Positions 1 through 41,829 of a stretch of DNA of 41,829 bases are shown one piece after another. This DNA comes from Planctomycetota bacterium (GTDB lineage Bacteria > Planctomycetota > Brocadiia > Brocadiales > Brocadiaceae). Numbering within the stretch: position 1 is the first letter of the stretch; every line of letters starts with the position of its first letter. The stretch spans positions 1-41,829 of the forward strand of contig JACRII010000059.1 of the NCBI GenBank assembly GCA_016235875.1, written 5' to 3'. The translations under genes and the position numbers were made by a program. A model generated the notes under the pieces. It saw nothing but the letters and a program-made list of their open reading frames with translations. It did no database searches and was not told the origin of the DNA.

Positions 1-277
1 TATGAGAATTATTTTTTTATCATGCCTTGGTAAATTGTAATAGTTAATGGAGTTCAGGAACCGGGGGATCTGGTATTTACTGATCATTGATTACTGATAA
101 CGATTACAAGAGATTTAATGTAAACAATATACTATTTTTTGGTTATTAATCAAATAATCATTTTTGTTATTTGGGTGAAAATTAATTGACGGCTATGAAT
201 GAAGTTGTTATTATGCCTGCGCACATGACTTATAAAATTAGCCATTCCTCATTAAAACTGGCGAGCAATCCTTTAAA

Positions 278-2347
278 ATGAATAATGGGAAAGTAAGGAA
301 GAAAGATTCTGCGCGACTGGTATGGGATTCTAAACCACGCAGAGCGCCCAATCCAAAGGATATTGAATTTCAAACGGCTGAGATAGTAATTCCCAATCCC
401 CAATATAAAGACAAGCTTCCACTTTCATTCAGGGACGGACTGTTTGGAGAAAAAGAGATTGATAAGCAGAGGATGAACCGCCTTATCTGGGGCGACAATC
501 TCCTTGCCATGCAGGCATTGCTTTCACAAGGGTACGAAGGCAAGATAAACCTTATCTACATTGATCCACCCTTTGATTCCAAGGCTGATTATTCCCACAA
601 GATGGTTATTGAAGGTAATGAGTTTACAAAAGAACCGTCTATCATCGAACGTCTTGCCTACAAGGATACATGGGCAGGCGGCACGGATTCATACCTTGAT
701 ATGCTCTATCCAAGATTACAGTTGATGAAAAGACTGTTAGCTGATAATGGGAGTATTTATGTACATTTGGATTGGCATGTTGGGCATTATATGAAACTTA
801 TATTGGATGAGGTTTTTGGATTGGAAAATTTCAGGAATGAAATCATTTGGAAACGGAAAGGTGGTAGTGCTAATCCACAAAACAGGCTTGGGGTTGTTAC
901 AGATTCGATTTTTTGGTATTCAAAAACGGAAAAAATCAACTTTAATCAACAATATATATTAGAATCAAATGAAGTCAAAGAATATATAGAAGAGCGATTT
1001 AACAATATGGATGAAAAAGGCAGAAGATTTATGAAGTCTCCTATCGTAAGCCCAAACCCACGGGCTAATCTTATTTATGAATATAAAGGTTACAAACCTC
1101 CTAAAAATGGATGGTCTATTTCTCGTGAAATTATGGAACTATGGGATAAGGAAGGTAAGTTATATTTTCCACCAAAAGAACAAGGAGAAAGAATTTACAG
1201 GAAAATTTATTTAGACGAGTATATTGGTCAACCAATTCAAAATTTATGGACAGATATATTTGTTATTAACCCAGTAGCGAATGAGAGACTAAATTTCGAC
1301 ACTCAAAAACCCACTGCCCTTCTTGAGCGCATAATCAAAGCCTCTTCTAACGAAGGCGGCATTGTTGCTGATTTCTTCCCAGGATCGGGAACGACATTAT
1401 CAGTTGCAGAAAGGCTCAATCGCCGCTGGATTGGCTGCGAACTTGGTAAGGTAGGTATTCAGGTTACCCGTGCAAGGCTTGTAGAACAATTAGCAAAGCC
1501 CTTTCTTATAGAAAATATTGGCAACTATCAGCGAGAGATGATTTATCTCACGGGCGGTCGTATCTGGGAGATGCAACAATTAATCCTGAAACTCTATGGC
1601 GCAACGCCTCGTGATAAACTCAGCGGTCTTGGCATTCGCAAGGCGGAAGATGGGATTGAAGAGCTTGTCTATGTCGGTTATCCAGACAGACCTGTTTCAG
1701 CAGGTAAAGCAGAGGAACTAGCACTACAAGCGCAAAAGCTTGACGGCATGGGATACAAAAGACTGATAATCCTGGGATGGGATTATGAATACAACTACCA
1801 TCAGGCGCTAGATGCCCGCATGAAATCTGTAGGGGCGCATGGCAATGCGCCCAAAATTGAAATCATTTCCCGTGATATTCCTCCTGATATTTACGACTAT
1901 CTTAAGAAGGCAAAGACAGAAGAAGACATTGAAGCCCTTTCGGATAAGGTCAAATTCTATGAAAGACCGTATCTGAAGATGAACATCCCAAGGGTAAAAG
2001 ACCTGAAAGATGGAAAAGTCGAAATTGACCTTTCCATAAAACGATATGTGTTGATGGACATTCCCATAAGCAAGTCAACAAAGAAAGGGCAGGAAGATTA
2101 TACGGCTTTAATGAAGATAGCAAAAGACAATTTCGCTGTACTAATAGATTACTGGGCCGTAGACTGGGACTATGACGGTTTTACCTTCAAAAGTCAGTGG
2201 CAGGCGTTCAGAGGCAACGGCAAAAAGGCAAAGACCGTAACCACAGAGGCAAAAGAGGTTTTAGAAAAGAAGAAACGCACGATTGCCGTGAGGGTTGTTG
2301 ATATATTTGGCAATGATGCTGGGGCGGTGATGGAGATAGAAAGATAA
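278..2347 (+). CDS. mod: Type III R-M methyltransferase subunit (Mod), beta-class N6-adenine/N4-cytosine DNA methylase
   Basis: Modification and specificity subunit of a type III restriction-modification system, 689 aa. It methylates the recognition site and, with Res, forms the restriction complex. The catalytic motif is DPPF at residues 96-99 and the AdoMet-binding motif DFFPGSG is at 365-371. This order (DPPY-type motif first, FxGxG later) is the beta-class arrangement of Mod proteins. Residues about 180-345, between the motifs, should be the target-recognition domain; that DNA is visibly more A/T-rich than the flanks, as expected for a swapped domain. The C-terminal third (from about 430) is the Mod-type tail that contacts Res. 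The start is the first in-frame ATG; no clear Shine-Dalgarno is visible. First gene of the operon, 22 bp before the PHP-ATPase. An 8-bp-stem palindrome lies inside codons 517-526. Very likely functional. Confidence 0.93.
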   Translation: MNNGKVRKKDSARLVWDSKPRRAPNPKDIEFQTAEIVIPNPQYKDKLPLSFRDGLFGEKEIDKQRMNRLIWGDNLLAMQALLSQGYEGKINLIYIDPPFDSKADYSHKMVIEGNEFTKEPSIIERLAYKDTWAGGTDSYLDMLYPRLQLMKRLLADNGSIYVHLDWHVGHYMKLILDEVFGLENFRNEIIWKRKGGSANPQNRLGVVTDSIFWYSKTEKINFNQQYILESNEVKEYIEERFNNMDEKGRRFMKSPIVSPNPRANLIYEYKGYKPPKNGWSISREIMELWDKEGKLYFPPKEQGERIYRKIYLDEYIGQPIQNLWTDIFVINPVANERLNFDTQKPTALLERIIKASSNEGGIVADFFPGSGTTLSVAERLNRRWIGCELGKVGIQVTRARLVEQLAKPFLIENIGNYQREMIYLTGGRIWEMQQLILKLYGATPRDKLSGLGIRKAEDGIEELVYVGYPDRPVSAGKAEELALQAQKLDGMGYKRLIILGWDYEYNYHQALDARMKSVGAHGNAPKIEIISRDIPPDIYDYLKKAKTEEDIEALSDKVKFYERPYLKMNIPRVKDLKDGKVEIDLSIKRYVLMDIPISKSTKKGQEDYTALMKIAKDNFAVLIDYWAVDWDYDGFTFKSQWQAFRGNGKKAKTVTTEAKEVLEKKKRTIAVRVVDIFGNDAGAVMEIER
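1829..1852. repeat. GTAGGGGCG-type palindrome embedded in the mod coding sequence
   Basis: The stem GGGCGCAT / ATGCGCCC is perfect (1833-1840 and 1845-1852) with a 4-base loop, preceded by GTA. The leading GTAGGGGCG matches the start of the perfect 29-bp palindrome at 24353-24381 and of the hairpin at 9734-9757. It is read in frame as residues about 518-525 of Mod (V-G-A-H-G-N-A-P), so it does not break the gene. Confidence 0.6.
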
Positions 2348-2369
2348 TAAAGCATTAACTGAATGTTCT

Positions 2370-5051
2370 ATGAATATTATCGAAGAAATAAACTTACAAG
2401 AAGATGGTGCAAAATTCCGTCGTTGTGACCTTCACATCCACTCATTTGGTGGGTCTTATGAAGTAACCGATTCTTCGATGACTCCTCAAAATATTGTTGA
2501 CTTAGCTATTGAGAACAAATTAGAGATTATTGCAATTACAGATCACAATTCGATTGATAATGTTGAACAAGCATTAGAATATGCACAAGGTAAAAATATT
2601 TATGTAGTTCCGGGTATTGAATTAACAACCCTACAAGGCCATTTGCTTTTATATTTTGAAACATATCAGAGCTTAAAATCGTTCTTTGGTAAAGTGAATA
2701 TATCCGATGATAAAAAATATTGCAAAGGAACCATATCGCAATGCCTTGAATTAACAGAAAGTTTTGGAGGCTTAGGTATTGCTGCTCATATTGATACTAA
2801 GACAGGATTTGAACTAATGCAAGATGGATATAGTCCACATAAGGCTGAAATATTAAAAAGCAAAAATCTGCTCGCATTAGAAATATCAGAGATTGACAAT
2901 TTAGACTGGTATACAAAAAGAGATAGCAATAATGAACGGAGAAGATTATTAAATGAAAGAAATAGCAAAAATGGTTTTAATCAAAATCAGGAATTAGCAA
3001 AAGTTTTATTCTCGGACTCTCATACGCTTTCTGGATTGGGTAAGAATGCAAAAGGGGATAATAAGGTTACACGATTTAAAATGGATAGCCTTAATTTCCA
3101 TTCATTAAAAATCGCACTTATGGATTCAACAGCAAGAGTAAGGTTGGAAGATTTAATTCCAGCTACATTTCCATATTTTAAAGGTATTAGATATGAAGGT
3201 GGCTTTTTGAATAGTCAGGTTATAAAGTTTAACAGAAATTTAACCTGTATTATAGGTGGCAGAGGAACTGGAAAATCAACTGCCCTTGAAAGTGTTAGGT
3301 GTACATCTGGCAATACTGCACGAGAACAACTTATTGACTCTGAGGTTTGGCCGGACAAAATCTCACTGATTTATTGTGATGAAGTGGGAAATGAATATCT
3401 CTTAAATAGGGATAAATACGGAGAAGTCGTTAATATGACCGATCCGCAAAATGGACCCGTTTCTATTCCAATAGAAAGCTATGGGCAAGGAGAAACTGCT
3501 GAAACTATTCAACACTGTAGTAAAGATCCAAAAATCCTATTAAAGTTCTTAGATGATTTTTGTGATTTTGGCGACTTAAATGACCAAGAAGAATTGATTT
3601 TACAAAAATTGCTTGATAATCAAACAACCCTTGAGAAGTTGCAAATTGAAGTAAAGCAATTGCCTGATTACCAAAAAAACTTGCAGTATTATAAAAAGCA
3701 ATTAGAGGCTTTAAAAAAAGAAAAAGCCGTTGATATTATTAAACTACAGGAAAGCCTTACGAGAGAAACAAGTTTAAGAAATGGACTCCTAACTAAAATT
3801 GATGAAAAATATGAAAGTATATCTGACTATTTGAAAATAGCTGATTTAATTGAAGAACTCAATTCTTATGATGAAAATTCTCTTGTAGTAGGAAAGAAGG
3901 AGTTTATTGAAATAAAGAAGTATTTATCAGATTTTGGAACTTTGGTAGACGATTTTTCTAACAAGTTAGAGCAAAAAATAAAAGAATTATCAGCTAATTT
4001 TAAAGCCAAAATTTTAGAATGGAAAAATAAAGAGGCAGAACTAATAAAGAAAATAGAAGAAAAGAAGATAGAATTAGAAAAGCAAGGTATAAAACTGGAT
4101 ATGGGTTTTATAAAGAAGGTGACTAAGGATGTTACGGATTACGAAACCAAAATAAAGGAACTCAACAAAAAAACTGAAATTTTAAAAACTCTTAAGACCC
4201 AAAGAAAACAGCTAAATAAAGAAAGATTTTCTATTAAAAATAAGAAATTTACTATTCGTAACGCTGTGGCGACTGAACTAAATAAGAATTTGGAATCAAT
4301 TATATCAGATTTCCATGTCAAGATAAAATTCAGAGAGGGACTCCTTTCACCTGAGTTGTCCGATATTTTACAAGAAACAATGGGATGGAGAACTTCCCAA
4401 GTTCCAAAAGCAAACCTTATATCAAATCATGTAACAGTACCAAAGTTATTATCGGCTGTGGGCAGTAAAGATTCAACAGCGGTTTTGAATATTACAGACA
4501 AGAATGATCAAAAAATCTTTTCAAAAAAAGATGTTACAGAAATTTTAGATAGATTGTCAGATGAAAAAGTTGTTTTTAAAATAGAACGTTGTTTTTTTGA
4601 GGATTTACCTGAAATTATTGTTACAAAAGAATTTGTAAATCCAGAAGACCCTTCAAAGAAGGAGTATATCTCAAGAGATTTTTCAAAATTATCATTGGGA
4701 CAGCAGCAATCAGTATTACTTTCAATTTTGTTATTTTCTAAAAGTAAATACCCATTGGTTATTGACCAACCAGAAGATAATCTCGATAGCGAGTTTATTT
4801 ATCACACATTAGTCCAGCATTTACGGGTTATTAAAGAACGGAGACAAATAATTATTGCTACACATAACGCGAATATTACTGTTTTAGGAGATGCTGAATT
4901 AATAATACCTTTAAAAAGTACAAGTGAAAAAGGAATAATTACAAATAGAGGTTCTATTGACTCAGAAGAAACCCGAAAGATAACTTGCAAAATATTAGAA
5001 GGGAGTGAAGAGGCATTTAAAAAACGGGCAGAAATATACGGTATAAACTAA
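2370..5051 (+). CDS. PHP-domain / SMC-like AAA ATPase (TrlF-like), embedded in the type III R-M operon
   Basis: 893 aa. The N-terminal PHP metallo-phosphoesterase/nuclease domain has H22 and H24 (DLHIHS), D58-H59 (TDH), E84 (PGIE), H140 and D216/H218 (DSH) as likely metal ligands. An SMC/RecN-type ATPase follows: Walker A GGRGTGKST at 296-304, a long coiled coil at roughly 400-640, an ABC-like signature LSLGQQQ at 774-780, Walker B with D-loop at 794-808 (VIDQPEDNLDSE) and a switch histidine H832. Proteins of this layout are annotated as TrlF-family AAA-like ATPases or PHP-containing ATPases; I infer a nuclease switched on by an ATP-driven clamp. It lies between mod and hicBA-res and is much more A/T-rich than mod and res, which suggests separate acquisition. 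The domain call is firm. The substrate (DNA or tRNA) is unknown. Confidence 0.88.
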   Translation: MNIIEEINLQEDGAKFRRCDLHIHSFGGSYEVTDSSMTPQNIVDLAIENKLEIIAITDHNSIDNVEQALEYAQGKNIYVVPGIELTTLQGHLLLYFETYQSLKSFFGKVNISDDKKYCKGTISQCLELTESFGGLGIAAHIDTKTGFELMQDGYSPHKAEILKSKNLLALEISEIDNLDWYTKRDSNNERRRLLNERNSKNGFNQNQELAKVLFSDSHTLSGLGKNAKGDNKVTRFKMDSLNFHSLKIALMDSTARVRLEDLIPATFPYFKGIRYEGGFLNSQVIKFNRNLTCIIGGRGTGKSTALESVRCTSGNTAREQLIDSEVWPDKISLIYCDEVGNEYLLNRDKYGEVVNMTDPQNGPVSIPIESYGQGETAETIQHCSKDPKILLKFLDDFCDFGDLNDQEELILQKLLDNQTTLEKLQIEVKQLPDYQKNLQYYKKQLEALKKEKAVDIIKLQESLTRETSLRNGLLTKIDEKYESISDYLKIADLIEELNSYDENSLVVGKKEFIEIKKYLSDFGTLVDDFSNKLEQKIKELSANFKAKILEWKNKEAELIKKIEEKKIELEKQGIKLDMGFIKKVTKDVTDYETKIKELNKKTEILKTLKTQRKQLNKERFSIKNKKFTIRNAVATELNKNLESIISDFHVKIKFREGLLSPELSDILQETMGWRTSQVPKANLISNHVTVPKLLSAVGSKDSTAVLNITDKNDQKIFSKKDVTEILDRLSDEKVVFKIERCFFEDLPEIIVTKEFVNPEDPSKKEYISRDFSKLSLGQQQSVLLSILLFSKSKYPLVIDQPEDNLDSEFIYHTLVQHLRVIKERRQIIIATHNANITVLGDAELIIPLKSTSEKGIITNRGSIDSEETRKITCKILEGSEEAFKKRAEIYGIN

Positions 5052-5109
5052 TATAGACTGTTAGAAAACAAGTAAGAGAATTAGATCCGGAGTAAAAAAG
5101 GAGACAACC

Positions 5110-5376
5110 ATGATACCCATAGAGTATGACATTATCATCTTTAAAGAAGATGAAACTTATGTGGCATATTGTCCGGAACTTGATATTTCAAGTTGTGGAA
5201 ACTCTATTGAACATTCAAAGGAGATGCTAAAGACTGCTGTAAGGTTATTCCTTGAGGAGGCGGAAAAGATGGGGACACTTGAAGAAATCCTCGAAGAATC
5301 AAAATATAAGAAAGATGTGAGTGGAAGATGGCTTCCACCAAAACTTGTCGCTACTGAGTCGGTAAGCATATCATAA
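5110..5376 (+). CDS. hicB: HicB-family antitoxin (short form, no DNA-binding domain seen)
   Basis: 88 aa. The N-terminal half is the HicB partial RNase H-like fold: a beta strand (YDIIIFKEDETYVAYCPEL), a GxS-type turn and a helix with LFLEEAEKMG. HicB proteins bind and neutralise the HicA mRNA interferase and often repress their own operon. A strong ribosome-binding site (AAAGGAG) lies 6 bases before the ATG. Only about 25 residues follow the fold, and they show no helix-turn-helix or ribbon-helix-helix, so autoregulation by this protein alone is doubtful. The order hicB-hicA is reversed relative to the classical E. coli hicAB. Two bases separate it from hicA. Confidence 0.85.
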   Translation: MIPIEYDIIIFKEDETYVAYCPELDISSCGNSIEHSKEMLKTAVRLFLEEAEKMGTLEEILEESKYKKDVSGRWLPPKLVATESVSIS

Positions 5377-5378
5377 AA

Positions 5379-5609
5379 ATGCCTAAAATAAATCCAATAC
5401 CTGCAAGCAAATTGAGAAAGATTTTTGAAAAAGCAGGATTTAAGTGTGTAAGAATTGAAGGTGATCATTTTGTATATACAAAACAAGGTATTACAAGACC
5501 AGTAGTTATACCTGATTGGAAAGAAATACCTGTATTTATCATAAAAAATAATATGAGAACAGCAGGAATGACACGTGAGAAATATTTTTCTTTATTGAAA
5601 GAAGTATAA
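5379..5609 (+). CDS. hicA: HicA-family mRNA interferase toxin
   Basis: 76 aa, the usual size of HicA. The double-stranded RNA-binding-like fold is seen in PASKLRKIFEKAGF, followed by the catalytic-histidine strand EGDHFVY with H30, where many HicA proteins have G-S-H. The C-terminal helix follows the typical pattern (MRTAGMTREKYFSLL). Known HicA toxins cleave mRNA and tmRNA independently of the ribosome. The stop codon TAA shares its last base with the ATG of res (TAATG, 5607-5611), so toxin and restriction subunit are translationally coupled. This suggests the pair works as an addiction module of the R-M operon, though chance insertion is possible. Confidence 0.87.
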   Translation: MPKINPIPASKLRKIFEKAGFKCVRIEGDHFVYTKQGITRPVVIPDWKEIPVFIIKNNMRTAGMTREKYFSLLKEV

Positions 5610-8431
5610 TGTCTAAAAAGGATAGCCAATCATTCTCTCAGATGTTTCTTGCCGATGTTCTTAAAGGTGAGGTTCAGGCATGGGTTGAGCAGGGATGGCA
5701 TGGGGTTACCCAAACTACCCTTGAACTTTTTCATTACTGGTTCCAGAGGGATGAGGAAGCTACCGAAAGATTTCATCCCTGCCAGCAAAGGGCTATTGAA
5801 ACCCTTATTTATTGTCACGAGATCCTTCAGGCAAAGACCTTACAAGAAGTCTTTGAGAGAGTTGTACCGGAAGCCCTTGCTCAACACCTGCCCTTACAAA
5901 AAGAAGTTGAATCAATTCCTTTTCCTAAGTACGCCCTTAAAATGGCCACGGGTTCTGGTAAGACGTGGGTACTGGCAGCGCTCCTTGTCTGGCAATATTT
6001 TAATAAAATTAATGATGAACGTTCGGGCAACTATTCATTCCGGTTCATTGTGGTAACACCAGGTCATGAGGTGTTAAATAGGATCCTCGATTCATTTAAG
6101 GGAAAACGCGATTTAAAGACAGGTAACAGAAGACCTGAGACTTCAGACTACAAACTTTCCCTCTTTATACCCGATGGGTCACACTGGCGAGAAAGATTCC
6201 ACCTGGATATCCTTGAACCTGACGATGTAAAACCTAACACAACACCGACTGACGCTCCTTTTGTTTTCATAACCAACTGGCAACAATTCAGGCTTAAATC
6301 CTCAATCTCAAGTTTGTGGGATCAATTTACCGGTGTAGATATAGAGGAAATGCCGCGAGGGGAAGTAATAGCCGATTTTTTATCTGAATACCCCGATCTT
6401 GTCATAATGAACGATGAAGCACATCACGTTCATGGGAAAAGGTCTGCTACTGGCGCGGAGCTTATCTGGCGGCAATTCATGAATATCTTGCATAACCGGC
6501 TAAAAGAAAATCATAAAAACGATATAGGAATGTTTTTACAAATTGATTTTTCAGCTACACCTTTTTATGGAAGTGCAGAAAAACGAGAATTTTTTCCTCA
6601 TATCATTTATGATTATGATCTTTTGAATGCCATGCAAGATATGCTGGTAAAGCAACTCTTCTTAGAGCAAAGGCAAGCCATTGCAGGAGAATCATTAGAA
6701 GATATTGATTTCAGGGCAGAAAGATACGAACCAGAAGGCAGCCATACAAGGGGCGAAATAAAAGGTCTTTCATCTGGTCAAAAACTCCTCATTGATATTG
6801 GCAGAAAGAAACTTGAACAGCTTGCTGTCGAATTCAAAAAGAAGGGAATTAACAAAAAACCAGTTTTAATGGTGCTTTGTGAGGATACAAGGGTTGCCGA
6901 TTTGACTGCCGAACATTTTTCAAAACTCACCGATGAAAATGGTTTATATTATGATGGAAGCAAGGTACTTGTCATTCACTCCGATCTTTCTGATAAAGAG
7001 CTTGAGAATGCCAGAAAAGGATTGGATCGTATAGACATGGATGACGACCCATTGCGTGTTGTGGTTTCTGTTTTAATGCTGAGAGAGGGTTTCGATAAGA
7101 ACAATATTTGTGTAACTGTCGTTCTCAGGGCAACTGAAGCAGATTTGCTCCTCGAACAGATAGTCGGAAGAGGACTGCGGCTGATGTTCCCTGGTTATGA
7201 GTATCCTGAGTTGCAGGATGCAAAAATAGAGGCTTACCAGGAAATAAGGAGAAAGAAAAACCCTTCCAATTCCTTTGATTTTCTCTTTGTTGTAGAACAT
7301 CCAAAATTTATTGAGTTTTACAATAAATTGAAAAAACAAGGGTATATATTTGGGATAGGCGATACAAGCAATGAACCAACAACAGGAGATATTATTCCAG
7401 TCGACGCCGTCACAGAAAGAATTCCTCTTTTTGATATTGCATGGCCGATACAGGTGTTTGAAGAAGGGAAAATACCGGCGCTATCTCAAATCGGTATAAA
7501 AACCCTTTCTAAATATAATGTGGATTTTCATCAGCTAAAGAAATATCTCTCGAAACTTATTATCCAGGAAACACATGTAGAAACAGGAATAAAGACAAGG
7601 GTATGGAAACTTGATAATGATTATTTCGATTACTCTCATTTTTTAAGACAGGCATCAAGAGCTGTTACTACACGGGGGAAAACGCCCACCATATCGGCTA
7701 AACAGGCAGAAATCGCCGAAATAATCGATACCTATGTTTCAGAACGTTGTTTTGGAGAGTGCATTGATTTTTCCAAACCAGAAAACTATCCCATTCTCAA
7801 TTATCAACCTGTTTTTGATCACATCGTGGAAACTATAAGCACGGCAATTATCAAGCTTATAAAGGGATATGGTTTTGAAGTCAAAAAGGGTATATGGGGA
7901 AAATTGTCAGACGTGCCGAGAATTATGCTGAGAGAAAGTAAATCAGTGGAGACTGATAGAAGTATTTATCCACGGTTGGGCTACCAATCAAAAGGCGGGG
8001 GCTTTGAACGAGATTTCATGATGGATGTTTTACATCCATCAACTGAGGTTCTCTCTTATGCCAAGCTGGACAGACGTCACAGGTTAAAGATTCCATATAG
8101 AGACTACACAGGAATATTGAGAAATTATGAAGTGGACTTTCTTGTCAAAACAGCCGATAAGCTTTATTTGGTAGAAACAAAAGCAGACAAAGACATTGAT
8201 AGTCAGAATGTTGCAGTAAAAACCCGGGCAGCGGTTTCCTGGTGTGAGCAGGCATCCGTGGTTTCTCCCCCTGATGAATATAATCAGCCACAAGCTTGGG
8301 AATATTTGATATTATCCGAAGGATTATTCAAGGACAACCGCGGATTAGGCTTTGATGCTTTAATTCCGCTTTGTCAGGGACTCCGTGATAAGATTATTGC
8401 TCGGTCAGAAAATAAATTATTTTTGGTTTAA
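5609..8431 (+). CDS. res: Type III R-M restriction subunit (Res): SF2 helicase/translocase with C-terminal endonuclease
   Basis: 940 aa, normal length for Res. Superfamily 2 ATPase motifs are complete: Walker A ATGSGKT (113-119), DEAH box (269-272), motif III SATP (315-318), and motif VI QIVGRGLRL (517-525). A PD-(D/E)xK nuclease at the C-terminus shows VDFLV with D843 and VETK with E856 and K858. Res needs Mod for specificity and cuts DNA after translocation or sliding between two sites. The start ATG overlaps the hicA stop by one base. All visible catalytic residues are present, so the restriction activity is probably intact. The gene ends 61 bp before the convergent DUF4145 gene, and no obvious hairpin terminator is seen in that gap. 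Confidence 0.94.
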   Translation: MSKKDSQSFSQMFLADVLKGEVQAWVEQGWHGVTQTTLELFHYWFQRDEEATERFHPCQQRAIETLIYCHEILQAKTLQEVFERVVPEALAQHLPLQKEVESIPFPKYALKMATGSGKTWVLAALLVWQYFNKINDERSGNYSFRFIVVTPGHEVLNRILDSFKGKRDLKTGNRRPETSDYKLSLFIPDGSHWRERFHLDILEPDDVKPNTTPTDAPFVFITNWQQFRLKSSISSLWDQFTGVDIEEMPRGEVIADFLSEYPDLVIMNDEAHHVHGKRSATGAELIWRQFMNILHNRLKENHKNDIGMFLQIDFSATPFYGSAEKREFFPHIIYDYDLLNAMQDMLVKQLFLEQRQAIAGESLEDIDFRAERYEPEGSHTRGEIKGLSSGQKLLIDIGRKKLEQLAVEFKKKGINKKPVLMVLCEDTRVADLTAEHFSKLTDENGLYYDGSKVLVIHSDLSDKELENARKGLDRIDMDDDPLRVVVSVLMLREGFDKNNICVTVVLRATEADLLLEQIVGRGLRLMFPGYEYPELQDAKIEAYQEIRRKKNPSNSFDFLFVVEHPKFIEFYNKLKKQGYIFGIGDTSNEPTTGDIIPVDAVTERIPLFDIAWPIQVFEEGKIPALSQIGIKTLSKYNVDFHQLKKYLSKLIIQETHVETGIKTRVWKLDNDYFDYSHFLRQASRAVTTRGKTPTISAKQAEIAEIIDTYVSERCFGECIDFSKPENYPILNYQPVFDHIVETISTAIIKLIKGYGFEVKKGIWGKLSDVPRIMLRESKSVETDRSIYPRLGYQSKGGGFERDFMMDVLHPSTEVLSYAKLDRRHRLKIPYRDYTGILRNYEVDFLVKTADKLYLVETKADKDIDSQNVAVKTRAAVSWCEQASVVSPPDEYNQPQAWEYLILSEGLFKDNRGLGFDALIPLCQGLRDKIIARSENKLFLV

Positions 8432-8492
8432 ATTGCAAATAATTTTAGATTCTATACTACATTACGTTGTATAATTAACAGCCATCTTTTAC

Positions 8493-9155
8493 TTAAACCT
8501 TTTTTATCCCCTTCTTATCAGTTTCCTTGAGCTTGAGATTAAGGAATTCCCGTTTCTTTTTTATTGTTGCCGGTTGAACAAAATAATAATTAAAGAGGGC
8601 TTCTAACACGTCGAGGTTCCAGTCTGCCTCACCTGGTTCAACGTCCACAACCTCACCAGTCCTTTCACTCTTGATTGGACGGGCTGTATAGTTGCCGATC
8701 TTTCGGACAGCATCAATAGCCTCCACTATGTATGGCGGTAAACTTCCGCTCTCTATCACTTCCTGGATTTCGTTGGTGAGATTGCTTTGCTTAATATGCG
8801 CCTCCTCTCGTAACAGATGCTGCAGGCAGCGACGACTTAATGCTGCGCTTGCCTTTGGACTATCAGAAATTACGATGCAGGCCTCTCTGTAAACCTCGGC
8901 GAATTCTTCAGGCACTTCCTTTGGGAGCGGTACACGGCTTGAAGTTCTCGGATAAATCAAGCGCTCACCTTTGACGGACTCCAGCATGGACCGGCCTCCG
9001 ATACTCCCAATTTTGCCATTCACCAAAACGAGCACCACTCGCTCACAGGATGGACACTTCCTGCTAACAACACCCCAATTGCCATCTGCGTCGTTACCAA
9101 CGGGTATTACCTCGTAAAAATCGTGAAATGATTCCAGGCAGTGCGGACATTTCAT
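8493..9155 (-). CDS. DUF4145 domain protein with N-terminal zinc knuckle
   Basis: 220 aa. Two CxxC pairs (C3/C6 and C34/C37) should form one treble-clef or ribbon zinc site. A helical DUF4145 region follows (about 85-205), recognisable from the stretch with ASAALSRRCLQHLLRE and the later IRKIGN-like segment (here VRKIGN). DUF4145 domains recur in restriction-modification loci, alone or fused to HsdR-type subunits; their molecular role is not established. The gene is convergent with res, so it is not in the same transcript, but its position supports membership of the defence island. It is divergent from the debranching enzyme gene across a 175-bp gap. Confidence 0.8.
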   Translation of the reverse strand: MKCPHCLESFHDFYEVIPVGNDADGNWGVVSRKCPSCERVVLVLVNGKIGSIGGRSMLESVKGERLIYPRTSSRVPLPKEVPEEFAEVYREACIVISDSPKASAALSRRCLQHLLREEAHIKQSNLTNEIQEVIESGSLPPYIVEAIDAVRKIGNYTARPIKSERTGEVVDVEPGEADWNLDVLEALFNYYFVQPATIKKKREFLNLKLKETDKKGIKKV

Positions 9156-9330
9156 GGTTGAGTATTCCTCATAATTTACAGAAAGTCAATCATACGCATC
9201 GTCAAATAAGTATAAAAGAACATACAACGGTATGAAAGTAAAAAATAATCAATTTGAAACCCTTTAAAATACTGATAAAATATTGAAGATTATATATGCA
9301 AAACACACCTCACTTAAAAGCGTTTTGAAT

Positions 9331-11391
9331 ATGACGATCGTATTCAATAAAGATATCTGTCATGACCTTTCTAAGGCCACCGAAAAGGAATGGTTGGAGA
9401 CTAATGGGATCGGTGGTTATGCCTCTTCTACGATAACCGGAGCAAATACAAGACGCTATCACGGACTGCTTATGGCCGCTACAAGGCCGCCGCTTGGAAG
9501 AACCCTATTGCTCTCCAAACTGGAAGAATTTCTGTGCATCGATGGCAAGGAGTATCCTCTGTCTACAAACATCTATCCGAATATAATCTATCCGGAAGGG
9601 TATAAAAATCTTGTTCAATTTAGTTTAAATCCATTTCCCACCTTTGAATATTCCGTTAACGGGATAGACGTTAAAAAAATAGTGTTTATGGTGTATGGCG
9701 AAAATACTACGGTAACATTGTATCTGGTGAATTGTAGGGGCGAATGGCCGTTCGCCCTTGCGTTGAAGGTAAGGGTCATGGTTGCATTTCGGGACTATCA
9801 CTGGCTTACCCATGAAAATCCAGCTTTTAAGACCGATTATAAAATTCTTCCTAACGGAGGGATATGTTTACAGCCATACGAAGGGTTTACACCCATGTAC
9901 CTTTTTCATAATGCAGAGGCGATGGATAAAAATTCGTTTTGGTATAAGAATATGGAATATCCGAAGGAGAATGAACGTGGTCTGGAATTCCACGAAGACC
10001 ACCTCAGTCCCTTTGCCCTGCACTTCGACTTGAATAAAAGGAAGGATTGTCATATCGTCGCCTCTACAAATGAATACAACAAATTAGAGGTGTTTGAATT
10101 ATTGGAGAAAGAAACCGCACTGCGCGAGAAAGAAAACAGAGGTTTGAAGTTAGAGTCAAGCGATTCCAGCCTCCAGGCTCCGACCTCGGCTCTCGAACCT
10201 CCACAAGGAGAAGTAAAAAATATTACCAAGTTGTGCAAGTCTTTGCTGACTGTTTCTGGAAGTTTTCTTGTAAAACGAGAAAACGATAAAAAGAGCATTA
10301 TTGCGGGGTACCACTGGTTTGGCGACTGGGGACGGGATACTATGATTTCATTACCAGGACTTACTCTCGTCCAGGGCAGATTCGAAGACGCACGGGAAAT
10401 ACTGCTTTCGTATGCACAATACGTGAGCAAGGGAATGATACCAAACCGATTCCCCGATTACGGCGAAACGCCTGAATACAATACCGTTGACGCATCGCTG
10501 TGGTATGTCCAGGCGGTGTACCAATATCTCCGCTTTGCAAAGGATTTGAATACTATTCGGAAAGATTTGTTCGGTGTGTTGAAAGAGATTGTTGAACATT
10601 ATATGAAGGGGACGCGATTTAACATCCATATGGATTCTGACGGATTAATTTATTTTGGCGTTGCTGGCGTGCAATTGACGTGGATGGATGCGAAGGTGGG
10701 CGACTGGGTGGTAACGCCGCGCATAGGAAAGGCTGTAGAAATTAATGCGTTATGGTATAATGCCTTAAAAATCATGTCATTTCTTGCACGCGAAATGGAT
10801 TTAAGCAATGAAAGCAAGGACTATAATAATTTAGCGCAAAAAGTAAACAAGTCATTTAATGATGCCTTTTGGATCGAAGAAGGACAATATCTATATGACT
10901 ATATCAATGGTGAGACGAAGAATACAGCTATTCGCCCTAATCAAATATTTGCCGTGAGTCTGCCGTATTCGATGTTATCAAAAAAGAGACAGAGAAACGT
11001 TGTTGAGATAGTAAAGGAACACTTGTTGACGCCATACGGTCTGAGAAGCCTTTCACCGAAGGATAACGACTATATTGGTCGATATTGCGGGAATGTTTGC
11101 GAGAGAGACAGGGCGTATCATCAGGGTACGGTGTGGGCATGGCTGATAGGCCCGTATATTTCAGCCTATGCAAGGGCTTACGCCGGTAATAAGGATACCC
11201 TGAAATACGTTAAAGGACTTTTTGCTCCGTTTTATGAACACCTGTTTGATGCCGGATTGGGGACGGTTTCTGAGATATTTGATGGAGACCCGCCCCATAC
11301 GCCGCGCGGGTGCATCTCACAGGCCTGGAGTGTGGCAGAGATTCTTCGGACTTATTTTGAGCATGTATATGGGTTTGAAAATGAAAAATAA
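9331..11391 (+). CDS. Glycogen debranching enzyme, amylo-alpha-1,6-glucosidase (GH133, archaeal/bacterial type)
   Basis: 687 aa from the ATG at 9331. The N-terminal GDE_N domain carries the hallmark WLETNGIGGYASSTI followed by RRYHGLL. The catalytic (alpha/alpha)6 domain has GYHWFGDWGRD starting at residue 326, and the late segment SEIFDGDPPHTPRG carries the second acidic site. It releases glucose from alpha-1,6 branch points of glycogen. A TTG 48 bp upstream would add 16 residues, but family members begin near this ATG. A REP-like hairpin (9734-9757) is read in frame as a short loop. The last 11 bases overlap the aldehyde dehydrogenase start. With the GH15 gene 1.5 kb downstream it forms a glycogen-mobilisation cluster. 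Confidence 0.92.
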   Translation: MTIVFNKDICHDLSKATEKEWLETNGIGGYASSTITGANTRRYHGLLMAATRPPLGRTLLLSKLEEFLCIDGKEYPLSTNIYPNIIYPEGYKNLVQFSLNPFPTFEYSVNGIDVKKIVFMVYGENTTVTLYLVNCRGEWPFALALKVRVMVAFRDYHWLTHENPAFKTDYKILPNGGICLQPYEGFTPMYLFHNAEAMDKNSFWYKNMEYPKENERGLEFHEDHLSPFALHFDLNKRKDCHIVASTNEYNKLEVFELLEKETALREKENRGLKLESSDSSLQAPTSALEPPQGEVKNITKLCKSLLTVSGSFLVKRENDKKSIIAGYHWFGDWGRDTMISLPGLTLVQGRFEDAREILLSYAQYVSKGMIPNRFPDYGETPEYNTVDASLWYVQAVYQYLRFAKDLNTIRKDLFGVLKEIVEHYMKGTRFNIHMDSDGLIYFGVAGVQLTWMDAKVGDWVVTPRIGKAVEINALWYNALKIMSFLAREMDLSNESKDYNNLAQKVNKSFNDAFWIEEGQYLYDYINGETKNTAIRPNQIFAVSLPYSMLSKKRQRNVVEIVKEHLLTPYGLRSLSPKDNDYIGRYCGNVCERDRAYHQGTVWAWLIGPYISAYARAYAGNKDTLKYVKGLFAPFYEHLFDAGLGTVSEIFDGDPPHTPRGCISQAWSVAEILRTYFEHVYGFENEK
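9734..9757. repeat. GTAGGGGCG-type palindrome embedded in the debranching enzyme gene
   Basis: Stem GGGCGAA / TTCGCCC (9738-9744 and 9751-9757) with a 6-base loop, preceded by GTA as in the copies at 1829 and 24353. It is translated as C-R-G-E-W-P-F-A in the N-terminal domain of the debranching enzyme and leaves the frame open. Confidence 0.6.
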
Positions 11392-12805
11392 ATATAAATA
11401 TCTCATCGGCAACGAATGGCGGGAAAGTACGGATGTGCTGGAGGTAAGGAATCCTTATAATAATGAGGTTGTAAGCGCTACCTTTTTTGCAACGGAAAAG
11501 GATGTGAATTATGCCATCCAGGCTGCCGTTCACGCCTTCGATGAAACCAGAAAACTGCCCAGTTATAAAAGGGCTGAAATCCTCGGTAATATCGGGGATG
11601 GGATTCAGAAGAGAAGCGAGGAATTTGCCCGGACGATTGCACTGGAGGCAGGGAAACCCATTATTGATGCACGGGCTGAGGTTGAAAGGGCGATTGGGAC
11701 GTTTCAAATAGCGGCAGAAGAATCCAAGAGGATGCTGGGCGAATACATTCCGTTAGACATTTCTGAGCGTTCAAAGAATAGAACAGCGATTAATAAGAGA
11801 TTTCCTATCGGTCCGATATTAGGCATTTCACCCTTCAATTTTCCGTTGAATCTTGTAGTTCATAAGGTAGCCCCAGCCATTGCATCGGGAAACCCGATTA
11901 TCATCAAGCCGGCATCTAAGACTCCTTTAATTGCCCTATTGCTTGGTGAAGTTATTTCTGAATCAGGCTGGCCAGCAGGAGGGTTTAGTGTGTTCCCCTG
12001 TGCGTCGAGTCTGGCAGAGCGGATGGTTGCAGATGAGCGCATCAAGATGTTTACCTTTACCGGCAGCGCGGCGGTGGGATGGCGGCTCAAGCAGGTTGCT
12101 GGCAAAAAAAGGGTAACCCTGGAACTGGGCGGAAATGCAGGCGCTATTGTTGACAGCAGTGACAATCTGGATTATGCCGTGAAACGGTGCATTGCCAGCG
12201 CATTTGCATTTAGCGGGCAGGTATGTATCTCCCTCCAACGACTGTTTGTTAATAAAAAAATATATGATGACTTCGTGCCAAAATTTCTGGATGAAGTAAA
12301 AACGTTAAAAATGGGCGACCCTCTCAGTGAAGAGACGAGGCTTGGGCCGATGATAGACGAACTGTCAGCACAACGGATAGAATCATGGGTCAATGAAGCA
12401 GTGAAGGAGGGTGCCGTTCTGGCATATGGGGGAGGACGCAGGGGTACGCTCTATGAACCGACAATACTGACGAAAACAACGCCGCAGATGAAGGTCAATA
12501 CGAATGAATTATTCGCACCGGCAGTAACAGTTTCCAGACACGATACCTTCGAAGAGGCTGTAAAGCGGATAAATGATTCTGCATATGGATTACAGGCAAG
12601 CGTGTTTACCAACAACATAAGGCATGTGTTTTATGCCTATGAGCATCTGGAGGTAGGGGGGGTGATTGTAAACGATGTGCCGTCGTTCCGTGCGGATAAT
12701 ATGCCATATGGTGGCGTCAAAGATTCAGGTGTTGGTCGTGAGGGCGTCCGCTATGCTATGGAAGAGATGACAGAACCTAAATTGTTGGTTTTGAATTTAT
12801 CGTAG
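11381..12805 (+). CDS. NAD(P)-dependent aldehyde dehydrogenase (lactaldehyde/succinate-semialdehyde-like)
   Basis: 474 aa from the ATG at 11381. ALDH superfamily: the PFNFPLN Rossmann entry, the catalytic Glu in LELGGN (E248), and the nucleophile C282 in SGQVCIS. It oxidises an aldehyde to the acid (or acyl-CoA) with NAD(P)+; the substrate cannot be read from the sequence. The SGQVCIS-QR context resembles the lactaldehyde and y4uC-like subfamilies. An open frame extends 159 bp upstream inside the debranching gene, but homology begins at MKNKYKYLIG. The start overlaps the debranching enzyme stop by 11 bases, so the two are translationally coupled. Why an ALDH sits between two glycogen enzymes is unclear. 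Confidence 0.9.
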   Translation: MKNKYKYLIGNEWRESTDVLEVRNPYNNEVVSATFFATEKDVNYAIQAAVHAFDETRKLPSYKRAEILGNIGDGIQKRSEEFARTIALEAGKPIIDARAEVERAIGTFQIAAEESKRMLGEYIPLDISERSKNRTAINKRFPIGPILGISPFNFPLNLVVHKVAPAIASGNPIIIKPASKTPLIALLLGEVISESGWPAGGFSVFPCASSLAERMVADERIKMFTFTGSAAVGWRLKQVAGKKRVTLELGGNAGAIVDSSDNLDYAVKRCIASAFAFSGQVCISLQRLFVNKKIYDDFVPKFLDEVKTLKMGDPLSEETRLGPMIDELSAQRIESWVNEAVKEGAVLAYGGGRRGTLYEPTILTKTTPQMKVNTNELFAPAVTVSRHDTFEEAVKRINDSAYGLQASVFTNNIRHVFYAYEHLEVGGVIVNDVPSFRADNMPYGGVKDSGVGREGVRYAMEEMTEPKLLVLNLS

Positions 12806-12815
12806 TAAGATTTAT

Positions 12816-12917
12816 CACCGCAAAGACGTGAAAGGCGCGAAGACAACCCCCTAAATCCCCCTTTGTTAAGGGGGACTAAGGGGGTTGTAACTCCGCGTTC
12901 TTTGCTACTCTGCGGTG
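12816..12917. repeat. Nested dispersed palindromes
   Basis: An outer inverted repeat CACCGCA / TGCGGTG (12816-12822 and 12911-12917) encloses a longer inverted repeat at 12843-12888, which starts ACAACCCCCTAAATCCCCC and ends with its near-complement AGGGGGTTGT. Both look like common dispersed chromosomal repeats. The inner hairpin could also stop transcription after the ALDH gene, but no T-tract follows. Confidence 0.7.
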
Positions 12918-12944
12918 TGTTGAATTTTTTTGGAAGGAAAATAT

Positions 12945-14969
12945 ATGCCCAGAGACATACCGGTAGGAAATGGTTCGATGCTGGTCACCTTTGATCGGGA
13001 ATATCAGATCAGGGATATTTATTATCCATACGTGGGGAAGGAGAATCACACTATTGGGCATCCCAGCAGGATGGGGGTTTGGGTCGACGGCCAGTTTAGC
13101 TGGATGAGCGGGGAATGGCAAAAGACGATGAAATATAAAGAAGACACCCTGGTGACCGATGTGAAGGCAAGGAATGATCGTTTAAAAATTGAACTCCAGA
13201 TGTATGACACGGTTGATTTCCACTTGAATATTTTTGTAAAGGAAATCGTTGTCAGGAATTTAGAAGGAAGAGACCGGGAAATACGACTGTTTTTCAATCA
13301 CGATTTTCATATTTACGAGAACGAGATAGGGGACACGGCCTATTACGACCCGGATACGAGGGCAATTGTTCATTATAAAGCACAGAGGTATTTTTTGATT
13401 AATTGTTGTGATCCTACGAAATGCGGGGTAGACCATTTTGCTACTGGAATCAAGGAGTTACGCGGCGCGGAAGGAACATGGAGGGATGCTGAGGATGGGA
13501 CGTTAAGTGGGAATCCCATCGCCCAGGGATCGGTCGATTCGACCCTTGGTATTAATCTTCAGATAAAGGCACATGGTGAAAATACGGCCCACTATTGGAT
13601 TGCTGCGGGGATGAATCACAGTGAAGTAGTGAAACTGAACAAAGTTATCTGGGAGAAAACACCCGAAGAGTTGATCAGACGTACTGAAAATTACTGGAAA
13701 ATGTGGGTGAGTAAAGAGGTCTTTAATTTCTACGACCTCCCTCAAAGGCTGGTATCGTTTTTTAAAAGGAGCTTGCTGATTATCCGGACGCAGATTGATA
13801 ACAATGGCGCAATCATCGCAGCGAATGATTCAGATATCATACAGATGGGCAGAGATACCTATTCTTATATGTGGCCGCGTGACGGCGCCCTCGTTGCATA
13901 CGCCATGGTCAAATCAGGGTATATGGACATAACGAAGCGATTTTTCCAATTTTGTACGGACGTCATTTCCAAAGACGGCTATTTACTCCACAAATATAAC
14001 CCGGACAGGTCTGTTGCCAGTTCGTGGCATCCATGGATAAAGGAAGAAAAAAAGAGCCTTCCCATCCAGGAAGATGGCATTGCACTGGTCGTTTGGGCAT
14101 TATGGAATCATTACGATGAGTTCAGGGATATTGAATTTGTGAAGCCTTTGTACCGGTGTTTGATCATCAATGCCGCGGAATTTATGATTAAATTCAGGGA
14201 CGAAGAGACCGGTTTGCCTTTAAATTCATACGATCTATGGGAAGAGCGGTACGGCGTGCATACTTTTACGGTATCCGCGGTTATTGCAGGATTGCGGGCG
14301 GCTGGTAATTTTGCCTGCGCCTTTGGTGAACAAGAATATGGTAAAAAATATTATGAAATTGCAGAAAAAATGAAAGAGGCATTGATAGCATATTTTTATC
14401 ATAAGGATGAGGGAAGATTTGCACGGATGGGAAAGAGGACTGCAAGGGGTTATGAGCTGGATATGACGATAGATGCGAGTCTTTATGGACTCGTGGCCTT
14501 TGGGACGTTCAGCCCGGAACTATCAATGATACAAACGACAATGAACGCAATTAAGGAAAAACTATGGGTAAAGACGTCTGTGGGTGGGATTGCCAGGTAT
14601 ACCAATGATATTTATCATCGTGTTGGTAATGATACAGAACGTGCACCGGGAAACCCGTGGTTTATTTGTACAATGTGGCTGGCAGAGTATGACATCATGA
14701 AAGCAAAAAATTTGACTGAACTGAATAACGCCTTGCCGACTCTCGAATGGGTGGTAGATAGGGCGCTGGCATCAGGTGTCCTTGCAGAACAGATAGACCC
14801 TTATACCAATGCGCCGTTATCGGTGTCGCCTTTGACCTGGAGTCATGCAGGCTTTGTGACTACATTGATACGATACATGAAAAAGAGGGAGGAGATTTCA
14901 ATATGCGATAAATGCGGTAACTCGATGTATTACATGCATCGACGTGTCCAAAAACCTTGCAGCGCATAA
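12945..14969 (+). CDS. Glucoamylase / glucodextranase-type GH15 glycoside hydrolase
   Basis: 674 aa. An N-terminal beta-sandwich (about 1-260) precedes the (alpha/alpha)6 catalytic domain of GH15. WPRDGALVAYAM is the conserved N-terminal barrel motif, the likely catalytic acid lies in DLWEER (E433/E434) and the likely base is E615 in LAEQ, followed by LTWSHA. Enzymes of this family remove glucose from the non-reducing ends of alpha-glucans with inversion. The start is the ATG at 12945 with GGAAGG eight bases upstream; a TTG five codons earlier is less likely. No signal peptide is seen, so it should act in the cytoplasm on glycogen together with the GH133 enzyme. The C-terminus has a short CDKCGNS tail of unknown use. 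Confidence 0.92.
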   Translation: MPRDIPVGNGSMLVTFDREYQIRDIYYPYVGKENHTIGHPSRMGVWVDGQFSWMSGEWQKTMKYKEDTLVTDVKARNDRLKIELQMYDTVDFHLNIFVKEIVVRNLEGRDREIRLFFNHDFHIYENEIGDTAYYDPDTRAIVHYKAQRYFLINCCDPTKCGVDHFATGIKELRGAEGTWRDAEDGTLSGNPIAQGSVDSTLGINLQIKAHGENTAHYWIAAGMNHSEVVKLNKVIWEKTPEELIRRTENYWKMWVSKEVFNFYDLPQRLVSFFKRSLLIIRTQIDNNGAIIAANDSDIIQMGRDTYSYMWPRDGALVAYAMVKSGYMDITKRFFQFCTDVISKDGYLLHKYNPDRSVASSWHPWIKEEKKSLPIQEDGIALVVWALWNHYDEFRDIEFVKPLYRCLIINAAEFMIKFRDEETGLPLNSYDLWEERYGVHTFTVSAVIAGLRAAGNFACAFGEQEYGKKYYEIAEKMKEALIAYFYHKDEGRFARMGKRTARGYELDMTIDASLYGLVAFGTFSPELSMIQTTMNAIKEKLWVKTSVGGIARYTNDIYHRVGNDTERAPGNPWFICTMWLAEYDIMKAKNLTELNNALPTLEWVVDRALASGVLAEQIDPYTNAPLSVSPLTWSHAGFVTTLIRYMKKREEISICDKCGNSMYYMHRRVQKPCSA

Positions 14970-15028
14970 CTATACTAAATGACAAAATTAAGTATACATC
15001 CCCCTCACCTAACCTCTCCCACCAGGGA

Positions 15029-15180
15029 CAATGTCATTGAATTAAAATATTGTGCCGCCCTTTCAGGGCTAAAATATTATTAAATCCTTATCCCAGGGCT
15101 GTCGCCCTGGGCTATACTCTGTCAGTCCTTCGGGCTTTGTTTTGACGAAAAAAACACTTTCCCTTAATTCAATGACATTG
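15029..15180. mobile_element. 152-bp MITE-like element with perfect 17-bp terminal inverted repeats
   Basis: The ends are CAATGTCATTGAATTAA (15029-15045) and its exact reverse complement (15164-15180). The interior holds a short hairpin with CCCAGGG / CCCTGGG (around 15092-15110) and the CCTTCGGG segment, and no open frame. The flanks (about 15003-15028 and 15181-15197) look like two halves of another repeat (CCTCTCCCACCAGGGA before, CCCATCAAGGGGAGAGG after), so this element seems to have landed in an older palindrome. No clear target duplication can be read. The remainder of the 14970-15335 gap (for example 15235-15300) is further repeat-like sequence without a gene. Confidence 0.6.
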
Positions 15181-15335
15181 CCCATCAAGGGGAGAGGAAA
15201 TTCCTGCATCTCCCATTATTGAGAGGTGTACTTTATCTCCCCGCCCTTGACTTCGTCGTGAGCTCAGTCGAACGATGGGAGGGGCAGGGGGAGGGTGTAT
15301 TATGTATACTTTTTTAATTCGTTCACTATAAATAC

Positions 15336-15722
15336 ATGGATACAAAAACCGAACGCAAGAAACGCCATAGAAAAAAGCCACGGGTAAGGTTGTTGTTCCT
15401 CATCCTGCTGGGTTCTGCGATTATTGCATACGTAACAACACGATTTGCAGGGTGTGCAGAGTACGCTTTTTTGTATTATAATCCTCCGTATTATGAACCC
15501 AGAGACCTTGAGAGATTTGAGACGGTAAAAGAAATTCAGGAAAAAATGTTAGAAAAATCATTGGAGCAGATAGGGCAGGAAAAGGCGCAGAAATACATAA
15601 AATACAAGGATGTTGTAAAAACAGAGGAACAATTAGAGCAAGAAAAAAGGAAACTAGAAGAAACCCTGAAAAAGCTGGAAGAGGAAGAAAGGCATGAAAC
15701 GATATGGGAAGAGAAACGATAA
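15336..15722 (+). CDS. Small membrane-anchored coiled-coil protein, unknown function
   Basis: 128 aa, not recognised. A very basic N-terminus (KTERKKRHRKKPRVR) precedes one hydrophobic segment at about 19-36, giving an N-in signal anchor. A Tyr/Pro-rich linker (YYNPPYYEP) follows, then a charged helix from about 60 to the end that looks like a coiled coil (EEQLEQEKRKLEETLKKLEE). No ribosome-binding site is obvious before the ATG. It is isolated between repeat clusters and convergent with the bacterioferritin gene. The composition is plausible for a real protein, but it could be a lineage-specific gene. Confidence 0.6.
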   Translation: MDTKTERKKRHRKKPRVRLLFLILLGSAIIAYVTTRFAGCAEYAFLYYNPPYYEPRDLERFETVKEIQEKMLEKSLEQIGQEKAQKYIKYKDVVKTEEQLEQEKRKLEETLKKLEEEERHETIWEEKR

Positions 15723-15733
15723 AATGGAATTTT

Positions 15734-15780
15734 ACCCCTCTCTTTCTCCCCTTCGCAAGGGGAGAATATAAGAGGGGTAG
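15734..15780. terminator. Repeat-derived hairpin between convergent genes, possible bidirectional terminator
   Basis: Outer arms TACCCCTCT / AGAGGGGTA and inner stem CTCCCCTT / AAGGGGAG with a CGC loop. It is placed between the stops of the coiled-coil gene and bfr, 12-23 bp from each. It belongs to the same repeat style as 33318-33364, so the terminator role is only inferred. Confidence 0.45.
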
Positions 15781-15802
15781 ATTTGTTTGTGGCTATACTG
15801 CG

Positions 15803-16282
15803 TTATGATTTTTCCTTTTTTTGAACCTGTGTAGTTAAGAAATTCTCAATGCCCATGTCCTTAATTTCTTGCAAATATGCCTCCTGGTCATTGGCGTGAT
15901 TCTCTTCGTCAAGCAGGATATGTTCGAGTAGCTCACGTGAGCCGCCATCGCTCAGGTCAAAGCAGAGTTTAATAGCCTGTTGTAACCTTTGAATAGCGGC
16001 TTTTTCTAATGCATAATCATTTTCCAGTTGCTCCTTTACGTTCTTCCCAATGTCCAGTTTATCTTTTTCCATTTTGGGAATGCCTTCCAGATACAACATG
16101 CGTTCCAGCAGCTTTTCTGCGTGTTTCATTTCTTCTATAGAGTTTTTCTCATTAAACTCATACAAAGAATGGTAACCCCAGTTTTCACACATTTTGGCAT
16201 GCACAAAATATTGGTTAATGGCAGTTATCTCTGCCTTGAGCACCTCATTTAAAGCTTCTATTACTTTCGGATTGCCTTTCAT
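15803..16282 (-). CDS. bfr: Bacterioferritin
   Basis: 159 aa, matching the length of E. coli Bfr. All six di-iron ferroxidase ligands are present: E18, E51, H54, E93, E126 and H129 (positions after 80 are one residue lower than in E. coli). M52, the haem-axial methionine of Bfr, is also present (IEEMKHAE). The protein stores iron as a 24-mer shell with ferroxidase activity. The start ATG has GGGAGG 5 bases upstream. A good sigma70-like promoter lies about 75 bp before the start, with a palindrome between the two. It stands alone, fitting a genome with heavy iron and haem demand. Confidence 0.95.
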   Translation of the reverse strand: MKGNPKVIEALNEVLKAEITAINQYFVHAKMCENWGYHSLYEFNEKNSIEEMKHAEKLLERMLYLEGIPKMEKDKLDIGKNVKEQLENDYALEKAAIQRLQQAIKLCFDLSDGGSRELLEHILLDEENHANDQEAYLQEIKDMGIENFLTTQVQKKEKS

Positions 16283-16326
16283 GATACCTCCCTGTGCGGT
16301 AAAGAATTTTCATATGAGTAAAGTTG

Positions 16327-16381
16327 GTTAAATTCAACCTGAGTTTTGGGTATTTTATAGACATTCTGAATCCTTGTCAAT
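16327..16381 (-). promoter_or_regulatory. Candidate bfr promoter with downstream palindrome
   Basis: On the minus strand TTGACA (16376-16381) and TATAAA (16355-16360) are separated by 15 bases. Between this and the bfr start lies GGTTAAATTCAACC (16327-16340), a 14-bp imperfect palindrome that could be an operator. The spacer is short of the ideal 17, so this is a candidate only. Confidence 0.4.
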
Positions 16382-16521
16382 TACAAAAAAGTATTGTATT
16401 TTCGTCTGTTCTAGAAAAAAGTTGACTTTGATGAATACATTTAATAATCTAAATAGCTAATTTAATGTTTGAAATTCGTAATAAGGTAGCGTAACCGTCT
16501 CAGTTGTGCAAAAAAGTTTTT

Positions 16522-16584
16522 GCCGGTTCAATCGTTCTCGATTGAACCAAAACGTTTCGGTTTGGGCTACAAGCCCGAACCGGC
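16522..16584 (+). repeat. Short copy of the GCYGGTTC palindromic element (63 bp)
   Basis: Ends GCCGGTTC / GAACCGGC are perfect inverted repeats. Inside are a 10-bp stem GGTTCAATCG / CGATTGAACC (16525-16548) and a second hairpin with TGGGCT-ACA-AGCCC. The first half matches the 5' part of the longer copies at 22636-22753 and 28848-28963; the middle is shorter. Confidence 0.7.
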
Positions 16585-16591
16585 ATAAGCA

Positions 16592-16661
16592 TGTCATTGC
16601 GAGGAGCAAAGCGACGAAGCAATCCATGTATGAGATTGCTTCGCTGTCGCTCGCAATGACA
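16592..16661. repeat. TGTCATTGCGAG-type dispersed inverted repeat
   Basis: The arms TGTCATTGCGAG and CTCGCAATGACA bound a 70-bp palindrome with internal GCGACGAAGCAATC / GATTGCTTCGC. This is a widespread REP/BIME-like repeat of bacterial chromosomes. It lies 70 bp upstream of the aspartate kinase gene. The rest of the 16283-16731 gap holds the bfr promoter area and the element just before this one. Confidence 0.75.
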
Positions 16662-16731
16662 CTCGTATGTCAAATTATTATTTAAGGTGTTCACAATAGT
16701 ATCTATGAAATAACGCATGTAAGGAATGAAT

Positions 16732-17973
16732 ATGGGACTGATTGTACAAAAATTTGGAGGCACTTCCGTTGCCAATGCGGAGCGCATCAAGGCGGCTGCT
16801 AAACGGATAGTAGAGACATATAAGGCGGGGAATAAGGTCATTGTGGTAGTATCCGCAAGAGGTCAAACGACTGACGAGCTGATTGACCTTGCCCATGAAC
16901 TAACGGATAATCCTTCGACACGCGAAATGGACATGCTCATGTCCACCGGGGAGCAGATTTCTATCGCCCTTGTGGCAATGGCCATCCACGCCCTTGGTTA
17001 TCCTGCCGTTTCCTTTACCGGAGGCCAGGTCGGTATCGTTACCGATAGCTATCATACCAAGGCGCGCATCCGGAATATCAACACTCATCGTGTACAGAAA
17101 GAATTGGACAAAGGCACAATCGTCATTGTAGCAGGGTTTCAGGGTATCGATGCGAATGAAAACATTACCACCTTAGGCCGCGGCGGTTCGGATACAACGG
17201 CTGTGGCATTGGCCGCAATCATGAAGGCCGACAGGTGTGACATTTTTACCGATGTGGATGGCATCTATACGGCTGATCCGAGAAAAGTTCCTCTTGCACG
17301 AAAACTTGATAAGGTGTCGTATGATGAAATACTTGAGCTTGCGAGTTTAGGCGCGCAGGTGATGCATTCCCGTTCGATTGAATTTGCAAAAAAATATAAC
17401 GTTCCCCTCTATGTCAGGTCAAGTTTCAACAACAAAGAGGGGACATTGATTTGTAAGGAGGCAAAAGAGATGGAAGATATTGTTGTGAGCGGTGTCGCGG
17501 TAAGCAAGGACGACGCAAAGATTACGATCAGGGCAGTGCCGGATGTTCCTGGCCAGGCTGCCAAGATTTTTCATGAGATTGCAAGAAAAAAAATTAACGT
17601 GGACATGATTATCCAGAACGCAAGTATCGAGAATCGGGCAGATGTGACCTTTACGGTGCCGAGAAGCGATTTACGACTAGCCCTGGAAACGGCGGAGAAG
17701 ATCAAGAATGACCTCGGTGCCAAGGAAGTCCTTCACGACAGTAAGATTGCAAAGCTTTCGGTAGTGGGCATTGGTATGCGGAGCCATTGCGGCGTTGCTG
17801 AGAAGATGTTCAGCGTCCTGGCAGAAGAAAAAATCAATATCCAGATGATCAGTACCTCAGAAATCAAAATCTCCTGTGTCATTGACGATGCTCATGCTGA
17901 TCGCGCCCTGCGGGCTGTCCATACGGCATTTGGGCTTGATAAGGTGGAAAAGGAGGAGGTTGTTAAAGTTTAG
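16732..17973 (+). CDS. lysC: Aspartate kinase with C-terminal ACT domains
   Basis: 413 aa. The N-terminal kinase domain starts with KFGGTSV (7-13); the amino-acid kinase signature follows with GRGGSDTTAVALA and the aspartate-binding FTDVDGIYTADPR. Two ACT domains from about residue 265 (VSKDDAKITIRAVPDVPG and the later LSVVGIGMRSH) provide feedback control, usually by lysine and/or threonine. It phosphorylates L-aspartate, the first step to lysine, threonine and methionine. The ATG at 16732 is chosen over the one at 16726 because AAGGA sits 6 bases before it. Monofunctional, not fused to homoserine dehydrogenase. Convergent with the restriction cassette, whose attC-like end lies 80 bp downstream. 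Confidence 0.95.
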   Translation: MGLIVQKFGGTSVANAERIKAAAKRIVETYKAGNKVIVVVSARGQTTDELIDLAHELTDNPSTREMDMLMSTGEQISIALVAMAIHALGYPAVSFTGGQVGIVTDSYHTKARIRNINTHRVQKELDKGTIVIVAGFQGIDANENITTLGRGGSDTTAVALAAIMKADRCDIFTDVDGIYTADPRKVPLARKLDKVSYDEILELASLGAQVMHSRSIEFAKKYNVPLYVRSSFNNKEGTLICKEAKEMEDIVVSGVAVSKDDAKITIRAVPDVPGQAAKIFHEIARKKINVDMIIQNASIENRADVTFTVPRSDLRLALETAEKIKNDLGAKEVLHDSKIAKLSVVGIGMRSHCGVAEKMFSVLAEEKINIQMISTSEIKISCVIDDAHADRALRAVHTAFGLDKVEKEEVVKV

Positions 17974-18053
17974 AATACTTGCCGTGCAATTGCACATAGT
18001 AAATGAGTGGATAAAAAAAGACATATCCATAGTAGAAACAATAATAAAATAAC

Positions 18054-18113
18054 ACATAACATGAAGTTCACCGGCGCGGGCTTTTTTGCGTCCGGTGCAG
18101 CGGCTTGTTGGCC
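18054..18113 (-). other. Putative integron attC site (attC-B), 3' end of the R-M cassette
   Basis: Read on the minus strand, GGCCAACAAGCCGCTGCACC begins the site. The stem CACCGG-A-CGC pairs with GCGCCGGTG with one unpaired A, the typical extrahelical base. The site ends ATGTTATGT, so the distal R' box (GTTATGT) only partly fits GTTRRRY. The first 22 bases match attC-A (21120-21170) at about 18 positions. It overlaps the last 15 codons of the methyltransferase gene. Confidence 0.6.
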
Positions 18114-20260
18114 AGATATGTTGCCATTTCTTCAAATAGAATGAATTGCTTTGATTCTGTCGCGGTATAGAGAACCTCCCCCTTGGATGAGAGGATATTT
18201 GCAACATAGGAATCGACATCTTGCTCGCGTCGTTCAAGAAACGCTTCTTCCCTATCAAGACAGCAAAAATTGTGCGCCTCACACAGTAGCTGCCCCATTA
18301 AGATCACCTTGGCATCGGCCAGAGATACCGCAATCCCCGCAGACTTCAACATAGAAACCTGAGCGTTAGCTGTCTCGATTGCCGTATGCAACGCATCGTG
18401 GGTTGTATCACGCATATTCGCTTCCGATGACTTGCGGCACAAAAGTATAAGGTCCAGATGGATCGGTGACTTGGCCTGCTGCAGGGGCATTGAAACAGAC
18501 ATTTCCGCCTTGATGGGGTATGCTCGTGTACAAACAAAGCCAGCATGTCTTATGGCTTGATGAACAGCAGTCCAGCCGTTGTGTCTCGCGTGATGATATG
18601 AGAAGACAAGGAGCCCGTCGCTTTTAAGTACACGCCGACACTCCGCAAAGACGGATGTGAGCTTGCTTGTGAACAGGGACGCATCCGTATCTTGCACTTC
18701 TGCCTGATGCCGCGTAGTGTCCCGCGGCGACAAGTTCAGGACATGGTTCAGCCAGTAATAGAAGAAGTCGGCCAACTGAGAATAATGAACGTTGTCGAAA
18801 AACGGCGGGTCGGAAACAATGATATCTACAGAACAGTCGGGAATGTCGGTACAGCCTGAATCACCCTGGCTTATATAAACGCTGTCGCGATTATTCTGAA
18901 ACTCTTGATAAGATGCGGCGATGGGTGCGGAAAGAGGATGATTGAACCCACCCGCCTTGGCCCCTGAGTGTGAATCAATGACAACTTCTGTCGGATTCGC
19001 CTTGTAGTGAAGCGCACGTTCGATGCGGGAGTGATAAAGGCAGGAAAAGGCCCCAGACGACTTGGTTGTTCCCCATATATTTGCCTCAATGGGCATGAGT
19101 TCCGGCTTCAGAACGTGATTGGCAAACATGTGTCTTACCGCACCAGTTCCTTCTCCCTTGAATGAGGTGAACAAATTATTGAACTCGAGCGTTCCGGAAA
19201 ACAGACACGCAAACAGGCGACGAATATCGGGATTCTCTAGCGCACGTATAGCATCTGCGAGCTGCCTGATGCACAGGATGTGACGGTCAGAGAACAATTC
19301 ATGCCAATAGCGATAGTTGTGTTTGAGCATTTGATCAGTGTTATACCCTGATTCCACGCGAACTCGCGGAAGCCCATCAACAATCGAGCCATACTCTTCC
19401 GCTACCATCTTCTCCATTTCGTGGTCATATTCGTTCATCGACTCATAGACCTTGCGACCGTCCTGTAATAGAATCATCTTCGCATATCGGCGATAGGCAA
19501 GTGGTCCGTCAATGTCCTTCATTCTATCAACGAGCTTAAAGCGTGCATCGCAATGTGGACAATGGATATGGGGACCAGAGACCGTGCCGATCTGAGGGTT
19601 GAAGCGTTGTTGGCAGTATGGGCAGGACGCGTCTTCAGCGTCATATCTTGTGTGTGTAATTGCTCCGCATGCTGGGCATGATGCGCGCGCCGAGGGGTTT
19701 TTCTTGGGCATGGCGTTGGCGGAAAATATGCGACTCTTGAAGAGATCAATGGTTGCACTGCAATTTGGACATCCCACGACCTTGACCATGAAGTAGTAGA
19801 GTACCGTAGCCGGTTCGCCCTTTGCAGAGAGCGTCTCGAATAGTTTGAGCAACTTCGGTGCAACATTAGACTCCAGCACTCGGTAAGCCGCACCAATCTC
19901 ACGGTAATCGTAACGTGAAAAGGCAGCCTGGCAGGCTGTGACCGCAACCGGATTGATGTCGCGTCCCATAGACCTGCAACCGAGTTTAACGGCTTCGCCT
20001 ACGGTGACTCCACTACCCATAAAGGGGTCAAAAAGCGAAATCTGGTGAAAGTCGTTTGAGCCGTAATATCGTTGCCAGAAGTCTTCGCGATCATCCAAGC
20101 AAGACCCAAGAATGATGCCGCGAAACACGGTACCAAGCCTGCGCGCCCACCACTTATGAATGTAATAGACAGGGCGGTATACCTCTTTTCGCCAAGATTC
20201 CTGCTCGGCAATTTTGGAGAGGCGGGCAAAAGGAAACTGAGATTCGATCCACTTCGGCAT
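18068..20260 (-). CDS. DNA methyltransferase with zinc-ribbon insertion (DUF1156-like adenine/cytosine methylase)
   Basis: 730 aa. AdoMet-binding motif I DPFMGSG lies at 78-84 and the catalytic motif DPPF at 484-487. The long insert between them contains four CxxC pairs (C164/C167, C195/C198, C213/C216, C234/C237), enough for two zinc ribbons, probably in target recognition. The N-terminal HKWWARR is like that of DUF1156-type methylases seen in phage-defence loci. It should protect host DNA from the endonuclease encoded just upstream: that gene's stop is 5 bases before this ATG, so they form one transcript. The last 15 residues (LHRTQKSPRR end) are encoded by the attC-like hairpin, so the native C-terminus may have been replaced. 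Base composition is richer in G+C than in neighbouring chromosomal genes. Confidence 0.9.
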   Translation of the reverse strand: MPKWIESQFPFARLSKIAEQESWRKEVYRPVYYIHKWWARRLGTVFRGIILGSCLDDREDFWQRYYGSNDFHQISLFDPFMGSGVTVGEAVKLGCRSMGRDINPVAVTACQAAFSRYDYREIGAAYRVLESNVAPKLLKLFETLSAKGEPATVLYYFMVKVVGCPNCSATIDLFKSRIFSANAMPKKNPSARASCPACGAITHTRYDAEDASCPYCQQRFNPQIGTVSGPHIHCPHCDARFKLVDRMKDIDGPLAYRRYAKMILLQDGRKVYESMNEYDHEMEKMVAEEYGSIVDGLPRVRVESGYNTDQMLKHNYRYWHELFSDRHILCIRQLADAIRALENPDIRRLFACLFSGTLEFNNLFTSFKGEGTGAVRHMFANHVLKPELMPIEANIWGTTKSSGAFSCLYHSRIERALHYKANPTEVVIDSHSGAKAGGFNHPLSAPIAASYQEFQNNRDSVYISQGDSGCTDIPDCSVDIIVSDPPFFDNVHYSQLADFFYYWLNHVLNLSPRDTTRHQAEVQDTDASLFTSKLTSVFAECRRVLKSDGLLVFSYHHARHNGWTAVHQAIRHAGFVCTRAYPIKAEMSVSMPLQQAKSPIHLDLILLCRKSSEANMRDTTHDALHTAIETANAQVSMLKSAGIAVSLADAKVILMGQLLCEAHNFCCLDREEAFLERREQDVDSYVANILSSKGEVLYTATESKQFILFEEMATYLANKPLHRTQKSPRR

Positions 20261-20265
20261 CTATA

Positions 20266-21072
20266 TTACTCCATGTCCCCTGCGGTCAAGCACTCGTCGT
20301 CTGTGGCAGGGTCTGGTTCGTTCTCGCTCAGGGTCACGGGCTTGTCGGAATCCTTGTCGAGACGGTATGCATTAAATGAGTGTAATGTGCCTACAGATGG
20401 ATTTGGCACAGTCTTGGGAGTTATCTGGTTAGTTTTAAGGTCGAATTCATACCCCACGACTAGATTCACCGTCTCAACGCGGTTAAGCGTGCCCACTTTC
20501 TGAAAGCCGGGCGGCTGAACCCATGCCGAGGGAACAACAAGGGTGCGTGTTCCTGTGAGACCATCGGCGACGGCAAAGGGTGTGGGGGCCACGTACATCT
20601 TGCGATCACGGATCATGATGTCCCCGTAGCTGCCAAACCCTTTGACGCTCTTGTTCTTGTGCAGATAATCGTGATCGGCGTTGAGAAAATCGCCATGACA
20701 CAGGACAAGATCGATAACCGGATATTCTTTACCGACCTCATCTGCCGGGGGATAGCGACCGAAAACATAGAATACATCACGTCCGTTGTGAAAGCCTGTC
20801 GGTACTTGGCTGTTGCAATCATATGTAGATTCACGTCCCGGCCACGCAAGACCCTTGATCTCGTATCCCTCTGTGAATGCGACAAAAGCAAAATCCGGAT
20901 ATGAATTCCGTCCGCTCTTGTCAAAATTGACTCCAATCTCGTGCAGCCTCGCCTCGAACCAGTTCTGGAAGTGGAACTCCTTATCGGTTCTGCTTACTCG
21001 CCGAATCAGGACACCATTGATGATTGCTTCTGCACACGCTCTGAAGACATCGAAAACTTTCGTCGGTTTCAT
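20266..21072 (-). CDS. Type II-like restriction endonuclease, PD-(D/E)xK fold
   Basis: 268 aa. The nuclease core is clear near the N-terminus: SYPDF with D60, then YEIKG with E71 and K73, the PD-x(n)-ExK signature. The rest is not recognised; aromatic and basic stretches around 110-190 may read DNA sequence. Five bases separate its stop from the methyltransferase ATG, and both lie between two attC-like hairpins, so the pair looks like a complete mobile restriction-modification unit. Its specificity cannot be predicted from sequence. No promoter is clear in the 110 bp before the ATG, which include attC-A; cassette genes are often transcribed from outside. Confidence 0.8.
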   Translation of the reverse strand: MKPTKVFDVFRACAEAIINGVLIRRVSRTDKEFHFQNWFEARLHEIGVNFDKSGRNSYPDFAFVAFTEGYEIKGLAWPGRESTYDCNSQVPTGFHNGRDVFYVFGRYPPADEVGKEYPVIDLVLCHGDFLNADHDYLHKNKSVKGFGSYGDIMIRDRKMYVAPTPFAVADGLTGTRTLVVPSAWVQPPGFQKVGTLNRVETVNLVVGYEFDLKTNQITPKTVPNPSVGTLHSFNAYRLDKDSDKPVTLSENEPDPATDDECLTAGDME

Positions 21073-21119
21073 GTTCCATCCTTTGTATTACGTTTGGGAA
21101 TAGCCATCCATCATCTTCC

Positions 21120-21170
21120 GGCCAACGCCTTGCCAGTGACCGGCTTGTCCGGTCTAGTGGCATGTTGGGC
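21120..21170 (-). other. Putative integron attC site (attC-A)
   Basis: Minus-strand start GCCCAAC (fits RYYYAAC), end GTTGGCC (6 of 7 complementary to it). The inner stem pairs TGCCACTAGACCGG with CCGGTCACTGGCA, leaving one extra base, and the loop is ACAAG. Length about 51 bp. It lies 17 bp after the stop of the 399-aa gene and 48 bp before the endonuclease start, where an attC of a gene cassette is expected. Confidence 0.62.
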
Positions 21171-21187
21171 GATTCTGCATACACCTT

Positions 21188-22387
21188 CTATCTTTTGGCC
21201 CACTGAGCATTCCGAAAATAACCCAAATCAGCCTGAATGCCGATAACTTGCTTCTCACTTTCTGACGTCCATTCGGGCATATGGATGTATGCGAGGTCGG
21301 AAGAGTATCCGACCTCTGATGTGCCTGATCGGTCGGTAGCGATCCCCACAACCGTTGTGACTCCAGTAAGCCTGCCCCGGATGACTAAGCATCTCAGAAA
21401 TAGCTCCCGCACTCTGTACTTTCTATCGGAACTCTTACCGATCAAGAATACAAATGCCGTTTCGGCGTAGCCTTGTACTGCCCGCGAAGCTACTTTCAAT
21501 TCCGGGTTTTCAAGAAACTCTATAAATGACTCCGCAAGTACTGCACGGTGTGCTCTCGGTTGTAGCGCCATTGTTACTAAAGCGAGCTGGTTATCCGTTA
21601 CTTCCCTACTATGCATGTCGAACATCCCATCTGCGAGCAGGTCACTGGCGTAGTGCTCAATGAGTCGGTCCCAGATGTATGAATCATTCATGTCCGTTTG
21701 AATAGCAGCATATTCATCGGATTCAGAAAAACCTTTCCACAGGTCATCGTGCAAAATGAGCCTGTCAGGTTGTTCATGTGTGTCTGCTTTAAGGTTGAAT
21801 GAACGCCCATGCGACAGGTAAAGCGCGACAAGATCTTCAATACCCCCACCAGCGAACATCAGCTTAACGCCATTCGTGACTAAAGCTTCACTGGCCTTCA
21901 GAAACTCAACAAAATCCGTGATAGTGTCAAGAGCGCTAAAGACGATACCGACGCTATATTCATCACATATGTGAATAAATCCATTCCCTAGGTCGCCCCA
22001 TTTTAGCGGGACGTGGCCTCTACCGCCCAATGAAACGGATACGCGGTGATATTGCCGTTCGTCCTTTTTGGGCAATGTAATTGTTCGTCCGTCATGACGC
22101 ACGATTTCATTTACAGTATCAAGCCAGCGCTCAGCACCCCAGATTTGCGCCGCCGACTTTTCAATTGCGGCCTTCCTCCATCGCTCCCAACCAGTTTTGT
22201 CGCCGGTATCTTTATATTCGTTCTCCTTAACGGAAATGATGACGATATGAGGGCCGCATACCACCAGGCAATCACAAAGCTCCTTGTCCTTTTTGCCCTT
22301 CGGATTTGAATGCGTCCACAATCTTAGAAATGATCGTTCGCAAAGGCTGGCGACAAACTTTTCCGAAGGAGTTATTCCGTGTGCCAT
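21188..22387 (-). CDS. Nuclease-related protein of unknown function (possible PD-(D/E)xK variant), cassette-borne
   Basis: 399 aa, not recognised as a named family. Near the N-terminus, KELCDCLVV-x-IVIISVKEN (D39 and K54 with S52-V-K) resembles the core of NERD or restriction-endonuclease-like proteins that have lost the usual acidic residue before the lysine. The remaining 340 residues are alpha/beta and show no known motif. GAGGAAG lies about ten bases before the ATG. The stop is followed after 17 bp by the attC-A hairpin, as in integron cassettes. Composition is like that of the neighbouring R-M cassette. It may be an extra defence gene. A GTTTGGC box just upstream (complement of 22408-22414) might be the other cassette end, but this is weak. 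Confidence 0.6.
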   Translation of the reverse strand: MAHGITPSEKFVASLCERSFLRLWTHSNPKGKKDKELCDCLVVCGPHIVIISVKENEYKDTGDKTGWERWRKAAIEKSAAQIWGAERWLDTVNEIVRHDGRTITLPKKDERQYHRVSVSLGGRGHVPLKWGDLGNGFIHICDEYSVGIVFSALDTITDFVEFLKASEALVTNGVKLMFAGGGIEDLVALYLSHGRSFNLKADTHEQPDRLILHDDLWKGFSESDEYAAIQTDMNDSYIWDRLIEHYASDLLADGMFDMHSREVTDNQLALVTMALQPRAHRAVLAESFIEFLENPELKVASRAVQGYAETAFVFLIGKSSDRKYRVRELFLRCLVIRGRLTGVTTVVGIATDRSGTSEVGYSSDLAYIHMPEWTSESEKQVIGIQADLGYFRNAQWAKR

Positions 22388-22534
22388 TTCAATTCTTCCT
22401 CAATGACGCCAAACAAATTATTATACAGTTTCTGCCTTTTATCAGAGCTGAATCTTAAAGTCAAGGGAAATGTAATACCTAAAAACTCCATACCACAGAG
22501 GCCACAGCGTGGCGAAGCCAAAACCAAAAAATAG

Positions 22535-22858
22535 CACACAGATTACGCAGATTAAACAGATTTATACAGATTATGCAGCTTAAAAATCTATGCTAAAAAA
22601 GCAAGGTTTTATAAATTTGTTATACAGATTTCTTCGCTGGTTCAATCGTCCTCGATTGAACCGAAACATTTGGTATAATTCCATCTCACAGCACGAGTTC
22701 AAGCTTTAGAGTACCGTTCAAATATATGGTTCAATCTGCAAGATAGAACCAGCCTTGGATATGCTATTGCACGACTAAATTGTGGGATTCAGGTTACAAA
22801 CCTGAACCCGCTGTGTATTATTTAATATCTTTATCTGTGTAATCAGTGAAATCTGTGG
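22535..22858. repeat. Composite repeat block between the cassette region and ahbD
   Basis: The 507-bp gap holds no gene. CACAGATTACGCAGAT (22537-22552) is mirrored by the related ATCTGTGTAATCAGTGAAAT (22833-22852), a common dispersed repeat. Between them sit the element at 22636-22753 and a further hairpin TTCAGGTT-ACA-AACCTGAA (22788-22806). Only short degenerate repeat pieces (ACCACAGAGG near 22493) are seen outside the block. Confidence 0.6.
22636..22753 (+). repeat. GCTGGTTC palindromic element, long copy (118 bp)
   Basis: It begins GCTGGTTCAATCGTCCTCGA and ends AGAACCAGC, giving terminal inverted repeats, with a 10-bp stem GGTTCAATCG / CGATTGAACC at the left and GGTTCAATCT / AGATAGAACC at the right. 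The reverse complement of 28848-28963 aligns along its whole length, with the first 27 bases identical and the last 27 differing at two positions. Confidence 0.75.
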
Positions 22859-22894
22859 TTCCAAACTCTTTTATTAGTCAGAGGTTCTGCTTCG

Positions 22895-24139
22895 TTATTC
22901 TTTACCTGCCCTGGCCATCTTCGGTTGATAGATGCAGTAAGGCTCTTCGGCAAGATAGTTGCCCGTGTCATAGAATGCACGTGCCCTGCAACCTTCGCAG
23001 ACCTTCTTGTACTCACATGCACCGCATTTACCTTCCAATAAATCTGGGTCGCGCAGTTTTTGAAAGACAGGAGAATCGTTCCAGATATCTACAAATTTTT
23101 GTTTCTTCACATGACCCGCCTCAACGGGCAAATAACCGCACGGGAAAACCTCTCCCTTGTGTGAAACGAAGCACACACCCGTGCCGGCCAGGCATCCCTT
23201 CGTCATGGCAGCCATGCCGTGTGTTTTGGGAGAGATGGTAATTCCTTCCTCTTTAGCGCGTTCTCTCATGATACGGAAATAGTGGGGGGCACAGGTAGCT
23301 TTGGTTTGAATTTTTGCCTCTTTGGAAAGATCATAGAAATGATTGAGCACCTCTTCATATTTCTTTGGGTGAAGCATCTGGTCATCGGCAATCTGAACGC
23401 CGCATCCTACGGGCACCAGCATAAAGATATGTATCGCATCAGCGCCCATTTTTAAGGCCATATTATAAAGATCGTCGATCTGTTCAACGTTATGTTTTGC
23501 AATGGTGCAATTGATTTGCATGCTCATGCCCAGGTCTTTCAGCCTTTTAAATCCTGCGATTGACCGTTCAAACGAGCCGGGTATCTTCCGGAATTCGTCA
23601 TGGGTCTTGGCATCAGCGCCGTCGAAGCTGATGGATACCCTGGCAATTCCTGCATCAACAATTTTCCTGGCAGTAGCATCATCAACCAATGTCCCATTCG
23701 TTGCCAGTGCAACACTCAATCCCTTGCTGACGGCATATTTTGCGATGTCAAAGATATCGGGCCTAAAGAGGGGTTCGCCGCCACTGAGTACCAGGATGGG
23801 TCTGCCGGTCTCAGCCACGGCATCTACAAAGGCAAATGCCTCCTGTGTAGTCATATCGTCTTTGGCAAGGGTGGTGCTCACATCTAATCGGCGGCAATGG
23901 ACGCATTCCAGATTACACCCTACCGTGGTCTCCCAGAAAACCAGACGTAATTGGTTCTTCATGTTCTTCATGTATTCTACTGCAGGTTTACCAGAAGTGT
24001 CGTCTTTTATGCGCGAATAGGTTTCTCTTATTGTTTCAGGATGGCCGCCGTGTCCGTGTGATGCAGGATGACCGCCATGACCGTGAGATGTTGGATGACC
24101 GCCTGGATGTTGTCCGTGTGGATGTTGTGGATGCGACAT
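22895..24139 (-). CDS. ahbD: AhbD-like radical SAM/SPASM haem b synthase with His-rich N-terminus
   Basis: 414 aa from the ATG at 24139, chosen because GGAGG lies 6 bases upstream. The radical SAM cluster CNLECVHC has C75, C79 and C82. The SPASM region at the C-terminus (GKCGACEYKKVCEGCRAR and nearby CLAGTG) binds further iron-sulfur clusters. The best match is AhbD, which decarboxylates iron-coproporphyrin III to haem b in the sirohaem-dependent pathway; the closely related AhbC and NirJ cannot be fully excluded. The first 34 residues hold 11 histidines, with the unit SHGHGGHP twice, which AhbD enzymes do not usually have; a metal-binding tail is inferred. An imperfect palindrome GTAATA-N5-TATTAC (24194-24210) lies upstream. 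Confidence 0.82.
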   Translation of the reverse strand: MSHPQHPHGQHPGGHPTSHGHGGHPASHGHGGHPETIRETYSRIKDDTSGKPAVEYMKNMKNQLRLVFWETTVGCNLECVHCRRLDVSTTLAKDDMTTQEAFAFVDAVAETGRPILVLSGGEPLFRPDIFDIAKYAVSKGLSVALATNGTLVDDATARKIVDAGIARVSISFDGADAKTHDEFRKIPGSFERSIAGFKRLKDLGMSMQINCTIAKHNVEQIDDLYNMALKMGADAIHIFMLVPVGCGVQIADDQMLHPKKYEEVLNHFYDLSKEAKIQTKATCAPHYFRIMRERAKEEGITISPKTHGMAAMTKGCLAGTGVCFVSHKGEVFPCGYLPVEAGHVKKQKFVDIWNDSPVFQKLRDPDLLEGKCGACEYKKVCEGCRARAFYDTGNYLAEEPYCIYQPKMARAGKE

Positions 24140-24193
24140 GTTTTCCTCCGATTGCAATAAATTAAAAATGATTTTAATATGCTGAATGTTATA

Positions 24194-24210
24194 GTAATAC
24201 TAAATATTAC
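24194..24210. promoter_or_regulatory. Palindrome upstream of ahbD, possible operator
   Basis: GTAATA and TATTAC separated by 5 bases, about 55 bp before the ahbD start, in a very A/T-rich stretch (24140-24240) where a promoter is expected. No convincing -35/-10 pair could be set. Confidence 0.25.
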
Positions 24211-24352
24211 AAGATTATTATAAAGGAACAATCATTGTCTGGTCAATTAAGAAAACAATCTTTTCTGATGGATTCCCATTTTATCGTCTGCAGTGTTGCA
24301 TGATTTCATACCAGCTAACGATACATGCGTATTTGCCAATCGACGTTACTTT

Positions 24353-24381
24353 GTAGGGGCGGGTTTCAAACCCGCCCCTAC
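24353..24381. repeat. Perfect 29-bp GTAGGGGCG palindrome, intergenic copy
   Basis: Arms GTAGGGGCGGGTTT and AAACCCGCCCCTAC (14 bp each) around a single C. Same family as the in-gene hairpins at 1829 and 9734. The remaining parts of the 24140-24572 gap show only an A/T-rich ahbD upstream region and an inverted repeat CCCTCCC / GGGGGAGG at 24529-24547. Confidence 0.8.
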
Positions 24382-24572
24382 GAGTTCACACATGTTATTA
24401 CTTTTTGTTTCTGCAATGCCGTGCTGTATCATGCTTCTTTAAACTTGACAACATGTTACACCGTTGATAACATCTGCGTAACGTGATAAATTAGGTCGCC
24501 TTAGGCGACTGCTCAATTTGAAACAATCCCTCCCGTCAAGGGGGAGGAACTGACACTTTGGAATTCCTTAGC

Positions 24573-26147
24573 ATGAACAGGATCTTTATTTACGATACGA
24601 CACTACGTGACGGCAGCCAGGGCGAGGGCATTTCTTTTTCGTTACAGGACAAACTTGCCATCACCTTGAAATTAGACGATCTTGGGGTGGACTACATTGA
24701 AGGCGGCTATCCAATAGCCAATCCCAAAGATGAATCATACTTCCAGGAAGTAAAATCCTTGAAGCTGCGACACGCTAAAATTGCCGCTTTCGGCAGCACA
24801 CGCAGGGCGGATAAGCGTGTTGCGGACGATAAAAATGTGAATGCGCTGTTATCAGCGGAAACACCTGTTGTGACCATCGTCGGAAAAAGCTGGGATTTTC
24901 AGGTGACGGACGTATTGAAAGTCTCACTGGATGAAAATCTGAAAATGGTTTCTGATACCATTGCGTATCTTAAGGCAAAAAATAGAGAGGTCTTTTTTGA
25001 TGCCGAGCATTTTTTTGATGGATATAAAAAAAATCGGGAGTATGCCTTAAAGGCGCTTCAGGTAGCCCAATCTGCAGGCGCAGATGCTATCGTATTATGC
25101 GATACCAATGGGGGCAGTTTACCTGCAGAAATTGCCGAGATTGTCAGTGATGTCAGAGAAAAATTAAAGGACGCTCTGTTAAGTATACACGTCCATAACG
25201 ATGGCGACCTCGCCGTGGCCAATACACTTGTTGCGATTGACAACGGTGTCAGACAGGTACAGGGGACGATTAATGGCTTTGGAGAGCGCTGCGGGAATGC
25301 AGACCTGTGCTCCATTATTCCCAACCTGGTCTTGAAGAAGGGGTATCATTGTTTGGGAGACGGGGGGCTTAAGAAATTGACTGAAGTTTCCCGGTACGTT
25401 TACGAGGTGGCAAATCTCCTTTTGCGTCCTAATCAGCCCTTCGTTGGAACCAGCGCCTTTGCCCACAAAGGTGGATTGCACGTTAATGCTGTTCAGAAAA
25501 AGAGGGAGACGTATGAACACATTCCGCCCGAATCGGTGGGGAACGAAAGAAAGATATTAATATCTGAGCTGTCGGGCAGTTCTACGATTCTGGCAAAGAT
25601 AGAGAAGTTTAATCTAACCCATGATAGTAATCTCATGAGGGCCATCCTTGAAGAGGTTCAAAATCTGGAGAATGAAGGGTATCAATTTGAATCTGCCGAG
25701 GCGTCCTTTGAATTACTTGCAAGGAAGAAGATTGGCAGATACAAGAGTTTTTTTGACCTCGAAGGGTTTCGGGTAATTGTTGAGAAACGGGAAAACGGAT
25801 TGCCCGTAACGGAGGCAACGGTTAAGGTAAAAGTAGACGGTGTCCAGGAACTCTCCGCAAGCGAGGGTGCAGGTCCGGTAAATGCCCTGGATTCCGCATT
25901 GCGCAAGGCTTTAGAGCGGTTCTACCCATCATTAAGGGACATGAAACTTGTGGATTATAAGGTGCGGGTGATTAATCCGCGAAAAGGGACTGCTGCTAAG
26001 GTACGGGTGATTATTGAGTCGCAGGACAAGGAAGGCGTCTGGAACACCGTCGGCGTATCCGAGAACCTGATTGATGCAAGCTGGCACGCCCTTGTGGACA
26101 GCATCGAGTATAAATTGCTGAAAGAACAGGAAAATAAATCTGGGTAG
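24573..26147 (+). CDS. cimA: (R)-citramalate synthase
   Basis: 524 aa. The HMGL-like TIM barrel begins with [17 protein letters not shown] (7-23); HVHNDGD carries the metal-binding histidines, and the C-terminal LeuA dimerisation/allosteric domain covers about 395-520. The enzyme condenses pyruvate with acetyl-CoA to (R)-citramalate, the entry to isoleucine that bypasses threonine deaminase. The ATG at 24573 fits the family start; a TTG at 24558 follows a GGAGG but that belongs to a repeat. Length and the [12 protein letters not shown] signature separate it from 2-isopropylmalate synthase. Its C-terminal domain suggests feedback by isoleucine, as in characterised CimA. Confidence 0.94.
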
Positions 26148-26189
26148 GGTGGATTAAGTAAATACGAATCCACCAGGAAAAAATCTAAA

Positions 26190-26287
26190 GTAAGACAGGA
26201 TGTGTAATTTCATTCTGTGGTGGTAGGGGTTTCCTCCTGCCACCACAGATTTAGTATCCTGTCCATCCCGTTTATCCTGTCTTGTTT
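26190..26287. repeat. Hairpin and dispersed repeat after cimA
   Basis: CTGTGGTGGTAGG pairs with CCTGCCACCACAG with one mismatch (26215-26248), a strong hairpin that may end cimA transcription. It is flanked by GACAGGAT (26194) and ATCCTGTCCATCC-type repeat units, which recur at about 29010 and 29452. Confidence 0.6.
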
Positions 26288-26361
26288 TTTGTGATTGATG
26301 AACTTCGTTTTACCCATTTACGTAGATAACCAATGACGATTACTTTCAACAGGAGGGATTT

Positions 26362-28214
26362 ATGAAGAAATTGTTGAATACATTATTTCTGACCGTCTTT
26401 TTTGCGCTGGGCAGCGTATCGGGCTTCTTGCTGCCGGTTTATTCTTATGAAGTTGCCCCGATTAGTGGTGCCGACACGAGCGCGGATACGGTAATAGCCG
26501 ACTCGCAAAATGACTTTTCCGGAGTACAAGGTCAGGATAACTGGTTCTATGGATACTACACCAACTGCGGCAATAGTTCATCGTTTACCCAGATGACATA
26601 TGATACCAGCGGATGGTGGGAGGAAGCTGAGACACAACCTCCGTGGACACTTCTTCGATACAATGGAGGCAATCCGAGTTCAAATCATTGCGCGGTTCGC
26701 CGCTGGATAAGCGAGGTAAGCGGGGATATCGTTATCACAGGCAGGGTAAATAAAAATGATATCAGCGGTGGAGACGGAATTACAGCAAGTATATTGGTTG
26801 ACGGCGTCAACGTATGGTCGCAGGATATTGCATACAACGACTCGACAGGCGTCACTTACGAGGTCAATGCTACCGTAATGTTGATTCTATAGTTGATTTT
26901 GTGATTTCCCCGGGTGAAAATGGTAGCGAGGCTTACGATACCTCCGATTTCACAGCCACAATATCAGGATCAGGAGTACCCAGTTTTGAAGTTAATGTTA
27001 CAGGAGATGAACCGGATGCAGACCTGACGGATGGGGTATGCGATGTAGACCTGTCCACAGACGGCAACCAGTGCACCCTGCGGGCGGCAATCCAGGAGGC
27101 CAACAAGAGAGAGGGTGAAGACACGATTACCTTCGAATCGAGCATTTCGGCAATCAGTCCGGAAAAATCACTGCCGGATATAACCGAAACGGTGACAATT
27201 GACGCCTCAAGCCATTCTTCAAACGTGGAATTAAATGGATCGAATGCGGGCAAAAATGCCGACGGATTCTCTGTCAAGAAGGGAGACCTTACGATAAAGA
27301 ATCTGACCGTTAGTGGATTCTCCAGGAACGGCGTCAAATCCGATGGGTATGTGCAGTTGTCAACTGTCGAGGTAACTGATAATAAAGCCTATGGTGTCTT
27401 TGCCAAAAGCGACATTGTCATTTCTGGGACAGAAACAACGGTAAGCAAATTCAATAAAAATGGGAAAATCGGTCTTTACAGTCAGACGGGAAATGTGGCG
27501 GCCAATGATGCAACGCTGCAAGTCGAGAACAACGGAGATGCCGGTATCGTTTCCGAAGGAGGAGACGTCATCATTAATTTCGTGCCGGGCACACATCTGC
27601 CAACCTATGTGGGAAAACAAAGCATTATCAAAGGCAATGGCAAGAGTGGGATTATTGCCAATGGGCGGGGGAAGCAGAAAGAAGATACAGACGACGAATA
27701 CTACGGTAATGTTAGAGCCAGCTATATAGTAGTGGAAGGTAACGGCGTTAAAATAAAGAAAGATGGGATAGCGCTAAAACCGAGTCTGAAGAATGCTGGG
27801 CATGGCATTTACGCGTCGAACTACGTTGAGTTAATAGAACCGCGTGTAGTGGACAACAAAGGTTACGGAATTGTTTCCAAATACGATGTTATCATATATG
27901 GCAGTGAAACGGCGACAAACGAGTTCAATAATAATGGAGGAGCCGGTATATACAGTCAATTGGGAAATGTCGCTGCTCGTGACGTCATAATATCGGTGGA
28001 GGAAAATGGGCGTTTCGGTATCGGGGCCAACAAGGGAGGTGCTTTTCTGAACGACGCCACAGTAATCAATAACAAGGGAATAGGCATTGTGGTTGGCGGA
28101 GATCTATCCATTAACAAAGGAAAAGTTTGCGACAATAAAGGTGGTGAGATAAAAGTAAAAGGGCAGGAGTCCATTGGGGAGGACGTCGTGATTTGTGACA
28201 ATGAAACTCAGTAG
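26362..28214 (+). pseudogene. Secreted CSLREA/parallel beta-helix surface protein, broken by one frameshift
   Basis: Two overlapping frames make one protein of about 617 aa. The first (26362-26892) has a signal peptide (residues 1-29, core LLNTLFLTVFFALGSVSGF), an AGGAGGG ribosome site and an N-terminal beta domain, and ends ...VNATV-MLIL. The second continues as NVDSIVDFVISPG from 26877, one base back. The join at 26875-26880 (GTAATG) would be restored by one extra A. The second part holds a CSLREA-type motif (GNQCTLRAAIQEANK) and many short right-handed beta-helix turns (NNKGYGI, GAGIYSQLGNVA). Such proteins are exported and often surface-bound. No slippery heptamer is seen, so mutation or a sequencing error is more likely than programmed frameshifting. 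No sorting signal is visible at the C-terminus. Confidence 0.8.
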
Positions 28215-28404
28215 GCATATAAGGTCGGGTGAGGGGAAGCGCGCCTAACAGGGAATGGGAAAGATGCAACGACTCCCGTTTCGAGAAACGCCAAACGTCT
28301 AACGAACTGATTTTGTAACCGGAAAACAGATGTAGTTGAATGGACAGTCCACCCCCTGCGCCCCCGCCAGCGGGGGACAGTTGGAGGTGGTATAAAATCT
28401 ACAT

Positions 28405-28442
28405 GCCTCTCGTTCCCAAGCTCCAGTTTGGGAACGAGAGGC
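28405..28442. repeat. CTCGTTCCCAAG-type hairpin
   Basis: Perfect 15-bp arms GCCTCTCGTTCCCAA and TTGGGAACGAGAGGC around an 8-base loop. It is a known style of dispersed repeat. A second hairpin CCCCCGC / GCGGGGG lies at about 28362-28376. Both fill the gap between the beta-helix gene and the DUF488 gene and may stop transcription from either side. Confidence 0.75.
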
Positions 28443-28466
28443 GAAGCAGACCCATCAGCATAGAAT

Positions 28467-28811
28467 CTATAGTTGTTCCAATATTTCCTTCAGAGCAACG
28501 GCGCTGTTGTGTTTCTCATCCCGGGCTGCATACACAAGGGTAATTGTGCCCTCTTTGCTTTTCTGCTTCAAGAGGTTGACCGCATCTTTGTTTTGTTCGA
28601 GCTCGACCCTGTATCGTTTGCAGAACTGTTCCCATTTTGCTGGGTCGTGACCGAACCATTTTCTCAATTCTGTGCCTGGCGCCACATCCTTAAGCCACAA
28701 ATCAACCGACGCACGTTCCTTTGTAATGCCGCGCGGCCACAGCCGTTCGACCAGTATCCTGAAACCATCCCCTTTTGACGGCTTTTCGTAAACCCGTTTT
28801 AATGTAATCAT
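28467..28811 (-). CDS. DUF488 family protein (YeaO-like)
   Basis: 114 aa, the usual size of the short DUF488 family. Characteristic stretches are VERLWPRGITKE, LWLKDVAPG, LRKWFGHDP and the C-terminal ITLVYAARDEKHNSA. The structure-based role is unknown; some members are found near stress and metal genes. AGGGA lies about 8 bases before the ATG. It is a single gene, flanked by repeats on both sides, so context gives no clue. The family call is firm, the function open. Confidence 0.88.
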   Translation of the reverse strand: MITLKRVYEKPSKGDGFRILVERLWPRGITKERASVDLWLKDVAPGTELRKWFGHDPAKWEQFCKRYRVELEQNKDAVNLLKQKSKEGTITLVYAARDEKHNSAVALKEILEQL

Positions 28812-28847
28812 AGTGTTTTCCCTATGGGTACTGTGGTTTATTTTATA

Positions 28848-28963
28848 GCTGGTTCAATTTTGCAGATTGAACCAGAAGGTTGAACTGTCCATATAGCTTG
28901 AACTTGTGCCAAGAATCTGAACGTGCCAAATATTTAGGTTCAATCGAGGACGATTGAACCAGC
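28848..28963 (-). repeat. GCTGGTTC palindromic element, long copy in inverse orientation (116 bp)
   Basis: Reverse complement of the 22636-22753 copy, with the same 27-base end (GCTGGTTCAATCGTCCTCGA and onward), the same central AGTTCAAGCT and the same other end GGTTCAATCTGCAA. It lies between the DUF488 gene and the NosL-like gene. A repeat of the type AATCATGTAAATCTTGTTCA follows at about 28996. Confidence 0.75.
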
Positions 28964-29024
28964 CGTAGAAAAAAGAGGCGATTGTAAAATTTCAAATCAT
29001 GTAAATCTTGTTCATCCTGTCAAA

Positions 29025-29441
29025 TTATTCATCAAGACTAAACGGGTCGTCAGTCATCGTGCCATGAAATTTTTCGGCATGGGTAATGGCGTCCTGTCGC
29101 TGTTGAAATACGTGGATGCGGTTATCGTTGGTTTCATTTGTGATTAGCTCGCTTTCCACAAAATAGGCCATGTACGAGTCTATCTTATTACCCCTTATTT
29201 CATCGGTGACAACAACATGATCTATCAATGTGACGTTGTTTTTGAACCATCGAGATGCGCAGTAGATGGAGCAAAACTTTTTCGTCGACTTCTCCTTAAG
29301 GACGATATCAATCTCGTAAATTGGGGTGACTGGAGAGCCATCATAGGCACAATGCGGATTTTTCAGGAATTTTTGGTAAGAGACCCCCATTAGTGCAATG
29401 AATAAAATAATAATGAGACCTATCCAGAATTTCTTTGTCAT
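29025..29441 (-). CDS. Membrane-anchored NosL/TRASH-like metal-binding protein
   Basis: 138 aa from the ATG at 29441. One N-terminal hydrophobic segment (6-22) anchors the rest outside the membrane. Cysteines C31, C57 and C61 (C-x25-C-x3-C, seen as HCAYDG and FCSIYC) recall the metal-binding TRASH motif. The C-terminal half (VESELITNETNDNRIHVFQQRQDAITHAEKFHG) resembles NosL, a copper chaperone for nitrous oxide reductase assembly. A copper or other soft-metal role is inferred. It is the last gene of the seven-gene minus-strand operon, 20 bp after the polytopic membrane protein. An open frame continues 165 bp upstream inside that gene and is rejected as the start. Confidence 0.65.
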   Translation of the reverse strand: MTKKFWIGLIIILFIALMGVSYQKFLKNPHCAYDGSPVTPIYEIDIVLKEKSTKKFCSIYCASRWFKNNVTLIDHVVVTDEIRGNKIDSYMAYFVESELITNETNDNRIHVFQQRQDAITHAEKFHGTMTDDPFSLDE

Positions 29442-29461
29442 ATCTATCCTGTTAATCCTGT

Positions 29462-30487
29462 CTAAATTAAAATTAAATGTATCGTTATCATAATGATAGA
29501 AGCAAGAAAACAGAAGACAGAGACATTGTTTACTTTCAACAAAAGCCGCTCTGTTATAAGCCGTGCTTCTCCATTCTTGCAAAGAAGCCTGATGATGCCC
29601 ATCCAACCAATTGCGAAGGTACCAATGACAAATAAACCGAGCATAATAGGGGCGTCAGGAACCATACCATTCCCCATAAAGCAGTAGATACAGTGATGAT
29701 AGGGAAGCTGCATGAGTCTCGGGGCGATATTTTCAATGAACGTGTATATCACAACAGGGATATTGATAATTCCAATTGCATACTGACTGTAAAGGACGAT
29801 CTTTCGTGGCAGTGATGTCACCGATACCCATTTCTTCGACATGCTTGTAAACAATAAGGCTATGAGGAGTATATTCGTAACATAGTACACAATAAATAAA
29901 ATCTTTTGAAAGTTTCTTCCAAAGACAGCTTGTGGAATCATAGCCGAAGGTCTCATGGGCACGTCAAAGAAGGTGGCACAGCAGGAGACGGACATCAATG
30001 GTTTCATACGGATAACATAATAAATATCCCCAATGCCATCGGCTAAAAGCACGCCGCAGACGATGAGAAGAAAGAGCAGATTTTTCCTGGCAAGTGGCGC
30101 TGTGGGAGTAGATTTATCAATGTAATAACACAACAGCCAGCCGCCCATGATGAAAAAAGAGATGGGTTTGATGATCTGTAAAAAGGTGACTGTGGACGGG
30201 AAAATCTGCGTAACGCCAAACATGCACATAGCCCCGGGTATTTCAGACACGAAGCTCTGGAGCATGAAGTAGAACCAAGGCCAGACAATCATCCGTACAG
30301 AAAGGGTTACACACGCCAATAAAAAAACCAGATACCCCTTCCGTTCGAATTTACTCTTATCCTCTAAGGGTACAGTTGTTTTAAAACTAAGGAGGGTTCT
30401 TATCGTCGATAAAAACAAAAAACCACCCAGGGAAAGAGAAAATATGGCTACAAACAACATGATAAGGGTATAGATATTAACGATCAT
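29462..30487 (-). CDS. Polytopic membrane protein with Cys/His clusters, unknown function
   Basis: 341 aa with about eight hydrophobic helices (near 8-28, 51-73, 103-122, 137-154, 193-214, 231-253, 280-302 and 322-341). Three conserved-looking polar clusters stand out between helices: GAMCMFG with C88, SVSCCATFFD with C169-C170, and YHHCIYC with H264, H265, C266 and C269. Such residues could bind metal or haem or form disulfides. I do not recognise the family. It lies between the ABC-2 permease (90 bp upstream) and the NosL-like gene (20 bp downstream), which points to a shared task in metal or cofactor handling at the membrane. Confidence 0.7.
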   Translation of the reverse strand: MIVNIYTLIMLFVAIFSLSLGGFLFLSTIRTLLSFKTTVPLEDKSKFERKGYLVFLLACVTLSVRMIVWPWFYFMLQSFVSEIPGAMCMFGVTQIFPSTVTFLQIIKPISFFIMGGWLLCYYIDKSTPTAPLARKNLLFLLIVCGVLLADGIGDIYYVIRMKPLMSVSCCATFFDVPMRPSAMIPQAVFGRNFQKILFIVYYVTNILLIALLFTSMSKKWVSVTSLPRKIVLYSQYAIGIINIPVVIYTFIENIAPRLMQLPYHHCIYCFMGNGMVPDAPIMLGLFVIGTFAIGWMGIIRLLCKNGEARLITERLLLKVNNVSVFCFLASIIMITIHLILI

Positions 30488-30577
30488 CAGAATAATTTAC
30501 CAAGGGTTTAGGAATCGATCTTTCAGAAGTTAAAAATGCCTGTTTGTTAGATAACATTTTACCCATTCTTCTTTAAC

Positions 30578-31306
30578 CTATTCAAACTTTCTGTAAAGCA
30601 GCTTTGTTGCCGGAAAGATGAAGAGAATGAAGAAGCCCATAAGCGCCATGGCATCTATAAGAATCATTGTTCCCGGACTGGCAGAAAAAGATTGCCACAG
30701 TCCATTAATAGTATACGTAAGGGGCATTCCATAAGCAATATATTCTAATGCTGCTGGCATGGATGAGACAGGACGGATAACACCGCAGAGAAATATCATA
30801 AGAAATCGTGGCAAATTGAGCAAAGTCTGAGCCTCAAATACTTCTCTCACTAAAACGCATAAGAGAGCGCCAAGAGACGAAAAGGCCAGGAGTGAGGGAA
30901 TGATTATCAAAATAAGGTAAAATAAATTCGGATAAAGTCCGAGGACAACAACGGAACCTATTGTTATTATGGTTGACATGATAAGGCCAAAAATAGCTCC
31001 TCCCAGCACCTTTCCCAAAAGTACTGCAGATAAGCTAATAGGTGACAGGAGTAATCTCTCCAAAGAACCGAGGCGAAGTTCAAAATTGATAACAACAGCC
31101 TCCGCAGCAGTTGTGCTAAACAGGATGGTCATGGCAATGAGTCCTGGCACTAAATCTTCAAAACTCCGTGGATTTCTTAAGTAGAAAGCCAAAATCCAGG
31201 CGACAGGAAAGACAATCCCCCAACTAATTGCAGGGGGTTTGAGGTAGTACGTCTTCATATCTTTTAAGACGATGTAGTATATGCCCCGGAAGTCATCCAT
31301 CCACAT
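30578..31306 (-). CDS. ABC-2 type transporter permease
   Basis: 242 aa with six hydrophobic segments in the ABC-2 layout, including the typical LRLGSLERLLLSPIS after helix 2 and the LPRFLMIFLCGVIRPVSSMP stretch. Members export drugs, polysaccharides or lipids; the NosY-type permeases also belong here. Start ATG with AGGTGG 9 bases upstream, and only two bases separate it from the stop of its ATPase gene, so the two form one transporter. The substrate is unknown. Confidence 0.85.
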   Translation of the reverse strand: MWMDDFRGIYYIVLKDMKTYYLKPPAISWGIVFPVAWILAFYLRNPRSFEDLVPGLIAMTILFSTTAAEAVVINFELRLGSLERLLLSPISLSAVLLGKVLGGAIFGLIMSTIITIGSVVVLGLYPNLFYLILIIIPSLLAFSSLGALLCVLVREVFEAQTLLNLPRFLMIFLCGVIRPVSSMPAALEYIAYGMPLTYTINGLWQSFSASPGTMILIDAMALMGFFILFIFPATKLLYRKFE

Positions 31307-31308
31307 TG

Positions 31309-32289
31309 CTATTTTCCACCTTTTTCGATTGACATAACAGTCGGGCTTAAACCTGTAATTTTGATGAAGGCATCTTCAAGGGTTGGTCTGATACTATTGA
31401 CGGATTGTATTTCAATACCTTTCTCCCTGATAAGCTGGCATACATTATCATATATCTTGCCGGGCATCCCACCGTGAATTCGCACTTTGTTGTAGTCCAT
31501 TACCACAAGTTTCGCTTCAGGAAGCTTGTCGGATATGTCGTGTATCAATGTGGAAGACAATTCTGCAAAAGAGAATTCAATCACAGATTCTTCTTCAGTG
31601 GCAGCCTTCAGGGCTTTTGGTGTATCAATTTTAACGATCCGTCCCTTTACCAATATAGCAATACGGTCACATAAAATATCCGCTTCTTCCAAATAGTGGG
31701 TTGTAATAAAGAGGGTTACTCCTTGCTGACGGAGGTTGCCGATCAAATTTCGCAAAGAGCGAGCCGCCACCACATCTAAACCAACGGTAGGTTCGTCAAG
31801 GAAGACAATTTTAGGATCATGAATCAGGGCAGCCGCAATTGTTAAAGCCCGCTTCATACCATGGGAAAACATGCGAAAGGGACTGTCTTTCCGTTCAAAA
31901 AGTCCAAAGGTTTTTAGCAAGTCCTCTGCCTTTTTTCTACGCGCTAAGCGTGGAACACCATAAAGCTGCGCCACGAATAGCAGGTTATCAAGGGCAGACA
32001 ATTCATCGTAAAGGTTAGAGAATTCAGGAACAACCCCAACACGTTTCTTAACTTCTGTTATTTCTGTATTTATATCAAAACCCAGAATGGAAGCATTTCC
32101 GTCTGTGGGCTTGGATAGACCGGTAAGGAGCCTGATCGTCGTGGTCTTCCCGGCGCCATTGGGGCCGAGAAAACCAAATATTTCGCCTTCTTTAACGTCA
32201 AAGTCAATATGGTCAAGGGCGAGAAGCCTCCCATAAAACTTTGTTAAATGAGATACGTGAATTACTATTTCTTTTAAAACCACTTCCAT
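31309..32289 (-). CDS. ABC transporter ATP-binding protein (DrrA/NosF-like)
   Basis: 326 aa from the ATG at 32289 (a GTG three codons upstream is possible). Walker A GPNGAGKT, signature FSHGMKRAL in place of LSGGQ, Walker B IVFLDEP and switch THYLEEAD are all present (residues about 42-49, 141-149, 161-167 and 196-203). The modified signature is common in ATPases that pair with ABC-2 permeases. A C-terminal extension of about 90 residues ends with the usual RPTLEDAFIKITG. It energises the permease encoded directly downstream. The start overlaps the 3' end of the Trp-rich small gene by 16 bases. Confidence 0.9.
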   Translation of the reverse strand: MEVVLKEIVIHVSHLTKFYGRLLALDHIDFDVKEGEIFGFLGPNGAGKTTTIRLLTGLSKPTDGNASILGFDINTEITEVKKRVGVVPEFSNLYDELSALDNLLFVAQLYGVPRLARRKKAEDLLKTFGLFERKDSPFRMFSHGMKRALTIAAALIHDPKIVFLDEPTVGLDVVAARSLRNLIGNLRQQGVTLFITTHYLEEADILCDRIAILVKGRIVKIDTPKALKAATEEESVIEFSFAELSSTLIHDISDKLPEAKLVVMDYNKVRIHGGMPGKIYDNVCQLIREKGIEIQSVNSIRPTLEDAFIKITGLSPTVMSIEKGGK

Positions 32290-32465
32290 AGCCACCACTT
32301 TTCAAACAGAATCTTTCCCCAGTGCCACAGTCTGCCAGGTTTTTTCATATTTACGGAAGGTTTTGGTGCTGCGTAAAAGTTTACCTTGGCACAGTCGGCC
32401 TTGCCATCTCCCATTTCGAAAATACAATATCCCATACCTTCTTCATACTCCTTCGTGGGAGACAT
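32274..32465 (-). CDS. Small Trp-rich protein, unknown function
   Basis: 63 aa, not recognised. Two cysteines (C14, C25) and a C-terminus crowded with tryptophans ([19 protein letters not shown]) are notable. It fills the 21-bp-plus space between two ABC ATPase genes and overlaps the start of the next one, so it sits as a real operon member would. Starts at 32465 or at the second ATG (32435) are possible; GAAGGAG lies upstream of an intermediate ATG in the same frame region. It could be a small membrane-associated subunit or metallochaperone. Chance reading frame cannot be excluded. Confidence 0.5.
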
Positions 32466-32486
32466 ACCCTTTATTTTTGATGCTAT

Positions 32487-33158
32487 TTACACAATCATAC
32501 CATTTTTCATTTTAAACAACACGTCAGCAATCTTTTCAAACGAAGTATCATGGGTTGCAACGAGTATGGTTGCACCGCTGGACTTCAGTTCTGTTAAAAG
32601 TTTCAGCACTTGTTCACTGGTTTCTTCATCTATATTAGATGTGGGTTCATCAGCAATGATAATTTCAGGATTATTTACCAGTGCCCGTGCAATGGCTACC
32701 CGCTGCTGCTGTCCTCCGCTGAGTTCTTCGGGGCTATGGTCTAACCTGTCGCCGAGTTCCATCTTTTCTAAAAGTATTTTGGCCCTTTCGAAACGTTTTT
32801 TGGGACTGATACCAACTGGAATGAGGGGATACGACACATTTTCCCAACTCGTGAGCCTTGGGATAAGATGAAAGTCCTGAAAGATAAAACCGATCTTTTC
32901 ACGCCGTAATCTTGAAAGTGCTATATCCGAAAATGAAGTGATATCTTCTCCGTATATGAATATCTTGCCATCAGTGGGTCTGTCCAGGGTGCCGATGATA
33001 TTCAAGAGGGTGGTTTTCCCGGAGCCAGAGGGTCCATGCAATACCACAAAGCTGTTTTTTGAAATATGTAAGCTGATGTCCTGTATAGCACATACTTCGT
33101 GGCGAGTATGGCAGTGGTACGATTTACAAAGCCCTTCTGTTTTTATAATTGATTTCAT
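32487..33158 (-). CDS. ABC transporter ATP-binding protein, LolD/MacB-type
   Basis: 223 aa, the size of LolD and stand-alone MacB ATPases. Walker A GPSGSGKT (42-49), Q-loop FQDFHLIP, signature LSGGQQQR (146-153), Walker B IIIADEP (166-172) and switch H in VATHD. These ATPases drive mechanotransmission through FtsX-like permeases, moving lipoproteins, peptides or signals without classical transport. The cognate permease gene lies upstream, separated by 222 bp of repeat sequence. An HCHTRHEVC stretch near the N-terminus (15-23) is rich in Cys and His, unusual for the family. Confidence 0.9.
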
Positions 33159-33215
33159 AGTTACACAATATCAAACGAAACTCTCATGAACCCTTGGTAC
33201 ACAAAGAATGTATCA

Positions 33216-33364
33216 CCCTCCCTTGATCCCTCCCATCAATGGAGGGAAAGTTCCCTCGCCCCTTGTGGGAGAGGGTTGGGGTGAGGGGGATTCCTGGAGG
33301 ATACTATTAAATTTTATAACCACCCCAGTCCCCTCCTTCGCAAGGAGGGGATAGAGGGGTGGTT
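33216..33364. repeat. Dispersed palindromes between permease and ATPase genes
   Basis: 33318-33364 has arms AACCACCCC / GGGGTGGTT and an inner stem CCCCTCCTT / AAGGAGGGG with CGC loop. 33216-33290 holds a second inverted repeat (CCCTCCC / GGAGGG and CCCTCGCCCC / GTGAGGGGG). They split an operon that is otherwise compact and could reduce expression of the genes downstream. Confidence 0.6.
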
Positions 33365-33380
33365 TTATTAAGTAGATTCC

Positions 33381-34529
33381 TTATTTCATCGATACAACCG
33401 GCGACTCGGTTGACGCCCTCCATGAAGAATAGACGCTGCTGACCATAGTTAATATAAAGGCAAAGAAAAAGCTGAGCATACATGGCAAAGGCAGAAACCT
33501 TGCAGGCAGGGTAAATTTCGGCAACATGGTTATCTCTGCAACAAAGAATTGCGCAATAAATACACCATTAAAACCCTTAACCCATAAAATGGATAATAGT
33601 ATAGCAATGGTAGCGCCTAGTAAACTGATGAGTAGTTGCTCAAAGGAAATCACTTCTAACACCTCCAGGGTATTCCATCCAGTGGCCTTCATAATACCGA
33701 TTTCCTTTTTCCGCTCAGATAATCCGAAGCCTGAGGCTACCAAGATTGCAGGCACGCCCAGGGACAAGGCGACGAGATATAATGCGCTAAAAATACCTTC
33801 TTTGAGCATAAAACCCTTTTTAAAATACAATTCGACCATGTGTTTGTCCTGCAATCTGTAAGGCTCGTTCTGAAAAATATCATACAGGTCGGTCGCGATC
33901 TCTGAGTTGTGTCCCGGCAGGGTGTGGATTTGTATGTCTGTTGCTACATCCAGCTTGCCAAACAGTTCTCCCGCATCCTTGAAGGACATGAGTATCATAG
34001 AAGACCCCCAGATGCTAGATGCTGAGGAAAAGAATCCCACAACGGTAAAGGTCTTGCGCTGTTGTCCCCTCATGCTGAACTGGTCACCGGTTCTTAAGTG
34101 AAAATGCTCTGCCAGTTCATGGCCAACAACAACCTCGTTTGGATTTTCAAATATTCTGCCCGAAATACAGGAGATGGACTCCGGCAGGTCTTCTTTATTG
34201 ACACCAACGATCACTGCCAGTTTGTTCTGCACAAAAGCCCGTCCGATAATGCGCGGTATCGCCTTTGTTACCCCAAATATCTTTTTAATCTCATCCAGAT
34301 ACTTTAAGGGAATGGCCGCATTTCTGCCGAATTCATCAAAGGTCAGATAGAGGTCTGCGCCCTCCTTGACAGAAGTGAGTGATTGCGCCTTTATGCCTTC
34401 CGAAATGGCGATGGCGGTAATAAAGGGTGAGAGGATGGCAATAATGCAAAGACAGACGACAAAGGTCTTTGTTTTGTGCCGTAATAAGTTTTCAGTTGCC
34501 AGGAGAAGTAGATTAATGTGTTTATTCAA
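33381..34529 (-). CDS. FtsX-like / MacB-type ABC permease
   Basis: 382 aa in the FtsX layout: one N-terminal membrane helix (about 22-45), a large extracytoplasmic MacB-PCD domain (about 50-235), and three C-terminal helices with the conserved SERKKEIGIMKATGW loop after the second. No ATG is available near the start; TTG at 34527-34529 is used, with AGG about ten bases upstream. It should pair with the LolD/MacB-type ATPase that follows. No adaptor (MacA) or TolC gene is present in the window. First gene of the minus-strand transport operon. Confidence 0.88.
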   Translation of the reverse strand: MNKHINLLLLATENLLRHKTKTFVVCLCIIAILSPFITAIAISEGIKAQSLTSVKEGADLYLTFDEFGRNAAIPLKYLDEIKKIFGVTKAIPRIIGRAFVQNKLAVIVGVNKEDLPESISCISGRIFENPNEVVVGHELAEHFHLRTGDQFSMRGQQRKTFTVVGFFSSASSIWGSSMILMSFKDAGELFGKLDVATDIQIHTLPGHNSEIATDLYDIFQNEPYRLQDKHMVELYFKKGFMLKEGIFSALYLVALSLGVPAILVASGFGLSERKKEIGIMKATGWNTLEVLEVISFEQLLISLLGATIAILLSILWVKGFNGVFIAQFFVAEITMLPKFTLPARFLPLPCMLSFFFAFILTMVSSVYSSWRASTESPVVSMK

Positions 34530-34570
34530 TTCTTTTTAACCTGCGATACTATTTTCAGAAACGTTAGTTC

Positions 34571-34719
34571 ACCGCAGAGGACGCCGGGAGCGCAGAGAAA
34601 GTATACTCTGAACGACTGGTTTTAGTTATATCAATTTTGTTGGGTTGTGAGGGTTAGTTGGGTTAACTCAACAAACCCTATAACTAAGTAAACTCAATCT
34701 GCTCTAAGGTCTCTGTGGT
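34571..34719. repeat. Inverted-repeat block between divergent genes
   Basis: The arms ACCGCAGAG (34571) and CTCTGTGGT (to 34719) enclose TAGTTAT / ATAACTA and GTTGGGTT-type hairpins. The whole 314-bp gap before the DUF1566 gene is repeat-like, with no gene. Confidence 0.5.
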
Positions 34720-34784
34720 TTAAAACGTTTGTTATTATATTGAAAATATCTTCAGGTATTCAATGGAATTCTGTCTATTTGTGG

Positions 34785-34813
34785 TTGACATACGCTATTT
34801 CAAGAGATAGTGT
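34785..34813 (+). promoter_or_regulatory. Weak promoter candidate for the DUF1566 gene
   Basis: TTGACA at 34785-34790, 17 bases, then TAGTGT at 34808-34813, 30 bp before the ATG. The -35 box is perfect and the -10 poor. Confidence 0.3.
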
Positions 34814-34843
34814 GCTGAAAATTGAAGAAGAAAGATAAAATAA

Positions 34844-35488
34844 ATGAATAGAAAGGGAAACAGGCTGCTTTATTTGATCCCGATGGTTCTTGTCCCATTA
34901 ATAGCCGGTTTGGTTGTAATAACAATGGTGAATAAAAAAGCGTGTGTTTCCAGACCAGAGAAGGCTGCTAATCATGAGAATTCAACAATCACAAAAAAAA
35001 CATTCCGCTTTAAGCCGGAAGGGGGATTATCACCTGAAACAGTACAAATCATGCTGAGGAATAAGGGTATTTTCGATTCTCGCAGGAATCCTTCCGGCCC
35101 TGGTATTTCTCATAAGTATGAAGCGCAAAATGGAGGAACAGTTGTTTATGACTGTGCGACCGGTTTAATGTGGCAACAATCAGGTTCCAAGAACGATATG
35201 AATTATGAAAGAGCAAAAAACTATATTTCAGAACTGAACCATGAGCAATTTGCAGGCTATAATGACTGGCGGTTACCGACTCTGGAAGAGGCCATGTCTT
35301 TGATGGAACCAACAATAAAGAATGGTGATTTACATATTGACCAAATATTTGATCCGTGTCAGATGAGGATTTGGACGTCTGATTTCAGAAGAGACTCGAT
35401 GTCCTGGGTTGTCAGGTTTGATACTGGTTATTGCGACTACGTCTATAATGACAGCAACAACAATTACTCTGTCCGTGCCGTTCGCTGA
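34844..35488 (+). CDS. Membrane-anchored DUF1566 (Lcl C-terminal) domain protein
   Basis: 214 aa. One hydrophobic segment (8-29) after a short basic start anchors it to the membrane. The C-terminal half, from about 100, is the DUF1566 fold: DCATGLMWQQSGS, then YISELNHEQFAGYNDWRLPTLEE, WTSDF and the terminal SVRAVR. These C-lectin-like domains are widespread on cell envelopes and in formylglycine-enzyme-like folds; their ligands are unknown. It is a lone gene, divergent from the FtsX-like permease and convergent with pyruvate carboxylase. The family call is confident, the function not known. Confidence 0.87.
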   Translation: MNRKGNRLLYLIPMVLVPLIAGLVVITMVNKKACVSRPEKAANHENSTITKKTFRFKPEGGLSPETVQIMLRNKGIFDSRRNPSGPGISHKYEAQNGGTVVYDCATGLMWQQSGSKNDMNYERAKNYISELNHEQFAGYNDWRLPTLEEAMSLMEPTIKNGDLHIDQIFDPCQMRIWTSDFRRDSMSWVVRFDTGYCDYVYNDSNNNYSVRAVR

Positions 35489-35594
35489 AGACAATAATGA
35501 GCGGCATCGCCGCAATCAAATACTCATATAGTCCTTCATTATTCAATAACTACTCTCATTTATACACTATTTTGTGATGTCTTTCATTCCCTGA

Positions 35595-38500
35595 TTACTT
35601 GTAAACGATTAGTAGTTCTCTCGCCTCGACACAGTCTCTTGCCTTAATCAGAACCTGACCAATTTCGCCATCATGTTCTGCATAAATGGTCGCCTCCATC
35701 TTCATGGCTTCCATAATCAAAAGCGGGTCATTTTGGGCAACCTTATCACCGGCTGCCACCTTCACGTTCACAATCATGCCCGGCATGGGCGCGCCGACAT
35801 GTTTGATGTTTCCTTCTTCCGCCTGAGGACGTTTGATTACAGAAGAGGCTACCTTGCGATTGGCAATAACTACCTCGCGCGGCTGGCCGTTCAGCTCAAA
35901 GAAGACGGTGCAATTTCCTTCAGCGTTTACCGGGCTTATGGCTACCAGCTTGAAAATCAGGGTTTTTCCTTCTTCGATGTCTATGGTAACTTCTTCGTTC
36001 ATGGGCAGACCATAAAAAAATACATCCGTCGGAATGACAGAAACGTCGTCATATTTCTTTCTGTGCTCGGCATACTGGATAAAGACGTCCGGATACATCA
36101 GGTAAGACATGAGTTCTTCGTTGGTGATGGGTCTGGATATTCTTTCCTCAACTTTTATTTTGCTTTTTTCAAAATCCACCGGAGGCAGATTGGCTCCTGG
36201 CCTTTCAGTGAAAGCAGGCGCCCCGCGTAATATTTTATCCTGCACATCTTTCGGGAACCCTCCGGTCGGCTGACCAAGACGGCCCTCAAAGAATTCTACA
36301 ACAGAATTGGGGAATGAAATGTCCCTGTTGCCGTCAACGATATCCTGAGCTTTGATATTGTTTGTCACCAGGTAAAGTGTCAGGTCACCAACAACCTTCG
36401 AAGATGGGGTAACCTTCACAATATCTCCGAAAAGCTGGTTAACATCCGCATAAACATCGGTGATCTCATGCCAGCGATGCGCCAGACCCATTGAGTGTGC
36501 CTGTTGGAAAAGGTTGGTAAACTGGCCGCCAGGGATTTCGTGATGATATACCTCGGCAGTGCTCGACTTCTGAATGGATTCAAATGGCGCATAATACTCT
36601 CGGACCGCTTCCCAGTAGTCAGAGATTAACCCTAACGCTTTGAAGTCCATACCTGTGTCACGTTCGTGAAAACGCAGCATTTCTACCAGGGTGTTGAGAT
36701 TGGGCTGGGATGTAAGTCCGGAAAGAGAACCCATGGCGGCATCCACAATGTTCACACCTGCCTCTGCGGCCTTGATGAGGGTGGCGATCTGGCCACCCGA
36801 CGTGTCATGGCTGTGAAGGTGTATGGGTATCTTCAGTTCTGACTTCAAGGCGCTCACCAGATTATAGGCGGCATAGGGTTTTAAAAGGCCGGCCATGTCC
36901 TTAATCGCCAGAATGTGTGCACCGTGGCCTTCCAGTTCTTTTGCCATTTTTATGTAATAGTCGAGCGTATACTTGTTTCGCTTCGGGTCCAGAATATCGC
37001 CGGTATAACATATGGCGGCTTCACACAGGGCATTGGTTTCCAGGACGGCATCCATCGCAATTTTCATGTTGGTGACCCAGTTCAAGGAGTCAAAGACGCG
37101 AAATATGTCGATGCCGCTTTCCGCCGCCTGTTTTATGAATGCCTTGACGACGTTGTCAGGGTAGTTGGTATAACCGACGCCATTCGATGCCCTGAGCAGC
37201 ATCTGGAAGAGGATGTTGGGCGCCAGTTTTCGCATGGATCGCAGGCGTTCCCATGGACACTCCGTGAGAAATCTCATGGCGGTGTCAAAAGTCGCGCCGC
37301 CCCACATTTCAAGCGAAAAGAAATCTGCATGACTTCTGGAGTAGACTTCGGTTATCTTCAGCATGTCTGTGGTTCTCATGCGGGTAGCCAGCAGAGACTG
37401 ATGCGCATCGCGGAATGTCGTGTCCGTCAGCAGCAGTTTTTTCTCCTTGAGGATGTGCTGTACAAATATTTTTGATCCCATTTCCAGAAGAAGATCGCGA
37501 CTACCCTTGGGTATGGGATTTTTATGATCAACAACCGGAACCGGCGCTTTACGGCGGCATAGAGACTTCGGTATTTCCTTAATAAGCGGGTGTCCGTTTA
37601 CCATGACGTCTCCCATATAACGTATGATGCATGTGGCACGGTCCCTGCGGCGTGGAAATTGGTAGAGATTATGGTTTTCGTCAATAAAACGCGTGGTGCA
37701 TTTGCCTTTCAGGAAATCTTTGTGGTTGACCAAATTAATGAGAAACGGGATGTTGGTTTTCACGCCGCGAATCCGGAACTCATGTAACGCTCTGTCCATA
37801 CGGCGCGCCGTTTCTTCAAAGCAGGTTCCAAAGGCCGTAACCTTCACGAGCAAGGAGTCGTAGTACGGTGTAACGATGGCTCCTGAGAATGCGGTGCCGG
37901 CGTCAAGACGGATGCCCATGCCGCCTGCTGAACGGTAATGCTGGATGCGACCGTAGTCAGGTATAAACTTGTTGGAAGGGTCCTCAGTGGTAATCCGGCA
38001 CTGGAATGCAATACTGTTGATCTGAATTGCCTCCTGGTTCGGTATGCGGATTTCTGGTGAATTAAGGGGGAACCCTTCACTGATTAATATCTGTCTCTTA
38101 ACCAGATCGAACCCCGTTATTGTTTCAGTAACGGTATGTTCGACCTGAATTCTGGGGTTGATTTCGATGAAATAATACTTATTGGTTTCCGTGTCGAGAA
38201 GAAATTCTACGGTACCGGCATTATCATAATTCACTGATTTACATATTTTTACGGCTGCATCACAGATGCGCTGTCTGAGGCTTTTTTCAAGATTTTGCGC
38301 CGGGGCAATCTCAACGACTTTCTGGTGCCGCCTTTGAAGAGAGCAGTCGCGTTCAAACAGATGTACAATATTATGGTGCTTGTCGCCGAGGATTTGCACT
38401 TCAATGTGGCGTGCCTTTTCGACGTATTTTTCAATGAAACACTCGTCTGAACCGAAGGCTGCCAGAGATTCCCGCTGGGCTTCATTCAGGCGATGGCCCA

Positions 38501-39050
38501 ATTCCAGCTCACTGCGAACCACACGCATGCCGCGTCCGCCGCCGCCATGGGCAGCCTTGATAATAACAGGGTATCCCAGTTTGCCGCAAAGCTCCCTGGC
38601 CTCATCCAGGCTTTTCACGGGGTGATCAGATCCGGAGAGTATAGGAATTTGCGATTCTCCGGCAATCTTTCTGGCGGAGGTTTTATCACCAAGCATCTGG
38701 AGAATTTCCGGACGGGGACCAACAAAGGTAATGCCAGCCTGTTCACAGGTGCGGGCAAATCTGGTATTCTCGGAGAGAAACCCATAACCAGGATGTATGG
38801 CGTCAACCTCCTTCTCCTTGGCCAGTTGAATGATTCCGTCTATGTCCAGATAGGCCTTAACCGGTTCGTTGCCCTTACCGATCTGATATGCCTCGTCTGC
38901 TTTAAATTTATGAAGCGCAAAGCGATCTTCGTGAGAGTAAATAGCCACGGTATTAATGCCAAGTTCATGCGCTGCCCGGCAGACCCGTATCGCTATTTCA
39001 CTGCGGTTGGCGACGAGAAGCTTTTTAAATTTCTTGATTTTGATTTCCAT
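35595..39050 (-). CDS. pyc: Pyruvate carboxylase, single-chain
   Basis: 1151 aa, full length for the single-chain enzyme. An N-terminal biotin carboxylase domain (1 to about 455) has the ATP-grasp motif HGGGGRGMRVV and the catalytic EINPRIQVEHTVTE. The carboxyltransferase TIM barrel (about 530-800) opens with TDTTFRDAHQSLLATR and carries MWGGATFD and the metal-binding HLHSHDT. The C-terminal biotinyl domain has EAMKM with biotin-accepting K1117. It makes oxaloacetate from pyruvate, ATP and bicarbonate, which feeds aspartate (see lysC) and other building blocks. AAAGG stands 6 bases before the ATG. All key residues seen are intact, and no neighbour is co-transcribed. Confidence 0.97.
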   Translation of the reverse strand: MEIKIKKFKKLLVANRSEIAIRVCRAAHELGINTVAIYSHEDRFALHKFKADEAYQIGKGNEPVKAYLDIDGIIQLAKEKEVDAIHPGYGFLSENTRFARTCEQAGITFVGPRPEILQMLGDKTSARKIAGESQIPILSGSDHPVKSLDEARELCGKLGYPVIIKAAHGGGGRGMRVVRSELELGHRLNEAQRESLAAFGSDECFIEKYVEKARHIEVQILGDKHHNIVHLFERDCSLQRRHQKVVEIAPAQNLEKSLRQRICDAAVKICKSVNYDNAGTVEFLLDTETNKYYFIEINPRIQVEHTVTETITGFDLVKRQILISEGFPLNSPEIRIPNQEAIQINSIAFQCRITTEDPSNKFIPDYGRIQHYRSAGGMGIRLDAGTAFSGAIVTPYYDSLLVKVTAFGTCFEETARRMDRALHEFRIRGVKTNIPFLINLVNHKDFLKGKCTTRFIDENHNLYQFPRRRDRATCIIRYMGDVMVNGHPLIKEIPKSLCRRKAPVPVVDHKNPIPKGSRDLLLEMGSKIFVQHILKEKKLLLTDTTFRDAHQSLLATRMRTTDMLKITEVYSRSHADFFSLEMWGGATFDTAMRFLTECPWERLRSMRKLAPNILFQMLLRASNGVGYTNYPDNVVKAFIKQAAESGIDIFRVFDSLNWVTNMKIAMDAVLETNALCEAAICYTGDILDPKRNKYTLDYYIKMAKELEGHGAHILAIKDMAGLLKPYAAYNLVSALKSELKIPIHLHSHDTSGGQIATLIKAAEAGVNIVDAAMGSLSGLTSQPNLNTLVEMLRFHERDTGMDFKALGLISDYWEAVREYYAPFESIQKSSTAEVYHHEIPGGQFTNLFQQAHSMGLAHRWHEITDVYADVNQLFGDIVKVTPSSKVVGDLTLYLVTNNIKAQDIVDGNRDISFPNSVVEFFEGRLGQPTGGFPKDVQDKILRGAPAFTERPGANLPPVDFEKSKIKVEERISRPITNEELMSYLMYPDVFIQYAEHRKKYDDVSVIPTDVFFYGLPMNEEVTIDIEEGKTLIFKLVAISPVNAEGNCTVFFELNGQPREVVIANRKVASSVIKRPQAEEGNIKHVGAPMPGMIVNVKVAAGDKVAQNDPLLIMEAMKMEATIYAEHDGEIGQVLIKARDCVEARELLIVYK

Positions 39051-39596
39051 AAAAAACCTTTACGTATAATTTGCTGTAAAATTCACTTTTCCGAAGGTGT
39101 TATAAGAGAACATCCTTATTAATATCTGAAATATTATATACTATCAATATTTGTATGTAAATAATCATGTTTATGACCTGGATATTGTACATTTTCATAT
39201 TCGTCCGTATAATCCTACTCTGGCGAATATTTCTGATCCGTTAGTAGAACAAACCGAGTTAAGCACTCAGGGAAAATAAAAAAAGCAATGGCATGTAACG
39301 GATACGAAAGCAATTCAACTTACGTATGGCGTGTTAAGTAATAGTTATGTAGGCGAGGATGGACGTAAGGGAAACCAACGTCAACCATCATGGCATTTAG
39401 AAATCTGTAGGGTTTCGTACCGTAACACCTAACCTTCCCCATCGTATCAAGTACCGGCATTTGACAAGGGCTTAAAGACGTGCAGGTTTAGTTTCAAGCA
39501 AAAGGTCACCACAGTGGGCGCGGAGAACGCAGAGAAAAACCTCCATTGGAAAATGCAAAATTTCTGTTGGCTTTGTTGCACATTCTGCACTTTGCA

Positions 39597-39677
39597 TTTA
39601 CTTCCAATTGGCGTACGGGCAAGTATTTCTTTGGCATTGTTTAAATATCTCAGAGATTCTTTAATTGTTGATTTCAT
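39597..39677 (-). pseudogene. Remnant of a DUF5618-like helical protein gene
   Basis: From an ATG at 39677 the first 24 codons (KSTIKESLRYLNNAKEIL and on to RTPI) match the start of DUF5618-type small helical proteins as I remember them, and AGGTG lies upstream. After that the frame runs into dispersed-repeat sequence (a GCGCGGAGAACGCAGAGAAA unit at 39517-39536), so the rest is lost. Confidence 0.5.
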
Positions 39678-39823
39678 GAAAGTCACCTGAAACTTTTACA
39701 GCAGGGGAGGACTGTAGTCTTCAGTGTTTATACATTTGTTAGCCTGCAAATGCATATTAATAAACGAATATTAATTATTTCATATGATTTTGTCGATGTT
39801 ATTTGCCACTGTGAGAGTATTAT

Positions 39824-39952
39824 TTACACAAAAATACTTGTTTCTGAGGTATTGGGATCTTGCTTTAATGCCTTCATGAACTTGTGTTCCTTGTGCCAGA
39901 CGGTCAGGTAGGGGATGATGAAGACGCAGACCAGCGTCATTGCTGTACCACT
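39824..39952 (-). pseudogene. C-terminal remnant of a membrane protein
   Basis: On the minus strand a 42-codon open end reads SGTAMTLVCVFIIPYLTVW, then a charged tail, and ends at a TAA at 39824-39826. A stop lies shortly upstream in the same frame. The hydrophobic helix plus basic tail looks like the end of a transporter, perhaps an RND permease, but the parent family is not certain. Confidence 0.4.
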
Positions 39953-40250
39953 ACACAGTATCTTTTTCTATTGTGTGTCACCACTGTAAAGAAAAAGGCT
40001 GCTCCACATGCCTGTGACCTGCGATATTGCATAGCTTTTTTTCTATCCGATAAAAAATGTTGCATTTCACCCCGTTTGACAAGCGTGAACACAGCCATTT
40101 GTTGGGTTTCACTTCGTTCAAACCAACCTACAACTATCAGTTGCTTGATTTCTATATTTTTTCGTATTAAATTAGGATATAAATAAATCAGTATTAAATG
40201 AAATTGTTACTTTCTCTAGGGAGCTAATAGAAAAGAAGGTGTATGAAGAA

Positions 40251-41741
40251 ATGACATCTACTATTATTCAAGAATTTATTCAATCCCTAGATGAAGAAAT
40301 TAAAGCTATTAAAAAAGGTGGGGGAGGCAGCATAACCAAACTTTTTAATGGACGCTTCCTTCGAGAAGTATCCGGACTTTTTGTATACGTCTTCAATCTC
40401 GAGAACTTTCTGGCTGTCTTGGGTGAATCTCCCGCTGAAATAGAAATTCGTGGAAAAAAATTCCCGGCTCAAGTCCTTTCAACGCAGGGATCAGAAATAG
40501 AAATTGGAATAGAACATTCATGCGGTCATTTCATACCAGAGGCCAAGTTACAAACCAAGCTATGGTACCTCCTTGAACTACTCAAAAAGAAATATATCGA
40601 ATGTCAAAACGGTTCGGCAAAGGCAGATTTTCATCTTAGCGAGTTAGTTTTTTCTGGTCAGCAGTTAAACTATAAATCAACTGATAAAAGCGTAATCCAT
40701 TATTCTTATTCAATAGATCCTCCTAACGAAGCTCAGAAACAGGCAATCGAGGCATCTTTCCTTTCTCGACTATCTATTATTTGGGGTCCTCCTGGAACAG
40801 GAAAGACCAAAACCATAGCGCAAGTCATAGAAGCACATCTTAATACCGGACGTCGAGTTCTCCTTGTTTCCCATGCCAATAATGCTGTTGACGAGGCACT
40901 AGAACAAGTTGCTAAACATTTAAAGCCCACCCCTTTTTATCAGGAGGGAAAATTGGTTAGGCTTGGAATCCCTCAACATGAACATTTGATGAAAATAACA
41001 GAAGAAGGTTTAGAATTGGTTCTTTTAGATAAAATTGCCGAGAAGTTAGGCGAATCACTAACCAAAGAGAAAAATACGTTAGAGACTGAGAATGTGCGAT
41101 TGGATGAGGTTCTTTCAGGATTTAATGCTGCATTCCAGGCTGTTCAGATGTTCAGAACATTGATGTCTGAACTGGATGCATTAAAGTCGGGAATATCGGA
41201 ATCTATGAGAGAGCTTAATTGTGTTTCGAAGGATCTTGTCCGATTGGAGGAATCTCAAATAATAAACAAAGACAAATTGATAGAGGCTCAATCTTGTGGA
41301 AGACTTAAGAAAATATTCAAGGGATTAAACCCTCAAAAAATTCAGCGTGAAATTGACAAAACAAGCGTAGCAATTGACTCCAAGAGACGTGTCAAAAAAG
41401 AAATTAAAGTTCAACTGGATGAATTAGAAAACGTAAAGATGCAAAAAGTCCAAAAGGTAAATGGAATAAAAAGAGAGATTGATATTCTCACAAATCAAGA
41501 TAGTTCATTTGGAGATAGCGACATAGTCGAATGTTCAAGGTGCAATATAAAAAACAGAGTTAAACAATATGCCGAAAATATAAAACCAATTTGCGGTAAA
41601 TGTAAAGCTGAATTACCTAGTTACTCTAAGCGCACATACTCTGTTGAAGAATTAGAAAAAATGAAGATAGAATTCAATAAAAGAAAAGAGGTTCATCAGG
41701 AAATAGTATGGAAAGGGGTTGAAAAGGGGGTAGAGATATAG
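40251..41741 (+). CDS. SF1 (UPF1-like) helicase, N-terminal fragment, probably cut by an insertion sequence
   Basis: 496 codons from the ATG at 40251. Walker A WGPPGTGKTKT (about residues 180-190) and the following motif LVSHANNAVDEALEQV are typical of the AAA_11/UPF1-like helicases. A long helical, probably coiled-coil insert follows, with a four-cysteine zinc ribbon near the end (ECSRC...ICGKC). The frame then stops before Walker B (DEAS/DEAA), motif III and the whole second RecA domain, so the fragment cannot be an active helicase. Family members with this layout are about twice as long. The stop lies 33 bp before an ISL3-like transposase start, so an IS has probably replaced the rest; the last 10-15 codons may already be IS sequence. 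A/T-rich, accessory-like composition. Confidence 0.8.
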   Translation: MTSTIIQEFIQSLDEEIKAIKKGGGGSITKLFNGRFLREVSGLFVYVFNLENFLAVLGESPAEIEIRGKKFPAQVLSTQGSEIEIGIEHSCGHFIPEAKLQTKLWYLLELLKKKYIECQNGSAKADFHLSELVFSGQQLNYKSTDKSVIHYSYSIDPPNEAQKQAIEASFLSRLSIIWGPPGTGKTKTIAQVIEAHLNTGRRVLLVSHANNAVDEALEQVAKHLKPTPFYQEGKLVRLGIPQHEHLMKITEEGLELVLLDKIAEKLGESLTKEKNTLETENVRLDEVLSGFNAAFQAVQMFRTLMSELDALKSGISESMRELNCVSKDLVRLEESQIINKDKLIEAQSCGRLKKIFKGLNPQKIQREIDKTSVAIDSKRRVKKEIKVQLDELENVKMQKVQKVNGIKREIDILTNQDSSFGDSDIVECSRCNIKNRVKQYAENIKPICGKCKAELPSYSKRTYSVEELEKMKIEFNKRKEVHQEIVWKGVEKGVEI

Positions 41742-41774
41742 GAGACTATCCTTCAAAAAGGACAGGAGGGTAGG

Positions 41775-41829
41775 ATGCAAGACAAGGAATTATTTAAGCA
41801 GTTATTGGGATTAAAGGGGGCGTGGGAAA
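41775..41829 (+). CDS. ISL3-family-like transposase, 5' end only (runs off the window)
   Basis: ATG at 41775 with GGAGGG ten bases upstream. The 18 codons in the window read MQDKELFKQLLGLKGAWE, which resembles the start of ISL3-family transposases (M-Q-D-x-E-L-F/Y-x-x-L-L-G-L). The rest lies beyond the window. The IS left end should be somewhere in 41700-41770, but no terminal repeat can be confirmed from one end alone. Confidence 0.55.
   Translation, partial: MQDKELFKQLLGLKGAWE

Follow-up and report, generated by a model that had tools for sequence, protein, structure and literature searches.

Defence genes in integron cassettes are already known, and a cassette that carries a restriction-modification (R-M) system is of a known kind. 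The chromosomal integrons of Treponema have an intI gene that is transcribed toward attI, and integron loss in Treponema and an intI in Kuenenia are reported in the same work (PMC3607928), as are, from Xanthomonas, integrons at ilvD, loss of intI and, elsewhere, clusters of attC sites without an integrase, or CALINs (PMC12444791). Shared with the Treponema and Kuenenia integrons is the order intI, attI, cassettes in one direction, which is seen in the family member G016 and in remnants in this genus; the difference is that the genus genomes yielded no full intI, and that cassettes next to attI-like sites are found at many loci. As with the ilvD integrons, the chromosomal site is fixed, intI loss is progressive and the cassettes differ from species to species, whereas phylum and site are others and attI-like copies are dispersed. 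The interval resembles a CALIN in having two attC within 4 kb, on the same strand and with no intI nearby, yet an attI-like end is kept and a sister species has broken intI pieces at the locus. Less expected are the presence of this end, the fact that the sister species has its broken intI here, and the abundance in the genus of attI-like sites that have cassettes.

The window, i.e., the whole stretch of 41,829 nucleotides that was analysed, is the entire contig C177 of a 2.67-Mb genome (G000; 83.5% complete, 207 contigs). An earlier reading of its letters without database searches, here called the sequence-only reading, had placed an R-M gene pair between two attC-like hairpins, as an integrase-less CALIN ending at position 21170 in an anammox-like genome. 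HZS-alpha is a marker of anammox bacteria. It was found in four congeners (G001, G002, G004 and G006) and not in the 83.5%-complete assembly of G000 itself, and the probable assignment of G000 to the anammox bacteria is supported through these relatives. Three minus-strand genes lie between lysC on the plus strand and ahbD on the minus strand, the latter assigned to TIGR04545 with 495.5 bits, slightly below the cut-off of 500 (Table 1). The block was also said to differ in base composition from its surroundings; with a GC fraction of 0.49-0.51 it does differ from the spacers (0.28 and 0.37), but hardly from lysC (0.48). Beyond ahbD, at 26362-28214, two plus-strand ORFs overlap in different frames and may be one frameshifted gene.

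Table 1. Features of the lysC-ahbD interval and its flanks in window coordinates. Cassette borders are inferred from the integron crossover rule G↓TT, in which the arrow marks the crossover point.
Feature	Positions	Strand	Remarks
lysC (aspartate kinase)	16726..17973	+	insertion flank; tail to tail with ahbD in the family
attC of cassette 2 (attC2, putative)	18054..18113	-	R'' GGCCAAC, L'' CACCGG, bulged A, L' CCGGTG, R' GTTATGT
Cassette 2, restriction-modification (predicted)	18060..21125	-	3066 bp; between crossover points of attC1 and attC2
730-aa DNA methyltransferase, DUF1156-like (predicted)	18068..20260	-	DPFMGSG, DPPF, four conserved Cys
268-aa restriction endonuclease, PD-(D/E)XK (predicted)	20266..21072	-	P59 D60 ... 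E71-I-K73
attC of cassette 1 (attC1, putative)	21120..21170	-	R'' GCCCAAC, L'' GACCGG, bulged A, L' CCGGTC, R' GTTGGCC
Cassette 1	21126..22413	-	1288 bp; between crossover points of attI-like site and attC1
399-aa ORF of cassette 1	21188..22387	-	ATG 26 nt inside cassette
attI-like site	22412..22480	-	core CTGTATAATAATTTG↓TT at 22428-22412; crossover expected G22414/T22413
ahbD (heme b synthase, radical SAM)	22895..24157	-	other flank; TIGR04545

An Rfam search of the window returned no attC match, its only match being an Acido-Lenti-1 RNA (15092-15137, 47.7 bits), and a covariance model, R1, was therefore built from 14 seed attC, of which class 1 integrons and integrons of the same family supplied seven each, none of them from the window or its genus. 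All attC scores given here come from R1 and not from the model of IntegronFinder. Using R1, attC2 ranked first in the 41.8-kb window (33.8 bits, E 5.5e-6) and attC1 second with an only modest score (18.6 bits, E 0.03), followed by a match of 12.7 bits without an L stem. The model had matches at E≤0.001 in all 33 genomes of the family, while in a draw from the order 15 of 59 genomes were without a match, all 15 outside the family.

The hairpins lie where the sequence-only reading had put them, each at the end of a gene and, like the genes, on the minus strand, in attC-type orientation. All 14 reference attC consist of AAC, nine bases, a six-base L'', a bulged A, a variable loop, L', eight to nine bases and GTT. 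Both window sites follow this layout (AAC-N9-L''6-A, then L'6-N8 or N11-GTT), the N11 spacer of one being the sole departure, and the R''-like AAC boxes and unpaired base reported earlier are thereby borne out. The claimed match of the hairpins over their first 22 bases comes down to agreement at about 19 of the first 24. When both strands of the window were searched with the pattern AAC-N9-L''6-A-...-L'6-N7..11-GTT, exactly these two sites were returned; dinucleotide shuffles of the window gave 0.58 matches each, and two or more in 17 of 150, and the pattern was rejected as stand-alone proof at this chance rate, so that the covariance scores and the placement of the hairpins carry the weight. 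Fold energy alone was also rejected as proof: the bottom strand of attC1 folds far more stably than shuffles (z -5.9), but attC2 is not outstanding and hardly beats them (z -1.4). Scores and placement support both hairpins as putative attC sites.

The array does not stop at 21170 but reaches 22413, or 22480 with the attI-like end, and a second cassette, that of the 399-aa ORF, had been missed. From the ahbD side toward lysC, the order is attI-like site, 399-aa cassette and R-M cassette. With two attC on the minus strand 3.0 kb apart (limit about 4 kb), the predicted array is a CALIN by definition; the earlier assignment holds as to the two attC and the absence of an IntI match above cut-off, and is refined by the two cassettes and by the attI-like end, which makes the array more than a bare attC cluster. 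The attI-like core has the general form CTGTATAAT-N5-G↓TT. The 69-nt block at 22412-22480 has two further copies at the lysC-ahbD locus of congener G002, and shorter ones are found in G003 (contig C83) and G005 (contig C288). Its core matches the site that adjoins the start of a full-length intI in G014, CTGTATAATCTATG↓TTAGGC, as well as sites behind the 3' end of intI in G016 and on contig C171 of G000 itself, and a variant lies beside a full-length intI in G009. Judged by likeness of sequence only, the block would be the attI of a complete integron. A Pc promoter at this end was not supported, with one 9/12 match there and 6 in the region against 7.4 expected.

The frames and motifs of the cargo genes are intact. 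The 399-aa protein had no match in Pfam, NCBIfam or PADLOC and no relative in the viral collection searched; its homologues are carried on plasmids (55% in Diaphorobacter), with phrog_18195 in addition, and its motif KDKELCDCLVV...IISVKE resembles, by eye, that of PD-(D/E)XK nucleases. The 268-aa protein had no family match in profile searches. Its P59, D60, E71 and K73 are invariant in 43 homologues, and its predicted structure (pLDDT 79) best matches EcoRV (E 4e-4), followed by NlaIV, HincII and BglI, so that it is a predicted PD-(D/E)XK nuclease with an EcoRV-like predicted fold, of a group encoded at no fewer than 137 places (at least) in the species collection. The 730-aa gene, whose stop codon falls within attC2, encodes a protein that matches Pfam N6_N4_Mtase (3e-11) and phrog_10183 (3.5e-88) and whose DPFMGSG and DPPF are invariant in 13 homologues. 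Its placement in the PglX or DUF1156 anti-phage families was rejected, the PADLOC and NCBIfam matches being partial and the latter scoring 105.9 bits against a cut-off of 1000.

The methyltransferase adjoins the nuclease in 77 of 80 homologous loci, in either order. Motifs, adjacency and fold prediction agree with the earlier claim that the gene pair between the hairpins is an R-M pair forming one cassette, and the pair is a predicted type II R-M system, with a nuclease and an adjacent methyltransferase. It resembles type II systems with PD-(D/E)XK nucleases in the nuclease motif, the EcoRV-like predicted fold and the neighbouring methyltransferase, but differs in that the nuclease has no sequence match to a solved or named restriction endonuclease and the methyltransferase is DUF1156-like.

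Among the other 61 genomes of the order, one (G031) has a distant partial match, 38% identical, and the R-M pair is otherwise missing. Its nearest relatives are from Pseudomonadota and Lentisphaerota (support 99/94). In the Lentisphaerota locus (L161), the methyltransferase gene is followed at its end by an attC (29.8 bits), and the DNA similarity of this locus to the window extends through this attC to the last bases (window 18056), while the Pseudomonadota locus (L158) has in common with the window the cassette start TTGGCCRGAAGA, as compared by eye. These likenesses fit a transfer of the R-M cassette between distant phyla. The pair is also widespread on chromosomes and plasmids without attC, with an attC at E≤1 in 3 of 80 loci. 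In Halorhodospira (L215, 1809-5735), an R-M relative lies immediately 3' of two attC, which suggests another cassette-borne copy.

Comparison of the locus across genomes shows the empty site that the sequence-only reading had proposed to look for. Nine genomes from other genera have lysC and ahbD tail to tail with a short, cassette-free gap, and in congeners G002, G003 and G004 the interval measures 1.8 to 3.2 kb and is occupied by other genes. Matches to attC lie inside the interval of both G002 and G003; for G001 there is one on the contig that carries lysC. The attI-like end of G000 is of the same type as that of G002, while G003 and G004 share a different one, so that the ancestral site was not one single sequence. 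At the lysC-ahbD locus of G002 (C19:361-1315, L059), two attI-like sites stand in tandem, each with its own cassette.

A search with TIGR02249 gave no match in C177 and none above the cut-off in the G000 assembly (83.5% complete), and no IntI above the cut-off in any of the seven genus genomes searched. The functional intI of a complete integron is thus not seen in assembled G000; an intI at some distant place may have escaped the assembly, given its completeness and its 207 contigs. The nearest approach to IntI in the genus is a C-terminal half in G001. In G004, two collinear intI pieces lie between ahbD and the attI-like end, one of 38 bases at 84% and one of about 35 bases near the 3' end, with scores of 26 and 22 against shuffle maxima of 18 and 12. 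No such trace was detectable in the window (score 10, shuffle mean 10.8). When intI was aligned to the flanks with looser, gapped scoring, no significant match resulted, and with stricter scoring only G004 gave one. On contig C171 of G000, two tandem IntI 3' ends (L087, 6640-6760 and 8200-8450) are each followed by an attI-like site near a cassette, and these copies are 85% identical to those of the full integron in G016. IntI fragments spanning only about residues 245-315 recur in many genomes of the family, and the rest of the gene seems to recur less often.

That G004 has a broken intI at this locus speaks for a chromosomal integron that has decayed, and not for a random drop of cassettes. 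The lysC-ahbD interval is very probably the chromosomal integron of the genus after integrase decay, holding an attI-like site and two cassettes. Against this count the modest score of attC1, the negative search for an intI trace in the window, the absence of a promoter above chance at the attI-like end, the two types of attI-like end among the congeners and the incompleteness of the assembly. In the simplest reading, intI once lay upstream of attI and pointed the same way as the cassettes, as it does in Treponema and G016, and has since been lost. IntI would have inserted the cassettes successively, the folded bottom strand of the attC of a circular cassette recombining with double-stranded attI between G and TT, and the integrase would have acted prior to its loss or come in trans. 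If expressed and active, the R-M cassette would guard against foreign DNA, and its costly loss may help to hold the array.

Other origins were considered. A trans-acting integrase might have put the cassettes at a secondary attG-type site, in which case lysC-ahbD would never have had its own integron and the likeness of the G↓TT end to attI would be due to chance. The window without intI would agree with this, as would the scatter of cassettes over many contigs of G000 and over closed genomes of the family, and insertion at non-classical attG sites has been described (Loot 2024, as cited in PMC12444791). Such a course is nevertheless unlikely, as the attI-like block is longer than 60 nt, conserved in a congener and repeated at other loci, and the lysC-ahbD locus is common to congeners, with broken intI there in G004. 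The frequency of the R-M pair on chromosomes and plasmids without attC could instead point to an ordinary defence island, or to a mobile R-M operon that arrived by another route, the hairpins being chance inverted repeats or terminators. This is highly improbable for hairpins that are the top two attC matches, exactly at gene ends and on the correct strand, when an attC also stands at this end in a close R-M relative from another phylum and attC scores set the family (33/33 genomes) apart from many genomes of the order without any. Finally, G000 is a fragmented metagenome bin, in which a foreign CALIN contig might have been fused to an anammox contig; the chance of such an assembly or binning artefact is close to negligible, as the attI-like end and both flanks match the same locus in G002 and several congener genomes independently carry inserts between lysC and ahbD.

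The probable decayed chromosomal integron between lysC and ahbD is accompanied by many further sites. The sequence-only reading had suggested looking elsewhere in the genome for attC and intI; 17 attC at E≤0.1 were found with R1, spread over many contigs, and no intI above the family cut-off in the assembly. Closed genomes of the family also have attC at many places, which shows that the scatter is not a binning effect. The attI core was found 56 times in the seven genus genomes, in at least four sequence families along with other matches; the dispersed core has the form CTGTATAAT-N4/5-G↓TT (e.g., L006, L056, L124, L129, L137, L139, L140, L143, L144, L151 and L154). An attC lies within 5 kb of 14 of the 56 cores, 13 times downstream on the same strand (about 0.5 expected by chance), once upstream and never on the opposite strand. 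It is possible, rather than probable, that the genus has a distributed integron, in which several attI-like families with G↓TT cores are scattered, each with one to a few cassettes, no full intI being found in seven species genomes, and cassettes change at fixed sites through a rare, borrowed or recently lost integrase.

The window is a clear example of an integron cassette whose cargo is a predicted R-M system, and attC-linked relatives of this system exist in other phyla, which favours the idea of integrons as traders of phage-defence genes. It also locates the probable chromosomal integron of an anammox genus at a site that can be compared in its empty, filled and intI-scarred states, which makes it possible to date and test the loss of the integrase and the cassette turnover that followed.
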